Made by a program: the position numbers and the translations under genes. From assembly GCA_030680605.1 (NCBI GenBank), contig JAUXUQ010000002.1, forward strand, positions 124,001-188,000: a stretch of DNA of 64,000 nt, given 5' to 3'. This DNA is from Gammaproteobacteria bacterium (GTDB lineage: Bacteria; Pseudomonadota; Gammaproteobacteria; SURF-13). How positions within the stretch are numbered: position 1 is the stretch's first letter; every line of letters starts with the position of its first letter. The notes under the pieces were generated by a model. The model ran no database searches and was not told the DNA's origin. It saw nothing but the letters and a program-made list of their open reading frames with translations. Positions 1-64,000 of the stretch are shown here, piece after piece.

Positions 1-411
1 ATGGCGGCGCGCAATGGCGCTGGACTCGCCGCCCCCCAGATAGGTGTCAGCCTGCGCGTAGTGATCTTTGGTGTGGAGCACAACCCGCGCTACCCGGACG
101 CCGAGCCGGTGCCGACCACAGCGCTGATCAACCCGGTGATAGAGGTGACGGGTGATGAGGACGACGAATTGTGGGAGGGTTGTTTGAGTGTGCCCGGCAT
201 GCGCGGCCTGGTGCGGCGCCCAACCCAGGTGCGTTATTCGGGTTTCGACCAGCGCGGCAACCGTATCGAGCGCGAGGTGCGGGATTTCCACGCCCGCGTG
301 GTGCAGCACGAGTGCGATCATCTCGACGGCATTTTGTATCCGCTGCGCATCGCTGATACGCGCCTGTTCGGTTTTGAGGAGGAGTTGCTGCGGGCCGCAG
401 ACCGTATCTGA
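1..411 (+). CDS. def: Peptide deformylase, 5' end outside the window
   Basis: This enzyme removes the formyl group from the N-terminal methionine of new proteins, using an active-site metal. All three family motifs are visible: [10 protein letters not shown] at visible residues 6-15, EGCLSVPG with the metal-ligand Cys at about 61, and HECDH at about 103-107 with two His ligands and the catalytic Glu. The Met at position 1 is probably internal, because full-length deformylases have roughly 40-45 residues before the first motif. The stop TGA shares its last base with the ATG of truA, which suggests translational coupling. The family assignment is secure; the true start cannot be seen. Confidence 0.93.
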
Positions 412-1187
412 TGCGCATCGCGCTCGGGGTTGAGTATGACGGTACGCGCTTTTATGGCTGGCAGGTACAGCCTGGTACGCGTACGGTTCAGGGGTGTATC
501 GAGCGGGCCTTGTCGAAGGTTGCCGATCATCCGCTGCGTGTTATTACCGCAGGCCGTACTGATACCGGTGTGCATGCCCTGGGGCAGGTAATCCACTTTG
601 ACACCGATGCCGTGCGTGAGGAGCACTCCTGGGTCTTTGGTGCCAATGCCCATCTTCCCGATGACTGTGGCGTGGTGTGGGCGCGGCGCGTGGACGACGA
701 CTTCAGCGCCCGCTTTTCCGCCACGGCGCGGCATTACCGCTATGTGATCTTCAATCGCGCTGTGCGCCCAGGTGCATTTGGCACCCAGGTGAGCTGGTGT
801 TACCGTCCGTTGACGGTGGAGTGGATGCAGGCTGCGGCGCACCATCTCGTGGGCGAACACGATTTTTCCTCTTATCGCGCGCTGTCGTGTCAGGCGAAAC
901 ATGCTGTGCGTACGGTGCAGCGGCTGGATGTTGTGCGTCAGGGGGAATTGGTGGTGATCGATATCGTTGCCAATGCCTTTTTGCAGCATATGGTGCGGAA
1001 TATCGCCGGCGTGTTGATGACGATAGGTGCAGGCGAGCGCCCGCCCGAGTGGGCGCGCGAGGTGCTGGAGGCGCGTGATCGTACGTTGGGTGGGGTAACG
1101 GCCACCCCGCATGGACTGACGCTGATGGCCGTGGACTATCCGGCCCGGTTTGGCTTGCCCCGGCCCACCGCAGCCCTGTGTTTTTAG
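411..1187 (+). CDS. truA: tRNA pseudouridine(38-40) synthase TruA
   Basis: It converts uridines 38-40 in the anticodon arm of tRNAs to pseudouridine. The 258-residue protein has the expected length. It carries the catalytic motif AGRTDTGVHALGQ, with the nucleophilic Asp at about residue 51, and the N-terminal LGVEYDGTRFYGWQ motif of the family. Its ATG overlaps the def stop by one base. A gap of about 92 nt separates it from trpF. In many gammaproteobacteria truA also lies just upstream of trpF, so the arrangement is conventional. Confidence 0.97.
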   Translation: MRIALGVEYDGTRFYGWQVQPGTRTVQGCIERALSKVADHPLRVITAGRTDTGVHALGQVIHFDTDAVREEHSWVFGANAHLPDDCGVVWARRVDDDFSARFSATARHYRYVIFNRAVRPGAFGTQVSWCYRPLTVEWMQAAAHHLVGEHDFSSYRALSCQAKHAVRTVQRLDVVRQGELVVIDIVANAFLQHMVRNIAGVLMTIGAGERPPEWAREVLEARDRTLGGVTATPHGLTLMAVDYPARFGLPRPTAALCF

Positions 1188-1279
1188 CTACAATACGGCT
1201 TTGCTCCGGAGCCGTTCCGTGCCCACGTCGGGTCTTCCCCCTTGCAACCCGGGCAATGTGACACTTTTATCGGTTTTAT

Positions 1280-1903
1280 ATGCGCACACGGGTTAAAATC
1301 TGCGGTATTACCCGCCCGGAGGATGCACGCGCAGCCGCCGGACTGGGAGTGGATGCCATCGGCCTGGTGTTTTATGCGCCCAGCCCGCGCGCGGTAACGA
1401 TAGCGCAGGCGCAGGCGATCGTGGGCACACTGCCGCCGTTTGTCACGGTCGTGGGCCTGTTTGTGGATGCCGCAGCGGCTGAAATCGAGGCCGTGCTGCA
1501 GGCGGTGCGTGTAGACACGCTGCAGTTTCACGGATACGAGACGGCCGCACAGTGTGGCGGCTACGGACGGCCTTACATCAAGGCCTTGCGTATGCGCGAG
1601 GGCCTGGATGTGGCGACCAGTGTGCGTGACTTTGCCGGGGCGAGTGGCGTGCTTCTGGACACGCATCACGAGCAGCTTGCGGGCGGTACCGGTGAAGCAT
1701 TTGACTGGGCGCGGATACCGACTGGCCTGGATGTGCCGGTGATACTTGCGGGTGGCCTCATGCCGCAGAACGTGGCGGCGGCGGTGCGGCAGGTGCGGCC
1801 TTACGCCGTGGATGTGAGCGGCGGTGTGGAAGCAACGAAAGGTATCAAGGATCAGCAGAAAATGGCGGCATTCATACAGGCGGTGAACAGTGTCAACGGC
1901 TAA
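1280..1903 (+). CDS. trpF: Phosphoribosylanthranilate isomerase
   Basis: It catalyses the Amadori rearrangement of phosphoribosylanthranilate in tryptophan biosynthesis. The 207-residue TIM barrel starts with the [12 protein letters not shown] motif containing the catalytic Cys. It ends with the phosphate-binding segments [11 protein letters not shown] and VDVSGGVE, where the catalytic Asp lies. The gene is free-standing rather than fused to trpC. Its end overlaps the start of trpB by 14 nt, so trpF-trpB-trpA form a translationally coupled unit. Confidence 0.97.
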
Positions 1904-3107
1904 GGCAGCGGTGCGTGAGGTATTACCCGACGCCAACGGCCATTTCGGGCCGTATGGTGGCCGCTTTGTCGCCGAGACGCTGATGCAGCCGCTCGAAGAA
2001 CTGCGGCGCGCCTATGAGCGCTATAAAGACGACCCTGCCTTCATTACCGAATTCGATCACGATCTCAAGTACTATGTGGGCCGCCCCTCGCCGTTGTATC
2101 TGGCCGAGCGCTGGAGCAGGCAGCTCGGCGGGGCAAAGATCTATCTCAAGCGCGAAGACCTGAACCATACCGGCGCGCACAAGGTGAATAACACCATCGG
2201 TCAGGCGCTGCTGGCCAAACGCATGGGCAAGACCCGCATCATCGCCGAGACCGGTGCTGGCCAGCATGGCGTGGCGACCGCGACGGTGGCTGCCCGGCTG
2301 GGGCTGGAGTGTGTGGTCTACATGGGATCGGAGGACATCAAGCGCCAGGCGCTCAATGTGTACCGCATGCGGCTGCTGGGGGCGACCGTGGTGCCGGTCG
2401 AGTCCGGCTCCAAGACGCTGAAGGATGCGCTCAACGAGGCGATGCGCGACTGGGTCACGAACGTCGACAATACCTTTTATATCATCGGCACGGTGGCCGG
2501 GCCGCACCCGTACCCCATGATGGTGCGCGATTTCCAGTGTGTCATCGGGCGCGAGGCGCGGGCGCAGATACTGGAGCAGGAAGGGCGTCTGCCGCAGGCG
2601 CTCGTCGCCTGTGTCGGCGGCGGCTCCAATGCCATCGGCCTGTTTCACCCCTTTCTTGAAGACGAGGGCGTAGCGATCTACGGTGTGGAGGCGGCAGGTG
2701 AAGGACTCAACACCGCGCACCATGCCGCCACGCTGTGCAGGGGCCGGCCCGGCGTGTTGCACGGCAACCGCACCTATCTTATAGAAGACGACGACGGCCA
2801 GATCATCGAGACCCATTCGATTTCGGCCGGCCTCGACTACCCCGGCGTCGGCCCGGAGCACGCCTGGCTCAAGGACAGCGGCCGCGCCCAGTACGTGGCC
2901 ATCACCGATGACGAGGCGCTGCAGGCGTTTCATGACCTCACGCGCATCGAAGGCATCATGCCGGCGCTGGAGTCGAGCCACGCACTGGCCTACGCCACCA
3001 AACTGGCGCCGACGCTGAAGCAGAGCGAGAGCATCATCGTCAACCTGTCGGGCCGTGGCGACAAGGACATCCATACCGTGGCGGCGCGCGAAGGGATCAA
3101 GGCATGA
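1890..3107 (+). CDS. trpB: Tryptophan synthase beta chain
   Basis: This PLP enzyme condenses indole with serine to make tryptophan, in an alpha2-beta2 complex with TrpA. The 405-residue chain has the beta-chain signature [11 protein letters not shown], with the PLP lysine at about residue 98. The phosphate-binding loop VGGGSNAIG and the GRGDKD motif lie near the C-terminus. The start overlaps trpF by 14 nt. The stop codon is embedded in the ATGA that begins trpA, as expected for subunits made in equal amounts. Confidence 0.98.
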
Positions 3108-3973
3108 ACCGCGCCCAGCCAGAGCAAAAAATACAGCTGCAGGAAACACGCGTGAGCCGTATCACGCACTGTTTCGATCGGTTGCGCGTGCAAAAACGCA
3201 AGGCGCTGATTCCTTTTATTACTGCCGGTGACCCGAGTCCGGAGCTGACTGTGCCGCTGATGCATGCCATGGTGGGTGCCGGAGCGGATATCCTCGAGCT
3301 CGGTGTACCATTTTCCGATCCGATGGCCGATGGCCCGGTGATACAGCGCGCCTCTGAGCGCGCGCTCAAGCACCATGTCAGCCTGCGTCGCGTGCTCGAC
3401 ATGGTGCGCACGTTCCGCGCCAGTGATACCACCACACCGGTGGTACTCATGGGCTATCTCAACCCGGTGGAGGTGATGGGCTATGAGCAGTTTGCCAGCG
3501 CCGCCGCCGCCGCAGGTGTTGATGGTGTGCTCACGGTGGACATGCCGCCCGAAGAGGCCGATGACCTGGTCACGGCATTGCACGCGCATGCGCTTGCGCC
3601 GGTCTTTCTGCTCGCCCCCACCAGCACCCGCGAGCGTATCGCCAAGGTCATCGCAGTGGCACAGGGGTATATCTACTATGTCTCGCTCAAGGGCGTAACC
3701 GGTGCCGCAACGCTGGATATTGCCGCAGTGCAAGACAAGTTGGGCGAGATTCGCGCTCTGACCGATCTGCCGCTGGGTGTTGGCTTCGGTATCAAGGATG
3801 CTGTCACGGCCGCCGCAGTGGGTCGCCTCGCCGATGCCGTGATAGTCGGCAGTGCGCTGGTGCAAAAGATCGAGCAGTTACAGCATGCACCGGAAAAGAT
3901 TGCCGCTGAAGTCTGCATGCTGCTGGCCGGGATGCGCCAAGCGCTCGATGAAACTGCCGGAAAAACGCCATGA
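3104..3973 (+). CDS. trpA: Tryptophan synthase alpha chain
   Basis: It cleaves indole-3-glycerol phosphate to indole and glyceraldehyde-3-phosphate and channels indole to TrpB. The catalytic Glu and Asp appear in [15 protein letters not shown], at residues 65 and 76 when counted from the ATG at 3104. In Escherichia coli they are residues 49 and 60. The extra 16 residues suggest that the GTG at 3152, preceded by AGGAAA, may be the true or an additional start. The ATGA overlap with trpB favours 3104, which is kept here. It overlaps accD by 4 nt. Confidence 0.96.
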
Positions 3974-4839
3974 ACTGGTTCGAAAAACTGCTGCCGTCCA
4001 AGATCAAGACCGAAGGCAACGGCCCGAAAAAAACGGTGCCGGAAGGGTTGTGGACCAAATGCGAGCTATGCAGCGCCGTATTGTTTCGTGCCGAACTCGA
4101 GCGTAACCTGCACGTCTGTCCGAAATGCAATCACCACATGCGTATTGGTGCGCGCAAACGGCTGGATCATTTTCTGGATGCCGAACCGCGCGAAGAACTG
4201 GCCGCGACGCTGGCGCCGGTGGACATCCTCAAGTTTCGTGACAGCAAGCGCTACAAGGATAGATTATCACAGGCGCAAAAAGACACGGGCGAGCAGGATG
4301 CCATGATAGTCGTTGCAGGCCGGCTCAAAAAGCAACCGATCGTCGCCTGTGCATTTGAGTTTCGCTTCATGGGGGGCTCGATGGGGTCGGTGGTGGGCGA
4401 GCGTTTTGTGCGCGCGGTGAATTATTGTCTGGAACAGGGCGTGCCGCTGGTCTGTTTCTCCGCCTCCGGCGGCGCGCGCATGCAGGAAGGCCTGCTCTCG
4501 CTGATGCAGATGGCCAAGACCAGTGCCGCCCTGGCCCGCCTGCGCGAGCGTGGCATTCCATTTGTCTCCGTACTTACCGATCCCACCATGGGCGGGGTAT
4601 CGGCGAGCCTGGCCATGCTGGGCGATGTGAACGTGGCGGAACCCAAGGCACTGATCGGTTTCGCCGGGCCGCGTGTCATTGAGCAGACCGTGCGGGAGGT
4701 GTTGCCGGAGGGTTTCCAACGTGCCGAGTTCCTGCTTGATCACGGCGCCATCGACATGATCATCAGCCGCCACGAAATGCGCGACCGGGTGGCACGCCTG
4801 CTGGCGCTGTTGATGCATAGACCGGTGGCAAGTAATTAG
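3970..4839 (+). CDS. accD: Acetyl-CoA carboxylase carboxyltransferase subunit beta
   Basis: With AccA this subunit transfers the carboxyl group from biotin to acetyl-CoA, the first step of fatty acid synthesis. The 289-residue protein has the N-terminal zinc ribbon with Cys at about 31, 34, 50 and 53 (CELC and CPKC). The crotonase-fold carboxyltransferase core follows, with the [12 protein letters not shown] and [14 protein letters not shown] loops. The ATGA overlap with trpA places it in the trp transcription unit. A 58-nt gap separates it from folC. Confidence 0.98.
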
Positions 4840-4897
4840 GGCAGGATGTGGACCGCAACAAGGGTGTTAGCTGGCCCAATAGCGATTGCTTCATTAA

Positions 4898-6172
4898 ATG
4901 CGTTTTAACTCACTCGCCGACTGGTTGTCCTGGCAGGAAACCCAGCATCCTGTACTGATCGACCTTGGCCTGGAGCGGGTCAGCGCCGTACTCCGGCGCA
5001 TGGGTCTCGCGCAGCCGCCGCACGCCGTCGTCACGGTGGCGGGCACCAACGGTAAAGGGTCGTGCGTCGCCTTGCTGGAATCGATATACCGGGCCGCCGG
5101 TTACCGTACCGGCAGTTACAGTTCCCCTCATCTGCTGCGCTACAACGAGCGTATCCGCATGCTGGGCGCGGAGGTGGATGATGCGCGTTTGTGCGCGGCC
5201 TTTGAGCGCGTCGATGCGGCACGCGCCGGGATCTCCCTCAGTTATTTTGAGTTTGGTACACTGGCGGCGCTGCGCATCCTGCAGGATGCGCAGCTGGATG
5301 TGGCCATACTGGAGGTCGGTCTGGGTGGTCGGCTCGATGCAGTGAATATAGTGGACCCTGACGTCGCCGTAGTGACCAGCATCGGCATCGATCATGTGGA
5401 ATGGCTGGGTCCGGACCGGGAAAGCATCGGCCGCGAAAAGGCCGGCATCTTCCGCGCCGGGCGGCCCGCGATCTGTGGCGATCCAGCCCCGCCTCACAGC
5501 CTGCAAGTCCGGGCCGACGAACTGGCGACGCCTTTGTACCGTATCCAGCATGATTTCGGCTATGAAGTCAGCGGTGACGACTGGACCTGGTGGGGCAGGT
5601 TCGCGGGTGCCAATACACGTTACGAGCAGCTGCCGTTTCCCGCCCTGCGCGGTGCGTTTCAGCTGCAAAATGCGGCCACCGCCGTGATGGCCATGCAGGT
5701 GCTCATGGCGCGCTTGCCGGTGAGTGTGGAGGCCCTGCAGCGGGGGTTGACTACGGTCAGTCTGCCGGGCCGGTTTCAGGTGCAGGCGGGGCCGGTGACA
5801 CGCATCTTTGATGTCGCCCATAATCCACACGGTGCAGCGGTGCTGGCGCGCACGCTGCAGGAGTACCCCTGTGCGGGGCGTACGCTGGCGGTGTTTTCCA
5901 TGTTGGCTGACAAGGATATCGCCGGCGTGGTGGGCGCCCTGCGTGGGAGCGTGCACCACTGGCAGGTGGCGGCACTCCCGACGCCACGTGCGGCCACTGC
6001 GGCGCAAATCATGCAGGCCGTGCGCGAAAACGCACCTGCGGCCAGCGTTGCAGGCAGCGCCAGCGTCGGCGAGGCCTGGCGTGCCACTTGGAGTCAGGCC
6101 CGGCCGGGTGACCGTGTGCTGGTGTTTGGTTCGTTTTATACCGTGGCTGAGGCCATGCAGGCGGCGTTATAA
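4898..6172 (+). CDS. folC: Bifunctional dihydrofolate synthase / folylpolyglutamate synthase
   Basis: It adds glutamate to dihydropteroate and then extends the polyglutamate tail of folates. The 424-residue Mur-ligase-fold protein has the ATP loop VAGTNGKGS at about 48-56, the SSPHL motif that follows it, and LEVGLGGRLDAVN downstream. The C-terminal domain begins near FDVAHNPHG. It sits between accD and dedD, a conserved gammaproteobacterial neighbourhood. Confidence 0.97.
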   Translation: MRFNSLADWLSWQETQHPVLIDLGLERVSAVLRRMGLAQPPHAVVTVAGTNGKGSCVALLESIYRAAGYRTGSYSSPHLLRYNERIRMLGAEVDDARLCAAFERVDAARAGISLSYFEFGTLAALRILQDAQLDVAILEVGLGGRLDAVNIVDPDVAVVTSIGIDHVEWLGPDRESIGREKAGIFRAGRPAICGDPAPPHSLQVRADELATPLYRIQHDFGYEVSGDDWTWWGRFAGANTRYEQLPFPALRGAFQLQNAATAVMAMQVLMARLPVSVEALQRGLTTVSLPGRFQVQAGPVTRIFDVAHNPHGAAVLARTLQEYPCAGRTLAVFSMLADKDIAGVVGALRGSVHHWQVAALPTPRAATAAQIMQAVRENAPAASVAGSASVGEAWRATWSQARPGDRVLVFGSFYTVAEAMQAAL

Positions 6173-6179
6173 TAGGCGC

Positions 6180-6767
6180 ATGTCACAACAAGGCCGATAC
6201 ATGGAAGATGGTGGATTGAAGCAGCGTCTGGTGGGCGCCGTCGTATTGGTCATACTGGCGGTGATTGTCATTCCCATGCTGCTGAGCGGGGAAGGTCACA
6301 GCCCGCTGACCAAGAGCAATATTCCGCCGCCGCCTGCGTCCGAATTCAGTTCCAAGATCATCCCGCTGGAGGATATCCCCCCTACCGGCAGTCTTAACCC
6401 GGTGCCGGCCGAGCTGGCGCCCGTCGTTAAACCCGTACCTCTTGCGCCTGCGCCGCCAGCGGCCCAGAAGGCACCGGCGCAAGTGCTGTCGATGCCGGGG
6501 AGTCGTGTCGACAAGGCACCCTCCGCCACTGCAACCGGCTGGGTGGTGCGGCTGGGCAGCTTTGCCAATGAGCAGAATGCACATGCCCTGCGTGACCAGT
6601 TGCGCAGCAAAGGCTACCAGCCGCTGGTGGAGAAGATCACGGCCAACGGCGCCACACTGTTGCGCGTGAGTGTGGGGCCGGAGCCCGATCGCAAGCGGGC
6701 CGAGGCGGTGCGCGACAAGCTGTTGCAGGAGATCAATCTCAAGGGTGGCGTGGTGCAGTATCCCTGA
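6180..6767 (+). CDS. dedD: SPOR-domain inner-membrane protein, DedD-like
   Basis: DedD-type proteins sit at the division septum and bind denuded peptidoglycan glycans through a SPOR domain. The chosen ATG at 6180 gives 195 residues. These comprise a short cytoplasmic head, one membrane span (about 17-37, rich in V/I/L), a proline- and alanine-rich periplasmic linker, and a C-terminal SPOR domain starting near GWVVRLGSFANEQNA. An upstream in-frame extension to 5808 overlaps folC and is not believed. It lies 7 nt after folC and before cvpA, as in related genomes. Confidence 0.92.
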   Translation: MSQQGRYMEDGGLKQRLVGAVVLVILAVIVIPMLLSGEGHSPLTKSNIPPPPASEFSSKIIPLEDIPPTGSLNPVPAELAPVVKPVPLAPAPPAAQKAPAQVLSMPGSRVDKAPSATATGWVVRLGSFANEQNAHALRDQLRSKGYQPLVEKITANGATLLRVSVGPEPDRKRAEAVRDKLLQEINLKGGVVQYP

Positions 6768-6845
6768 CCGCAGATGCTTAGGCGGCCAAACGGGTCTGTG
6801 TTAAAATGCCGTCTGTATAGTACGCAGGCATAGGTCAGTGACGGC

Positions 6846-7349
6846 ATGATCTGGGTTGACTATACCATCATCGGGATTATTGCCCTTTCCACGCTGATCG
6901 GTCTGATTCGCGGCCTGATACGTGAGGCCTTGTCGCTGGTCGCCTGGGTTGTGGCTTTCTGGGTTGCAATAACTTTTTCGTCGTATGGCGCTGAATTGTT
7001 TGCCGCCTATATTCCGGCGCCGTCCATGCAACTGGCGGCGGCGTTTGTCAGCCTGTTTGTGGTCACGCTGATCTGTGCGGCCATTGTGAATTATCTGATT
7101 ACGCGGCTGGTGGACAAGACCGGCCTCAAGGGTACCGATCACATGCTGGGTGTGATATTCGGTGTGGCGCGTGGTGTGGCCGTGGTGGCAATACTGGTGT
7201 TGCTGGCCGGAGCCACACCACTGCCCCAGGATCAGTGGTGGCAGGACTCGTTGCTCATCGATCAGTTCCAGACCCTGTCTTTATGGCTGCGCGGCATGTT
7301 GCCACCGGAGTTTGCGCAGAAATTCGAGTACGTCGACAGCCCTTTGTGA
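6846..7349 (+). CDS. cvpA: CvpA family inner-membrane protein
   Basis: CvpA is a four-span inner-membrane protein, named for its need in colicin V production. Its biochemical role is not settled. The 167-residue chain shows four hydrophobic segments and begins with [21 protein letters not shown], characteristic of the family; '[10 protein letters not shown]' is the conserved first cytoplasmic loop. It precedes purF by 10 nt, the association by which the family is usually recognised. Confidence 0.95.
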
Positions 7350-7359
7350 GGTAGCGTGC

Positions 7360-8874
7360 ATGTGCGGGATTATTGGCATTGTCGGCAAGTCTGCCGTGAA
7401 TCAGGCATTATACGACGGCCTCACGGTGTTGCAACATCGCGGACAGGATGCCGCAGGCATTGTCACCAGCGATAACGGGCGGCTCTATATGCGCAAGGAT
7501 AATGGTCTGGTGCGTGACGTTTTCCATACCCGGCACATGCGCAGTTTGCGCGGCAATATCGGTATCGGCCATGTGCGTTACCCGACTGCCGGTTGTTCGA
7601 GCTCGGCGGAGGCGCAGCCGTTTTATGTCAACTCACCCTACGGCATATGCCTCGCGCACAACGGCAATCTCACCAACGCTGAGCAGCTCAAACAGGAAAT
7701 GTTTCGCGAGGGTCTGCGTCACGTCAACACGGATTCCGATTCCGAGGTGCTGCTGAACGTATTCGCTCAGGAATTGCAGCGTTGCGGCAAACTGCGCATC
7801 GACCAGGACGACATCTTTGCCGCCATCGCCCGCGTACACCAGCGCTGTCATGGGGGTTATGCCGCCATTGCCATGATCACCGGCTACGGTGTAGTGGGGT
7901 TCCGTGACCCCTACGGCATACGCCCGGTGGTATTCGGCAAGCGCGACACCGAGCAGGGGCCGGAATACATGATTGCCTCGGAGAGCGTGGCGCTCAACGC
8001 GCTGGAGTTTGAGCTGGTGCGGGATGTGGCGCCGGGTGAGGCCGTGTTGATCGACGTCCAGGGCAAGCTGCATACGCGCCAGTGTGCCGAGCATCCGGTG
8101 TATGCACCTTGTATTTTCGAGTATGTCTATCTGGCGCGGCCCGACTCCATCATCGACGGTATTTCCGTGTATCAGGCGCGCATTCGCATGGGCGAAATGC
8201 TGGCGCAGAAAGTACGGCGGGTATGGCCCGACAACGACATCGACGTGGTGATTCCCATCCCCGACACCAGTCGCACCGCCGCGCTACAGCTCTCGCAGGA
8301 GCTGGGCCTGCCCTACCGCGAGGGCTTTGTTAAAAACCGCTACATCGCGCGTACCTTCATCATGCCGGGCCAGGGCCAGCGCCGGAAGTCGGTGCGCCAG
8401 AAGCTCAACGCCATCGGCATGGAGTTCGAAGGCAAGAACGTCATGCTGGTGGATGATTCCATTGTGCGTGGTACCACGTCGCAACAAATTATCCAGATGG
8501 CGCGTGACGCGGGCGCACGCAAGGTGTATTTTGCCTCTGCGGCTCCGCCGGTACGCTACCCCAACGTATATGGCATCGACATGCCTTCGGTGCATGAGTT
8601 GATTGCGCATGGTCGCAATGAGGACGAAATAGCAGAGGCCATTGGCGCCGACGGTCTGGTCTACCAGGACCTCGACGATCTGATCGAGGCGACCAGTGGT
8701 GACCATGACAGGGTAAAGCGGTTTGATGCCTCCTGTTTTAGCGGCGAGTATGTCACGGGTAGTGTAGACCGTGGCTACCTTGACGCGCTGGAGCAATCGC
8801 GCAACGACCAGGCCAAGAATGGCCGCGAGTCTGTAGGGCAGACCGAGATTATGGATTTACATAACGACGCCTGA
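7360..8874 (+). CDS. purF: Amidophosphoribosyltransferase
   Basis: It makes 5-phosphoribosylamine from PRPP and glutamine, the committed step of purine synthesis. The ATG at 7360 starts MCGIIGIVG, so Cys2 becomes the N-terminal nucleophile of the class II glutaminase after Met removal. A start at 7162 in the same frame would bury that Cys and is rejected. The phosphoribosyltransferase domain carries the PRPP loop [13 protein letters not shown] at about residue 363. The length is 504 residues. No cysteine-rich iron-sulfur extension is seen, consistent with the E. coli type. Confidence 0.98.
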
Positions 8875-8878
8875 GCAC

Positions 8879-10078
8879 ATGACCAAAGACAGAAAAAAAA
8901 GCGACCCTGAAGGCCTGCGCTTCGACACGCGCGCCGTGCGTGCAGGTCAGAGACGTACGGCGGAAGACGAACAGTCCGAGCCGATCTTTCCTACCGTGAG
9001 CTTTGTGGCCAACAGCGCTGCACAGGCCGCCGCGCGCTTTTCCGGCGCGGAGCAGGGTAATATTTATTCACGCTTCACCAATCCTACGGTGCGCACCTTT
9101 GAGCAGCGTCTGGCGAGCCTGGAAGGCGGTGAGCGTTGCGTGGCCACCGGCTCCGGCATGTCCGCCATCCTCACCACCTGTCTGGGTCTGCTGAAGAGTG
9201 GTGATCACATCGTGGCCTCGCGCAGCATCTTCGGCCCCACGGTCATTCTGTTCAATACCCTGCTTGCGCGCCTGGGCATTGAGACCAGCTTTGTGCCGCT
9301 GACCGACCTCGCCGCGTGGCAGGCGTCGTTGCGGCCCAACACGCGGCTGCTGTTTGTGGAAACGCCGTCCAATCCGCTCACCGAGATCGCCGACATCGCG
9401 GCGCTGGCGAAGATCGCACACAAAAACGACAGCCTGCTGGTGGTGGACAACTGCTTTTGCACACCCGCGTTGCAACTTCCGCTGGCGCTGGGGGCGGACA
9501 TCGTCGTGCATTCGGCGAGCAAATACATCGACGGCCAGGGTCGTGCAGTGGGTGGCGCGATCGTCGGCAGTGACAAACTGGTGGGTGGCGACATCTATGC
9601 CTTTCTGCGTACCGCCGGGCCAAGCATGAGTCCGTTCAATGCATGGATTTATCTCAAGGGACTGGAAACCCTGCGCCTGCGCATGGACGCACACAGTCGC
9701 AGCGCGTTGCAGCTTGCCGAGTGGCTGGAGCAGCAACCCGCCGTCAAGCGCGTGCATTACCCGGCCCTGCCGTCACACCCGCAACATGCGCTGGCCATGC
9801 AGCAGCAGACCGCAGGCGGCGGCGTGCTGTCGTTTGAACTAGCAGGCGGTAAAGACGCGGCGTGGAAACTGATCGACGCTACCCAGATCATTTCCATTAC
9901 CGCCACCTTCGGCGATACCAAGAGTACCATTACGCATCCCGCCACCACCACCCACTGGCGCCTGACGCCGGAAGCGCGTGCCGCCGCCGGCATCAGCGAC
10001 GGGCTGGTGCGAATTGGCGTGGGTTTGGAAGATGTGGAGGACTTGAAGGCTGATCTGCAGGCCGGACTTTCCGCCTGA
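8879..10078 (+). CDS. metZ: O-succinylhomoserine sulfhydrylase
   Basis: A PLP enzyme of the Cys/Met metabolism family that makes homocysteine directly from O-succinylhomoserine and sulfide. The 399-residue protein has the family motifs YSRFTNPT, ATGSGMSAI and the PLP site HSASKYIDGQG with Lys at about 215. The string SEPIFPTVSF near the N-terminus and the position directly after purF (4 nt gap) are typical of MetZ rather than MetB or MetC. Substrate preference is inferred from family and context. Confidence 0.94.
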   Translation: MTKDRKKSDPEGLRFDTRAVRAGQRRTAEDEQSEPIFPTVSFVANSAAQAAARFSGAEQGNIYSRFTNPTVRTFEQRLASLEGGERCVATGSGMSAILTTCLGLLKSGDHIVASRSIFGPTVILFNTLLARLGIETSFVPLTDLAAWQASLRPNTRLLFVETPSNPLTEIADIAALAKIAHKNDSLLVVDNCFCTPALQLPLALGADIVVHSASKYIDGQGRAVGGAIVGSDKLVGGDIYAFLRTAGPSMSPFNAWIYLKGLETLRLRMDAHSRSALQLAEWLEQQPAVKRVHYPALPSHPQHALAMQQQTAGGGVLSFELAGGKDAAWKLIDATQIISITATFGDTKSTITHPATTTHWRLTPEARAAAGISDGLVRIGVGLEDVEDLKADLQAGLSA

Positions 10079-10119
10079 CGCTGTGCGCGTTTAGTATTAA
10101 GGGAGGATGATTGGATTGT

Positions 10120-10195
10120 TGGAGCTGGCGAGAGGAGTCGAACCCCCGACCGGCTGATTACAAATCAGCTGCTCTACCAACTGAGCTACGCCAGC
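10120..10195 (-). tRNA. tRNA-Thr (anticodon TGT)
   Basis: On the minus strand a 76-nt cloverleaf reads GCTGGCG acceptor, D arm GCTC..GAGC, anticodon stem GCTGA/TCAGC with loop TTTGTAA (anticodon TGT, reads ACA), T arm with TTCGACT loop, CGCCAGC and an encoded TCCA end. The discriminator base is T. The T stem contains two G-T pairs. The gene is convergent with metZ. Its upstream side (higher coordinates) carries tandem copies of its own first 20 or so bases, annotated separately. Confidence 0.95.
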
Positions 10196-10442
10196 ATTAC
10201 AAAAACTTCAGTGGTGCCATCCCTGGCTGGGCATCACCTTTAATTGGATCACCTGCTCAGCCATCCGTGGCTGAGCGTTCGCTTGCTTCGCAATCTCACC
10301 CAACTGAGCTACGCCAGCATTACAAGAACTTCAGTGGTGCCATCCTTAGCTAGGCATCACCTTTTATTGGGCCACCTGCTCAGCCATCCGTGTCTGAGTG
10401 TTCGCTTGTTTCACAAGCTCACCCAGCTGAGCCTACGCCAGC
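10196..10442 (-). repeat. Two 123/124-bp tandem repeats carrying the tRNA-Thr 5' end
   Basis: Two units, 10196-10318 and 10319-10442, lie immediately upstream of tRNA-Thr. On the minus strand each begins with a copy of the tRNA 5' end (GCTGGCGTAGCTCAGTTGGG, with small changes in the far unit) and finishes with a conserved tail ending TTGTAAT, which abuts the next GCTGGCG. Inside each unit are potential hairpins, the best being GCTCAGCCA-CGGA-TGGCTGAGC in the near unit. The two units are clearly homologous but differ at many positions. They are not complete tRNAs, since no anticodon or T arm follows. They appear to be tRNA-derived leader repeats. Confidence 0.85.
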
Positions 10443-10477
10443 ATAGGAGGTACGATCTGTGCGGAAACGGCAGGCTC

Positions 10478-10506
10478 ATTGTAGGTAATTCGGGTAACGA
10501 AGGCAA
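10478..10506 (-). promoter_or_regulatory. Candidate sigma-70 promoter for the repeat-tRNA-Thr transcript
   Basis: On the minus strand TTGCCT (10501-10506) and TACAAT (10478-10483) are separated by exactly 17 nt. Transcription would start near 10470, about 28 nt before the first repeat unit, and read through both units into tRNA-Thr. It lies just after the stop codon of the small gene downstream of coaX. The match is by eye only. Confidence 0.55.
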
Positions 10507-10507
10507 T

Positions 10508-10711
10508 TCAAGGCAGTTCTTCCGGGAGTAGGGGCGGCTCGGTGACAGGGGCCAGTTGTTTGAGCTGCTCAGGGCTGAGTTCGCGTAACAACACGAGGGT
10601 TTTCGGCTCGTCCCCCTCAACGGCTGCTGGGGTTTCGGTGGGCGCATCCATGAATTGCCAAGCCAGTGCGCCCAGATTCAAAAGCACCAGTAACAGAAAG
10701 AGCGCTTTCAT
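10508..10711 (-). CDS. Small membrane-anchored protein, possibly a truncated SPOR-type protein
   Basis: A 67-residue protein starts MKALFLLLVLLNLGALAWQF, one membrane span or uncleaved signal. An acidic proline-rich stretch follows, then KTLVLLRELSPEQLKQLAP. Its ATG overlaps the coaX stop (ATGA), so it is very likely translated from the birA-coaX mRNA. Some gammaproteobacteria carry a longer SPOR-domain protein with a similar N-terminus in this place. Here the chain ends early, just before the tRNA leader, so it may be a shortened form. No function can be assigned. Confidence 0.7.
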   Translation of the reverse strand: MKALFLLLVLLNLGALAWQFMDAPTETPAAVEGDEPKTLVLLRELSPEQLKQLAPVTEPPLLPEELP

Positions 10712-11472
10712 GATCGTTCTCCTGCGACGATTGCCAGCCCTTGCAGCACCAGATCAGGCTGGTGCTGATAGTGACCGTTGAGGTGGGCCAGCACTGCTTG
10801 CGCATCGCCGCCGGTGATGATGCGGCTGACCTCGGTGCCGAGGGCGGCCTCCGTATCGGCAACCGCGCGTTCGATGGCCCCGACAACAGCATACAGTGCG
10901 CCACATTGTACCGCAGCATGGGTTGAGCGCGCATGCGGCGTGAGCGGGTAGGGGGCCTGAGCCACGTCAGTCGCGATGAGCTGCGTGTGATCGCACACGG
11001 CGCGCTGCATCAGAGCCAGCCCTGGCAGTATGATGCCGCCCACGTGATCACCATCGTCCATCAGGGTATCCAGGGTGATGGCGGTGCCGCAATCAATCAC
11101 GCACACCGCATTGGAGGTATGGCTGCGTGCCGCGATCAGCGCCAGCCAGCGGTCCGCCCCCAGCGTGCCGGGCTCGGCATAGCCATTGCTGACGCCACAG
11201 GCGCTGGCCTGTGCACAGACGAGCTCCGGCTCCCGTTGCCACAGGGCCTGAGTGACTTCCGACAGGCGTGCCCGCACCTCGGCGCCAGCCACATTCGATG
11301 CCACAATGCGTGCGGGTGTGGCGACCTTGCCCCAGACCGCGTCTGCGTGTGCACGCAGATCCAGCCCGGCATGTACTACGCTGCCGGTGTGCTCCAGCCC
11401 GGCGGTGGATAGCCACGCCCACTTGATGCGCGTGTTGCCGATGTCGAGCAGCAGGATGTTGTCACGATTCAT
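10708..11472 (-). CDS. coaX: Type III pantothenate kinase
   Basis: It phosphorylates pantothenate in the first step of coenzyme A synthesis. The 254-residue ASKHA-fold protein has the phosphate motif LLDIGNTRIKWAW at about 8-20, GADRWLALIAA, and the VIDCGTAITLD segment with the catalytic Asp. It ends with ITGGDAQAV. It follows birA with an ATGA overlap, a common arrangement. Confidence 0.96.
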   Translation of the reverse strand: MNRDNILLLDIGNTRIKWAWLSTAGLEHTGSVVHAGLDLRAHADAVWGKVATPARIVASNVAGAEVRARLSEVTQALWQREPELVCAQASACGVSNGYAEPGTLGADRWLALIAARSHTSNAVCVIDCGTAITLDTLMDDGDHVGGIILPGLALMQRAVCDHTQLIATDVAQAPYPLTPHARSTHAAVQCGALYAVVGAIERAVADTEAALGTEVSRIITGGDAQAVLAHLNGHYQHQPDLVLQGLAIVAGERS

Positions 11473-12449
11473 GTTGATTTCTGTAGGCTCACTTCACCGG
11501 AATAATAACGCCGGGTCACGCCATTCACCAACAGATTCAGCGCACCGTCGGCCGCGACGCCCTGGGCCACGCCATGCACAGGCTGTCCGCCGTGGTTCAG
11601 TGTGACGCGGGTGCCCTTGATGAGATCAAGCTGTTCCCACTCCTGCATAAAAGGTGCGAGACCGCGCTGCTGGAATTCGTGCAAGGCCAGCAGCAGATGT
11701 TGCAGTAACAGGCCAGCGAGCAGATTGCGTGACGGCACAGTATCAAGCGCTGTGCGCAAATCTACCCAGGGTTGCTCAATGGCAGTGGCTGCCTGTGCAG
11801 GCATGGCGACATTGAGGCCAACGCCTGCGACCAGATGGCAGGGGCCGGTGACTTCACCCGCCATGTCGAGCAGGATGCCCGCCAGTTTGCGGCCCTGCCA
11901 CAGCACATCATTGGGCCACTTCAGCCCGGCATCTTTGAGCCCGGCGGCACGCAATGCCCGCATCACGCCTATGGCCACGGCGAGGCTGACGCCGCCCACG
12001 GCCGTCGGCGCCATACTGAAGCGCCACAGCAGTGAGAGGTAGATGTTCCCACCCGGTGGGGATATCCAGTTGCGCCCATGCCGGCCACGCCCGGCGTGTT
12101 GCTGCTCGGCAAAGCAGGCCGTGCCACTCGCCACACCGTTGTTGGCCTGATGCAGTAAGTAGGAATTGGTGGAATCGGTCGCGTCCAGAATATCGATGTT
12201 GCCCAGTAGTTTCAGTGTCGCCGGGCTGAGCGCCGCACGGATCGCCGCCTCGTCCAGTGCCTCGATGGGGTGGGCAAGCCGATAGCCGCGACCGGGCACG
12301 GCATGTATCTCGTGGCCGAGACGGACAAGCTGGCGGATTTCCTTCCAGACTGCGCTGCGGCTTATGCCCAGTTGTAGCCCCAGCGCAGTGCCGGAATGAA
12401 AATGACCGTCACGCAGCAAATCCAGCAGTTGGCGTTTCTGGCGCATCAT
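11469..12449 (-). CDS. birA: Biotin-protein ligase and biotin operon repressor BirA
   Basis: It attaches biotin to the acetyl-CoA carboxylase carrier protein and, with biotinyl-AMP bound, represses biotin genes. The 326-residue protein has an N-terminal winged helix (about 1-60, LQLGISRSAVWKEIRQL), so it should retain the repressor function. The ligase core carries GRGRHGRNW and the KWPNDVLWQGRKLAGIL catalytic segment with the conserved Lys. The C-terminal SH3-like cap follows. It is divergent from the phoR-like gene across an 93-nt spacer. Confidence 0.96.
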   Translation of the reverse strand: MMRQKRQLLDLLRDGHFHSGTALGLQLGISRSAVWKEIRQLVRLGHEIHAVPGRGYRLAHPIEALDEAAIRAALSPATLKLLGNIDILDATDSTNSYLLHQANNGVASGTACFAEQQHAGRGRHGRNWISPPGGNIYLSLLWRFSMAPTAVGGVSLAVAIGVMRALRAAGLKDAGLKWPNDVLWQGRKLAGILLDMAGEVTGPCHLVAGVGLNVAMPAQAATAIEQPWVDLRTALDTVPSRNLLAGLLLQHLLLALHEFQQRGLAPFMQEWEQLDLIKGTRVTLNHGGQPVHGVAQGVAADGALNLLVNGVTRRYYSGEVSLQKST

Positions 12450-12542
12450 GCCCAGTGTAGCAAACTAGGAATCAACTGCGCCCACAGGTTATATTAGGCC
12501 CTTGGTTGGGCGCAGCCTGGGCAGAATATTTTGGAGCGACAT

Positions 12543-13874
12543 GTGCGTCAGGTCTGGATAAGCGAATTATGGCGTTTTGCCGGAATTGCGTTCGTCGCGT
12601 TCGTGATCGGGCTGATTGCGGACAGCGTCCTGCTGCTGCTGTTGCTCGCGACGCTGGGCTATCTCGGCTGGCATTTCATTAATTTACGGCGCCTGCAGCG
12701 CTGGCTGACAGAGGGTGAGGATGCTTACCCTCCGCTGGCCAGCGGAATATGGGATGCGACCTTTAACGATCTGGGGCGGTTGCAGGCACGTAATCGCAAG
12801 CGCAAACGCAAACTGACGCGCATCCTCACCCGCTTTGAAGATGCCGCTGCCGCGCTGCCCGATGCGGTGGTGATATTGGGGCTGCATGACGAAATCGAAT
12901 GGTTTAATGATGCCACGCAAAATCTGCTGGGCCTGCATTGGCCACAAGACGTTGGGCAGCGCATTACCAATTTGGTGCGGCACCCGGAGTTTATCGAGTT
13001 TCTGGCCGCCAACGACTACTCTGGCGGGGTTGAGCTGGCGGCGCCCGCGAACGCCGAGGTGATGCTGGCGGCGCTGATCGTCCCCTATGGCAATGAGCGG
13101 CGCCTGCTGGTGGCGCGTGATATCACGCATATTCGCCGCCTTGAGCAGGTGCGCAGCGATTTCATTGCCAATGTGTCGCATGAGCTGCGTACGCCGCTCA
13201 CCGTAATCAATGGTTTTCTCGAAACGGCGAACGAAACAGCGCCGGAGTGCCCGCCCGACTGGCAGCGTCCGCTGCAGCTGATGCGGCAGCAGGCGCAGCG
13301 CATGCAGAACATCGTGCAGGATCTGCTGTTGTTGTCACGGTTGGAGATGGAGCAGCCGTCGCTGATGGGCGATGTGGAGGTGCCGGGGTTGCTGGAGGAT
13401 GTGGTGCAGGAGGCGCGTGGGTTGAGTGGTGCACGTAGCCACAATATCCAGCTTGATGCCGACCCGGATCTTGGCCTGAGTGGCAATGCAGATGAGTTGC
13501 GCAGCGCATTTTCCAATCTGGTGTTCAACGCCGTGCAATACACGCCGGAGTATGGCGTTATCCGGGTGCGCTGGTTTCGCGATGCGGCGGGCGCCCATCT
13601 GGTGGTGAGTGATACCGGCATGGGCATCGCCGAGCATCATATCCCGCGCCTGACGGAGCGCTTTTACCGTGTGGACACGGGCCGCTCCCGCCAGAGTGGT
13701 GGTACCGGCCTCGGCCTGGCCATTGTCAAGCACGTGCTCAACCGGCATGCTGCACAGTTACAGATTGAGAGCGAGCAGGGCAATGGCAGCACCTTCCACT
13801 GTGATTTTCCGCTCACCAGGCTGGTGCACCTGGCAGGCAAGCCGCAGCCCGTGCGCGACACGCACAACGCCTGA
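12543..13874 (+). CDS. phoR: PhoR-type sensor histidine kinase
   Basis: The protein resembles PhoR, the kinase that reports phosphate limitation to PhoB. It has two N-terminal membrane spans, a short basic linker, a PAS domain (about 90-190), a HisKA box FIANVSHELRTPLTVINGF with the phospho-His at about 213, and an HATPase with DTGMGIAEHHIPRLTERFYR and GGTGLGLAIVKHV. I chose the GTG at 12543 because GGAG lies 6 nt upstream; a TTG at 12531 has no ribosome-binding site. No phoB gene is visible on either side, so the PhoR name rests on domain order. Confidence 0.85.
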   Translation: MRQVWISELWRFAGIAFVAFVIGLIADSVLLLLLLATLGYLGWHFINLRRLQRWLTEGEDAYPPLASGIWDATFNDLGRLQARNRKRKRKLTRILTRFEDAAAALPDAVVILGLHDEIEWFNDATQNLLGLHWPQDVGQRITNLVRHPEFIEFLAANDYSGGVELAAPANAEVMLAALIVPYGNERRLLVARDITHIRRLEQVRSDFIANVSHELRTPLTVINGFLETANETAPECPPDWQRPLQLMRQQAQRMQNIVQDLLLLSRLEMEQPSLMGDVEVPGLLEDVVQEARGLSGARSHNIQLDADPDLGLSGNADELRSAFSNLVFNAVQYTPEYGVIRVRWFRDAAGAHLVVSDTGMGIAEHHIPRLTERFYRVDTGRSRQSGGTGLGLAIVKHVLNRHAAQLQIESEQGNGSTFHCDFPLTRLVHLAGKPQPVRDTHNA

Positions 13875-13932
13875 GCGCAGAGAGTAGACAGAGGAGTTGC
13901 CCACGCCGCGTGACCGGCGTGGTGGAGGGAAG

Positions 13933-14008
13933 TGGTGGGCCGTGTAGGGGTCGAACCTACGACCTACTGATTAAGAGTCAGCTGCTCTACCAACTGAGCT
14001 AACGGCCC
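13933..14008 (-). tRNA. tRNA-Lys (anticodon CTT)
   Basis: A 76-nt cloverleaf on the minus strand with acceptor GGGCCGT, anticodon loop CTCTTAA (CTT, reads AAG), T loop TTCGACC and encoded ACCA. It is the last gene of a four-tRNA cluster read Pro-Arg-His-Lys. An inverted repeat CCACGCC/GGCGTGG at 13901-13922 lies just downstream and may end the transcript, though no T-run follows it. Confidence 0.96.
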
Positions 14009-14103
14009 GGTACTAAACTGGTTTGCTGTAATGCCTGGTCTGGTAGTCACGTTGTCGATTTGGCTGTATGTGCCTGTTTCACCGGCCAGCGCTGGTTATA
14101 TTA

Positions 14104-14180
14104 TGGGGTGAGCGATGGGGCTCGAACCCACGACCACCGGAATCACAATCCGGGGCTCTACCAACTGAGCTACGCCCACC
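14104..14180 (-). tRNA. tRNA-His (anticodon GTG)
   Basis: A 77-nt cloverleaf on the minus strand. The anticodon loop is TTGTGAT (GTG), and the gene encodes both the extra G at -1 and the C73 discriminator that identify tRNA-His, followed by CCA. The acceptor stem GTGGGCG/CGCTCAC has one G-T pair. It lies between tRNA-Arg and tRNA-Lys. Confidence 0.96.
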
Positions 14181-14217
14181 ATAACTGGTCGCTATTGTAC
14201 TACATTCCTGCATAGTC

Positions 14218-14294
14218 TGGTGCGCCCGGCAGGACTCGAACCTGCTACCCCCGGCTTAGAAGGCCGGTGCTCTATCCGGATGAGCTACGGGCGC
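14218..14294 (-). tRNA. tRNA-Arg (anticodon TCT)
   Basis: A 77-nt cloverleaf on the minus strand with acceptor GCGCCCG, anticodon stem CCGGC/GCCGG and loop CTTCTAA (TCT, reads AGA), T loop TTCGAGT, and encoded ACCA. It is second in the Pro-Arg-His-Lys cluster. Confidence 0.96.
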
Positions 14295-14356
14295 GGGCAG
14301 TGGGTTGCGCGGGTGCCCTTGGGGTGTCCCGCAGGCCTGTTCCGTTCCCGGCGAAA

Positions 14357-14433
<77 letters not shown>

Positions 14434-14492
14434 AAAGTCCCTCGCACTCGCCAGACGCTACACCTGGACCGGACTCCAGCACAAGGTTGGCG

Positions 14493-14521
14493 ATGATACG
14501 CGCCACACCGGCGAGGGTCAA
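14493..14521 (-). promoter_or_regulatory. Sigma-70 promoter of the tRNA-Pro-Arg-His-Lys operon
   Basis: On the minus strand TTGACC (14516-14521) and TATCAT (14493-14498) are separated by 17 nt. The GC-rich bases after the -10 box resemble the discriminator of stringently controlled stable-RNA promoters. The position suits a start just ahead of tRNA-Pro. Confidence 0.75.
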
Positions 14522-14605
14522 TTATAATCCCCCCGCCCCCTGCTTGGTGAAATGCGTTGGGCATGCGATCATTGAACCCTTATTGGGATCACTCGCTTCC
14601 CCACC

Positions 14606-15463
14606 ATGAGCGCACACATCATCAACGGCAAGACCCTTGCTGCGGGCCTGCAGCAGGTCGTGAAGCAGCGCGTACAGGCACGGCTGGCGGCAGGACGGCG
14701 TGCGCCGGCGCTGGCAGTCATCCTGCTGGGTGAGGGGGCTGCGTCCCAGGTCTATGTACGCAGCAAGCGCAGGGCCTGCGAGGAGGCCGGGATACGCTCG
14801 CTGGCGTACGATCTTCCCGCTGCCACGTCCCAGCAGGCACTGCTCGCCCTCATCGATGAACTGAACGCACGCACCGACGTGGACGGCATCCTGGTGCAAT
14901 TGCCGCTACCGGAGCACATCCTGGCCGATGCCGTGATTGAGCGCATCAACCCGGCCAAGGACGTGGATGGCTTTCACCCCTGCAATGTCGGTCTGCTTGC
15001 CCTGCGCATGCCGCGTTTGCGGCCCTGTACACCGCGCGGGGTGATGACGCTGCTGGAGCACACCGGGGTGGCGCTGCGGGGCAAGCATGCGGTGGTGGTG
15101 GGCACCTCCAACATCGTCGGTCGGCCAATGGGGCTGGAGCTGCTGCTGGCGGGCTGTACGGTCACCCTCTGTCACCGCTTTACCGAAGACCTTGATGCGC
15201 ACGTCGCGCGCGCCGACATCGTGGTGGCCGCCGTCGGCAAGCCCGGCCTGATACAGGGTGCATGGATCAAACCCGGTGCCATTGTCATTGACGTCGGCAT
15301 CAACCGTCTGCCCGACGGTACACTCTGCGGCGATGTGGAGTTTGAGACGGCGAAAGCGCGTGCGGGCTGGATTACCCCGGTGCCCGGCGGCGTCGGCCCG
15401 ATGACAGTCGCGACACTGCTGCAAAATACTGTCGACGCGGCGGATCATCTGTCAGTGGAGTAG
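14606..15463 (+). CDS. folD: Bifunctional methylenetetrahydrofolate dehydrogenase / cyclohydrolase
   Basis: It interconverts 5,10-methylene- and 10-formyl-tetrahydrofolate with NADP. The 285-residue protein contains [14 protein letters not shown] with the conserved catalytic Lys, the VQLPLPEHI loop, the Rossmann segment [17 protein letters not shown], and the C-terminal [15 protein letters not shown] signature. It is a single gene between the tRNA operon and mfd. Confidence 0.97.
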
Positions 15464-15495
15464 GTTGGATCAAGGAGCGAAGCGACGGATCCAAC
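15464..15495. terminator. Inverted repeat between folD and mfd
   Basis: GTTGGATC (15464-15471) and GATCCAAC (15488-15495) form an 8-bp stem around a loop containing GAGCGAAGCG. It lies between the convergent genes folD and mfd and may end both transcripts. No long T-run follows. Similar GTTGG...CCAAC hairpins with GCGAAGCG cores are dispersed in many gammaproteobacteria, so it may instead be a member of an extragenic repeat family. Confidence 0.5.
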
Positions 15496-15521
15496 GACGC
15501 ACTTGTCCCAATCTGCGAAAC

Positions 15522-18500
15522 TTATCCTAATGTCTGTAACAACTGCTCGACAGCGTGAATGCGCGCAGCAGCCTCCGGCAGTGGTTTAATCATACGCAGC
15601 TTGTTCTGCCCGTCCAGTTTATACACTTTTGGCTCGCGTTGGATCAAGGCGATGATCTGGCCGGGGTCGACGGCGGGTTGGTCATTGAAGATCACGCGTA
15701 CGCCATTTTCACCGGCTTCAATTTTGCGGATGCCGAGTGGTTGCGCCTTGAGCTTGAGGGTTGTGAGGGCGAACAGGTTCTTGGCGGCCTCGGGCAGCAG
15801 GCCGAAGCGATCGATCATCTCTACCTGCAATTCGCGCAGCTCGTCTTCGGTCACGGCGCTGGCGATGCGTTTATAAAGCATGAGGCGGGCGTGTACGTCG
15901 GGCAGGTAGTCGTCCGGTATCAGTGCGGGCAGGCGCAGCTCGACCTCGGCACCGTGGTCGAGCGGGCGATCCAGTTCCGGCGCCCGCCCGGCCTTGAGTG
16001 AGGCCACGGCGCGCTCCAATAATTCACTGTAGAGAGTAAAGCCAATCTCCTGCATCTGCCCGCTCTGGTCTTCGCCCAGCAGCTCGCCTGCGCCGCGAAT
16101 TTCGAGGTCGTGCGTGGCGAGAGTGAAGCCCGCACCCAGTTCCTGTATCGATTCGATGGCCTCCAGCCGTTTGTGCGCATCGGCGCTGATGGCGTCGCGG
16201 TGTGGGATGATGAGGTAGGCATAGGCGCTGTGGTGTGAGCGCCCAATGCGGCCGCGCAACTGGTACAGCTGTGCCAGACCGAATTTGTCGGCGCGGTTGA
16301 TGATGATGGTATTGGCGCTCGGCACGTCGATACCGGTCTCAATGATGGTGGTACACACCAGAATATTGAAGCGCTGATGATAAAAGTCGAGCATGACCTG
16401 TTCCAGTTCGCGCTCACGCATCTGTCCGTGCGCTACCCGCACGCTGGCCTCCGGCACCAGTGCGGTGAGGTCGCGTGCCATTTTCTCGATGGTATCGACA
16501 TCGTTGTGCAGAAAATAGACTTGGCCGCCGCGCTTGATCTCGCGCAGCATGGCTTCATGTATCAGTGGCTTGTCCCATTCGCGCACGAAGGTCTTGACCG
16601 CGAGCCGGCGCGCAGGCGGGGTGGCGATGATGGAGAGATCACGCAGGCCGGAGAGCGAGAGCGAGAGCGTGCGCGGGATGGGTGTGGCGGTGAGGGTAAG
16701 CACGTCGACCTCGGCCCGCAGTTGCTTGAAGCGTTCCTTTTGGCGCACGCCGAAGCGGTGTTCCTCGTCGAGGATGACTAACCCCAAGCGCTTGAAGGTG
16801 ATGCCTTCCTGCAACAGTTTGTGGGTGCCGATGACGATGTCAATCGTGCCTTCATCCAGCCCCTTGAGGACGGCATCCTGTTCTTTTTTGGAGCGGAAGC
16901 GCGAGATGGGCTCGATGCGTACCGGCCAGTCAGCAAAGCGATCCTTGAAGTTCTGGTAATGCTGCTGGGCAAGCAGGGTGGTCGGCACCAGTATGGCGAC
17001 CTGACGTCCACCCTGCACTGCGACGAAGGCCGCGCGCATGGCGACCTCGGTCTTGCCGAAGCCGACGTCGCCGCAGACCAGCCGATCCATGGGTTTGCCG
17101 CTTTGCAGGTCGGCAAGCACGCTGTCGATGGCGTCGTGCTGGTCGGGGGTTTCTTCAAATGGGAACGCGGCGGCGAAGGCGTGATAATCATGGGCGTCGA
17201 GCGTAAAGGCGTGGCCTTCACGTGCCGCGCGCCGGGCGTGTATCTCGAGTAATTCGGCGGCAACATCGCGCACTCGCTCTGCCGCCTTGCGCTTGGCGCG
17301 CGCCCACTGTTCTCCGCCGAGTTTGTGCCACGGCGCCTGCTCCGGTGCAGCCCCGGTGTAGCGGCTGATGAGATGCAGCGAGGCCACTGGCACATAGAGT
17401 TTGTCACCCCCCGCATATTCCAGGGCGAGGAACTCCATTTGCAGGCCACTGACGTCGAGGATTTGCAGGCCGAGGTAGCGACCGACACCATGATCTTCAT
17501 GCACCACCGGACTGCCTAGCGAAAGTTCAGCCAGGTTGCGGACCAGCCCCTCGGCGTCACGGGTGCGTGCCTTGCGGCGGCGGCGTTGCAATACCTGCTC
17601 GCCGAAGAGTTGTTGCTCGGCAATGACCGCGATGTGCGTCTCCGGCAGCAGCAGGCCATGCTCCAGTGGCGCCACGGTGATACCGAGTGGCGCATCGGCG
17701 GCGAGAAAGTCGTGCCAGCCGGGAAACAAGGCGGGGTGCAGGCTGGCGTTTTTCAGCAGGTCGACCAGTGTCTCGCGTCGGCCTGAAGTCTCGGCGGCCA
17801 GCAGGACGCGGCCGGAAAATGTAGCCAGAAACTCCAGTAACCGCGCGGCGGGTTGTGCGGCGCGCCCATCAAGCGTGAGCTCCGGGGGGCTGGCGGTGGG
17901 GAAATTGAGCGCAGCAGTGTGTGGCGCAGCTTGCAGCTGTATCTGCGGGAAATTTTGTAGTCCCGTCAGTAACACCTCGGGCGGGATAAATATCGACTCC
18001 GGCGTCAGCAGCGGGCGTTCCCGGTCGTGGCGGCGCTGTTCATGGCGCTCGCCCGCTGTGCGCCAGAAGGCGTGTGCCGCCTGCTCCACCCCTTCCATGA
18101 TGAATACACGGCTGGCCGGCGGCAGGTAGTCGAGCAGGCTATGGGTGTGGTTGAAGAACAGCGGCAGGTAATACTCGATGCCGGGCGGTGCAAAGCCGCT
18201 GCTCACATCACGATACAGAGGGCTTTGCTGTGGGTCGCCCTCGAAGCGGGTGCGGTAGTTCTGGCGGAAGAGGGTGATCGCCTTTTCATCCAGCGGAAAT
18301 TCGCGCGCGGGCAGCAGGCGGATGGACGGCACCGTGCCATTGGAGCGCTGGCTCTCGGCATCGAAGCTGCGCAGGCTGTCGATGCAGTCATCAAACAGAT
18401 CGATGCGATAGGGTTGACTGCTGCCCATGGGGAACAGATCCAGCAGGCTGCCACGCACGGCAAACTCGCCATGCTCCATGACCTGAGATACGCAGCGATA

Positions 18501-19043
18501 ACCGCTTGCCTCCAGTCGGGTGCGCATGGTCGCGAGATCGAAGCGCGCGCCGGTTTCGAGCAGCAGGCTATGCCCCTGCACATACTCAGACGGTGCGGTG
18601 CGGTGCAGTAGCGTCTCTACCGGCACAATCAGGACGCCGCGCTCCAGCGTGGGGAGCTGGTAGAGCGTGGTCAGACGTTGCGAGATGATGTCCTGATGGG
18701 GCGAGAAGGTGTCGTACGGCAATGTTTCCCAGTCGGGAAAGGTGAGCACGGGGAATCCGGTCTGCGCCCCTCCGGCATAGAAGCGTACCTCATGCTCCAG
18801 CCGGGTGGCGTGCTGACTGTCCTGGGTGATGACCAGCAGTGGCCCGCGGTGGTGTCGCGCGGCTTCGCAGAGGGCCAGCCCATGACTGCTGCCGGCCAGT
18901 TGCGCCCAGTGCGTGCAGGCGCCCGCCTCCGCAGGGAGTGGCGCATGCAGCAGCACATTCAGTGCGGGCACGGCGTCTGCCGCCACTAAGGCTGTTTCCG
19001 GTGCTGTGCGGGTCATCAGGTGAGGGTGAATGTAGCAGATCAT
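15522..19043 (-). CDS. mfd: Transcription-repair coupling factor Mfd
   Basis: Mfd removes RNA polymerase stalled at DNA lesions and recruits the UvrA repair machinery. The 1173-residue protein has the expected length and domain order: a UvrB-like N-terminal module, an RNA-polymerase-interacting region, a RecG-like helicase, and a C-terminal domain. The helicase shows Walker A VCGDVGFGKTEVAMRAAF, a DEEH box in LVILDEEHRFGVRQ, and the motif VCTTIIETGIDVPSANTIII. It is divergent from clpS. Confidence 0.97.
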   Translation of the reverse strand: MICYIHPHLMTRTAPETALVAADAVPALNVLLHAPLPAEAGACTHWAQLAGSSHGLALCEAARHHRGPLLVITQDSQHATRLEHEVRFYAGGAQTGFPVLTFPDWETLPYDTFSPHQDIISQRLTTLYQLPTLERGVLIVPVETLLHRTAPSEYVQGHSLLLETGARFDLATMRTRLEASGYRCVSQVMEHGEFAVRGSLLDLFPMGSSQPYRIDLFDDCIDSLRSFDAESQRSNGTVPSIRLLPAREFPLDEKAITLFRQNYRTRFEGDPQQSPLYRDVSSGFAPPGIEYYLPLFFNHTHSLLDYLPPASRVFIMEGVEQAAHAFWRTAGERHEQRRHDRERPLLTPESIFIPPEVLLTGLQNFPQIQLQAAPHTAALNFPTASPPELTLDGRAAQPAARLLEFLATFSGRVLLAAETSGRRETLVDLLKNASLHPALFPGWHDFLAADAPLGITVAPLEHGLLLPETHIAVIAEQQLFGEQVLQRRRRKARTRDAEGLVRNLAELSLGSPVVHEDHGVGRYLGLQILDVSGLQMEFLALEYAGGDKLYVPVASLHLISRYTGAAPEQAPWHKLGGEQWARAKRKAAERVRDVAAELLEIHARRAAREGHAFTLDAHDYHAFAAAFPFEETPDQHDAIDSVLADLQSGKPMDRLVCGDVGFGKTEVAMRAAFVAVQGGRQVAILVPTTLLAQQHYQNFKDRFADWPVRIEPISRFRSKKEQDAVLKGLDEGTIDIVIGTHKLLQEGITFKRLGLVILDEEHRFGVRQKERFKQLRAEVDVLTLTATPIPRTLSLSLSGLRDLSIIATPPARRLAVKTFVREWDKPLIHEAMLREIKRGGQVYFLHNDVDTIEKMARDLTALVPEASVRVAHGQMRERELEQVMLDFYHQRFNILVCTTIIETGIDVPSANTIIINRADKFGLAQLYQLRGRIGRSHHSAYAYLIIPHRDAISADAHKRLEAIESIQELGAGFTLATHDLEIRGAGELLGEDQSGQMQEIGFTLYSELLERAVASLKAGRAPELDRPLDHGAEVELRLPALIPDDYLPDVHARLMLYKRIASAVTEDELRELQVEMIDRFGLLPEAAKNLFALTTLKLKAQPLGIRKIEAGENGVRVIFNDQPAVDPGQIIALIQREPKVYKLDGQNKLRMIKPLPEAAARIHAVEQLLQTLG

Positions 19044-19224
19044 TGTCCCATATTCCGTTGCTCAAGGCAGGTTTTTCGTGGCGGCTGGGGTGGCGCAGGC
19101 CAGCTATTGAAAATTGAACTGTAACTGCCTAACCTAGGTCTCATGAGGCATGAAATGCGGCAACTCTTGCCGCTGGATGGCTAGCAGGCATGCCCACTTC
19201 TGCTATTTCGACCGATATACAGTT

Positions 19225-19545
19225 ATGGCGTACACTCCGGATGAGGACAGGGATGATGGCGTAGCGCTGGAAGAGGCGAAGCCCAAGCTTGCCAAGCCGC
19301 CGCTCTACCAGGTGGTGTTGCTGAATGATGATTACACGCCGATGGAGTTCGTGGTGCAGGTGCTGGAGCTGTTTTTTGCCATGAGCCTGGAAAAGGCGAC
19401 CCAGATCATGCTGCATGTGCACACGCGCGGCAAGGGGGTATGTGGGGTGTACACGCGCGACATTGCGGAAACCAAGGTGGCTCAGGTGAATGAATACTCT
19501 GAGCGTAATCAGCACCCCCTGCTGTGCACCCTGGAAAAGGCCTGA
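19225..19545 (+). CDS. clpS: ClpAP adaptor protein ClpS
   Basis: ClpS binds N-degron residues (Leu, Phe, Tyr, Trp) and hands the protein to ClpA. The ATG at 19225 gives 106 residues: a flexible acidic N-terminal arm, then [20 protein letters not shown], which forms the substrate pocket, and the conserved [12 protein letters not shown] stretch. The frame opens earlier at 19150, but that extension lacks family similarity. It is 58 nt before clpA. Confidence 0.96.
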
Positions 19546-19603
19546 ATATTGCTACTCACTGACCAGATGCGGCTGCATACAGCGACACCAAGAGGGTAAC
19601 AGC

Positions 19604-21883
19604 ATGTTAAGCAAGGAGCTCGAGGTCACACTCAATACGGCGTTCCGCGAGGCACGCGAGAAACTGCACGAATTCATGACCGTGGAGCATTTGCTGCTGG
19701 CCTTGCTCGACAACCCTACTGCGGTTACGGTGCTGCGGGCCTGCGGTGCTGACGTGGACCGATTGCGCAAGGATCTGAACGGTTTCCTGACCGAGACTAC
19801 GCCGTTGTTGCCGATGCAGGATGCACGCGACACCCAGCCCACCCTCGGTTTTCAGCGTGTGCTGCAGCGCTCGGTATTGCACGTGCAGTCCTCCGGCAAG
19901 AAAGAGGTCACCGGTGCCAATGTGCTGGTGGCAGTGTTCGGCGAGCAGGACTCGCAGGCTGTGTATTTCCTGAAAAAACAGAGCATCAGCCGCCTTGATG
20001 TGGTGAATTACATCTCCCACGGCATCTCCAAGGTGCATGGCGATGATGATGCGCAGGTGCCACCTCCGGCAGCCGACGACGAGACGGGTGCCGAAGCGCC
20101 TGCCCGTACTGCGCTGGAGAATTTTGCCACCAACCTCAACCAGCTTGCGCGTCAGGGCAAGATCGACCCGCTGATCGGACGCAAAAATGAAGTCGAGCGC
20201 ACCATCCAGATACTGTGCCGCCGGCGCAAGAATAATCCGCTCTACGTGGGCGAGGCCGGTGTTGGTAAGACCGCCATCGCCGAAGGCCTGGCCAAGATGA
20301 TTGTAGACGGCGATGTACCGCAGGTGCTGGAAGACAGCACCATTTACGCGCTTGATATGGGCGCTCTGCTGGCGGGTACCAAATACCGAGGCGATTTCGA
20401 GAAGCGCCTCAAGGCGGTGCTGAACCAGTTGCACAAGGAGCCCGGCGCAATACTGTTCATTGACGAGATTCACACCATTATTGGCGCAGGGGCGGCCTCC
20501 GGAGGGGTGATGGATGCCTCCAACCTGCTCAAGCCGATGCTGGCATCAGGCGAATTGCGTTGTATCGGTTCTACCACCTATCAGGAGTACCGCGGCATCT
20601 TCGAGAAAGACCGCGCACTGGCGCGCCGCTTCCAGAAGATTGAGGTCAACGAGCCCAGCATAGACGAAACTGTGGCCATTCTGGAGGGCCTCAAGTCTCG
20701 CTTCGAGAAGCATCACAAGGTGAAATACTCGCACAAGGCATTGCGCACGGCGGCCGAGCTTGCAGAGCGCTACATCAATGACCGCCATCTGCCGGACAAG
20801 GCCATCGATGTGATCGATGAGGCGGGTGCCAGCCAGGCCATCATTGTGGCCTCCAAGCGCAAGAAGACCATCGGTGTGGTGGAGATTGAAAATGTGGTGG
20901 CCAAGATGGCACGCATTCCGCCCAAGACGGTGTCGACCTCCGACAAGGACATGCTGCGCCATTTGGAAAAAAACCTGAAGCTCATGGTGTTTGGCCAGGA
21001 CGAGGCGATAGAGGGGCTTGCCGCTGCGATCAAGATGGCGCGTTCGGGGCTGGGTCATGCGCAAAAGCCGATCGGATCGTTCCTGTTTTCCGGTCCGACA
21101 GGTGTTGGCAAGACCGAAGTGACGCGTCAGCTGGCCAAAGTCATGGGCGTGGAACTCATTCGCTTCGACATGTCGGAGTACATGGAGCGACATACGGTGT
21201 CACGCCTGATAGGCGCGCCGCCCGGCTATGTCGGCTTTGACCAGGGTGGCCTGCTCACCGAAGCGGTTACCAAGCATCCGCACGCCGTGCTGTTGCTGGA
21301 CGAGATCGAAAAGGCGCATCCCGATGTGTTCAACCTGCTGCTGCAGGTGATGGACCATGGCACGCTGACCGACAATAACGGGCGCAAGGCCGACTTTCGT
21401 AACGTGGTAATTGTGATGACCACCAACGCGGGTGCGGATCAGGTTGGCCGCTCCTCCATCGGTTTCGCCGAGCAGGATCACAGCGGTGACAGTATGGAGG
21501 TGATCAAGCGCACGTTTAGCCCCGAATTCCGTAATCGCCTCGATGCCATTATTCAGTTCAAGGCGCTGGGGAGCATGACAGTCGCCAGCGTGGTGGATAA
21601 ATTCATCCTGGAGCTCGAGGCCCAGCTGGAAGATAAGCATGTGACGATAGACGTGGATGATGAAGCACGCGCATGGCTTGCCGTTCACGGATTTGACCGT
21701 GTGATGGGCGCGCGCCCCATGGCGCGCCTGATTCAGGAGAAGATCAAGCGCCCGCTGGCCGAGGAACTGTTGTTCGGAAAGCTGGCCGGTGGGGGCCATG
21801 TGTACATCAGCGAGAAGGACGGCGAACTGGTCTTTTCGGTTGCGGCAAAGGAGAATCTCGAACAGGTTGAAGCAGTAGGGTAA
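19604..21883 (+). CDS. clpA: ATP-dependent Clp protease ATP-binding subunit ClpA
   Basis: This unfoldase feeds proteins to ClpP. The 759-residue protein has an N-domain that docks ClpS and two AAA+ modules. Module one carries GEAGVGKTAIAEGL and ILFIDEIHTIIG; module two carries GPTGVGKTEVTRQLA and AVLLLDEIEKAHPDVF. I use the ATG at 19604 because MLSKELEVTLNTAFREAREK is the family N-terminus; the longer frame from 19490 overlaps clpS and is rejected. With clpS, bpt and aat it makes up the N-degron pathway. Confidence 0.97.
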   Translation: MLSKELEVTLNTAFREAREKLHEFMTVEHLLLALLDNPTAVTVLRACGADVDRLRKDLNGFLTETTPLLPMQDARDTQPTLGFQRVLQRSVLHVQSSGKKEVTGANVLVAVFGEQDSQAVYFLKKQSISRLDVVNYISHGISKVHGDDDAQVPPPAADDETGAEAPARTALENFATNLNQLARQGKIDPLIGRKNEVERTIQILCRRRKNNPLYVGEAGVGKTAIAEGLAKMIVDGDVPQVLEDSTIYALDMGALLAGTKYRGDFEKRLKAVLNQLHKEPGAILFIDEIHTIIGAGAASGGVMDASNLLKPMLASGELRCIGSTTYQEYRGIFEKDRALARRFQKIEVNEPSIDETVAILEGLKSRFEKHHKVKYSHKALRTAAELAERYINDRHLPDKAIDVIDEAGASQAIIVASKRKKTIGVVEIENVVAKMARIPPKTVSTSDKDMLRHLEKNLKLMVFGQDEAIEGLAAAIKMARSGLGHAQKPIGSFLFSGPTGVGKTEVTRQLAKVMGVELIRFDMSEYMERHTVSRLIGAPPGYVGFDQGGLLTEAVTKHPHAVLLLDEIEKAHPDVFNLLLQVMDHGTLTDNNGRKADFRNVVIVMTTNAGADQVGRSSIGFAEQDHSGDSMEVIKRTFSPEFRNRLDAIIQFKALGSMTVASVVDKFILELEAQLEDKHVTIDVDDEARAWLAVHGFDRVMGARPMARLIQEKIKRPLAEELLFGKLAGGGHVYISEKDGELVFSVAAKENLEQVEAVG

Positions 21884-21961
21884 GGTGCGCTGACCTGTAT
21901 GCGGGCTTCTGTGGTACCGGGGGTGCCGGAGAACGGCCGGTTGGGACGGGGCTGGCAGGGA

Positions 21962-22180
21962 CTAGCGTGCGCGGAAGCTGATGCGGCCTTTGGTAAGATC
22001 ATACGGCGTGAGTTGCACGGTTACCCGGTCACCGGTGAGAATGCGAATATAGTGCTTGCGCATCTTGCCGGAGATATGTGCGGTCACCATGTGGCCGTTA
22101 TCCAGCTTGACGCGGAACATGGTATTGGGCAGCGTCTCTGCTACCGTGCCTTCCATTTCAATGTGCTCTTCTTTTGCCAT
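21962..22180 (-). CDS. infA: Translation initiation factor IF-1
   Basis: IF-1 binds the ribosomal A site during initiation. The 72-residue protein is a single S1/OB fold and nearly matches the family throughout: an acidic start, then [33 protein letters not shown] and [14 protein letters not shown]. It lies between clpA and bpt on the opposite strand to clpA, a position widely conserved in gammaproteobacteria. Confidence 0.98.
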
Positions 22181-22254
22181 GCCGTTCGTTTACCCGTGAC
22201 TGATGCTGCAAGCAGCGTTCAAAGCGCGGCCATTATACTACAAAAGCCGTATCC

Positions 22255-22965
22255 CTATGGGTCATCTCCTGTAAGCCGCAGCCAGCGGTTGTGGCGGTAT
22301 ATCTCCAGCGGTCGGTACTGGCCTTTATAGTCCATTTTGCGGCACTGCCTGAGCCAGTAGCCGAGATAGAGCCAGGGCAGTCCGAGGCGTCGCGCCTCCT
22401 GTATCTGCCACAGCACGGCATACACGCCGAGGCTACGGGCACTCTCTGCCGGCTCAAAAAATGTATATACGGCCGAAAGCCCCTGTGGCAGATGGTCAGT
22501 GATGGCGACGGCAAGCAGTTGCTGTCTGCGGTGCAAGGTGTATAGGCGGGTGTCGATGCCGGGGGCGTTGAACAGTTCCTGATATTGTTCTGGCGTCGAT
22601 GGGCCTGTGTGATCATCAGCATGCCGGTGGGCGAGATAGTGCTGGTAGAGTTGAAAGTGCTTGGCATCATACAGCGGGCTGAGACAGCCGACCTCGATAT
22701 CCCGGTTGCGTTGCCAGACCCGCCGGTGACGTCGACGTGGCTGAAATTCATTGACGGGTACGCGTACCGGGATGCAGGCCTCGCACGCGTCACAATGCGG
22801 GCGATACAGGTGTGGGCCATTGCGACGGAACCCCTTCTCAATCAGGTTGCCGTAGAGGGCGCTGGTGAGGGTGTGGGCAGGATCAGCAAACAGCAGGCTT
22901 GCGCTGCGTCCGGCGAGATAGGGGCAGGCGTGAGGCGGCGTCAGGTAAAAATCAAGCGTGCTCAT
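22255..22965 (-). CDS. bpt: Aspartate/glutamate leucyltransferase Bpt
   Basis: Bpt transfers leucine from Leu-tRNA to proteins with N-terminal Asp or Glu, creating an N-degron. The ATG at 22965 gives 236 residues starting with STLDFYLTPPHACPYLAG. It has the CDACEACIPVRVPV motif of the ATE1-like N-domain and the conserved YLGYWLRQCRKMDYKGQYRP region. A longer in-frame start at 23079 lies inside aat and is not believed. It overlaps the end of aat by 14 nt. Confidence 0.94.
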   Translation of the reverse strand: MSTLDFYLTPPHACPYLAGRSASLLFADPAHTLTSALYGNLIEKGFRRNGPHLYRPHCDACEACIPVRVPVNEFQPRRRHRRVWQRNRDIEVGCLSPLYDAKHFQLYQHYLAHRHADDHTGPSTPEQYQELFNAPGIDTRLYTLHRRQQLLAVAITDHLPQGLSAVYTFFEPAESARSLGVYAVLWQIQEARRLGLPWLYLGYWLRQCRKMDYKGQYRPLEIYRHNRWLRLTGDDP

Positions 22966-23668
22966 GAGGTCGGTAACCGGGGTTATCCCAGGGGGTTGCC
23001 AGTGGCGGCATATCGCGCCACTGTTGCAGCAAGCGGATGAATTCATGGCGCGGCAATTTCTCCGCGCCCAGGCTGGCAAGATGTGGTGTGTGCATCTGGC
23101 AGTCGATCAATCGGTAGCCTTGCTGGTGCAGGCGTGCAGTCAGATGTGCCAGCGCTACTTTGGAGGTATTGGCGTGACGGCTGAACATGGACTCGGCAAA
23201 GAATACCCTCCCCAGCGCCACGCCATAGAGGCCGCCCACCAACTCGCCCCGGTGCCAGACCTCTGTGGAGTGGGCATGGCCAAGCCGATGTAGTTCGCTG
23301 TAGGCATCAATCATGTCCACTGTAATCCACGTGTCTGTGTCTGCATTGCGCGGTGCGGCACAGGCCTCCATCACGGCAGTAAAGCAGGTGTCATACGTGA
23401 CGCTGTAGCGGTGCTGCCGCAACAGCTTGCGCAGGCTGCGCGCTATCCTGAAATGCTCCGGGAACAATACCGCCCGTGGGTCAGGTGACCACCACAGCAC
23501 AGGTTGGCCTGTTGCATACCAGGGAAAGATGCCATTGCGATAGGCCTCGATCAGGCGTTGCGGCGCGAGATCGCCGCCTACGGCGAGCAGGCCGTCAGGA
23601 TCGCGTAGCGCCAACGTTGCGTCAGGAAAGCCGGTGTCGTGAGGTTGAATATAATAGGGAGTCTGCAT
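22952..23668 (-). CDS. aat: Leucyl/phenylalanyl-tRNA-protein transferase
   Basis: Aat adds Leu or Phe from tRNA to proteins with N-terminal Lys or Arg, marking them for ClpS-ClpAP. The 238-residue protein has the family core DGLLAVGGDLAPQRLIEAYRNGIFPW, followed by WWSPDPRAVLFP, and GELVGGLYGVALGRVFFAESMF with the catalytic region. It shares one base with the upstream acyltransferase-like gene. Confidence 0.97.
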   Translation of the reverse strand: MQTPYYIQPHDTGFPDATLALRDPDGLLAVGGDLAPQRLIEAYRNGIFPWYATGQPVLWWSPDPRAVLFPEHFRIARSLRKLLRQHRYSVTYDTCFTAVMEACAAPRNADTDTWITVDMIDAYSELHRLGHAHSTEVWHRGELVGGLYGVALGRVFFAESMFSRHANTSKVALAHLTARLHQQGYRLIDCQMHTPHLASLGAEKLPRHEFIRLLQQWRDMPPLATPWDNPGYRPHEHA

Positions 23669-24807
23669 CAGCGGCAGACCGGTTTAAATGGCGAGTGTGC
23701 GTGCAGCTCCTCAAGATGAGGCTGGAGGGCAAATGTTTCACGCGTCAGAAAGTCTTGTACCGCAGCGCTGAATGCCGGGTGCGCGAACCAGTGCGCCGAC
23801 CAGGTGGGCGTAGGCAGAAACCCGCGTGCGAGCTTGTGTTCGCCCTGCGCCCCCGCCTCAAAACGGACCAGCCTGTGACTGATGCAGTACTCCATAAGTG
23901 AATAATAGCAGCACTCGAAGTGCAGGCCGTGAAAGTCGGCGGCGCAGCCCCAGTGGCGGCCATACAGTGTGTCGCCGCCACGCAGATTGAACGCGCCGGC
24001 CACGTACTTTCCATCGTGCTGCGCCAGCACCAGCACAACGTGCTCTGCCAGTGAGCGCCCGATCTCCATGAAAAACTCCAGTGTCAGTGATGCACTGCCA
24101 CCCTTCCTGTCGAAGGTGGAGCAATAGAAAGCATGGAATAGTTTCCACTGCTCAGCGCTGACCTGGTGGCCACTCAGTATCTCAATCTCAATCCCGGCCT
24201 CGCGCACGCGTCGGCGCTCCTGCTTGATCTTTTTGCGCTTTTCGGCGCTGAGGCTGGAAAGAAAATCGGAAAAGTCCCGGTAACCCGGATTGTGCCAGTG
24301 GAACTGGAAGCCGCTGCGGCGCATGAAGCCATGCCGCTCAAGCAGTGTAGTGTCGTGTTCGGTGGTGAACAACCAGTGTACTGAGGAAGTCTGGAGGCGG
24401 CGGGCATGGTCGAGTATAGCCTCCACCAGTCCGCCAGCCACGACCTCCTGATCGATGCTATCTGCCAGCAGCAACCGGGGGCCGGTGGCAGGGGTATAGG
24501 GCACTGCGACGACCAGCTTGGGGTAATAGGGCATGCCATTGCGCTCGTAGGCCTCTGCCCACGCCCAGTCGAACACAAACTCGCCGTGAGAATTGTATTT
24601 GAGATACATCGGCGCGGCACCTACCAGCTGGCCACGGTCATATGCGGTGATGTGCTGTGGCACCCAGCCGGCATGTCGCCCGACACAGCCATGGCGTTCG
24701 AGCGCAACCAGAAATTCGTGACGTAAAAACGGGTTGTCGTTGCCGGCGAGAGCGTTCCATGCGGCGGCGGCGATGTTGTCAAGGCGGGGTGTGACGGAGA
24801 TGTCCAT
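23668..24807 (-). CDS. FemAB/GNAT-like predicted N-acyltransferase
   Basis: The 379-residue protein belongs to a widespread, poorly characterised GNAT-fold family related to FemAB peptidoglycan transferases. Visible landmarks are NPFLRHEFLVALE near the N-terminus, FDWAWAEAYERNGMPYYPKL, FQFHWHNPGYRDFSDFLSSL, and a GRHWGC segment near the C-terminus. The ATG at 24807 leaves 4 nt from the preceding gene; an upstream start at 24864 would run into it. The substrate is unknown. Its tight link to aat may reflect co-transcription only. Confidence 0.8.
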   Translation of the reverse strand: MDISVTPRLDNIAAAAWNALAGNDNPFLRHEFLVALERHGCVGRHAGWVPQHITAYDRGQLVGAAPMYLKYNSHGEFVFDWAWAEAYERNGMPYYPKLVVAVPYTPATGPRLLLADSIDQEVVAGGLVEAILDHARRLQTSSVHWLFTTEHDTTLLERHGFMRRSGFQFHWHNPGYRDFSDFLSSLSAEKRKKIKQERRRVREAGIEIEILSGHQVSAEQWKLFHAFYCSTFDRKGGSASLTLEFFMEIGRSLAEHVVLVLAQHDGKYVAGAFNLRGGDTLYGRHWGCAADFHGLHFECCYYSLMEYCISHRLVRFEAGAQGEHKLARGFLPTPTWSAHWFAHPAFSAAVQDFLTRETFALQPHLEELHAHSPFKPVCR

Positions 24808-24811
24808 GCCG

Positions 24812-26798
24812 TTATCCGGGTGCCGGTATTTTCCATTCCGGGCTTTGCGCGGGCCACACGCCATGCTCGATTACTGTGTTGTGGTCAAAGGCCAGAAAGC
24901 TCGCCGTGCCGTAGTGTGGCAGCGGACGGAGCAGTAGTTGCAGGGCGGCCGTGTCAGTCACGGACACAATGGCGATGGTCTTGCCGTTGCGCTCCGTGAC
25001 CCATACCTGTGCAGTGCCCTTGTTGCGCAGGTTCGGTGGACGCTCGGCGAGCTTTTGCGCGCTGAGAAAGTGATTGATGTCAGCGTGCAGTCCAATCACC
25101 AGCGCAGATGCGGTGGCAGGCAGTGCGGTTGCGATTTGCGGCGGGTGATCTAATAGTTTTCCGGCGAGCGCCAGCGCGGGTTGGCGTAGTGATGGATCTG
25201 CCGTGAGTACCACTGTTTGCGTCGCCGGGTCGTTGATGACCTGACGCAGTATAGGGGGTGCCTCGGCAGGCGCCAGCCGGCGAAACAGCCTGACATCGGG
25301 ATCCAGTACCAGCGAGATCGGCGGGGCAAGGGTTTCCAGTGTGTAATCGGTACTCATCTCCGCCAGCTCGAGCATGTGATGCTCTACTCCGCGTTCGGTA
25401 TTGACGAGTACAGGTACGCGCAGGGTGTATGCCGGTGCGGATTGGCGCAAGGTAAAACTGACGGCGTGGCGGGCACCTGATGCGGTTGTTTCAATATTTT
25501 GCAGCGCGAGCCGGGGTGCGCCCGTGCGATCGAGCCATTGCTGAAACAGGGTCGCGAGATTTTTGCCGGAGCTTTGCTCAAAGGCATGCCGCATCTCGTC
25601 CCAGCCCGCCGTGGTGAAGGCATGTTGTTGCCAGAACTGCCGCAACCCGGTATCGAAGGCCGCCGTGCCAATCTGATCGCGTAGCATCAAAAACAGGAAG
25701 GCGGCCTTGTGGTAGCCGATGGTTTGTGAGGCGCTGTGGTGGCGTGCAGTGAAATCGCTCAAGGCAATATCCTGGCCTTGCGGTATCGCGGCGAAGTCAC
25801 GCAGCCAGGAAAGACGCAGCGTGCGCGCTGCGTCTGCGTCAGCGCGCTCCTTGTAGGTGTAATCGGCCATGAAGGTGGTGAGCCCCTCTGACCAGTTGCC
25901 GCGCTGCCAGTCCACATAGACGCCGTTGCCCCACCAGTTGTGCAATATTTCATGGCCGAGCGATCCAAAGCGGATGAACGGCAGGCGCAGCACATTACTG
26001 CCAAGATAGGTAAGCGTGGGCATGCCAAAGCCGGTAGGTAGCGGGCTGGAGACGATGCTGAACTCGCTGAACGGATAGGGCCCGATCCATGTGCTGTACA
26101 AGTCGATGTAAGCATTGATGGAGTCCAGATAATCCTGTGCGAGCTCTGCGACAGGGGGGTGGAAATAAGTGCGCAGGCGCAGACCGTTTTCAATGCGCTC
26201 TTCAATACGATATGGACCGGCCATGAGGGTGATGCCTTCGGCGGGATGGTTAAAGGCGAAGCGTGCCCGGTAACGCCCCTGGCGCAGTGTCTCTTCCGTC
26301 AGCGTGCCCGGCACGATGCCGCGCTGCGGGTCGGGGAGGTCGAGTGTAAGTGTGTAGGTGAAAGGCACATCGTCCAGTTGCGGGTACCAGGCGCTGGAGG
26401 CGGGCAGATAGCTGCCGCTGCTGTCCGCCATCGCAGGCAGCCGCTGTAACACATCACGCTCGTCAGCCGTCGCCTTGAGGGGCGCCAATGTGCCCGTGTA
26501 GCGCACGGTGATGACATGCGGCGCAGCTTGCTTGCCCAGCGGGATGTGCCAGTGTGACAGGCCATCTGTCGTGCCGGCGCTCGTGTTAGGCAGCTCGCGA
26601 CCGTTGAGCGCCAGATACTCCAGCACAAACTCGTGGCCCAGCGTCAGGTGTGCCCGTGAGGGTGATGGTATCCGTGGCCTTCAGTAAGCGCGTCGCAGGG
26701 TCGAGCTCGATGCCGAGGTCATGGTGGATGTCCGTGACGCCTGCCTGTGCCGTAACCGTGATGGTGCACCACAGCAGCAGCCCGGTGAGTGTCCTCAT
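24812..26798 (-). pseudogene. M1-family metallopeptidase interrupted by a frameshift
   Basis: Two frames together form one gluzincin of about 660 residues. The first (26586-26798) encodes a signal peptide, MRTLTGLLLWCTITVTAQA, and the start of the beta domain. The second (ending at 24812) carries the rest, including the zinc motif HEILHNWWGN with the third ligand in NWSEGLTTF. Removing one G from the GGG at about 26655 (plus strand CCC) restores a continuous reading, TLTAHLTLGHEFVLEYLAL. The usual GxMEN aminopeptidase motif is replaced by GFGMPTLTYL, as in a subgroup of M1 proteins. It is either a recent inactivation or a sequencing error. Confidence 0.8.
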
Positions 26799-28000
26799 TG
26801 CTGCGCGGGGAACTTGGCGACCACCTCAAGCGTGTGCGCGCCGCGTCTGATCTTGATGGGTAGCCACGTACCGGGTGCCTGGCGCTGTATGATCTTGCTT
26901 ACCTCAGCGGCGGCTTTTACCGTTACGCCCGCCACTTCCAGCAGCAAGTCATCATTACGCAGGCCCGTGTCTTCGGCAATGCTGGCTGGTGTGACCTCAG
27001 CGATGCGTACGCCGTCTTTGTCATCCTGCAGCTGCACGCCCAGCCGTGGTTTGTCGCTATTGGCCGCGACAGCCGGCGTTGCTATACCAAACACGGCATC
27101 CGCAATGGTGGATGTCAACGCGTCACAAGCCTGCCCGGCATCCCAAGCGAGCAATACGGCCACATCGTGTACGCCAAGGTCGGCCAACTGGTGCGGTACG
27201 CCGTAGCGGTTCATCACATGGCCGGCGCCCATAATGCCGATCACCAGCGGCGCACCTGGTTGGCGCACGGCACTGTTGATGGCTTCGGCCATGGCACGAT
27301 CCCACGTCAACTGGCCTTCACTGAAGCGACGGAACCCGGCGTCATCGGGATCGGGCGTGGCATCTGCGGTCTTGTCGTGATCCGCCTCGGTGCGAGCTTT
27401 GCTGTGGGCGCGGTAGACCTCGGTGAGTTCTTCCCGATAACCCGGGCTCGCGGGCGCCGGGCGCGATACGCCTTCGCGCTGACTCTCGGGCACGGCATCC
27501 CAGCCGCCTTTGCGGACGGCACTGGTAAAGCTGCGATCCACGTTCAGTGCTACCATCGGAATGCGGTTCATGCGGGCGAAATGGAACAGCGGCATGTAGA
27601 GGGCCGGGTCGTAACTCCATACCTTGTACCACTCGGTTTGTTCCAGAAATTCAGCTTCGGAGAGCTTGCCCGCCACCCAGCGGTCGAGTGCCGCCTGTGT
27701 GCGGCGCGGGAACATTTCAAATCCCAGCACCAGATCAGAACGCCATGTGTGTAGCCCCGCGATAGTCTGCAATTGCCAGCGATGGTGCTCGAAGCTGGTG
27801 TGATTCTCGCCCAGCAGTACCACCTGACGACGGCTGAGTTTTTCCATGAAGGCGGGCGCAAGCAAGGTCGCCCCTTGCGGGTGTTGTAGTGATGTCCACG
27901 TGGCAACAGGCGCGCAGGCGTCCTGCCGGGTTTCAGCGGCGCTCTGCCCGCTGGCCCCGAACAGACAAAGGGTGCTGAAGAGAAGGGTGTATTTTTTCAT
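26795..28000 (-). CDS. ChaN-like haem/iron-associated protein with a C-terminal PDZ domain
   Basis: The 401-residue protein has a signal peptide (MKKYTLLFSTLCLFGASGQS), a ChaN/DUF399-like domain marked by RQVVLLGENHTSFEHHRWQL and IGIMGAGHVMNRYGVP, and a C-terminal PDZ domain (about 305-395, with PRLGVQLQDDKDGVRIAEV and LRNDDLLLEVAGV). ChaN-type proteins are cell-envelope proteins of which some bind haem. The PDZ may bind extended peptide ends. Its stop overlaps the start of the M1 peptidase (ATGA), so the two were co-translated, suggesting a periplasmic peptide-related role. Confidence 0.85.
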   Translation of the reverse strand: MKKYTLLFSTLCLFGASGQSAAETRQDACAPVATWTSLQHPQGATLLAPAFMEKLSRRQVVLLGENHTSFEHHRWQLQTIAGLHTWRSDLVLGFEMFPRRTQAALDRWVAGKLSEAEFLEQTEWYKVWSYDPALYMPLFHFARMNRIPMVALNVDRSFTSAVRKGGWDAVPESQREGVSRPAPASPGYREELTEVYRAHSKARTEADHDKTADATPDPDDAGFRRFSEGQLTWDRAMAEAINSAVRQPGAPLVIGIMGAGHVMNRYGVPHQLADLGVHDVAVLLAWDAGQACDALTSTIADAVFGIATPAVAANSDKPRLGVQLQDDKDGVRIAEVTPASIAEDTGLRNDDLLLEVAGVTVKAAAEVSKIIQRQAPGTWLPIKIRRGAHTLEVVAKFPAQQ

Positions 28001-28344
28001 GCGGTATGGGGTGCTGAATGAACTGCCATTATACCAAAGGTGTCAGCGTTGCCGCAGTATGGTTTCCCGTAAGGTCGACATGTGCTGCCGGTAGGCGTTC
28101 CCCGTCAGTGCGAGACTTGCACCATGGAACGGTGTGCAGGATTTTCATGAAATTTCGCTGGAATGTCGCAATGGGAGCGGCAGGGTATTTTCTAGCCATA
28201 CCGGGATCGATAGCTTCTAGTGCTATCTAACGATCGGGAGGATGGTGGACGCGTCCTTGGCGAAATTCTTTATCGGGGTCCGTAATGAAGCTGGCACATT
28301 GCCCGGCTGATATGCTGCTGTCGTTGCAGGGTGGAGATCAAGGG
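28001..28344. other. Intergenic gap without a recognised gene
   Basis: This 344-nt stretch separates chaN-PDZ from the end of comM. It should hold the chaN-M1-acyltransferase-aat-bpt promoter. A 27-codon plus-strand frame at 28147-28230 has a hydrophobic look but lacks a good ribosome-binding site. I see no RNA gene or repeat. Confidence 0.5.
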
Positions 28345-29859
28345 TTAGCGGCCTGGTGTGCGGTCAAGGCGCCGGTAGGAGATGGCCTCGGTGAGATGGA
28401 CGGTTTTGATGTCTTCGCTGCCTGCCAGATCAGCGATGGTGCGGGCGACCTTGAGAATGCGGTGATAGGCACGGGTTGAGAGACCTAAGCGCTCTATGGC
28501 CTGCTCCAGCAGGTGTTGATCACCGTCGCCGAGACGGCAAAATTTTTCCACTTGTTTGTTCTTGAGGGCGGCGTTGGGTTTGGCGCTGCGCAGCATCTGC
28601 TGGTTGCGTGCGGCTTCCACGCGCTGGCGCACCGTTGCGCTGGTCTCGGTTTGTTCGTCTGGTGCGGCGCGCAGGCCTCCCTCCGGCAGCTTGGGTACTT
28701 CGATATGCATGTCGATGCGGTCAAGCAACGGGCCGGAGACGCGGGCGCGGTAGCGTTGCACCTGCTCCAAGGTGCAATGGCAACGGCCCTTGCTGTCGCC
28801 AAGATAGCCGCAGGGGCAGGGGTTCATGGCGGCAATGAGCTGGAAACGCGCAGGAAATTCGGCCTGGCGCGCAGCGCGTGAGATAGTGATGCGGCCCGAT
28901 TCCAAGGGTTCGCGCAGGACTTCCAGTACGCGCCGGTCGAACTCGGGCAGCTCGTCCAGAAACAGTACGCCGTGATGAGCGAGCGAGATCTCGCCCGGAC
29001 GCGGCACGCTTCCTCCGCCCACCAGCGCCACGCCCGATGCCGTGTGATGCGGCGCGCGAAACGGGCGTTTGCGCCATAGCCGGGTGGCAAAGCCTTGATC
29101 GCTGACGGACAGCAACGCCGCCGACTCCAGGGCTTCTTCCTCCGTCATCTCCGGTAGTGCTCCCGGTAAGCGGCTCGCCAGCATGGTTTTTCCAGTGCCG
29201 GGTGGGCCGATCATCAACAGGCTGTGGCTTCCGGCCGCAGCTATCTCCAGCGCGCGTTTGGCATGTTGCTGACCGCGCACCTCCGCTAAATCCTCGCCAG
29301 TCTCCTCTCCAAGCTGCGCCGCATTTAACACGTGCGGTGTGAGCGCCTGGGTTCCAGTCAAATGCGCGCACACTTCCAGCAAGTGGCGCGCGCCAATCAC
29401 CGTTACTCCCGTCACCAAAGCCGCTTCATCGGCATTTTCCATTGGCGTTAGCAGCATGCGGCCTGCCTCGCGCACCTTCAGTGCCACCGGTAGCGCACCG
29501 CGCACCGAACGCAGATCGCCCGTCAAGGCCAATTCCCCGATAAACTCGTAGTTTTCCAGTGCTTGTTTTGGGATTTGCCCCGAAGCGGCCAATATTCCAA
29601 GCGCAATCGCAAGATCAAAGCGTCCGCCTTCCTTAGGCAGGTCAGCGGGCGCGAGGTTGATGGTGATGCGGCGTGTGGGGAAGTCGAAATGCGCGTTCAG
29701 TAAGGCGCTACGCACACGGTCTTTACTTTCCTTGACCGCCGCCTCCGGCAGGCCAACGATAGAAAGGCTGGGTAAGCCGTTGGAGAGATGTACCTCCACC
29801 GTGACCAGTGGGGCATCAATGCCGGATTGTGCACGGCTGTAGGCCACAGCGAGCGACAT
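28345..29859 (-). CDS. comM: YifB/ComM-family AAA+ ATPase (Mg-chelatase-like)
   Basis: ComM is a hexameric helicase that promotes branch migration during natural transformation. The 504-residue protein has an N-terminal Lon-protease-like fold (VEVHLSNGLPSLSIVGLPEAA), a Mg-chelatase AAA+ core with Walker A GPPGTGKTMLASRLPG and Walker B GVLFLDELPEF, and a zinc-like CPCGYLGD..C.C motif. The C-terminal domain ends with the conserved YHRILKVARTIADL. It follows ubiK by 9 nt, a usual pairing. Confidence 0.94.
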   Translation of the reverse strand: MSLAVAYSRAQSGIDAPLVTVEVHLSNGLPSLSIVGLPEAAVKESKDRVRSALLNAHFDFPTRRITINLAPADLPKEGGRFDLAIALGILAASGQIPKQALENYEFIGELALTGDLRSVRGALPVALKVREAGRMLLTPMENADEAALVTGVTVIGARHLLEVCAHLTGTQALTPHVLNAAQLGEETGEDLAEVRGQQHAKRALEIAAAGSHSLLMIGPPGTGKTMLASRLPGALPEMTEEEALESAALLSVSDQGFATRLWRKRPFRAPHHTASGVALVGGGSVPRPGEISLAHHGVLFLDELPEFDRRVLEVLREPLESGRITISRAARQAEFPARFQLIAAMNPCPCGYLGDSKGRCHCTLEQVQRYRARVSGPLLDRIDMHIEVPKLPEGGLRAAPDEQTETSATVRQRVEAARNQQMLRSAKPNAALKNKQVEKFCRLGDGDQHLLEQAIERLGLSTRAYHRILKVARTIADLAGSEDIKTVHLTEAISYRRLDRTPGR

Positions 29860-29868
29860 GCGGGGGCG

Positions 29869-30132
29869 TTATTCTGTCGTACGTAGTTTTAGCAATTCGG
29901 ACTCAAGCGCCGCCACTTTATCATCCAGCGCCTTGAGCTTGGCACGCGTACGTGACAGCACTTCAGTCTGTACGTCGAATTCCTCGCGCGTGACCAGATT
30001 CAGTTTGGCGAAGGTGCTGTTCAGTGCGGCGCGCAGACTTCTTTCCACGTCACGCTGCGTCTCGTGTAGGCCGGGTGGGATAATGCCCGTCAATCGTCGC
30101 ACCAGCTCGTCCAGTGTCGTTGCCCCGCTCAT
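29869..30132 (-). CDS. ubiK: Ubiquinone biosynthesis accessory factor UbiK
   Basis: UbiK (BMFP/YqiC family) helps organise the aerobic ubiquinone biosynthesis complex. The 87-residue protein has the family pattern: an amphipathic N-terminal half with ERSLRAALNSTFAKLNLVTREEFDVQ and a C-terminal coiled coil (VLSRTRAKLKALDDKVAALE). It lies directly upstream of comM and divergent from the porin-glnK-amtB operon. Confidence 0.93.
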   Translation of the reverse strand: MSGATTLDELVRRLTGIIPPGLHETQRDVERSLRAALNSTFAKLNLVTREEFDVQTEVLSRTRAKLKALDDKVAALESELLKLRTTE

Positions 30133-30153
30133 CTGAGTTCCTTCCTTTAAATG

Positions 30154-30168
30154 GCACCATGATGGTGC
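30154..30168 (+). promoter_or_regulatory. Candidate NtrC enhancer site
   Basis: GCACCATGATGGTGC is a perfect 7-bp inverted repeat around one base and fits the NtrC consensus GCACC-N5-GGTGC. It lies about 96 bp upstream of the -24 element of the sigma-54 promoter, the usual distance for an NtrC enhancer, and just before the divergent ubiK gene. Confidence 0.75.
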
Positions 30169-30263
30169 GTAAATTCAAAATCAGCCTGATTATAGTGCGC
30201 TTTGCACTGCATTTTTACTAATTCATCAATATAACTATATGATAATAAAAGCAAATAATAGCA

Positions 30264-30279
30264 TGGCACGGGAACTGCA
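30264..30279 (+). promoter_or_regulatory. Sigma-54 promoter of the porin-glnK-amtB operon
   Basis: TGGCACG-GGAA-CTGCA matches the -24/-12 consensus TGGCACG-N4-TTGCA with one change; the invariant GG and GC are 10 bp apart. Transcription would begin near 30290, about 80 nt before the porin ATG. With the NtrC palindrome upstream it implies induction under nitrogen limitation. Confidence 0.82.
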
Positions 30280-30370
30280 TTATATCGTGTGGCTCAATAA
30301 TCTGGCTCAAAATTCGGTCAAGGCTATTGTGGCGCATTCATTTATATACTTTATATAGGGAGACTTGCTA

Positions 30371-31060
30371 ATGAAAGGCCTAACAACGACTCTGATGACA
30401 GGCGTGCTTGCGATCAGCCCGATGCTGGCATTGGCCGATGAGCCGGCCTCGCCACATAGCGTTACCGGTAACCTCAGCTTTACCAGCAATTATGTCTTCC
30501 GCGGCTTCTCGCAGACCACAGATGATCCCGCCATCCAGGGTGGGTTTGATTATGCACACGAGAGCGGAGTTTACCTAGGTACTTGGGCGTCGAATGTATC
30601 GGGCGACGTCTACACGGGTGCCAATATGGAATGGGATGTCTACGCCGGGTACAACGGCACGATCAATGATGATCTCAGTTACAACGTTGGGTTGCTGCAG
30701 TACTACTACCCAGGCGGTTCTGAGTTCAATACCTCGGAAGCCTATGCGGGAGCGACATTCAAGTTTTTGAACGTGAAATACTCTCACACCCTTACCGATT
30801 ACTTCGGAGTCGATGACTCGAAAGGTTCGGGCTATTTGGAGGCCAACGCCAACTTTGATCTCCCGCAGGATTTCGGTCTGGGACTGCACGTCGGTCACCA
30901 GAAGGTGAAGAACTCGAGTGATGCGGACTATACCGATTATAAAGTGAGCCTGTCCAAGGAGCTCGGCGGGTTTGATTTTAGTCTGGCCTACACCGACACG
31001 GACTATGACTCGGACGCATCTGACGAGAAATTCTTCCTGTCTGTCGGTAAGACCTTTTAA
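30371..31060 (+). CDS. TorF-family outer-membrane protein (NlmA-like)
   Basis: The 229-residue protein has a signal peptide ending near MLALADEP. A beta-strand-rich chain follows, opening with the family motif GNLSFTSNYVFRGFSQTTDDPAIQGGF and closing with FFLSVGKTF, whose terminal Phe suits outer-membrane insertion. I chose the ATG at 30371 with GGGAGA 7 nt upstream. A porin-like gene of this type (nlmA) precedes glnK-amtB in Herbaspirillum under nitrogen control, so a role in nitrogen-compound passage across the outer membrane is plausible but unproven. Confidence 0.85.
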   Translation: MKGLTTTLMTGVLAISPMLALADEPASPHSVTGNLSFTSNYVFRGFSQTTDDPAIQGGFDYAHESGVYLGTWASNVSGDVYTGANMEWDVYAGYNGTINDDLSYNVGLLQYYYPGGSEFNTSEAYAGATFKFLNVKYSHTLTDYFGVDDSKGSGYLEANANFDLPQDFGLGLHVGHQKVKNSSDADYTDYKVSLSKELGGFDFSLAYTDTDYDSDASDEKFFLSVGKTF

Positions 31061-31112
31061 CAGAGGCATGACTCATGCGATCACTGCATCGCCGCACTTA
31101 TTTATAATGTAA

Positions 31113-31460
<348 letters not shown>

Positions 31461-31477
31461 TCAAGGGGACTATCACC

Positions 31478-32863
31478 ATGACGATTTTTAAATACAGAAA
31501 GATGTTGGGCGCGCTGCTGCTCGGGGCGTGCGTAGGGTTCTCACCGCTGGTGGCGGCTGAGGAGATAGGTGCGCTGGCTGGCGAGGTAGTCGAGGCTGTC
31601 ACTGAGGCGGCAGAAACGCCCAGCCTTGATTCAGGCGATACCGCCTGGATGCTGACTGCAACCGCCCTGGTGTTGCTGATGACCATTCCGGGCTTGTCAC
31701 TGTTTTACGCGGGCATGGTACGTTCCAAGAACGTCCTGTCGGTGCTGATGCAGTGTTTCGCCATCACGGCCCTGGCCTCGGTGCTGTGGGCCCTGTATGT
31801 CTACAGTCTGGCATTTGATACCGGCGGCATGGAAAAAGGGGTGACTAACTTCAACTCCTTCTTCGGCTCGCTGGGCAAGGCCTTTCTGAGCGGTGTGAGC
31901 GTGGACTCGCTGGTCGGCACTGTGCCTGAGACGGTGTTCATGACCTTCCAGATGACCTTTGCCATTATTACCCCGGCACTCATTGTGGGTGCGTTCGCCG
32001 AGCGGATGAAGTTCTCCGCCATGCTGTGGTTCACAGCCCTGTGGTTGACGCTGGTGTATGCACCGATGGCACACATGGTATGGGGCGGTGACGGTGGCCT
32101 GATGTGGGACTGGGGTGTGCTCGATTTCGCCGGTGGTACGGTGGTGCACATCAATGCCGGCGTTGCGGGCCTGGTGGCGGCTCTGGTGCTGGGCAAGCGC
32201 ATGGGCTACGGTACAGTCGCCATGCCCCCGCATAACCTGTCACTGACGGTGATCGGCGCCTGTCTGCTCTGGGTCGGCTGGTTTGGCTTCAATGCCGGTA
32301 GTGCGGTGGCTGCCAACGGTACGGCCGGCATGGCCATGGCCGTGACACAGATCGCGACGGCGGCGGCGGCGCTGGGCTGGATGTTTACCGAGTGGATGGT
32401 GCGCGGCAAGCCCACCGTGCTCGGTATTGTCACGGGTGCGGTGGCCGGCCTGGTCGCCATCACTCCGGCCTCTGGCTTCGTGGGCCCCATGGGTGCGATC
32501 GCCATCGGCGCTGTCGCAGGTGCGGTCTCCTACTGGGCGGCGACCAGCCTGAAGCGTGCGCTGGGCTATGACGACGCGCTGGACGTGTTCGGCGTGCATG
32601 CGGTGGCGGGCATCGTCGGCGCCTTGCTGACCGGCGTGTTTGCGGCGGCGAGCCTGGGTGGTACTCAGGGCGATGACTTCAGCATTGGTAGCCAGGTGCT
32701 TATCCAGGCGCAAGGCGTGCTGATGACCGTGGTCTGGTGCGCCATCGTCACCTTCGCCATCCTCAAGGTGCTGGATGCGGTGATGGGGCTGCGCGTCAGT
32801 GAAGAGGAAGAGTCGGAAGGGCTCGACCTCACGCAGCACGAGGAGCGTGGCTACAATCTGTAA
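31478..32863 (+). CDS. amtB: Ammonium transporter AmtB
   Basis: AmtB conducts ammonium through the inner membrane. The ATG at 31478 gives 461 residues with a cleavable signal (MTIFKYRKMLGALLLGACVG..) and about 11 spans. The pore His pair is visible in GGTVVHINAGVAGL and FGVHAVAGIVGAL. The acidic C-terminal tail is the region that contacts GlnK in relatives. A GTG start overlapping glnK is possible but AAGGGG before the ATG fits better. A strong terminator follows. Confidence 0.96.
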   Translation: MTIFKYRKMLGALLLGACVGFSPLVAAEEIGALAGEVVEAVTEAAETPSLDSGDTAWMLTATALVLLMTIPGLSLFYAGMVRSKNVLSVLMQCFAITALASVLWALYVYSLAFDTGGMEKGVTNFNSFFGSLGKAFLSGVSVDSLVGTVPETVFMTFQMTFAIITPALIVGAFAERMKFSAMLWFTALWLTLVYAPMAHMVWGGDGGLMWDWGVLDFAGGTVVHINAGVAGLVAALVLGKRMGYGTVAMPPHNLSLTVIGACLLWVGWFGFNAGSAVAANGTAGMAMAVTQIATAAAALGWMFTEWMVRGKPTVLGIVTGAVAGLVAITPASGFVGPMGAIAIGAVAGAVSYWAATSLKRALGYDDALDVFGVHAVAGIVGALLTGVFAAASLGGTQGDDFSIGSQVLIQAQGVLMTVVWCAIVTFAILKVLDAVMGLRVSEEEESEGLDLTQHEERGYNL

Positions 32864-32883
32864 CGTCACTTAAGGCACAAATG

Positions 32884-32913
32884 AAAACGGGGGCTTAAAG
32901 CCCCCGTTTTTTT
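32884..32913. terminator. Bidirectional intrinsic terminator between amtB and hppA
   Basis: AAAACGGGGGCTTAAAGCCCCCGTTTTTTT forms an 8-bp GC-rich stem with a short loop. It is followed by seven T residues, and four A residues lie on the other side. It serves amtB (plus strand) and possibly hppA (minus strand). Confidence 0.92.
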
Positions 32914-32935
32914 GCCTGCAGAAAGCTCTGTAGGA

Positions 32936-34969
32936 TTACAGCAGTGGCACAATCAACAACGCCACGATGTTGATGATCTTGATCATCGGGTTGATGGCGG
33001 GGCCAGCGGTGTCTTTGTAGGGGTCGCCTACGGTGTCACCGGTGATAGCTGCCTTGTGCGCCTCAGAGCCCTTGCCACCGCAGTTGCCTTCCTCAATGTA
33101 CTTCTTGGCATTATCCCATGCACCGCCACCGGTGGTCATGGAGATGGCTACGAACAGTCCGGTGATAATGGTGCCGAGCAGCAAGCCACCCAATGCCTGC
33201 GGGCCCAGAACCAGACCAACCACTACCGGTACCAGCACCGGCAGCAGTGAGGGCACGATCATTTCCTTGATCGCCGACTTGGTGAGCAGGTCCACCGCGC
33301 GTGAGTAGTCCGGTTTTGCGGTGCCTGCCATGATGCCGGGGATCTCGCGGAACTGACGCCGCACCTCAACCACCACCGACGCGGCCGCACGCCCCACGGC
33401 CTGCATCGCCAGCGCGCCGAACAAATAAGGCACCAGGCCGCCAATCAGCAGGCCGATGATGACCATGTGGTTGGAGAGGTCAAAGGTAAGCATGCCGCCC
33501 GAGTGCTTGCTCAGTTCGTGTGTGAAGTCGGCGAACAGCACCAGCGCGGCCAGACCGGCGGAGCCGATGGCGTAACCCTTGGTCACGGCCTTGGTGGTGT
33601 TGCCCACGGCGTCCAGCGGATCGGTGATGTTGCGCACCTCCTCCGGTAGCCCCGCCATTTGCGCGATGCCGCCCGCGTTGTCGGTGATGGGGCCGTAGGC
33701 GTCGAGCGCCACGATGATGCCCGCCATCGACAGCATGGAGGTGACAGCCACCGCGATGCCGTACAGCTCGGCGAATTGATAGGCGCCCCAGATGCCCAGG
33801 CAGATCGAGAGCACAGGCAGTGCGGTGGACTTCATGGAGATCGCCAGTCCCGCGATGATGTTGGTCGCGTGCCCGGTGGTGGAGGCCTCGGCCACGTACT
33901 TCACCGGGCCATATTCGGTCGCGGTGTAGTACTCGGTGATCACGACCAGTGCCGCAGTCACCAGCAGCCCGATGATGGCGGCGCCGTAGAGGTTGAGTAC
34001 GCTGTAGCTGCCGTTACCGGCCATCAGCCAGTCGGTGACAAAGTAAAAGGCGATTGCGGACAGGACGGCCGCGACGATCAGGCCACGGTAGAGCGCGTTC
34101 ATGATCTTGCCACCTTCGCGTGCGTTCACAAAGAAGGTGCCGATGATGGAGGCGATGATAGACACCGCGCCCATGACCAGAGGATACAGCACGGCATTGA
34201 CGCCGGCCTCGCCAGTGAACAGCAGACCGCCCAGTAGCATGGTGGCGATGATGGTCACGGCGTAGGTCTCGAACAGATCGGCGGCCATGCCGGCGCAGTC
34301 GCCTACATTGTCGCCCACGTTGTCGGCGATCACGGCCGGGTTGCGGGGGTCATCTTCGGGGATGCCGGCCTCGACCTTGCCCACCAGGTCCGCGCCCACG
34401 TCCGCGCCCTTGGTGAAGATACCGCCGCCGAGACGGGCGAAGATGGAGATCAGCGAGCCGCCGAAGGCAAGGCCCACCAGCGGTGCGAGACTAACCGCTT
34501 CACCCGCGGGCGTCATGTACTGCAGAATGGAGTAATAACCCGCCACGCCGAGCAGTCCGAAGCCGACCACCAACATGCCGGTGATCGCGCCGCCACGGAA
34601 GGCGACCTGTAATGCGGCGTTGAGACCACTGCGCGCCGCCTCGGCCGTGCGTACGTTGGCACGCACCGAGATGATCATGCCGGCATAGCCTGCGAGGCCG
34701 GACAGGATGGCGCCGACGGCAAAACCGATGGCGGTCTGCCATCCCAGTAGCGGTATAAAGCCGATAACGAGGAATAATACGGCCCCGACGAGGGCGATGG
34801 TGCTGTACTGACGGTTGAGGTAGGCCATGGCGCCTTCCTGGATGGCGGCTGCGATCTCGCGCATGCGGTCGTTGCCGTCGGATTTTGCGAGTACCCATTG
34901 CATCGACCACACACCGTAAACGATGGCGGCGAATGCGCACACAATACTGATGACAAGTGCTGCTGACAT
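32936..34969 (-). CDS. hppA: Membrane-bound proton-translocating pyrophosphatase
   Basis: It couples pyrophosphate hydrolysis to ion pumping across the inner membrane. The 677-residue protein has about 16 spans and the catalytic signatures [21 protein letters not shown] and [19 protein letters not shown]. The string GNTTKA carries Lys where potassium-dependent enzymes have Ala, so a potassium-independent proton pump is predicted. Its start has GGGAGA upstream. It lies 134 nt after pfp on the same strand; such pairing is known in Methylococcus. Confidence 0.95.
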
Positions 34970-35103
34970 TAGACTTTCTCCCTAAAGGTTTGGATAGTTG
35001 TCAACAAAAGTTACCGATCCGTCGGACGAAATGAAGCTCCTGGTATATCTGGCATATAAAGCTGTAAAACTCCCCGTACCATCTGCTTTTTAAAGGTGCA
35101 GGG

Positions 35104-36372
35104 TTACTTTTTAATATTGAAGCTGGTTTTCAGTCGCTTTGGTACGGCCGCATTCTTGAGGCGCACATACTGGGGCAGGCCATTTTTATATGGCGGATAG
35201 TCCTCGCCGGAAATCAGCGGTTCCAGATAGGCTCGGCATTTGTCGGTGATGCCAAAACCGTCCGGACTGATGAAGTTCTTGGGCATCATCTTTTCCACGT
35301 TCGCCACCTTGGACAGTTGCGCCATGCCGACCTTCCATTTATAGGGTGTGCTGGAGATGCGCTCCACGGTGGGCATTACCGCGTTGTGGCCCTTGAGGGC
35401 GAACTCCACCGCCGCCTTGCCCATGGCGTAGGCCTGTGCCACGTCGGTTTTGGAGGCGATATGGCGGGCAGCGCGCTGGAGATAGTCTGCCACTGCCCAG
35501 TGATACTTGAGCCCCAGACCTTCTTTAATGATGTTGGCCACGACCGGTGCCACCCCCCCGAGTTGGGCATGGCCAAAGGCATCGCGTAGCCCCTGGTCAG
35601 AGAGAAAGTTGCCGTCCGGACCCTTCACGCCTTCCGAGACCACGACCGAGCAGTAGCCGAACTTCTTTACCAGGGTATTCACCTTGGCGAGGAACTTGGT
35701 CTGGTCGAAGGCCACCTCCGGGAACAGGATGACGATAGGAATATCGCAGTCCTTGCTCGATGCGAGCCCGCCTGCTGCAGCGATCCAGCCCGCGTGACGG
35801 CCCATGACCTCGATCACGAACACCTTGGTTGAGGTCTTGCACATCGAGGCCACGTCGAAGCTCGCCTCGCGGGTAGAGATGGCGATGTACTTGGCCACCG
35901 AGCCAAAGCCCGGGCAGGTGTCGGTGATGGGCAGGTCGTTATCCACGGTCTTGGGCACGTGGATGGCCTGTAGCGGATAGCCCAGTTTTTCCGAGAGCTG
36001 CGAGACCTTGAGACAGGTGTCAGCGGAGTCGCCGCCGCCGTTATAGAAGAAATAACCGATGTTGTGGGCCTTGAACACTTCGATCAGGCGTTCGTACTCG
36101 GCACGGCTTTGCTCCAGGCCCTTGAGCTTGAAACGGCAGGAGCCGAAGGCCCCGGCGGGGGTGTGGCGCAGCGCCGTGATGGCCTTGGCTGATTCCTTGC
36201 TGGTGTCGATCAGGTCTTCTGTGAGAGCGCCGATGATGCCGTTACGGCCCGCGTAGACCTTGCCCATCCTGTCTTTGTGCTGACGTGCGGTTTCGAGCAC
36301 TCCGCAGGCAGAGGCGTTGATTACCGCAGTGACCCCGCCCGACTGGGCGTAAAAGGCATTTTTTTTTGGCAT
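35104..36372 (-). CDS. pfp: Pyrophosphate-dependent 6-phosphofructokinase
   Basis: It phosphorylates fructose-6-phosphate reversibly with pyrophosphate in place of ATP. The 422-residue protein has NGGGDSADTCLKVSQL in the phosphoryl-donor loop, where ATP enzymes have GGDGS, and the catalytic PKTVDNDLPITD. The VIEVMGRHAGWIAAAGG motif binds the sugar phosphate. Neighbouring hppA would produce or use pyrophosphate. Pyrophosphate specificity is inferred from the loop and context. Confidence 0.9.
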   Translation of the reverse strand: MPKKNAFYAQSGGVTAVINASACGVLETARQHKDRMGKVYAGRNGIIGALTEDLIDTSKESAKAITALRHTPAGAFGSCRFKLKGLEQSRAEYERLIEVFKAHNIGYFFYNGGGDSADTCLKVSQLSEKLGYPLQAIHVPKTVDNDLPITDTCPGFGSVAKYIAISTREASFDVASMCKTSTKVFVIEVMGRHAGWIAAAGGLASSKDCDIPIVILFPEVAFDQTKFLAKVNTLVKKFGYCSVVVSEGVKGPDGNFLSDQGLRDAFGHAQLGGVAPVVANIIKEGLGLKYHWAVADYLQRAARHIASKTDVAQAYAMGKAAVEFALKGHNAVMPTVERISSTPYKWKVGMAQLSKVANVEKMMPKNFISPDGFGITDKCRAYLEPLISGEDYPPYKNGLPQYVRLKNAAVPKRLKTSFNIKK

Positions 36373-36672
36373 GCTCCCTCACGTATATTTTTTGAGTAAA
36401 CCGCGCCAGAGTGTAACGCATCATGCATCTTGGGCAAAGAGGTGCTGTTAAAAACATGATGGTGCAATTGTGTGTGAGGCGGGTATGTGCAGGCCGCTCA
36501 TTGAGTGCCCGAGGTGCCGTGATGCGGGCGCTAACTTTTTCTTCTGATACGTTGACTTAGATGCAGGCTGAGGGTAGCTTAACGCTTGCCGAAACTCATC
36601 GTCACTGAAGGATGGCGGATAAGCATGGTGGAAAAGATCAATAACGACACCACAACAAGAGCGAGGAAGGCC
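36373..36672. other. Divergent promoter region between pfp and adk
   Basis: This 300-nt gap should hold the promoters of pfp (minus) and adk (plus). The adk frame is open back to 36586, but that extension lacks adenylate kinase similarity. I see no other gene, repeat or clear promoter match. Confidence 0.5.
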
Positions 36673-37896
36673 ATGAGAATAGTCCTGTTAGGAGCACCCG
36701 GCTCGGGCAAAGGGACACAAGCCAAGCTGCTGGTGCAGAAATACAAGATCCCCCAAATCTCGACCGGCGACCTGCTGCGGGCCGCAGTTGCTGCGGGTAC
36801 ACCACTGGGTAGGCAGGCGCGTGCCGCTATGGATGCCGGACAACTGGTCTCGGACGATATCGTGCTTGGCATGATCGCCGAACGGCTGAGTAGCCCGGAC
36901 GCCCGCAATGGCTTCATTCTGGACGGTTTCCCGCGCAATATTCCACAGGCCGAGGCACTCGATACCATGCTCGCGCAACTGGAGCACCCCCTGCAGGTTG
37001 CATTACTTATTGAGGTGGACTTCGACATCCTCATGCAGCGGCTGACGGGTCGGCGCACCTGTGAGTTATGCGGTGAGACCTACAATGTCTATACCTCGCC
37101 ATCAAGACTCGACGACAAGTGCGACAAGTGCGGCGGGAATCTGCGGCATCGTGCAGACGATAACGAGGAAACTATTGGCAGTCGACTGCGTGTTTATGAT
37201 GCTCAGACTGCCCCATTGATTGTCTACTATCGCAATCAGGGCAAGCTGCGCACGGTGCAAGGCGTAGGCGAGATCAACGATATCTGCACTGCCATGCGCA
37301 AGATTCTTGATGATGCTGAGGCGGGGGCGAAGAGCGGCACGCTGAAGCAGGGTATGGCAGAGGTGCCAGCAAGCGAAAATAAACTCTTGCCTAAACAGGT
37401 TGATGCGAGCAGAATGCCGGCATCAAGAAAGACGCAAGCGATTTCGCCGGGTGCAAAAGTATCTGTGAAGCTCGCGCAGAAGAAGGCGGGCGATAAGGCG
37501 GCACCGAAGAAGGTGGCGGCGAAGAAAGCAGGTGTTAAGAAGTCTGGTGCGCGGAGCGCAGTAAAGAAAAATCCGTCCAGGACGATAACACCGAAAGCGG
37601 TGGCGAGAAAGAAGTCGGCTCCAAAGAAGGTAGTACCGAAGAAGGCAGTACCCAAGAGAGCAACTGCAATCAAGGCAACACCAAAAAAGGAGATATCAAT
37701 GAAGAAAGCAACCAAGAAGCCTGCTGCAAAGAAAGCAACCAAGAAGCCTGCTGCCAAGAAGGTAGCCAAGAAGAAGGTCGTGAAGAAGGCAGTGGCAAAG
37801 AAAAAGCCAGCTGCGAAGAAGAAGGCTGCCGTCAAGAAGAAGCCTGCTGCAAAGAAGAAGCCGGCCGCAAAGAAGAAGGCTGCCGCGAAGAAGTAA
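36673..37896 (+). CDS. adk: Adenylate kinase with a long histone-H1-like lysine-rich tail
   Basis: The first 215 or so residues are a complete long-form adenylate kinase (AMP + ATP to 2 ADP). It has the P-loop GAPGSGKGTQ, ISTGDLLRAA, DGFPRN, and a LID with a Cys4 zinc site (C130, C133, C150, C153). About 190 extra residues follow, from about 262 on almost only Lys, Ala, Pro and Val in KPAAKK-type repeats like bacterial H1 homologues and AlgP. AGGAAGG precedes the chosen ATG at 36673. The tail is about as long as the enzyme and contains its own start site, annotated separately. Such a tail is not usual for Adk. Confidence 0.93.
   Translation: MRIVLLGAPGSGKGTQAKLLVQKYKIPQISTGDLLRAAVAAGTPLGRQARAAMDAGQLVSDDIVLGMIAERLSSPDARNGFILDGFPRNIPQAEALDTMLAQLEHPLQVALLIEVDFDILMQRLTGRRTCELCGETYNVYTSPSRLDDKCDKCGGNLRHRADDNEETIGSRLRVYDAQTAPLIVYYRNQGKLRTVQGVGEINDICTAMRKILDDAEAGAKSGTLKQGMAEVPASENKLLPKQVDASRMPASRKTQAISPGAKVSVKLAQKKAGDKAAPKKVAAKKAGVKKSGARSAVKKNPSRTITPKAVARKKSAPKKVVPKKAVPKRATAIKATPKKEISMKKATKKPAAKKATKKPAAKKVAKKKVVKKAVAKKKPAAKKKAAVKKKPAAKKKPAAKKKAAAKK
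37699..37896 (+). CDS. Possible internally initiated H1-like protein within adk
   Basis: Inside the adk tail, AAGGAG (37687-37692) lies 6 nt before an in-frame ATG at 37699. Initiation there would give a 65-residue, extremely basic protein starting MKKATKKPAAKKATKK, very like free-standing bacterial histone-H1 homologues. The run of A bases may create AAGGAG by chance in a lysine-rich region, but its spacing is ideal. Whether it is used cannot be known from sequence. Confidence 0.45.
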   Translation: MKKATKKPAAKKATKKPAAKKVAKKKVVKKAVAKKKPAAKKKAAVKKKPAAKKKPAAKKKAAAKK

Positions 37897-37991
37897 CAGT
37901 ATCAGCTGTCCTGCATGTCAGGGGGTGGCTGATCCACCCCCTTGCTTTTGATCGTATCTCCCCCCACAGTATTAACCCATTCTCCGCTTGA

Positions 37992-39118
<1,127 letters not shown>

Positions 39119-39140
39119 TTTTCCCTTGTATCGTGTCCCT

Positions 39141-40265
39141 ATGTTAAAGAGGCAACAACTTGGTCGGTCACGCCGTTGGGTGGTCAAGATCGGCAGTGCG
39201 CTGCTGACCAACGAGGGGCGTGGACTCGACCTGTCCGGCATCGGCGCCTGGGTGGAGCAGATGGTTGCACTCAGGCGCGCAGATGTCGAGCTGGTGCTGG
39301 TGTCATCAGGTGCAGTGGCCGAAGGGGTAAAGCGGCTGGGTTGGCGTCAGCGCCCGAGCGCGCTATATGAGCTGCAAGCCGCCGCTGCCGTGGGACAGAT
39401 GGGGCTGGTACAGGCCTACGAGTCCTGCTTCCAGCGCCATGGCATGCACACCGCCCAGATACTACTGACCCATGATGATCTTTCTAACCGCAAGCGTTAT
39501 CTCAACGCGCGCAGCACACTGCGAACCTTGCTCAAACTCGGTGTGGTGCCGGTGGTGAATGAGAACGATACGGTGGCGACAGAGGAAATCCGCTTTGGCG
39601 ATAACGATACCCTGGCGGCACTGGTAGCCAATCTGGTTGAGGCGGAGTTGCTGGTGATTCTTACCGATCAGCCTGGCATGTTTGAGGCCGATCCACGTGT
39701 TCAACCGGACGCCAAGCTCATCCACGAGGCCCGGGCGGGGGACGCCAGCCTGGAATCCATGGCGGGGGGTGGCTCAGGGGCATTGGGGCGTGGCGGCATG
39801 CTGACCAAGGTGCGGGCTGCAGCGCAGGCAGCGCGTTCCGGGGCCTCTACCCTGATAGTCTCTGGACGCGAGACAAATGTGCTGCTGCGTATCGTTCAGG
39901 GTGAGGAAAGAGGTACGTTGCTTTATTCCAGCGAGGATCCGCTGGCGGCGCGCAAGCAGTGGCTGGCCGGGCAGTTACAACTGCGCGGGCGGCTTACGCT
40001 GGATGCAGGTGCAGCCAAGGTGTTGCGCGAGGCGGGCAAGAGTCTGCTGCCGGTGGGTGTAGTCGCTGTGGAGGGTGTATTTGCCCGCGGTGAGGCGGTG
40101 GCCTGCCTGGCGCCTGACGGCAAGGAGGTCGCCCGTGGGTTGGTGAACTATGGCGCCGACGAAGTGCGTAAAATCATGCGTCACCCCAGCGACAAGATCG
40201 CGGAGCTGCTGGGGTATGTGGATGAACCCGAGCTTATCCATCGCGACAATCTGGTGCTGATTTAG
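39141..40265 (+). CDS. proB: Glutamate 5-kinase
   Basis: It phosphorylates glutamate in the first step of proline synthesis. The 374-residue protein has an amino-acid-kinase domain ([42 protein letters not shown]) and a C-terminal PUA domain ([22 protein letters not shown]..), as in E. coli. The ATG at 39141 is preferred over an in-frame start at 39093 lying in the repeat. The position after obgE is common. Confidence 0.96.
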
Positions 40266-40274
40266 AATCAGTTG

Positions 40275-40380
40275 CTAGTGGCGAGCAACTCATAACCCTG
40301 CTTAATGGTAGTTCCTGGCTACTCGCCACTCGCTACTCGCCACTAGTGAGTAGATCGGTTCAAGCCGAAGGCGGAACCGA
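40275..40380. repeat. Repeat-rich spacer between proB and the flavoprotein gene
   Basis: CTAGTGGCGAG (40275-40285) is inverted as CTCGCCACTAG (40336-40346). GCTACTCGCCACT occurs twice in tandem (40318-40330 and 40332-40344). A hairpin TCGGTTC/GAACCGA follows at 40355-40380. The genes on both sides converge here, so part may act as a terminator, but the 14-bp tandem period suggests an extragenic repeat. Confidence 0.75.
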
Positions 40381-40392
40381 CAAAATAGCTCC

Positions 40393-41538
40393 CTACGCCA
40401 GCACCGCCGGGAGCTGTTTGAGCCAGGTATTTTTTTCCGTTGTGGCCGCGCCGGTGAGCACCATGCCGAGCAATGCATGATCGGCGCTATAAAAAAGCGC
40501 ACGCACACCATCGCCGAGTTCCTCTACCTCCCACTGTCCCTGCGCGCTGTGCGGTGGCGGTGATACCACCACCGGATGCACCGGTGTCTTCACCAGTACC
40601 GGCATGGCAGGGTAACTGACCTCTGTGGGCACGCCGGCCAGCGTCTTGGCGAGTGCGCGCGCACAGGACATGAGCGGCATCACGAACGGCAATACCAGCC
40701 CTGCTACCTCCGCACAGTCCCCGAGTGCGTAGATATCGGATTGGCTGGTGAGCAGCTGGCGATCCACCACGATACCGCGGTTCACATCGAGCCCAGCCTC
40801 CTGGGCCAGATCGGTGCGCGCGCGCAGGCCCACAGCGGAAAGCACGATATCGGCCTCGAGCACGGAGGCGTCTGCCAGTGTGAGACGGTATCCGGTGTCG
40901 TGCTTGGCCACGGCCTGCACCGTGTTGCCAAGGTGCCAGCTCACGCCCAGCCCGGCGAGCGCCTTTTCCAGCGCGCGTCCGGCCTGCTCCGGTATCAGGC
41001 GATCCAGCGGCATCTTGCCGGAACCGATGACGTCGACCTGAAAGCCCGCAGCCTGCAGGTCATTGGCAAACTCGCAGCCGATCAGCCCGGCGCCGATGAT
41101 GGCAACCCGTTTTTTGCCGGTCAGCGCATGCCGGAAACGTGTGTAGTCAGCGAGATCGTTGACGGCATAGACGTCCGCTGCGCCATCACCCGCGAGGGGT
41201 GGACGCACCGGGTCGGCACCCAGTGCCAGCACCAGCGTGCTGTAGGCCAGGGTTTCATCGCGCGCCCGGAGGGTGTGTGCGACCGGGTCAATGGCGGTGA
41301 CGCGGGTCTCGGTCCAGAGGGTGGCATGAAGGTCTGCTGCCATCCTGGCGTTGTCTGCGGTGGCCAGTTGTTCGGGCTGTGTGCCCTTGCTGAGCGCATT
41401 GGAGAGCATCGGCTTGGAATAGAAGCGCCCGTCATCGGCGGTAATGATGTACAGAGGGATATCAGTATCCAGTTTGCGCAGCTCGCGCGCCAGGGTATAG
41501 CCGGCCAGGCCCGTGCCAATAATAATGACAGGCCTCAT
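40393..41538 (-). CDS. FAD-dependent rubredoxin-reductase-like oxidoreductase
   Basis: The 381-residue protein begins MRPVIIIGTGLAGYTLAREL with an FAD-binding Rossmann motif. It has a second nucleotide fold at KRVAIIGAGLIGCEFANDL and the flavin motif SDIYALGDCAE. Length and sequence fit NAD(P)H-rubredoxin or related reductases. A longer frame reaching 41778 is ignored because the ATG at 41538 overlaps the speE stop as ATGA. No rubredoxin gene is adjacent, so the electron acceptor is open. Confidence 0.85.
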   Translation of the reverse strand: MRPVIIIGTGLAGYTLARELRKLDTDIPLYIITADDGRFYSKPMLSNALSKGTQPEQLATADNARMAADLHATLWTETRVTAIDPVAHTLRARDETLAYSTLVLALGADPVRPPLAGDGAADVYAVNDLADYTRFRHALTGKKRVAIIGAGLIGCEFANDLQAAGFQVDVIGSGKMPLDRLIPEQAGRALEKALAGLGVSWHLGNTVQAVAKHDTGYRLTLADASVLEADIVLSAVGLRARTDLAQEAGLDVNRGIVVDRQLLTSQSDIYALGDCAEVAGLVLPFVMPLMSCARALAKTLAGVPTEVSYPAMPVLVKTPVHPVVVSPPPHSAQGQWEVEELGDGVRALFYSADHALLGMVLTGAATTEKNTWLKQLPAVLA

Positions 41539-42386
41539 GCTGCGACTGCCGGCGCATCCAGTCGCTCGCGCAGGAACTGCGGCAGGGCGCAGGCTGCCCG
41601 ATGGATGGCAGGGTTGTAGTAGCGCGTGGGGAGGGTCTGCTCGCGCAGGGTGTCGAGTGCTGCACCCTTGCCTGCCAGCGTTGCGCTCCACCAGCCGGAT
41701 GGGTAGGTGCACTGCGGAAAGGGCAGAGTGCGCACGTCGCTGAAGCCCGCTGCCCGCAGTGCGCCATGCATGGCGCAAATCAGGTCGGCATGAAACAGCG
41801 GCGACTCGCTTTGTGCCGCCAGGATGCCGCCGGGTCGCAGCGCACGCCAGCAGTCTTTATAAAAGTCCTCGGAAAACAAGCCGGCGGCCGGACCAATGGG
41901 ATCCGTACCATCGACGATAATCACATCAAACCGCCCAGCCTCGGCATCGGCTGCCCACGCGATGCCATCGGCGAACAGGAGTTTGGCCCGCTCATCGTGG
42001 TTGGAGGCGGTAAGCGCGGGGAAGTATTGCTCGGCGACGCGCGTAACGCGCTCGTCGAGTTCGACCTGGACGACTTCGGTTACGGAATGTTTCAGCACCT
42101 CGTGCAGCGTGCCGCAGTCGCCGCCGCCGATGATGAGCACGGTCTTGGGCTGGGCGTGAGAAAACAGCGCCGGGTGCGACATCATCTCGTGGTAGATAAA
42201 GTTGTCCCGGTCAGTTACCATCACCAGGCCATCGAGGGTCATCAGCCGGCCAAATCCCTCGGTTTCGTAAATCTCGATGCGTTGATAGGGGGATTGCTCG
42301 TCATGCAGTTTGCGTGCGGTCTTGAGCGAGATGGCCGATCCTTGTCCCGCCCATACTTCTGTGTACCAGAGACCGTCCATCGTCAT
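41535..42386 (-). CDS. speE: Spermidine synthase
   Basis: It transfers an aminopropyl group from decarboxylated S-adenosylmethionine to putrescine. The 283-residue methyltransferase-fold protein has VLIIGGGDCGTLHEVLKH, VELDERV and DVIIVDGTDPIGPA, with the GGGDG-type loop reading GGGDCG here. It is divergent from speA across about 50 nt, so both polyamine genes may share a control region. No speD is seen in the window. Confidence 0.95.
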   Translation of the reverse strand: MTMDGLWYTEVWAGQGSAISLKTARKLHDEQSPYQRIEIYETEGFGRLMTLDGLVMVTDRDNFIYHEMMSHPALFSHAQPKTVLIIGGGDCGTLHEVLKHSVTEVVQVELDERVTRVAEQYFPALTASNHDERAKLLFADGIAWAADAEAGRFDVIIVDGTDPIGPAAGLFSEDFYKDCWRALRPGGILAAQSESPLFHADLICAMHGALRAAGFSDVRTLPFPQCTYPSGWWSATLAGKGAALDTLREQTLPTRYYNPAIHRAACALPQFLRERLDAPAVAA

Positions 42387-42436
42387 AATGTGAAGTCCTT
42401 TTGTGGATAGTGGGGGACACCAGAGATAATAGCAAA

Positions 42437-44365
42437 ATGACTACGCACACGGAAAATTTTTTGGGCAAGGAAGAGACCTGGCCTGTGGCTCAAGCGCGCG
42501 AGTTTTACAACATCGCCTACTGGGGCAGTGGCTATTTTGATATCAATGATGAGGGCCATGTGGTGGTTCTGCCACAGCCTGGGACAGGGGCGGGCGTTGA
42601 TCTTTACCGTCTGAGCGATGAAATCAGGGCGGCCGGACTTTCTCTTCCGGTACTGGTACGGTTTTCGGGCATTCTGCACCAGCGTGTAGACACGCTATGT
42701 GAGGCTTTTGCCCGCGCGATGGCGGCGGATAACTACAAGGCGGACTACACAGCCGTCTATCCCATCAAGGTCAACCAGCAGCGACGCGTGGTAGAGGAGA
42801 TTGTCCGGCATGGTGGCGGCCGTGTAGGGCTGGAGGCAGGCAGTAAACCCGAGCTGATGGCGGTACTTGCGCTCTCGGGTATGAATAGTGCCAAGGGCAG
42901 TATCGTAATCTGCAACGGCTACAAGGACCGTGAATATATCCGGCTGGCACTGATCGGCAAACAACTGGGCCACCGGGTGTATATCGTGGTCGAGCGGCTG
43001 TCAGAACTGGATCTGGTGATAGCGGAGTCGCGTGCCCTGAATATTGCACCGCTCATTGGCGTGCGTGTGCGGCTGGCCTCCATCGGCGCGGGCAAGTGGC
43101 AGAACACCGGGGGTGAGAAGTCAAAATTCGGACTTTCCGCTACCCAGGTGCTGCGGGTGACTGAGCGGCTGCGGCAGGCAGGTATGCTCGACGCCTTCCA
43201 GCTCATGCATTTTCATCTCGGGTCGCAGATCGCCAACATCCGCGACATCCAGCTCGGCATGCGCGAATGCGCACGTTACTACGCTGAACTCCGGCATATA
43301 GGTGTGGATCTGCGTTGTGTGGATGTGGGGGGTGGGCTGGGCGTGGATTACGATGGCACCCGCTCGCGCAATTTCTGTTCAATGAACTATAGCGTGCAGG
43401 AGTATGCCGACAACGTGGTGCATGCGCTGCATGAGATATGTGCCGAGCAGAATATTCCCCAGCCAAACATTATTACAGAATCTGGCCGCGCCATGACGGC
43501 GCACCACGCCATGCTGATCACCAATGTCATTGACGTAGAGCAGGCGCCGCAACCCGCGCAGATAGCGGCCGCCACCGCCGACGAGCATCCGCTGATTCAG
43601 GAGTTGTGGCGCGTCCTGGACCGGATATCCGCGCGCAGTGCGGCTGAGGCGTATCATGCCGCCGTGCACAGGCTGTCCGAGGCCAACGTCATGTTCAGTC
43701 AGGGCACGCTTGACCTCGCGCAACGTGCGCGTATTGAGCAGATATACTCTGCCATCTGCTGGCGGGCACGTGATTTCTTCCAGGCCGGTTCACGCATGCA
43801 GCGCGAACTGCTCGATGAGCTGAACGAAAAGCTCGCCGACAAATACTTTTGCAACTTTTCCCTGTTCCAGTCCATGCCCGATTCATGGGCAATAGACCAG
43901 ATATTCCCCATTATGCCGCTGCACCGGCTGGATGAGCGCCCGACGCGCCGCGCTGCGCTGCAGGACATTACCTGTGATTCCGATGGGCGCATCGATTTGT
44001 ATGTCGATGGCGAAGGGGTGGAGACCAGCCTGTTGCTGCACCCCTTGCACAGTGATCAGCCCTATCTGCTGGGTATTTTTCTGCTGGGTGCTTATCAGGA
44101 AATCCTGGGCGATATGCACAACCTGTTTGGCGATACTGACTCAGTACATGTCGAGCTGGCGGCTGATGGAGGCTATCGGTTGGCGGAGCCCTTGCGGGGG
44201 GATACGGCCGAGACAGTATTACGCTATGTTAACTTCGATGCAGAAGACCTGTTACAGAAGTTTCGCAAGCAGATTGAGACGGCGCAGCTGACGCCGGACG
44301 AGCGGCAACTGTTTTTGCACGAACTGCGTGAGGGGTTGAGCGGTTATACCTATCTCGAAGACTAG
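42437..44365 (+). CDS. speA: Biosynthetic arginine decarboxylase
   Basis: It makes agmatine from arginine with PLP, the entry to putrescine when ornithine decarboxylase is not used. The 642-residue fold-III enzyme has the PLP Lys in VYPIKVNQQRRVVEE, then GLEAGSKPELM, FHLGSQIANIRDI and the DVGGGLGVDYDGT motif, with GEGVE near the C-terminus. I chose the ATG at 42437; 42401 lies nearer speE and lacks similarity. The agmatine-processing enzymes are not in the window. Confidence 0.95.
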   Translation: MTTHTENFLGKEETWPVAQAREFYNIAYWGSGYFDINDEGHVVVLPQPGTGAGVDLYRLSDEIRAAGLSLPVLVRFSGILHQRVDTLCEAFARAMAADNYKADYTAVYPIKVNQQRRVVEEIVRHGGGRVGLEAGSKPELMAVLALSGMNSAKGSIVICNGYKDREYIRLALIGKQLGHRVYIVVERLSELDLVIAESRALNIAPLIGVRVRLASIGAGKWQNTGGEKSKFGLSATQVLRVTERLRQAGMLDAFQLMHFHLGSQIANIRDIQLGMRECARYYAELRHIGVDLRCVDVGGGLGVDYDGTRSRNFCSMNYSVQEYADNVVHALHEICAEQNIPQPNIITESGRAMTAHHAMLITNVIDVEQAPQPAQIAAATADEHPLIQELWRVLDRISARSAAEAYHAAVHRLSEANVMFSQGTLDLAQRARIEQIYSAICWRARDFFQAGSRMQRELLDELNEKLADKYFCNFSLFQSMPDSWAIDQIFPIMPLHRLDERPTRRAALQDITCDSDGRIDLYVDGEGVETSLLLHPLHSDQPYLLGIFLLGAYQEILGDMHNLFGDTDSVHVELAADGGYRLAEPLRGDTAETVLRYVNFDAEDLLQKFRKQIETAQLTPDERQLFLHELREGLSGYTYLED

Positions 44366-44389
44366 GGTGGTTCAGATACGGTACCGGCT

Positions 44390-44911
44390 ATGGTGTTCTC
44401 CTATTATCATCGCTTAAGCAAGCGTCAACAGCAGGTATACCAGCGCAGTGACGCTATCAGCGTCATCGTGTTGCCGGAGGGTGCCGGGTTGCAGAGCGTA
44501 ACGGCAGCGCTGGCGCAAGCGCTGGAGCTGGAGGATCGTGCTGCAGCAGAATCCACCTGCCAACGTATTGCCGACGGGATTGCCGAGCGGCTAAATGTTA
44601 CGTCGCTACGGATAAAAGTTCTTGCCCGGCGGCCCAAGCTGCAGGGCGGGGAGCTGCACGGCATCTATGAGCGTACGGATACCGCCAAGGCAACCATCAA
44701 GCTGTGGATGCGTACCGTCGAACGCCGCCAGGTAGTGGCCTTTCGCACCTTCTTTCGAACCCTGATCCACGAGCTCTGTCACCACCTGGACTACGAGTGG
44801 CTCAAGCTCACAGATTCACTGCACACCGAGGGTTTTTATAAGCGTGAATCGAGCTTGGTGCGCCAGCTTGCCGGAGCACATGAAGCGCTCGCTCAAAAGA
44901 CGAAGTGCTGA
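44390..44911 (+). CDS. Predicted zincin-like protein with HELCHH motif
   Basis: I do not recognise a named family. The 173-residue soluble protein has TFFRTLIHELCHHLDYEWLK, an HExxH zinc-protease motif with a following His-Leu-Asp, near residue 130. A helical N-terminal half and a short RESSLVRQLAG tail complete it. The layout is like SprT or other minimal zincins. It starts 24 nt after speA and may be co-transcribed. The ribosome-binding site is weak, so the start is uncertain. Confidence 0.65.
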   Translation: MVFSYYHRLSKRQQQVYQRSDAISVIVLPEGAGLQSVTAALAQALELEDRAAAESTCQRIADGIAERLNVTSLRIKVLARRPKLQGGELHGIYERTDTAKATIKLWMRTVERRQVVAFRTFFRTLIHELCHHLDYEWLKLTDSLHTEGFYKRESSLVRQLAGAHEALAQKTKC

Positions 44912-45054
44912 AGGCGTTTGAAATGTGAAGATTGCGGCGAGCTTGGTGTCAGGCCTGTACTTTTTTGCGGCTAAACGGCCACAGCAGTGTTCGACCCTGC
45001 CAGGCTACGACGCGGGAAATGGCGCGATCTTTTTGGGCAGGGGTTGATTTTGAT

Positions 45055-45351
45055 CTAGGCCTGGCGCCGAGGCCACTGCTTGCGCACCGCTTCGAATAAT
45101 TCCCAGGTGGTAAACAGCCGGCCAGCCCAGAGCAGCAGCTTGTTCCGGGGTGCGCGCAACAGCAGTGTGGCGCTTGTTACCGCCAGCAGCGGATGGATGC
45201 GCACCGCCTGCACGATGGCAAATCCCATGTCCAGCCACCACAAGCATTTTTGCAGGTTGGATGCGACATAGGATACTTCGCTGCGCTGGGCTGCCGCCTG
45301 CGACACCAGGAGCTCGCGCCGCCGTCGCAGAAATTTCATACGCGTATTCAT
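45055..45351 (-). CDS. YqjK-like family protein
   Basis: The 98-residue protein has a basic N-terminus (MKFLRRRRELLVSQAAAQRSEV), a central helix and a hydrophobic stretch near VRIHPLLAVTSATLLL. It resembles E. coli YqjK by size, charge and place. Its ATG overlaps the yqjE stop (ATGA). The molecular role is unknown; the yqjDEK trio is associated with stress in E. coli. Confidence 0.75.
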   Translation of the reverse strand: MNTRMKFLRRRRELLVSQAAAQRSEVSYVASNLQKCLWWLDMGFAIVQAVRIHPLLAVTSATLLLRAPRNKLLLWAGRLFTTWELFEAVRKQWPRRQA

Positions 45352-45758
45352 GGCCGGGATGTCAATCGTTCACAGTCCTTGTTGAGTTCCGACAGGGTGA
45401 CGGAAAACAGCCGTGGCCGGGTCTTGATCTTGTGACGCACCACCAGTGCGGCGATGGCGCCGATACCCAGGTAAAAGACAGTGAAGCCGGCCAGCACATA
45501 CAGCCGGTGAGTTTCCCAGAAGGCCGCCACGATGAACGCGGTACAGAGCAGCAGGCCCAGTCCGAGAAAAAATACCGACACCAGTCCGTACATGAATAGC
45601 TGTCGGATCCTTTCTCCTTCTTCTTCCAGTTCAGTGGAAAGGATTTCTACCCGGGTATGCAGTATCTCGGTAAATGTCGCCAGCAACCGCTGCAACGCGG
45701 CCAGTAGCCCGGTCGTGTTGCCGGGTGCCGGTTCTGGGCTGGCGTCGTCGTGCACCAT
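45348..45758 (-). CDS. YqjE-like holin-superfamily membrane protein
   Basis: The 136-residue protein has an amphipathic N-terminal helix (ILHTRVEILSTELEEEGERIRQL), two membrane spans (about 55-77 and 86-108) and a basic tail. This is the pattern of the phage-holin-superfamily/YqjE proteins. It lies between yqjD and yqjK homologues with gaps of 4 nt or less, indicating one operon. No lytic function is implied. Confidence 0.8.
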   Translation of the reverse strand: MVHDDASPEPAPGNTTGLLAALQRLLATFTEILHTRVEILSTELEEEGERIRQLFMYGLVSVFFLGLGLLLCTAFIVAAFWETHRLYVLAGFTVFYLGIGAIAALVVRHKIKTRPRLFSVTLSELNKDCERLTSRP

Positions 45759-45762
45759 GAGG

Positions 45763-46095
45763 CTAGCGCCGAGAGATCAGCATGCCGAGCAGAAAGCCCG
45801 CTGCGGTGGCAATGGCAACCGCCTGCCAGGGGTTTTCATGGACGAGTTCATCGGCCGTCTCAGCCGCCGCCTTGGCTCGGTCAACCAAGTCGTTCTCTAC
45901 TTCGTCGAGCTTGCGTCGCGCTGCTTGCAGGCTTTCCTCGGCCCGTGCGCGCACTGCGCCGATATTGTCTCCGGCCTGGTTGGCGGTTACCTTAAGCAGT
46001 TCTTCAGCGTCATGCATAACCGCTTTGAAATCCTTGATCAGCCTATCCCTTGCAGGTTGTGTTGTATTAGCCATCGGTTGTTTTTTAGTAGCCAT
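45763..46095 (-). CDS. DUF883/YqjD-ElaB family protein
   Basis: The 110-residue protein has a long helical, charged region (ESLQAARRKLDEVENDLVDRAK) and a C-terminal membrane anchor VAIATAAGFLLGMLISRR. In E. coli YqjD and ElaB bind ribosomes at the membrane in stationary phase. AAGGAG lies 6 nt before the ATG at 46095, which fixes the start. It is the first gene of the yqjDEK-like operon. Confidence 0.88.
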   Translation of the reverse strand: MATKKQPMANTTQPARDRLIKDFKAVMHDAEELLKVTANQAGDNIGAVRARAEESLQAARRKLDEVENDLVDRAKAAAETADELVHENPWQAVAIATAAGFLLGMLISRR

Positions 46096-46309
46096 CGCTT
46101 GCTCCTTTATGTCTTTTTTTCAGGTTTGATAAAAACAGCGATTGTGTCGCCATTCACATAACAACATCATCAACTCTCAATCTAAGTCCCGGCCGGCGCT
46201 CGAGCCGATCCACCCCCATGGTTCCTGAAAATCATTGATCCATAGAAATTCTTATAAATCCACCCTGCAGGTTCACGCGCACTCCGCCCGGGTTACCCAG
46301 GTACGCTGG

Positions 46310-47539
46310 TCACTTTCCCAGCAGCTCTCCGACAGGTTTCAAGTCGTCTACATGGTCGCATACCGCCTTGATGGCCATGAGGATGGGTATGCCCAGCAAT
46401 AAACCCCACACGCCCCACAACCAACCCCAAAACAGTACGCCTGCGAAAACCACTACTGCATTCATCTGGCTGGCCTTGCTGGTAAGCCACGGCGTCAGCC
46501 AAAAACCTTCGAGACTGGTGATAACCAGTGCAATACCGGAGACCGAGAGCGCCATGCCTATTGTTCCGAATTGGAGGAAAGCGGCCAGTGCTGTGCCGAT
46601 GGTAATGATCAGTGCACCGAGATAGGGGATAGTATTTAATATCGCGGCGGCGATCCCCCAGATCGCGGCATGCTCCAGGCCGATCCACATAAACGCAAGC
46701 CAGGTGGCCACCCCCACAAGAATACTGGTGAATACCTGCACCAGCAGATAACGCTGAATCTGGCCGGTGATCTCATCCAGCACATGGAGGGTGATTTTTT
46801 TTCTTCTAAAGGTGGGGCCGCTGATTCTGACCAGTTTGCGCCTGAAACTGTCGCCTGAAACCATCAGAAAATATGCGAGAAACATCACTATGGTGGCTTT
46901 GGCAGCAAACTCGAGTGCCTTCATCGTTCTGCCCCAAAGGTAGTCCTGGATATTAAATTTTGGCTTTTCGATTTGTACCCGGGCTACCCCCCGCGGGGCG
47001 ACAGGCAGCGGGGTTGGTGTATCGCTCGCTGCTTGCTGCAGCTCGGTGGTGGCTTTCTGCACTTTTTCGATCGCACTTTCGGACGTTCCCCGATTTATAC
47101 GCAGCGTCTTGCGAAATTTCTGCGCCGCTTCAGGCAAGCTGGCTATCATTTCGGCGGCTTCATTTTTCAGAGAATAAGCCAGAGAGCTTATCCCACCGAC
47201 GATACCCATCAACAATACGGCGGCGCCGATGGCGCGAGGAATCCGCCGTTTCTGCATCAAGTCAACGAGGGGAGAAAGAGCATAGCTGATCATCACGCCA
47301 AACATCAGCGGGATGAAAACCGCACTGGCCCAATGCAGTGTGAAGATAATCGCAAGCACTGTGAGCAGCACCAGCGACAGGCTGCGCACGTCAACCGGTA
47401 TGCTGACAGTAGTGGGTTGCTCCGCAGTGCCCGGCGTGGCCGTCCCCTGGCCAGCCAGGGGTTCTTCAGCGTGATTTTCTGCGCCGTCCCGGGTTTCAGG
47501 ATTCACGGGTGCGACAGATGAAACAGCAGTGATATTCAT
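46310..47539 (-). CDS. AI-2E family transporter (PerM/YdiK type)
   Basis: The 409-residue polytopic protein has an extended N-terminal cytoplasmic segment (about 55 residues), paired spans near SLVLLTVLAIIFTLHW and FIPLMFGVMISYALSPLV, and the family end motif WGLLLGIPILMAIKAVCDH. Members export diverse small molecules, and despite the family name most do not carry autoinducer-2. The substrate here is unknown. It begins the accessory region. Confidence 0.9.
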   Translation of the reverse strand: MNITAVSSVAPVNPETRDGAENHAEEPLAGQGTATPGTAEQPTTVSIPVDVRSLSLVLLTVLAIIFTLHWASAVFIPLMFGVMISYALSPLVDLMQKRRIPRAIGAAVLLMGIVGGISSLAYSLKNEAAEMIASLPEAAQKFRKTLRINRGTSESAIEKVQKATTELQQAASDTPTPLPVAPRGVARVQIEKPKFNIQDYLWGRTMKALEFAAKATIVMFLAYFLMVSGDSFRRKLVRISGPTFRRKKITLHVLDEITGQIQRYLLVQVFTSILVGVATWLAFMWIGLEHAAIWGIAAAILNTIPYLGALIITIGTALAAFLQFGTIGMALSVSGIALVITSLEGFWLTPWLTSKASQMNAVVVFAGVLFWGWLWGVWGLLLGIPILMAIKAVCDHVDDLKPVGELLGK

Positions 47540-47656
47540 GGCGTCTTGTCTTGGACAGAGTAGCGTGGATTAGCGAGGCGTAAACCCACCGATGCTGGAG
47601 TCAAGCCTTCACCCTCAGCATGCGATTATACAGGCCAAAGTTCATTGAGCGTTTGT

Positions 47657-47734
47657 TTAGTTCATAAAGAAATAAATAATCACCAACACAAACGCCGGAA
47701 CACCGAGCAGCCACGCAATCAGATATTTACCCAT
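47657..47734 (-). CDS. 25-residue single-span membrane peptide
   Basis: This short frame encodes 25 residues beginning MGKYLIAWLLGVPAFV and ending with a hydrophobic run and MN. The gene start is preceded by AAGGAGAAATGTC, a strong ribosome-binding site 8 nt from the ATG. It looks like the small single-span proteins (DUF5670/DUF3309-like) elsewhere in this region. Function unknown; expression would need proteomics. Confidence 0.65.
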   Translation of the reverse strand: MGKYLIAWLLGVPAFVLVIIYFFMN

Positions 47735-47788
47735 GACATTTCTCCTTCAAGAAACTACTGTATGAAACCGCCCAGTGGTCGAATAATA

Positions 47789-47825
47789 GCGACTCTTGCT
47801 GGACATTATGTCCAGCAAGAGTCGC
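47789..47825. repeat. 18-bp perfect hairpin with a one-base loop
   Basis: GCGACTCTTGCTGGACAT (47789-47806) is followed by T and its exact complement ATGTCCAGCAAGAGTCGC (47808-47825). It sits between the BON gene end (47837) and the start of the 25-residue peptide gene. No T-run follows on either strand. It could be a terminator stem, an RNA stability element or a protein-binding palindrome. Confidence 0.9.
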
Positions 47826-47836
47826 GACCGACCGAT

Positions 47837-48181
47837 TTAGTGTTTATGCAGTAAGTCATTCTTAACGGATTTCACACCCTTGACATGGCGCGCAACTTCG
47901 ACCGCTTTGTTAATGTCGGCCTTGTCATGGACGAAGCCACTTAACTGAACCACGCCTTTGAAGGTTTCGACGTTGATCTCGGCCGATTTCAGGGAAGGTT
48001 CATTGAAAATTGCCGCCTTCACTTTGGTGGTAATGATGGTGTCGTCAATATACTCTCCGGTGCTTTCATGTTTTACCGTATGCTCTCCGGCTCCTTCATG
48101 TTTTGCCGTCGAGGTGCATCCGAGCATAGGAGCCAGCAGAATGACGAGGAAGAAAGTAGAAACATATTTAAGTTGATTCAT
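47837..48181 (-). CDS. BON-domain lipoprotein, first paralogue
   Basis: The 114-residue protein has a lipoprotein-type signal (MNQLKYVSTFFLVILLAPMLGC) and one BON domain (DTIITTKVKAAIFNEP, GVVQLSGFVHD, VKGVKSVKNDL). BON domains bind phospholipids at the cell envelope (OsmY, DolP). The ATG at 48181 has GGAGG 8 nt upstream. It is nearly identical to the paralogue at 58923-59234 but has an extra GEHTVKHEST insertion that looks like a local duplication. Confidence 0.88.
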   Translation of the reverse strand: MNQLKYVSTFFLVILLAPMLGCTSTAKHEGAGEHTVKHESTGEYIDDTIITTKVKAAIFNEPSLKSAEINVETFKGVVQLSGFVHDKADINKAVEVARHVKGVKSVKNDLLHKH

Positions 48182-48203
48182 GGTGAAACCCTCCAAATTA
48201 TAA

Positions 48204-48362
48204 TTAAGGAACCTCTGATTAAGTCAGAGGTTCCTGCGGTGCAGGGATGCACCGCCATTTTTCAAACACGGAAGTGTTTGAAAAATGAAGAAAAGCAAAA
48301 ACCACGTTTTTGCTTTTCGTGCTCTGAGAAGTCCAGGATGGACTTATTCAGAGCTTCCTTAA
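48204..48362. mobile_element. 159-bp palindrome-rich element (MITE/REP-like)
   Basis: The element is bounded by inverted ends TTAAGGAACCTCTGA and TCAGAGCTTCCTTAA (one mismatch). Between them are five hairpins: AGGAACCTCTGA/TCAGAGGTTCCT, GCGGTGCA/TGCACCGC, ATTTTTCAAACAC/GTGTTTGAAAAAT, GAAAAGCAAAAAC/GTTTTTGCTTTTC, and GCTCTGA..AAGTCC/GGACTT..TCAGAGC. No coding frame is seen. Very similar hairpin strings recur in other proteobacteria from memory. It is likely a non-autonomous dispersed repeat. Confidence 0.7.
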
Positions 48363-48500
48363 GCCAAATACCCTTCAATGCTGAAAACATAAAGGGTTCC
48401 TACGACACACCCTTGTCGCGATGCTAAAATCCGAACCTCACCTCGCACATTGCTTTGCGACGGATAGCCGCCGCCGGAAAGAAAAAATCTAATCAGCAGG

Positions 48501-48659
48501 CTATATCATGCCCAGCAGAAATAGAATCAAAACTATCAATAACACCAATCCAAGACCGCCACTGGGGCCATAACCCCATGCCCTGCTGTGCGGCCAGGCT
48601 GGAATCGCACCAAGCAACATCAGAATCAAAACTACCAATAGTATCGTTCCTAATGACAT
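48501..48659 (-). CDS. DUF3309-like small membrane protein
   Basis: The 52-residue protein has two hydrophobic helices around a polar turn: SLGTILLVVLILMLLG, then IPAWPHSRAWGYGPSGG, then LGLVLLIVLILFLLG. The PAWPHSR-WGYGPSGG turn is the DUF3309 mark. AAGGAG lies 7 nt before the ATG. Family function is unknown; members are common in stress-type loci. Confidence 0.85.
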   Translation of the reverse strand: MSLGTILLVVLILMLLGAIPAWPHSRAWGYGPSGGLGLVLLIVLILFLLGMI

Positions 48660-48708
48660 TTTATTTCTCCTTGGATACTCTGATGACTAGGCCGCTAGAG
48701 CAGCGAAG

Positions 48709-49053
48709 TCAGTTAGCCGCTTCCGGCTCTTTTACAATCTCAACATTGTCTACTACCGGTGGTGGTACCGGCGGAATATGGTAGATCGCCGCCTGGGATT
48801 CCACATATTCCTCGATTTGTGCGTCGGTGAGGGAGAGCAGTTTGTCTTTGCTCACCCAGGCGCCTCGCACATGACTCATGATTTCATCGTAGAGATTTGG
48901 ATCCCATTGCTGCTCACTCCCGACGATGAGTATCGGACCGATGCGGAGGTTGAGTGCCTGATAAATACGATTGAAGTTGTCGGCAATAAGCTGCTCCTGA
49001 TTGTCCCAATCACCCACAGTACTTACATCTACGAGATATTTATTTAGATCCAT
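48709..49053 (-). CDS. Hypothetical acidic protein, 114 residues
   Basis: I do not recognise this protein. It is soluble and acidic (MDLNKYLVDVSTVGDWDNQE..), with a mostly helical middle (LTDAQIEEYVESQAAIYHI) and a proline-rich end (PPVPPPVVDN). AGGAG is 9 nt before the ATG. It lies between the DUF3309 gene and catalase on the same strand. Confidence 0.65.
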   Translation of the reverse strand: MDLNKYLVDVSTVGDWDNQEQLIADNFNRIYQALNLRIGPILIVGSEQQWDPNLYDEIMSHVRGAWVSKDKLLSLTDAQIEEYVESQAAIYHIPPVPPPVVDNVEIVKEPEAAN

Positions 49054-49147
49054 TATTACTTCTCCTGGCCGGTTGAAAATGTGAAGCTGCCCTGATCCAT
49101 TAAGTGTATTTCCGCCATGGCAGCGGTGTGAGCACTGTGTTCTCTTC

Positions 49148-50599
49148 TTATGATTTCAACCCCATGGCAACGCGCTTGCCAAGCTCCGGGTCGGCTTTGA
49201 TAAAGTGATCAACCATGCGCTGCTGGATTGGCTTGATCGCCTTTCCTAAGGAGTCGGAGATGTTGTCAACCAAATGATCTTGTTCCATCTTGCTGAATAA
49301 GCGATAGCGTTCGCCTGCCTGGGTGTAGTCATTGGCCAAGGTGATCTTCTGGCGCACGATGTCATCCGCAACGTGATCAACGGCTGGCGTGCCTGTCAGC
49401 AGCGCCTCACAAGGCATCCCGTCCGCCGGCGTGTTGGGATCGTAGTTTACCGTTCCGCCACCATGGAACTCATGCTGCATGGCCCCATCACGTTGGTTAT
49501 TGTTGACGGGCGCCAAAGGCCTATTGATGGGAAGTTGCAGGTTATTTGTGCCCACCCGATAGCGCTGAGTATCGGTGTACGAGAACACCCGGCCTTGCAG
49601 AAGCTTGTCGGCTGAAAGCTCGATGCCGGGGACGATAGCGGCTGGAGAGAAAGCGGCCTGCTCCACATCGGAAAAATAATTTTCCGGATTGCGGTTCAGC
49701 ACTATTTTACCCACCAGCAGCAGCGGAAATTTGTCTTCAGGCCAGGTTTTTGTGGCATCCAGAGGATCGAAGCCCTGTTTCAATTCGTCGGCGATCTCCA
49801 TCGTCTGGATATTCAGCTCAAACTCCACCGTTGCGCCGGAGGCAATCGTGTCATGCAGGTCGCGGGTGGCGACATCCGGATCTTCCCCGGCAAGCCGGGT
49901 CGATTCGCCGCGGTCTATTGTTTCAATCCCGGCGGCGGGTTTCCAATGATACTTGACATAGATCGCCTTGCCTTCTGCGGTTACCCACTTGCAGGTGTTG
50001 ACGCCGAAACCCTCCATCTTCCTGAAACTCTTGACCGTGCCTCGGTCGGAAAAGAGCCAAACGATCATGTGGGTGGATTCGGGAGTCAGTGAGATGAAAT
50101 CCCAAAAACGGCTGTTCGCGGATGAGCTGGTGGGGATGTTCGTGTCGGGAGCGGGTTTAAACGCATGTACCATATCCGGGAACTTGACGGCGTCGCGGAT
50201 AAAGAAGGCGGGAAGATTGTTGCCGACCAGATCGTAATTTCCTTCTTCGGTGTAGAACTTCACCGCAAAATCCCTGGGGTCGCGCACTGTTTCTGCCGAC
50301 CAACGCGCCCCCACGACCGTGGAGAAGCGGACAAAGACAGGCGTCTGCTTGGCCGGGTCTTGAAAAACTTTTGCGCGCGTGTGGCTCGCCATTGCTTTGT
50401 ACACCTGAAAGTAGCCGTGGGCACCTGCGCCCCTGGCATGCACCACGCGCTCCGGGATGCGCTCACGGTCAAAGTGCGCGAGCTTCTCAATCAGATGTAC
50501 GCCTTGCAGCAGGACGGGCCCGCGCTCACCCACAGTCAGTGAGCTCTGATTGTCTGTGACAGGAACGGCTTGATTCGTTGTAAGGAATTTATTTTTCAT
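49148..50599 (-). CDS. katA: Monofunctional haem catalase, small-subunit type
   Basis: It decomposes hydrogen peroxide. The 483-residue length fits the small-subunit clade. It has the active-site His in FDRERIPERVVHARGAGAHG, the conserved Asn region in VGNNLPAFFIRDAVKFPD, and the haem-ligand signature RVFSYTDTQRYRVG with the proximal Tyr. No signal peptide is seen, so it is cytoplasmic. An OxyR site was not recognised upstream. It lies in the stress-gene region. Confidence 0.95.
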   Translation of the reverse strand: MKNKFLTTNQAVPVTDNQSSLTVGERGPVLLQGVHLIEKLAHFDRERIPERVVHARGAGAHGYFQVYKAMASHTRAKVFQDPAKQTPVFVRFSTVVGARWSAETVRDPRDFAVKFYTEEGNYDLVGNNLPAFFIRDAVKFPDMVHAFKPAPDTNIPTSSSANSRFWDFISLTPESTHMIVWLFSDRGTVKSFRKMEGFGVNTCKWVTAEGKAIYVKYHWKPAAGIETIDRGESTRLAGEDPDVATRDLHDTIASGATVEFELNIQTMEIADELKQGFDPLDATKTWPEDKFPLLLVGKIVLNRNPENYFSDVEQAAFSPAAIVPGIELSADKLLQGRVFSYTDTQRYRVGTNNLQLPINRPLAPVNNNQRDGAMQHEFHGGGTVNYDPNTPADGMPCEALLTGTPAVDHVADDIVRQKITLANDYTQAGERYRLFSKMEQDHLVDNISDSLGKAIKPIQQRMVDHFIKADPELGKRVAMGLKS

Positions 50600-50610
50600 G
50601 GCATATGTTT

Positions 50611-50832
50611 CTAGGGCTGTTTGACGCCCACGACCAGTAGCAGCGCGCCCGCTACGATGGCCCCAACACCCGCCCAGACCGGGACGTTGACTGTTTCCTT
50701 TTCTTGAACAGACATCTCAAGCGGCCCCAGCTTGATGTCGTGAGTCTCCTTGGTGTAACTGAAACTGCCATACGCCAATCCCAGGGTGCCGCCTATGATC
50801 AGTGCGAGCGCTGCAATTTTGACTGCATTCAT
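50611..50832 (-). CDS. Small two-span membrane protein upstream of katA
   Basis: The 73-residue protein has an N-terminal span (VKIAALALIIGGTLGLAYG), the polar middle SYTKETHDIKLGPLEMSVQEKE and a second span (VWAGVGAIVAGALLLVVG). Proteins of this pattern (FSYTKETH, LGPLE) are widespread in proteobacteria without known function. It lies 11 nt upstream of katA on the same strand, so the two may be co-transcribed. Confidence 0.75.
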   Translation of the reverse strand: MNAVKIAALALIIGGTLGLAYGSFSYTKETHDIKLGPLEMSVQEKETVNVPVWAGVGAIVAGALLLVVGVKQP

Positions 50833-50892
50833 CTTATCTTCTCCTGAAGTGATACTGCTGAATTCACGCCCTATAAAACTCTCCCAGGGCTG

Positions 50893-51042
50893 CTACAGGG
50901 GCTTTCGACCTTGAATGACGCGCACCAGAATCACCACGATCGCGATGACCAAGAGAATGTGAATGAGTCCGCCCAGGGTATACGAGGAGACCAAACCAAT
51001 TAACCACAGAACAACCAGGATTACTACCAGTGTCTCGAGCAT
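50893..51042 (-). CDS. Small membrane protein of the Lmo0937/DUF5670 type
   Basis: The 49-residue protein has two hydrophobic helices, MLETLVVILVVLWLIGLV and GGLIHILLVIAIVVILVRVI, and a basic end. This is the usual Lmo0937-family pattern. GGAGGAG lies 7 nt before the ATG at 51042. Function unknown. Confidence 0.82.
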   Translation of the reverse strand: MLETLVVILVVLWLIGLVSSYTLGGLIHILLVIAIVVILVRVIQGRKPL

Positions 51043-51157
51043 TTTTTTCTCCTCCCGCTGTAATATTAACTACTGTCGATCACGCCAGCAATCGCGTTGC
51101 TCGCGGTCGTGAAAGTGCTGCTCATCCCGGCGGCACGCCACCGGTCATTATCCTGTA

Positions 51158-51730
51158 TCAGGAATTCGACTGGATCACGTCGTTGGTGACCTTGACGTGA
51201 TCGCCGGGGCGCCACGTCGGCGCGTCAGCTACGGTAATCACGCGGCGCGATCCATTCTCCAGCAGGATTGTGATTTCATAACCCGCAGTCGATTTCACCT
51301 GTCTCTCGATCATGTTGCCGGCGACTGCGCCACCTACCGCACCAACTACAGTCGCTGCGGTTTTACCTTTACCGCCACCCACCTGACTACCTAGCGCACC
51401 GCCCACAATAGCGCCACCAGCTGCGCCCAGTCCGCTGGCTTCACCGCTACGCACAATCTCGCGCACCGACTCGACCACGCCGCATTCGGCGCACTTCATG
51501 GAGGATGTATTGTTTGCCACCTGTGCCGGAGTGGTATGGGCATGCACCTGCGGGGCAGCGGGTTTAGTGGTGTTCATTGAAATTTCGGGTGCAGCGTTGC
51601 TGCCGGGAGTGCCGAACGAGTCCGGGATCCAGCCCATGATGGCTGCAATTCCGGTGGCGCTGAACAGGATCACCGCGATGCCTGTGATCCACAGCAGCGC
51701 GTGGGGCGATTTCTTCACTTGCGTTTCCAT
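51158..51730 (-). CDS. Glycine-zipper envelope protein, first paralogue
   Basis: The ATG at 51730 gives 190 residues: a short cytoplasmic head, one span (ALLWITGIAVILFSATGIAA), a periplasmic linker with CAECG, and a Rick_17kDa-type glycine zipper (GAAGGAIVGGALGSQVGGGK). A C-terminal SH3-like tail follows with a WRPGDHVKV motif. The core GKTAATVVGAVGGAVAG is shared with the lipoprotein at 55834-56334. Such proteins (SlyB-like) anchor to the envelope and respond to stress. Confidence 0.85.
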   Translation of the reverse strand: METQVKKSPHALLWITGIAVILFSATGIAAIMGWIPDSFGTPGSNAAPEISMNTTKPAAPQVHAHTTPAQVANNTSSMKCAECGVVESVREIVRSGEASGLGAAGGAIVGGALGSQVGGGKGKTAATVVGAVGGAVAGNMIERQVKSTAGYEITILLENGSRRVITVADAPTWRPGDHVKVTNDVIQSNS

Positions 51731-51811
51731 GTGGATTTCCTTTCGTGCGGAACCATCTTGAACGACGTTCAAGGCACTGCTATGTGAGGACAGTCTCGTA
51801 ACAAGAAACGT

Positions 51812-51842
51812 CGACGCGCTTCGCGTCTGGCGAGGCGCGTCG
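51812..51842. terminator. Inverted repeat downstream of the small glycine-zipper lipoprotein
   Basis: CGACGCGC (51812-51819) and GCGCGTCG (51835-51842) form an outer stem, with an inner GACGCG-CTT-CGCGTC alternative. It lies after the stop of the 51854-52069 gene on the minus strand and may end that transcript. There is no T-run. Confidence 0.5.
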
Positions 51843-51853
51843 TCCGCTGGTTA

Positions 51854-52069
51854 TTAGTCGCCGACCTGGCTGCCTATGACGCCACCGACCGCAGCACCGC
51901 CAACCGTTCCGACTGCGCTGCCACCGGTAAGGACAGCACCACCGACAGCGCCGACACCGGCACCGATGGCAGTGTTCTTGTCCTGCGTCGACATCCCGCT
52001 ACAACCACCCAAGCCGAGCAGCACTGCCACGGCCACCGCACTGATTGTAAATCCTTGTATTGTTTTCAT
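51854..52069 (-). CDS. Small glycine-zipper lipoprotein (OsmB-like)
   Basis: The 71-residue protein has a lipoprotein signal ending VLLGLGGCSG, a short polar part STQDKNTAIG, and a glycine zipper (GAGVGAVGGAVLTGG..GVIGSQVGD). It resembles OsmB and YMGG-type lipoproteins induced by osmotic and envelope stress. It precedes the large glycine-zipper gene on the minus strand. Confidence 0.82.
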   Translation of the reverse strand: MKTIQGFTISAVAVAVLLGLGGCSGMSTQDKNTAIGAGVGAVGGAVLTGGSAVGTVGGAAVGGVIGSQVGD

Positions 52070-52129
52070 TGGGATACCTCTTGGTAAAACATCGGGTTAT
52101 AGGGAAATCCATATCTGGTCGAGTGCGGT

Positions 52130-52810
52130 TTACGATTTACCGTAGCGCGCCTTCGCCTCATGCATGCACAACTCCTTGGCATCACCGGCCAAGGCATCAC
52201 ATTTAACCTTTGCCACCGAGTACTCAGCGTCACGCTTGTCTGCCGCTGCGTCTTTGCGAGCATCGGTCGCTTTTTCATTTGCTTTCATATGCGCCTCAGA
52301 GGACTCTTCGTTGGCTTTCATATGTGCTTCGCCTGCCTGTTCATGGCCTTTCGCTTGCGCGTGGGCGGATTTATCGTTAGCTAACTCTTTCGCCGCGGAG
52401 ACCTTCATTTGCGCCTTGGCATCGGCCTTGGCAGTTATCGCAGCAGCCTCTGCCTCTTCCAGGCAAACATCTTTCAGGTTGCCAGCCTGGTCATCGCATT
52501 TTTCCTTGGCTACCGCATAAGCGGCTTCTGCTTTGGCGACGTGTACTTTGTAATGGGAGCTCGTTGTAGGTTTATAGCTGGCGTCAAGATCGGCCAGCGC
52601 GATCTTTTCCTTACCCTTGGCTTCGGCGATGCATATATCTTTTGCGTTGCCAGAAAATGTGTCGCAGCTTGCCGTGGCGGATTTGTATTCAGCCACGATA
52701 CGGTTCTTGCTAACCTGGTAGTCGTCCTTAGACATGCTTTGGGCTATCGCGCCGGCGCTGAACGCGAGGCTGATTGTGGCGGCGATTGCAGTGCTGTGTA
52801 GTTTTCTCAT
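52130..52810 (-). CDS. Periplasmic protein with Cys-pair repeats
   Basis: The ATG at 52810 gives 226 residues with a signal peptide (MRKLHSTAIAATISLAFSAG). The mature part is helical and charged and holds three copies of a two-Cys pattern: CDTFSGNAKDICIAEAKGK, CDDQAGNLKDVCLEEAEA and CDALAGDAKELCMHEAKA. Between copies two and three lies a tandem EAHMKANE repeat. The Cys pairs may form disulfides. Similar proteins occur in other beta- and gammaproteobacteria without known function. Confidence 0.75.
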   Translation of the reverse strand: MRKLHSTAIAATISLAFSAGAIAQSMSKDDYQVSKNRIVAEYKSATASCDTFSGNAKDICIAEAKGKEKIALADLDASYKPTTSSHYKVHVAKAEAAYAVAKEKCDDQAGNLKDVCLEEAEAAAITAKADAKAQMKVSAAKELANDKSAHAQAKGHEQAGEAHMKANEESSEAHMKANEKATDARKDAAADKRDAEYSVAKVKCDALAGDAKELCMHEAKARYGKS

Positions 52811-52902
52811 GGTAATTCCTTTATGTGGTGAGGCAGGCGCTGCTGCGTTGGTGAAAGGTGACGTCATGCACGGTGGATTGTTGTATACAGTACACAGTCT
52901 GC

Positions 52903-53136
52903 TCAGGCCAGGCTGGGGTCAATCGGGTTATGGAGGTCTTTGTTGAACTGTTCGAATCTCTTGATCTGTTTCTCGGCCTCATCCTGAGTGATGCCATAGA
53001 CTTCCTGAAGCTTGCCAGCCAACTGAACACGCTTTCCGGCAATTACATCGAGGTGATCGTCGGTAAGTTTGCCCCATCGTGTTTGCACCTTGCCCTGGAA
53101 CTGCTTCCAGTTGCCCTCAACAATGTCCCAATTCAT
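52903..53136 (-). CDS. CsbD family protein, first paralogue
   Basis: CsbD-type proteins are small, abundant general-stress proteins of unknown mechanism. This one has 77 residues with the family core MNWDIVEGNWKQFQGKVQTR and LTDDHLDVIAGKRVQLAGKL, followed by YGITQDEAEKQI. I chose the second ATG (53136) because AGGAG is 6 nt upstream of it. A copy of the 16-bp palindrome lies 58 bp upstream. Confidence 0.92.
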   Translation of the reverse strand: MNWDIVEGNWKQFQGKVQTRWGKLTDDHLDVIAGKRVQLAGKLQEVYGITQDEAEKQIKRFEQFNKDLHNPIDPSLA

Positions 53137-53193
53137 ATCCATCTCCTGCTCGAAACCTTCCAGGACAGCCTAGTTAAAAAGCCAGGTGCAGTA

Positions 53194-53209
53194 TGTGCGC
53201 TGGCGTACA
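53194..53209 (-). promoter_or_regulatory. 16-bp palindrome, copy A, toward csbD
   Basis: On the minus strand the sequence is TGTACGCCAGCGCACA, facing the csbD gene whose ATG is 58 bp away. It is one of six related sites between 53 and 64 kb. The half-site spacing (TGTAC-N6-GCACA) equals that of Crp-family operators. Confidence 0.6.
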
Positions 53210-53252
53210 CAGGCAACCTTCTTAAGTATCATCCGGTATTCTTGCAGCCCAT

Positions 53253-55397
53253 TTACGGGTTGGCGCGAAGCCTCCGGATCGAGGCGCGGTGGGGGGGGGG
53301 GGGATTTAGTGCCGTTTCGGATACAGTGGTTCCAAGTAACCTGGTGAACTCCTCGGCAACCACCGGACGGCTGAAATAGTAGCCTTGTCCCTCGTCACAG
53401 CCCTGAGACCGGAGGAATGCGAGCTGCTCTCGTGTTTCCACGCCCTCCGCAATGACCCGTTGCTTGAGACTCTTGCCCATACTGATCACTGCGCTGACGA
53501 TAGTGGCATCGTCTGGATCGCTGGTGATGTCGCGCACGAACGACTGGTCGATCTTCAGGGCGTCGATTGGAAACCGCCTCAGATAGCTTAAGCTGGAATA
53601 ACCGGTGCCAAAGTCATCGACCGTAAGCTGCACTCCCATGGCCTTGAGGGCCTGGAGCACGGCGTTAGTGGACTCGGCATCCTGCATGAGGACGCTTTCG
53701 GTCAGTTCGAGCTCGAGATAGCGTGGCTCCAGGCGAGTATCTTCCAGGGCCGCGCGCACGCTTTCGAGAAAATCCCTGGCCCGGAACTCTACTGCGGAGA
53801 TGTTGACCGCCACGGGCACCGGTCGCAGGCCGGCATCCAGCCAGGCGCGGGCTTGCCTGCATACTTCGCGTAGAACCCATCGGCCGATCGGTAGAATAAG
53901 GCCACAGTCTTCGGCGATGGGCACGAACTGCGCAGGAGGGACGAGTCCCCGGTCTGGATGATGCCAGCGTATAAGCGCTTCGGCGCCGGTAATCGCGCCT
54001 GTTTCAAGATTTACTTTCGATTGGTAATGCAGCACAAACTCCTGCCGCTCCAGGGCTCGGCGCAGACCGCCTTCCAGGGATTGCCGCTCGACAGCGCGGG
54101 TGTTCATGTCCTGCGTGAAGAACTGGTAATTGTCACGCCCATTTTCCTTGGCGTGGTACATGGCGGTATCCGCGCTCTGGAGGAGGGTTTCCGCATCCTG
54201 ACCGTCATCGGGGTAAATGCCGATACCAATGCTCACAGTGACATGGAGATCGTGCTGAGCGATGTCATACGGTGCTGTTAGCGCAGCGAGTACCTTTTCC
54301 GCACTGCGGGCCGCATCTTTGGCGTGCTCGACTTTTGAAAGCAGTATCACGAATTCATCCCCGCCCTGGCGGCTTACGGTGTCCGAGCTGCGTACACACG
54401 CCGCCAGGCGTTCTGCAACCGACTGCAGCAGGTAGTCGCCGATCGCATGACCCAGGGAATCGTTGATGTGTTTGAAGCGATCCAAATCCAGAAACAACAC
54501 CGCGAGCTGGGTGCCATGACGCTGGGCTAACGCGATCGCCTGGATAAGCCGGTCATTCAGCAGCAACCGGTTAGGCAAATCGGTGAGCAAGTCGTGTTGG
54601 GCCAAATGGGACATCTTGAGTACCATCGCCCGTGCCTGGCTCGCATCGTGGAAAACCATCACGGCGCCGATAACCCGCCCGCCCCGGTCGTGGATGGGGG
54701 CGGCGGAATCCTCGATGGCAGATTCAGATCCATTGCGTGCGATCAGCAAGCAGTTCGCGCTGAGGCTCACGGTTTTATTTTGCCGGATGGCCAGCTCCAT
54801 GGGATCCTGCACGGGTTTGCGTGTCTCAGCGTCGATGATTTGAAACACTTCAGCAAGGGGCCGACCGGATGCTTCCTCGCGAGACCAGCCGGTCATTTTT
54901 TCCGCGACCAGATTGAGGTAGGTGACGTTGCCCTCGATGTCAGTGCTGAGTACGGCGTCACCGATGGAGTTGAGTGTGACCTGGGCGCGCTCCCTTTCCG
55001 CGAACAACGTCTCTTCCGCCGCCTTGCGCCCGATGACGTAACGTAAGGCCCGGGGCAACCAGTAGCTGTCGAGGTGGTTCTTTAGAATATAATCTTGTGC
55101 TCCCTGCCTTACGGCTTGGCTGGCGATGTCTTCATGATCCAGTCCGCTGAGAATCAGGATTGGGACGTGGGGCGCGGCCAGGAACAGCTTGTCGAATGTA
55201 TCAATACCCTGGTTGTCGGGCAGGAACAGATCGAGCAAGATTACCCCGATGCCTCCCTTGCTCAGTCGATCAAGACCATCGGAGAGTTGTCTAACCCATT
55301 CAAAATCGAAGAAGCCATCTCGCGCGTCAGCGAGCGCCTCCTTGATCAAGTCGGCATCGGCGGTATCGTCCCCGATGAGAAGCACCTTATCGTTCAT
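53253..55397 (-). CDS. REC-PAS-GGDEF-EAL protein (cyclic-di-GMP turnover)
   Basis: The 714-residue cytoplasmic protein has an N-terminal receiver (VLLIGDD; phospho-Asp in ILLDLFLPD, about 55), a PAS domain (about 135-265), a GGDEF domain with an intact RQGGDEF and an RSSD inhibitory site 5 residues before it, and an EAL domain with an intact AEALIRWHHP and TVDDFGTGYSSLSYL. Both diguanylate cyclase and phosphodiesterase activities look possible. Its last codons include a run of 13 C/G bases. Two CsbD genes flank it. Confidence 0.92.
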   Translation of the reverse strand: MNDKVLLIGDDTADADLIKEALADARDGFFDFEWVRQLSDGLDRLSKGGIGVILLDLFLPDNQGIDTFDKLFLAAPHVPILILSGLDHEDIASQAVRQGAQDYILKNHLDSYWLPRALRYVIGRKAAEETLFAERERAQVTLNSIGDAVLSTDIEGNVTYLNLVAEKMTGWSREEASGRPLAEVFQIIDAETRKPVQDPMELAIRQNKTVSLSANCLLIARNGSESAIEDSAAPIHDRGGRVIGAVMVFHDASQARAMVLKMSHLAQHDLLTDLPNRLLLNDRLIQAIALAQRHGTQLAVLFLDLDRFKHINDSLGHAIGDYLLQSVAERLAACVRSSDTVSRQGGDEFVILLSKVEHAKDAARSAEKVLAALTAPYDIAQHDLHVTVSIGIGIYPDDGQDAETLLQSADTAMYHAKENGRDNYQFFTQDMNTRAVERQSLEGGLRRALERQEFVLHYQSKVNLETGAITGAEALIRWHHPDRGLVPPAQFVPIAEDCGLILPIGRWVLREVCRQARAWLDAGLRPVPVAVNISAVEFRARDFLESVRAALEDTRLEPRYLELELTESVLMQDAESTNAVLQALKAMGVQLTVDDFGTGYSSLSYLRRFPIDALKIDQSFVRDITSDPDDATIVSAVISMGKSLKQRVIAEGVETREQLAFLRSQGCDEGQGYYFSRPVVAEEFTRLLGTTVSETALNPPPPHRASIRRLRANP
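53291..53303. repeat. 13-base G tract within the GGDEF-EAL gene end
   Basis: Thirteen consecutive G (plus strand) fall within the final 20 codons of the GGDEF-EAL gene, read there as the Pro-rich NPPPPHR tail. A tract of this length is prone to slippage during replication and to miscalling during sequencing. A change of one base would alter only the tail. Confidence 0.85.
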
Positions 55398-55489
55398 GTT
55401 AATTTATGAACATCCGCAGCTGGAATTCGCTGTTACGGTGGAATGCGGAGGCCATTCACGATCAGGCCATGTTTTACCCTGCCCGCTGG

Positions 55490-55708
55490 TTAAGCGGGGC
55501 GATTGATGTCGCGCTGGCGTTTTTGCCAGTCGGATATCTGCTTCTCGACCTCGTCTTTTGAGATACCATACGTTTCCTGTATCTTGCCGACGAGCTGATC
55601 GCGGTTTCCTGCGATCACGTCGAGCTGGTCGTCGGTAAGCATGCCCCAGCGCTCCTTGACGCTGCCCTTGATTTGCTTCCAGCTGCCTTCAATTTGATCC
55701 CAGTTCAT
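55490..55708 (-). CDS. CsbD family protein, second paralogue
   Basis: The 72-residue protein has MNWDQIEGSWKQIKGSVKER, LTDDQLDVIAGNRDQLVGKI and YGISKDEVEKQISDWQKRQR, a complete CsbD domain. AGGAG is 6 nt before the ATG at 55708; the open frame extends to 55798 but without similarity. Its whole region, including about 80 bp beyond the stop, is copied in decayed form at 57365-57647. Confidence 0.92.
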   Translation of the reverse strand: MNWDQIEGSWKQIKGSVKERWGMLTDDQLDVIAGNRDQLVGKIQETYGISKDEVEKQISDWQKRQRDINRPA

Positions 55709-55833
55709 TTCCATCTCCTGTATGTGTAACCTAATGGACGGGCATGCTGACCAGGAACTTTGGCCTTGCCGGCATCCCGGCTCTGTACATGTTTTCAATC
55801 AATGCCAGCGGATGCCGGCTACGCAGTCAAGGA

Positions 55834-56334
55834 CTAGTAGCGATTACCGTGCGCATCGTAACGGTAGCCGTAGTCATTCCCGTAAGAGCGTGACACGCGG
55901 TTGTTCTCGACACGAACGCGATCCCCGACCTGCAAGTCGTTTATGCTGTCCTGCGTCACAGTTTGATAATTCCCGCTATCGAATCTGACTCGTATGTGGT
56001 ATGCATCCCGGGTCTGATTACTCTTTTCAATCTCGTGCCCGACCACAGCGCCACCCACCGCGCCGACCACCGTCGCCGCAGTTTTACCGCTACCACCACC
56101 CACTTGGCTGCCAAGCACGCCGCCGACGACGCCGCCGATGACGGTGCCCATGCCAATCTCGTTACCACTGCTCCGAGTTGTCTCTATAGATTTAATTACC
56201 CCATAACCGCTGGACTGGGTGCTGGTGGGGTATGATTGGGATGTCTCGCTCCGGGGATTAGTATTGGCGCAGCCACCCGCAAGGGCGGCGGCCAGACACG
56301 TTGCAATGACTATTGGCATTTTTGTCAGTTTCAT
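55834..56334 (-). CDS. Glycine-zipper lipoprotein, second paralogue
   Basis: The 166-residue protein has a lipoprotein signal (MKLTKMPIVIATCLAAALAGGC), a Ser/Thr-rich linker, a glycine zipper (GTVIGGVVGGVLGSQVGGGS) and a C-terminal domain with QVGDRVRVENNRVSRSYG and a Tyr-rich end. It belongs to the SlyB/Pcp family and matches the 51158-51730 protein closely through the zipper. A palindrome copy facing it lies 227 bp upstream. Confidence 0.86.
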   Translation of the reverse strand: MKLTKMPIVIATCLAAALAGGCANTNPRSETSQSYPTSTQSSGYGVIKSIETTRSSGNEIGMGTVIGGVVGGVLGSQVGGGSGKTAATVVGAVGGAVVGHEIEKSNQTRDAYHIRVRFDSGNYQTVTQDSINDLQVGDRVRVENNRVSRSYGNDYGYRYDAHGNRY

Positions 56335-56560
56335 AAAAAATCCTCATACTTGGAAATAGAGCTGTTACCGTAATCGCAAAACCAAACGCAGTCGGTACGG
56401 TGACGCACATAAGTCTATGGCTCGTCACAGTGAGCGTATGAGAACTGCAAGCGGGTAAAAAAAGTGCGGCGAACCGCACTCTAAGGGAGAGAACTGCCTA
56501 GCCGTTACCTGCTGCCTGCTGTGTGGAAAAATAAGGTTGCATCAAATCCTCTGCCGTATC

Positions 56561-56576
56561 TGTACGCTGCCGCACA
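56561..56576 (-). promoter_or_regulatory. 16-bp palindrome, copy B, toward the glycine-zipper lipoprotein
   Basis: On the minus strand TGTGCGGCAGCGTACA, followed by GA as in other copies. It faces the gene starting at 56334, 227 bp away. It has one mismatch between half-sites. Confidence 0.5.
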
Positions 56577-56774
56577 TAGAGCGGTTATCCTGCAAGTCAG
56601 GTGGCCTGCAATCGGCATCATTCGCTGAATCAGGAACTGTGCCGCTGCTTGCTGCCCAGCCTCGACGGCCTGCACCCTGATGCGAGGGCAGCCTGATCTG
56701 TTTCAAATCTTCATTTTCTGGGTAATCTCACGATCAGAACTGCCGACCACGCAGAATTGCAGTTGTGTACGCTA

Positions 56775-56790
56775 TGTGTGGCAGCGTACA
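56775..56790 (+). promoter_or_regulatory. 16-bp palindrome, copy C, toward the collagen-like lipoprotein
   Basis: TGTGTGGCAGCGTACA, followed by GAG, faces the gene at 56952, 162 bp away. It is the weakest copy, with two changes from TGTRCGC in the first half-site. Confidence 0.45.
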
Positions 56791-56951
56791 GAGTCGGCCA
56801 GTATTCGGCGTATCCTGAGCTAAGCTCTGAGAAAGCCATCCGTGACGTTTCTCAGCATGCACTAATCATAGTTGCCAATGATTGATTAGGCTTGCCAGAC
56901 TGCTCACGGTAGCGTGCGCAGTTTTTCTATACACATTAAGGAGATATCACC

Positions 56952-57200
56952 ATGAAATATTCAATATTATTTGCAGCATGTATAGCGGTACTTGGATTGA
57001 GCGCATGTGAAAGGGCGGATGTGGTCGTGGTCCCGGGAGCGGCAGTTGAGGGCCCCGCAGGACCGCAAGGCGCAACGGGCATGCAAGGCAATGAAGGGAG
57101 CAAAGGAGACACTGGCTCACAAGGTGATGAAGGCCTGCAGGGGGAAACCGGAAACACTGGCGGTGACACCTACCTGATTGTTCCGGCTCCGGCCGAGTAG
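56952..57200 (+). CDS. Collagen-like lipoprotein
   Basis: The 82-residue protein has a lipoprotein signal (MKYSILFAACIAVLGLSAC) and about twelve Gly-X-Y triplets (GPAGPQGATGMQGNEG.., ending GETGNTGG). The triplets are Gln-, Glu- and Asp-rich and low in Pro, as in bacterial collagen-like proteins; a short TYLIVPAPAE end follows. A trimeric rod anchored in the outer membrane is a fair guess. AAGGAG is 7 nt before the ATG. Confidence 0.88.
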   Translation: MKYSILFAACIAVLGLSACERADVVVVPGAAVEGPAGPQGATGMQGNEGSKGDTGSQGDEGLQGETGNTGGDTYLIVPAPAE

Positions 57201-57364
57201 CAGTAGTGCGTGGGGCGGCGACGATAGTCTCGCTATCCGCGAGACGCATCCCTCCGGGAATCGTCTGCTTGCCGCCGAGCCCGGAATGACTGTTAACATT
57301 TCTTTGCGGGCCCAGGCAAGTCAGAGTTAGTTTTCGCCGATTATGGAGATGCCCTTATATTACT

Positions 57365-57647
57365 GAACATCTACAGCTGGAATTCGCTGTTACGGCGGAA
57401 TTCTGGGGCATTCACGATTATCCTGTGTTTTCCCGTGCCCTCTGGTTAATCGGGGAGATTAAGCTCGCGCTGGCGTTTTTTCCAGTCGGAGCCTTTCTTC
57501 TCGACCTCGTCTGTTGATATCCCATACGTTTCCTGGATATTGCGACGAGCCGATCTTGATTTCCTCCATGATGTCGAACTGGTCGTCGGTAAGCATGCCC
57601 CATAGCTGCTTAACGTTGCCCTTGATTTCTTGCCCCAGTTCAACTCA
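57365..57647. repeat. Decayed duplicate of 55408-55708
   Basis: The stretch starting GAACATC at 57365 aligns with that at 55408 through GCTGGAATTCGCTGTTACGG, continues past the csbD stop region and through the gene body to near its start. Substitutions and several small indels separate the two. The copy includes about 80 bp of non-coding flank, so DNA was duplicated rather than only the gene. Confidence 0.82.
57446..57645 (-). pseudogene. CsbD pseudogene, third copy
   Basis: The end of the frame, YGISTDEVEKKGSDWKKRQR, matches CsbD2, but the front half reads in another frame. There, NVKQLWGMLTDDQFD can be recovered before an indel-rich middle. The usual ATG is displaced. It is a remnant of the duplication of the 55490-55708 gene. 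Confidence 0.8.
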
Positions 57648-57834
57648 TTGCAGCTGATTGAGAATTGTTGGCAGCGGAACTCAACTGCTCCTGGTCAGTA
57701 CCGGCTTGTACTGGGTAGCGAGTGGGTTGTCTCGATGATTGGAAGCAGTTGGAAATGGCGGAGATAAGCAGGCGCAGCACGCGCGTTTACGCGGCTGTTT
57801 GGTGCGCGCGCACCTGCGCAGTTTGCTTCCAGCC

Positions 57835-58060
57835 TCAGCCCCGCCGCCGTGCGGCTTCATAGAGGGGCATAACGGTCGGCAACAGTGACTCGATCTCCCG
57901 GACACGGGTTGAGCCTGCCGGGTGGTTGCTCAGAAATATGGGAGGGCCCCCGCCGCTGTTTGCATTGATCATTTTCCGCCACAAGGTAATTCCGGCCCGC
58001 AGGTCGTAGCCGGCACGTGCCGTAAGCTCCAGACCAATGCGATCTGCTTCGCTTTCATCG
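57835..58060 (-). pseudogene. M48-family peptidase, C-terminal fragment
   Basis: About 75 residues match the end of M48 (Oma1/BepA-like) peptidases: [20 protein letters not shown], where ExxxD carries the third zinc ligand, LWRKM, and [20 protein letters not shown]. The HExxH half is absent. The fragment ends where IS110 sequence begins on the other strand, so insertion and later deletion probably removed the rest. Confidence 0.75.
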
Positions 58061-58680
58061 GCGCGATCATCGCCACCGCGTTGCTGGCTAGCGTCGGCGA
58101 TCCACAGCAGTTCAAGAATGGCCGGCAGTTCGCTGCCTGGCTCGGGTTGACACCCCGGCAATACACAACCGGCGGTAAAATCCGGTTGGGCCGGATCACC
58201 AAAAGGGTGATGCCTATCTGCGCACGCTCTTGATCCACGGCACCCGTGCCGTGTTGGCCAACCTGAAAGACAAGTCAGATCGAATCAGCATGTGATTGCG
58301 TGCACTAATCGAACAGCGCAGTTACAAACGAGCGACGGTCGCGCTGGCGGCCAAGAACGCCCGCACCCTCTGTGGGCGCTGATGGTTCGCGGTGAATCGT
58401 ATCAACTGAAAGAGGTCTAGTTACAGCGTTGATGTAAGCAAAGCGGTAGCCAACCGAGTCACTGCAACGGCAATCGATGACTAGAGAAGGGCAAGACCCG
58501 GGTGGAAGAGCCTGTTTAGCTTAAGGGTCCACAAAGACCGTCTAACGAATCAGGCATTCACCTCGCGCAGCATCATCATGGCCAGGGCGCATGCTCACTA
58601 ACAGGCCGAATGTAGAGCCGCAGTCTGACGCCTGAACTGGATTTGATCGCAGTTGCTTGACACAGGGGGAGTCCATGTAG
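58058..58680 (+). mobile_element. IS110-family remnant
   Basis: The first part encodes the C-terminal Transposase_20 domain: [16 protein letters not shown], then [11 protein letters not shown] and [11 protein letters not shown]. It continues in shifted frames as [36 protein letters not shown] and WALMVRGESYQLKEV, with at least two frameshifts or stops. Non-coding sequence up to a TTGACACAGGGGGAGTCCAT string resembles IS110 ends. The N-terminal DEDD domain is missing, so the element is inactive. Confidence 0.78.
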
Positions 58681-58922
58681 AAAAGCTGAATGATAGTGCT
58701 GTGAAAATTCGGAAAGCAGGCATGGCGTTAGATTTCTGTGGCACCTTTGCCTTGTCCTGCAAGCGGTTCTGAAGACAAATTCCCGTTATGGGGAGGCAGA
58801 GCCCCTCCGGCTACCTTAATACGGCAAAGGTGGAAGTGGCTGCTACAGGCCGTATGATGATGGACCTCACGGCATCGCCGCATGGGGCATGACCGAATTG
58901 TCATGCCCCACCTTGGCCTTAC
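58681..58922. other. Non-coding stretch before the second BON gene
   Basis: No gene is seen. A hairpin GGGGCATGAC (58884-58893) / GTCATGCCCC (58900-58909) lies just past the BON stop and is likely its terminator, though no T-run follows. The rest looks like decayed sequence. Confidence 0.5.
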
Positions 58923-59234
58923 TTACTTGCGTCGGAGGTCATTTTTGACAGATACCACACCCTTGACCTGGCGCGCAACCTCGGCCGCCTTGCTAATGTC
59001 GGCACTGTCATGGACGAAGCCACTTAACTGAACTACACCCTTGAAGGTTTCAACGTTGATCTCGGCCGACTTCAGTGAAGGTTCATTGAAAACTGCTGCC
59101 TTCACTTTGGTGGTAATGACGGTATCGTCAATATACTCTGCAGTGCCCTCATGTTTCGCAGTGGAAACACAACCCACGGCAGTGGCCAGCATAAGGGCAA
59201 GGATAAAAGCAGACATGTATTTAAGTTGTTTCAT
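58923..59234 (-). CDS. BON-domain lipoprotein, second paralogue
   Basis: The 103-residue protein has a lipoprotein signal (MKQLKYMSAFILALMLATAVGC) and one BON domain (DTVITTKVKAAVFNEPSLKS, GVVQLSGFVHDSADISK, KGVVSVKNDL). It is close to the 47837-48181 gene but lacks the insertion after KHEG. A palindrome copy facing it lies 144 bp upstream and could serve the divergent crp-like gene too. Confidence 0.9.
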   Translation of the reverse strand: MKQLKYMSAFILALMLATAVGCVSTAKHEGTAEYIDDTVITTKVKAAVFNEPSLKSAEINVETFKGVVQLSGFVHDSADISKAAEVARQVKGVVSVKNDLRRK

Positions 59235-59377
59235 AGTGAAGTTCTCCCTGTAAAGTAAATATGACTCTAAAAACTCGCGCCATCCCTCCCCGCCGTTGGA
59301 CGATCGTGCAGCCTGGGGTGAATCGCTTGCACCTCTGACCGTAGCGGTGATTGTCCCCCCTCCACTTCAGGGTGCTC

Positions 59378-59393
59378 TGTGCGCTGGCGCACA
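59378..59393. promoter_or_regulatory. 16-bp palindrome, copy D, between BON lipoprotein and crp-like genes
   Basis: TGTGCGCTGGCGCACA is a perfect 7-bp inverted repeat around TG; on the minus strand it reads TGTGCGCCAGCGCACA followed by GAG. It lies 144 bp from the BON start and 98 bp from the crp-like start, in their shared divergent spacer. Confidence 0.65.
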
Positions 59394-59490
59394 CATATGG
59401 CAAAATTCATAGACTTTAAGGGTATTGCATGTATGCCCTTGGTTTGGCTATATTGGCAACAGCACCCTACTGAAGCTCGGAAGATCGCCC

Positions 59491-60222
59491 ATGTCGACCA
59501 TCTCGCAGAGCCCCAACCAAAATCATATTATCGCCGCGCTGCCCACGGCCGAATTCGAGCGACTGGCCCCCCATCTGGAACTGGTCGCGATGCCGCTCGG
59601 CGAGGTCCTCTACGAATCCGGAGGCAAGTTGTCGCACGTCTATTTTCCCGCGACCGCCATCGTGTCTCTGCAGTACATCATGGAGAGTGGGGCATCAGCC
59701 GAAATCGCAGGGGTAGGTAATGAGGGCATACTCGGCATTTCGCTTTTCATGGGGGGCGAAACCACGCCCAGCCGGGCTGTTGTGCAGACTGCGGGCTACG
59801 GCTACCGGCTGAAGGCGCAGTTGATGATGCAGGAATTCAATCGCGCCGGGCTGATGCTGGGCTTGTTGTTGCGGTACACCCAGGCGCTGATTACACAGAT
59901 GGCACAGACTGCAGTGTGCAACCGGCACCATTCGGTGGAGCAGCAACTGTGCCGCTGGCTGTTGTTAACCCTCGATCGATTGCCCTCGAATGAGCTGACC
60001 ATCACGCAGGAATTGATTGCCGGCATGCTCGGCGTGCGCCGTGAAGGCGTCACGGAGGCTGTTGGTAAATTACAGCACGCTGGTTTTATTGGTCATCGCC
60101 GCGGCCATATCACAATACTTGACCGCTCGGGACTTGAAACCCACGTTTGCGAGTGCTACAGCGTGGTCAAGAGAGAATTCCATCGCTTGCTCTGCGATGT
60201 ACAAAACCGCCAGGACATTTAA
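59491..60222 (+). CDS. Crp/Fnr-family transcriptional regulator
   Basis: The 243-residue protein has a cyclic-nucleotide-binding-type beta barrel (GEVLYESGGKLSHVYFPA, about 35-130), a long helix, and a Crp-type winged helix (ELTITQELIAGMLGVRREGV, about 170-220). The recognition helix keeps Arg-Glu where Crp has R180-E181. The Cys set of Fnr is absent, so it is not an obvious iron-sulfur sensor; the ligand is unknown. The ATG at 59491 is chosen. Two palindrome copies lie on either side. Confidence 0.88.
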   Translation: MSTISQSPNQNHIIAALPTAEFERLAPHLELVAMPLGEVLYESGGKLSHVYFPATAIVSLQYIMESGASAEIAGVGNEGILGISLFMGGETTPSRAVVQTAGYGYRLKAQLMMQEFNRAGLMLGLLLRYTQALITQMAQTAVCNRHHSVEQQLCRWLLLTLDRLPSNELTITQELIAGMLGVRREGVTEAVGKLQHAGFIGHRRGHITILDRSGLETHVCECYSVVKREFHRLLCDVQNRQDI

Positions 60223-60237
60223 AACACCTTTGCTGAA

Positions 60238-60253
60238 TGTGCGCCAGCGCACA
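60238..60253 (+). promoter_or_regulatory. 16-bp palindrome, copy E, after the crp-like gene
   Basis: TGTGCGCCAGCGCACA, followed by GAG, is the perfect form. It starts 16 nt after the crp-like stop and faces the hybrid kinase gene, whose ATG is 263 bp away. Confidence 0.62.
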
Positions 60254-60516
60254 GAGGGCGGCTTCAGCAGCAGGGGACTATAGCCATAAGGCGTATCCGT
60301 ACCAATCACCACTATCTTGCAGTGGTAGCACGGGCTGGATGCTTCCTGCAGGATCTGCAACCCCTTAATGATAATATACGTATGTGCCTGTCAAAATTGG
60401 AGTATAAGTTAAGCTGCATCAGCAGCTAGTTCTTCTGTGCTTTTCCCGCGACCCCGACCCCGGCCGCGTGATCCGCCTCCAGATCAGTTCACGCTTTTCA
60501 CGGAGGAGGGTCGACC

Positions 60517-62220
60517 ATGTTCGGAAAAAACCGCGATTCAACCCTGCCAGACAGCGACGCCGGTACAGTGGAGGTTCAACGTCAGCAGGCGCTGCTCAAA
60601 ACGGGGGCGTTACAGAACGCGATTCTCAACAGCGCCAACTTCTCGATTATTGCCACCGACGAGAAAGGCATCATTCAATTATTCAATATCGGCGCCGAGC
60701 GCATGCTGGGCTATATGGCCGCCGAAGTCGTGAACAAGATCAACCCCAGCGACATTCATGATCCGCACGAGGTCAAGGCGCGCGCTCAAGCCTTGAGCCA
60801 CGAGCTTGCCACCACGATTACGCCGGGCTTCGAGGCATTGGCCTTCAAGGCTTCGCGCGGGATCGAAGACAGCTATGATTTGACCTATATCTGCAAGGAT
60901 GGCAGCCGCTTTCCGGCGATCGTGTCGATCACGGCGCTACGCGATGATTATAATGAAATTATCGGCTACCTGTTGATTGGCGCCGATAATTCCGTGCGCA
61001 AGCAGGTGGAAGCAGAGCTGAAAAACGCCATGGCCGTAGCGGAAAAAGCCAACCTCGCGAAATCGGATTTCCTTTCCAGCATGAGTCATGAGCTGCGTTC
61101 CCCGCTCAATGCGATTCTCGGTTTCGCCCAATTGATGGAGTCCGGCTCGCCGCCGCCAACGCCCACCCAAAAGGCCAGCATCGACCAGATTCTCAAGGCG
61201 GGATGGTATCTGCTGGAGCTGATTAACGAGATCCTCGATCTCGCGCTGATCGAGTCCGGCAAACTGTCACTGTCGCTGGAACCCATGTCGCTGGCCGACG
61301 TCATGCTCGAATGTCAGGCCATGATCGAACCGCAGGCGAAAAAAAGCGGCATCCGCATGAGTTTCCCCAAGCTCGAAATCGCTTATTTTGTTAAGGCCGA
61401 CCGAACCCGGGTGAAGCAGGTGCTTATCAATCTGATCTCCAACGCGATCAAATACAACCGCGCGGGCGGGGCGGTCGAAGTGACGTGCAGCGCGAGCAGC
61501 TCGGAACGCATACGCATCAGTGTGCAGGATACCGGCGAAGGATTGTCACCCGAAAAACGCGCACAACTGTTCCAGCCGTTCAATCGTCTCGGACAAGAGG
61601 CCAGCGCCGAGGAGGGCACCGGCATCGGCCTGGTGGTGAGCAAGCGGCTGGTCGAGTTGATGGGGGGCGAAATCGGCGCGGAAAGCACCGTCGGGGTAGG
61701 CAGTGTATTCTGGATCGAACTGAACCTGGCGGCTGAACCACAACATGCCGCCGGCGCAGCCGAACCGCTTGCACCGATTCAAGCGCATGTTCGCCATGGC
61801 GCGCCGCTGCGTACCCTGCTGTATGTAGAAGACAACCAGGCCAACCTGACTCTGGTAGAGCAACTCATCGCGCGCCGTCCAGATATACGTTTGCTGGCTG
61901 CGGGGGATGGCACGCGTGGCATTGCGCTGGCGCGCACCTATCAGCCGGAGGCGATTCTGATGGACATCAATCTGCCCGGCATCAGCGGTATCCAGGCGCT
62001 GAAAATCCTGCGCGCAGACCCGGCCACGGCGCACATCCCCATCGTGGCCCTCAGTGCCAATGCCATGCCGCGCGATATCAAGAAAGGCCTGGAGGCAGGA
62101 TTCTTCCGCTATCTCACCAAGCCTATCAAGGTCGACGAGTTCATGGAGGCACTGGACGTGGCGCTGGAATTTGCGGAAACGGGATTGGTCAACGCACATG
62201 AAACCGGAAAAATACGATGA
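60517..62220 (+). CDS. PAS-containing hybrid histidine kinase
   Basis: The 567-residue cytoplasmic protein has a PAS domain (about 30-160, with NSANFSIIATDEKGIIQLFN), HisKA (KSDFLSSMSHELRSPLNAIL, phospho-His about 190), an HATPase (NLISNAIKYN, DTGEGL, GTGIGLVVSKRLV) and a C-terminal receiver (LYVEDNQANL; Asp in ILMDINLPG). No membrane span is seen. GGAGGAGGG precedes the ATG. It overlaps the next gene by 4 nt and probably signals through it. Confidence 0.93.
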   Translation: MFGKNRDSTLPDSDAGTVEVQRQQALLKTGALQNAILNSANFSIIATDEKGIIQLFNIGAERMLGYMAAEVVNKINPSDIHDPHEVKARAQALSHELATTITPGFEALAFKASRGIEDSYDLTYICKDGSRFPAIVSITALRDDYNEIIGYLLIGADNSVRKQVEAELKNAMAVAEKANLAKSDFLSSMSHELRSPLNAILGFAQLMESGSPPPTPTQKASIDQILKAGWYLLELINEILDLALIESGKLSLSLEPMSLADVMLECQAMIEPQAKKSGIRMSFPKLEIAYFVKADRTRVKQVLINLISNAIKYNRAGGAVEVTCSASSSERIRISVQDTGEGLSPEKRAQLFQPFNRLGQEASAEEGTGIGLVVSKRLVELMGGEIGAESTVGVGSVFWIELNLAAEPQHAAGAAEPLAPIQAHVRHGAPLRTLLYVEDNQANLTLVEQLIARRPDIRLLAAGDGTRGIALARTYQPEAILMDINLPGISGIQALKILRADPATAHIPIVALSANAMPRDIKKGLEAGFFRYLTKPIKVDEFMEALDVALEFAETGLVNAHETGKIR

Positions 62221-63077
62221 TTAGCGAACAGGAAATTCTTAACGCCAGCATTCTGATTGTGGACGATCAGGAAGCTAATATCAGATTGCTTGAGCAAATG
62301 CTGTCTGGCGCCGGCTATACTTGCGTTGCATCTACAATGAATCCGCGTGAGGTTTGCGGGCTGCATCGCAAAAACCGCTACGACCTGATTTTGCTCGATC
62401 TGCAGATGCCCGGCATGGATGGTTTCCAGGTGCTGGCAGGCCTGAAGGAAATCGAAACGGACGGTTACCTTCCGGTGCTTGTGATCACCGCCCAACCAGG
62501 CCACAAGCTGCAGGCGCTCACCGCCGGTGCGAAGGATTTTGTCAGCAAACCGTTTGATCTGGTTGAAGTACAGACGCGTATCCATAACATGCTGGAAGTG
62601 CGGCTGTTGTACAGGAAACTCGAGAATCATAACAAGGCGCTGGAACAGGCAGTGCTGGAACGCACCGCCGAACTGCGGGAAAGCGAAGCGCGCTTTCGCC
62701 GCCTGACCGAGTTGTCGTCCGACTGGTATTGGGAGCAGGACGAAAACGGGCATTTCACCAAGATTTTCGGCCCGGTGCTTGAAATGCTCGGCATCCGCGT
62801 CGACGACGCACTGGGCAACGCAAGGGAAGATCGAGGCGCACGCTGGAATGAAGATGAGCGAAAAATACTGGAAGCGAACCTGGCCGCCAGACGGCCCTTC
62901 CTGGATTTCGTCTACAGCCGAATCAGCTCCGACGGCTCGCAGCAATATTTGATGGTGAGCGGGGAACCGATGTACGACACGCTTGGCAACTTTACCGGCT
63001 ACCGCGGGATCGGAAAGGACGTTACCGAAAGTATGCACCCCGACACCGATGGTGTTCCTCGAGGCACCGCTGCCTGA
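62217..63077 (+). CDS. Response regulator with C-terminal PAS domain
   Basis: The 286-residue protein has a receiver (ILIVDDQEANIRLLEQML; Asp in LILLDLQMPGMDG), a helical linker (KALEQAVLERTAELRESEAR) and one PAS domain (FRRLTELSSDWYWEQDENGHF) ending in a short tail. In relatives this layout usually continues into GGDEF, kinase or phosphatase parts. Here no output domain follows. It is coupled to the hybrid kinase through ATGA. Confidence 0.88.
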   Translation: MISEQEILNASILIVDDQEANIRLLEQMLSGAGYTCVASTMNPREVCGLHRKNRYDLILLDLQMPGMDGFQVLAGLKEIETDGYLPVLVITAQPGHKLQALTAGAKDFVSKPFDLVEVQTRIHNMLEVRLLYRKLENHNKALEQAVLERTAELRESEARFRRLTELSSDWYWEQDENGHFTKIFGPVLEMLGIRVDDALGNAREDRGARWNEDERKILEANLAARRPFLDFVYSRISSDGSQQYLMVSGEPMYDTLGNFTGYRGIGKDVTESMHPDTDGVPRGTAA

Positions 63078-63268
63078 ACTTTTCTTCATTGGAGTGGAGT
63101 TAGCCCGCGTCGTTGATGAATCAGGTGAAGATTAATTTCACCCGCCCAGCTTCTTTTCAGTTGTCGAACTGCCTCCGCGCATCCGGCGTGCGGTGCTTCA
63201 AGAGACTAACATCACAGTCAACTTTTGAATCCCCCTGCCAGCCGGGGGCCATTACCTCTTTCGCCTTA

Positions 63269-63284
63269 TGTACGCCAGCGCACA
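63269..63284 (+). promoter_or_regulatory. 16-bp palindrome, copy F, toward the small secreted protein
   Basis: TGTACGCCAGCGCACA, followed by GA, faces the gene at 63358, 73 bp away. It is identical to copy A when that is read on its own strand. Confidence 0.6.
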
Positions 63285-63357
63285 GAATACCTTCGGCAGA
63301 AGAGGTACAAATGCGGCAAGTACATACAATACAGTTAACGAACAGAAGGATATCGCA

Positions 63358-63756
63358 ATGATGAATACTAAGAGGCTTACCGTCGCAGCCGCAGGTGTCA
63401 TGCTCGCGGCATTTGCGCTGGGCGCCACTGCCGCACCCGGCAATATGGATAACCACCCAAACAAGGCCGGGCACGAGCAGGGGGCGACTAATCCCCGCAT
63501 GCATGATAATGACGGCAACGAGCACCGGGGCCAGAACGGCAGTTGGGACAATGAAAACAGCAACCGGCAGTCCGACCCCGACTCTACCCGCGGCCTGGAA
63601 CGTGCGGAACAACGCCACGCTGAAAAGGCTGACGAGCATGCGCGGTCTGGAAAGGAACACCACTGGTACGATTTCCTCTTAGGCAGGGATGATGATAACC
63701 GCAAGGACAAGGACACCGCCAAGCAGGGGCCACGCTGGTGGTGGCCGTTCAACTGA
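63358..63756 (+). CDS. Small secreted charged protein
   Basis: The ATG at 63358, with AAGGA 7 nt upstream, gives 132 residues with a signal peptide (MMNTKRLTVAAAGVMLAAFA). The mature part is very hydrophilic, rich in Asn, Asp, His, Glu and Arg (GNEHRGQNGSWDNENSNRQS), and ends GPRWWWPFN. I do not recognise a family. The chain is probably disordered and periplasmic. It lies upstream of an outer-membrane lipoprotein. Confidence 0.7.
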   Translation: MMNTKRLTVAAAGVMLAAFALGATAAPGNMDNHPNKAGHEQGATNPRMHDNDGNEHRGQNGSWDNENSNRQSDPDSTRGLERAEQRHAEKADEHARSGKEHHWYDFLLGRDDDNRKDKDTAKQGPRWWWPFN

Positions 63757-63788
63757 TGTCGCATTTCCCCCACCCCAGGAGAGACACT

Positions 63789-64000
63789 ATGCATCCGAAC
63801 TTCCCGAAGACCGCACTCACTGTTGCGCTACTGGGAGTGCTGTCGCTCGCCGGTTGCGCCACTTACACCGGCCAGACCACCGCACCCGACGACCCTAACC
63901 GGACACGCACCGGTGCGCTGATCGGCGCCGGTCTCGGCGCGGTCGCTGGCCTGTTGAGCGGCGACGATGCCACCGAGCGCCGTCAGCACGCACTCATCGG
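63789..64000 (+). CDS. Outer-membrane lipoprotein, possibly OmpA-family (3' end outside window)
   Basis: The visible 70 residues have a lipoprotein signal ending VLSLAGC (MHPNFPKTALTVALLGVLSL..) and a glycine-zipper segment (GALIGAGLGAVAGLLSGDDATE). This N-terminus is that of YiaD-type lipoproteins with a C-terminal OmpA peptidoglycan-binding domain, but that part is outside the window. AGGAGAG precedes the ATG at 63789. It is 32 nt after the secreted-protein gene. Confidence 0.75.
   Translation, partial: MHPNFPKTALTVALLGVLSLAGCATYTGQTTAPDDPNRTRTGALIGAGLGAVAGLLSGDDATERRQHALI

Follow-up and report, generated by a model that had tools for sequence, protein, structure and literature searches.

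A dispersed two-hairpin element with CsrA-type loops in the leader of a gammaproteobacterial tRNA-Thr gene

Tandem repeats adjacent to a tRNA gene are known from tyrT of Escherichia coli (rtT RNA), in which each repeat exceeds 100 bp and holds about 19 nt of the tRNA end. Among short dispersed repeats, the REP/RAYT system consists of a GTAG-tagged palindrome of 20-40 bp with a RAYT transposase. In Pseudomonas putida, RsmA, RsmE and RsmI bind repeat-derived intergenic RNA at ISPpu8 sites in vivo (PMC7937890). It has been shown that RrA, RrB and RrF of the E. coli rRNA operons bind CsrA in vitro; they are part of a stable-RNA primary transcript, and their level follows growth rate (PMC8144298). 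The high-affinity site of CsrA/RsmE is an ANGGAX hexaloop placed directly on a stem (PMC4005645; PMC7652899).

In this study, a stretch of 64,000 nt from a gammaproteobacterial genome (assembly GCA_030680605.1, contig JAUXUQ010000002.1, positions 124,001 to 188,000; hereafter the window) was analyzed. Directly upstream of tRNA-Thr, an earlier note made from the sequence had described two tandem units of 123 and 124 bp; both were recovered (Table 1), and no other tandem repeat in the window comes near the pair in strength (TRF score 436). The claim that each unit starts with the 5' end of the tRNA is exact for the proximal unit and approximate for the distal one. The units are, however, not built from the tRNA alone: about 19 nt of each are tRNA, and the remainder belongs to a dispersed element that recurs at many tRNAs and at genes of other kinds. 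Each unit has its own P1 and P2 hairpins, as had been proposed, although the distal P2 is weak. The promoter placed upstream of both units is the sole match in the tRNA-Thr region (0.2 expected), and its core, ATTGCCTT...CCTACAATG, is invariant in all five aligned family genomes, two of which (G001 and G005) lack the insertion. Because the promoter is conserved and lies about 36 nt from tRNA-Thr in G001, which has no units, the window units sit between promoter and tRNA. This comparative evidence supports the suggested co-transcription, and the units very probably lie within the transcribed leader of tRNA-Thr. The insert of about 104 nt is too small to hold a gene, and the features of a tRNA-integrated island (an integrase gene, an att site at the tRNA) were not found in it.

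Table 1. Features of the tRNA-Thr region, in window coordinates.
Feature	Position	Strand	Basis
tRNA-Thr(UGU), CCA encoded	10120..10195	-	ARAGORN; Rfam RF00005, 68.6 bits
Proximal unit, 123 nt: tRNA 5' copy, element and tail	10196..10318	-	direct repeat, TRF
Distal unit, 124 nt, 89% identical to the proximal unit	10319..10442	-	direct repeat
Copy of tRNA-Thr nt 1-19 (to the D-loop GG) in the proximal unit, 19/19 identical	10300..10318	-	sequence comparison
Distal-unit copy of the tRNA-Thr 5' end, with one base inserted and one substituted	10423..10442	-	sequence comparison
Element core, proximal	10215..10296	-	covariance model R1, 85.3 bits
Element core, distal	10338..10419	-	covariance model R1, 72.2 bits
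Hairpin P1, proximal unit, loop A-C-GGA-U (CsrA-type hexaloop)	10255..10276	-	fold -15.4 kcal/mol, z -4.9; covariation
Hairpin P2, proximal unit, GCCA-GGGA-TGGC, loop A-G-GGA-U	10216..10227	-	covariation, fold
Hairpin P1, distal unit, loop A-C-GGA-U, one stem mismatch	10378..10399	-	covariance model, fold
Hairpin P2, distal unit, GCT-A-A-GGA-T-GGC, weak: not formed alone in the fold	10339..10350	-	covariance model, fold
Promoter of sigma-70 type, TTGCCT-17-TACAAT, upstream of both units	10478..10506	-	pattern match; conserved in five genomes

The units are copies of an undescribed dispersed element of about 100 nt with a core of about 82 nt. When relatives were searched with the leader, the unit turned up in front of many other tRNA genes, and in every case it carried the 5' end of the tRNA concerned. 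A covariance model (R1) was built from 13 aligned cores of 81-84 nt. Among the six family genomes it gave 30 matches in G003, 18 each in G004 and G005, seven each in the window genome (G000) and G001, and one in G002. The covariance search proposed in the earlier note thus recovered the unit as a dispersed element: in the class sample, matches were detected in 24 of 369 gammaproteobacterial genomes, representing 20 of 272 genera (E<=1e-7, strict filters), and in a wider sample of the phylum they were confined to Gammaproteobacteria. A degenerate pattern scan gave matches in the metagenome-assembled genomes (MAGs) SURF_13 and FK_Sedi_A_Bin.151, in a Natronospirales MAG and in a MAG labelled Acidobacteria. 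The median pairwise identity among copies was 63%. No Rfam family matched the element at gathering or relaxed thresholds, no viral contig with the pattern of tRNA 5' end plus element was found, and a search of open-licence PMC papers, literal motif search included, returned no description of it. In a Pseudomonas-like genome, a tandem array of at least five copies was observed downstream of xerD (L156, G413:C10). Two units in tandem are what a simple local duplication of the tRNA-Thr 5' end, by chance and with no dispersed element, would give; the same element occurs with the 5' ends of other tRNAs, beside 17 other tRNA species and across 20 genera. The dispersed copies refute such a duplication, to which we assign a negligible probability.

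Ninety-six copies were classified by position: 37 run in sense and stop 18-23 nt short of a tRNA, 15 are tandem upstream units, three are antisense copies at the 3' end of tRNA-Pro, and the other 41 are found elsewhere. The tRNA species number 18: Phe, His, Met, Thr (two), Arg (four), Ser (two), Val, Ala, Lys, Leu, Gly, Pro and one intron-bearing tRNA. At L022 501-742 (G003:C9), the tRNA that bears the element is split by a group I intron (RF00028, 82.6 bits). At tRNA genes the element is placed between the promoter and the tRNA, and in 30 of the 37 tRNA-adjacent units 15 nt or more of the same tRNA's 5' end are present. The copy extends to the D-loop G18-G19, after which the element begins with GTGAGC, and P2 lies 36-40 nt from this GG in every case that could be anchored on it. 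The direct repeat measures 28-29 nt at the His and Leu sites of G005 and the Thr site of G003, and 19 nt at most others; the antisense copies at tRNA-Pro carry the reverse complement of the tRNA 3' end instead. The suggestion that the units are remnants of element insertion is borne out by these 18 tRNA species, by further copies at gene ends and by an empty tRNA-Thr site in relatives of the same genus; the site is empty in G001, G002 and G005. The absence of units from the closest relatives, which the earlier note would have counted against itself, does not mark them as an artefact and shows an insertion polymorphism. The Pro-Arg-His-Lys tRNA cluster of the window (13933-14433) has no element, and the cluster of G005 is filled before Arg and His, giving an empty/filled pair.

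In 28 units, identity between the copy and its own tRNA was about 95% over 19 nt, 55% over the next five bases, 40% over the following five and about 32%, near background, beyond; the profile was anchored on the longest shared substring, and part of the contrast is ascertainment. Such a profile is what would be expected if the leader acted in cis, with the duplicated acceptor strand and D-arm competing for the 3' strand of the tRNA and an alternative pre-tRNA fold tuning RNase P cleavage. We consider this quite improbable. Seven of the 37 tRNA-adjacent units retain little of the tRNA copy, elements at protein genes keep the hairpins with no tRNA piece, the predicted fold of the window leader leaves the real acceptor stem paired, and the ascertainment weakens the profile itself. 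Candidate causes for the high identity of the 19-nt copy beside a decayed upstream repeat are constraint, conversion, and duplication starting at the mature 5' end. The earlier idea of a decoy for RNase P or tRNA-binding proteins has no support: 41 of the 96 copies are not beside a tRNA, yet they keep the same hairpins.

Two other repeats were noticed. A second repeat, CCCTCATCCCCA...CTCCC..GGGAGAAGGG...GCGAGCCGAGGCGCTG, is present in the same tRNA leaders, upstream of the units in L022, L025 and L027, and in L030 (G004:C34), where 15 nt of tRNA-Thr flank it in turn. Downstream of tRNA-Glu(TTC) in the window genome (L043, G000:C2 near 285063), another repeat, which contains a GCCATGGATGGC hairpin, finishes with a copy of the final ~19 nt of that tRNA (AATCCCCTTGGGGACGCCA); this is a 3'-end case resembling tyrT.

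The copies away from tRNAs that have recognisable neighbours are all in sense: pstB-phoU, actA-actB-like, xerD-yajQ, secY-rpsM and rimK. At pstB, xerD, moaD, flhA and the actA-like gene, the G-TGA of the element completes a terminal glycine codon (GGG-TGA) and supplies the stop, which leaves the protein end unchanged; moaD and flhA were named from their C-termini and neighbours, not from a Pfam match. At rimK the element begins at the stop codon. In the window genome a copy lies between ftsW and murG (L123, G000:C10 ~251215-251279). The first ~28 nt of the murG coding sequence occur on either side of it, differing mostly at synonymous positions, and the start of murG is overlapped (ATGA) by a short ORF that precedes it. 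Apart from murG, no target repeat was seen at gene ends. Taken with the presence or absence of copies between relatives, the tandem copies, the antisense copies at tRNA-Pro and the 28-29 nt direct repeats at the His, Leu and Thr sites, the unchanged protein ends are what would be expected of a short mobile repeat, MITE- or REP-like, that is purely selfish and serves no host function. Its hairpins would be read, as DNA or as RNA, by a recombination enzyme acting in trans, and tRNAs and terminal glycine codons would be harmless GG targets. The uniform sense orientation at gene ends speaks against this explanation, as do some insertions that different genera have in common, such as those at tRNA-Met (89%) and tRNA-Arg(CCT) (90%). 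We regard it as rather unlikely, and as the main rival nonetheless; it is compatible with function, in that a mobile module may be kept for its CsrA sites.

The hairpins themselves point to CsrA/RsmA. Both keep C-A-N-G-G-A-N-G on covarying stems: cells with changes on both sides of the stem numbered 210, compared with 54 +/- 5.5 in shuffles, and the covariation score of 0.39 fell below 0.07 when the stem partners were slid. The positions of the closing C-G, the A and the GGA are conserved at 98-100% in both hairpins, against a median identity of 63% between copies; for the two hairpins, GGA is present in 89/94 and 93/94 loops and the A in 92/93 and 91/93. Since this A is conserved while the opposite base varies, it is kept as a loop base. 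Position by position, the element hairpins agree with the rule of ANGGAX on a stem, and there are two CsrA-type loops per unit and four in the window leader. A conserved unpaired A, free N positions and a conserved GGA, matching CsrA recognition in both hairpins, would not be expected of a selfish repeat; neither would an excess of G-U over A-C among stem mismatches (17 vs 7), a modest sign that the sense RNA is the target of selection. In the fold of the proximal unit, the copied acceptor strand pairs with the linker; on inspection, other units did not conserve this pairing.

Based on these sequence comparisons, we propose with a probability of roughly 0.6 that the units are tandem copies of a mobile, transcribed, sense-oriented module with two CsrA/RsmA-type hairpins each, acting at tRNAs as a CsrA sponge. 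A copy of the element would insert after the D-loop GG, duplicating the tRNA 5' end and leaving the tRNA intact; in the window the unit would then have been duplicated in tandem. Judging from the promoter position, transcription would yield a leader of ~275 nt that holds the units, and RNase P would free it; the freed leader, with four conserved ANGGAX loops, would be expected to bind CsrA dimers. At tRNA operons it would serve as a sponge that rises and falls with tRNA synthesis. Where the module stands between co-directional genes, it would turn their mRNA into a target of CsrA. Several observations count against the proposed role of CsrA. The three antisense copies at tRNA-Pro would put no GGA loops into the tRNA transcript, the fold of the tRNA-Thr leader as a whole is only a little more stable than that of shuffled sequence (z -1.6), the distal P2 is weak, and no transposase was identified. 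CsrA binding also does not explain why the 19-nt tRNA copy is ~95% identical while the adjacent bases have decayed.

The csrA gene was identified in the window genome (G000:C2:189176-189331, 85 bits), in 23 of 26 element-bearing genomes and in 20 of the 21 good ones; the good genome with no csrA is G002, which bears a single weak element match. The gene is common in Gammaproteobacteria, so the co-occurrence of csrA and element is weak evidence. No match to CsrB or RsmZ (RF00018, RF00166) above the cut-off was found in the six family genomes, which may still have diverged sRNAs. At four loci (G003:C32, G004:C22, G005:C110 and G016:C104) the element-bearing leaders of tRNA-Ser(GCT)/tRNA-Arg come right after csrA, which places element copies within ~1 kb downstream of it. 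A broader proposal can be offered only tentatively: tRNA leaders in part of the Gammaproteobacteria may be growth-rate-coupled CsrA sponges. The mobile module would have spread CsrA sites into many tRNA transcripts, copying on insertion the 5' end of each tRNA that it entered, and the RNA freed during tRNA processing by RNase P would titrate CsrA in place of CsrB/RsmZ. If the sponge reading is true, a global post-transcriptional regulator would be tied to stable-RNA synthesis by a route undescribed in the literature searched, and regulatory RNA sites would have spread through genomes as a portable module. The element also poses the question of which insertion process duplicates 19-28 nt of tRNA genes, and, belonging to no Rfam family, it could mark Csr regulons in uncultured bacteria.

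Among known systems, REP/BIME and MITE repeats resemble the element in being short, dispersed, intergenic hairpin repeats, in places tandem; at ~82 nt plus a tail, it is longer than REPs, has a fixed sense orientation at gene ends and duplicates a tRNA end. Terminal inverted repeats, a feature of MITEs, were absent within the units, where the P1 palindromes are the sole inverted pair. A long target duplication of IS1202 type was considered and rejected: the published case has 5-bp duplications with 24-26-bp terminal inverted repeats, which the element lacks. The P. putida sequences, likened to the element by description, are tied to the flanks of ISPpu8. The R178/R200 repeats of Pseudomonas fluorescens were considered as a further candidate relative. 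The repeats of tyrT were aptly called a mirror image in the earlier note, as an analogy and not a homology: there the 3' end is repeated, downstream of one tRNA, and here the 5' end, upstream of 18 tRNA species. The nearest functional analogue found is RrA/RrB/RrF, which are located at the 3' end of rRNA operons with terminators on either side, are not dispersed, hold no copy of a tRNA end and are unrelated to the element in sequence. With the sponge RNAs of the Csr/Rsm systems (CsrB/CsrC, RsmX/Y/Z) the element shares several GGA motifs in hairpin loops (PMC4005645; PMC7652899), but it is not a free-standing sRNA gene and occurs as many dispersed copies in tRNA leaders and between genes.
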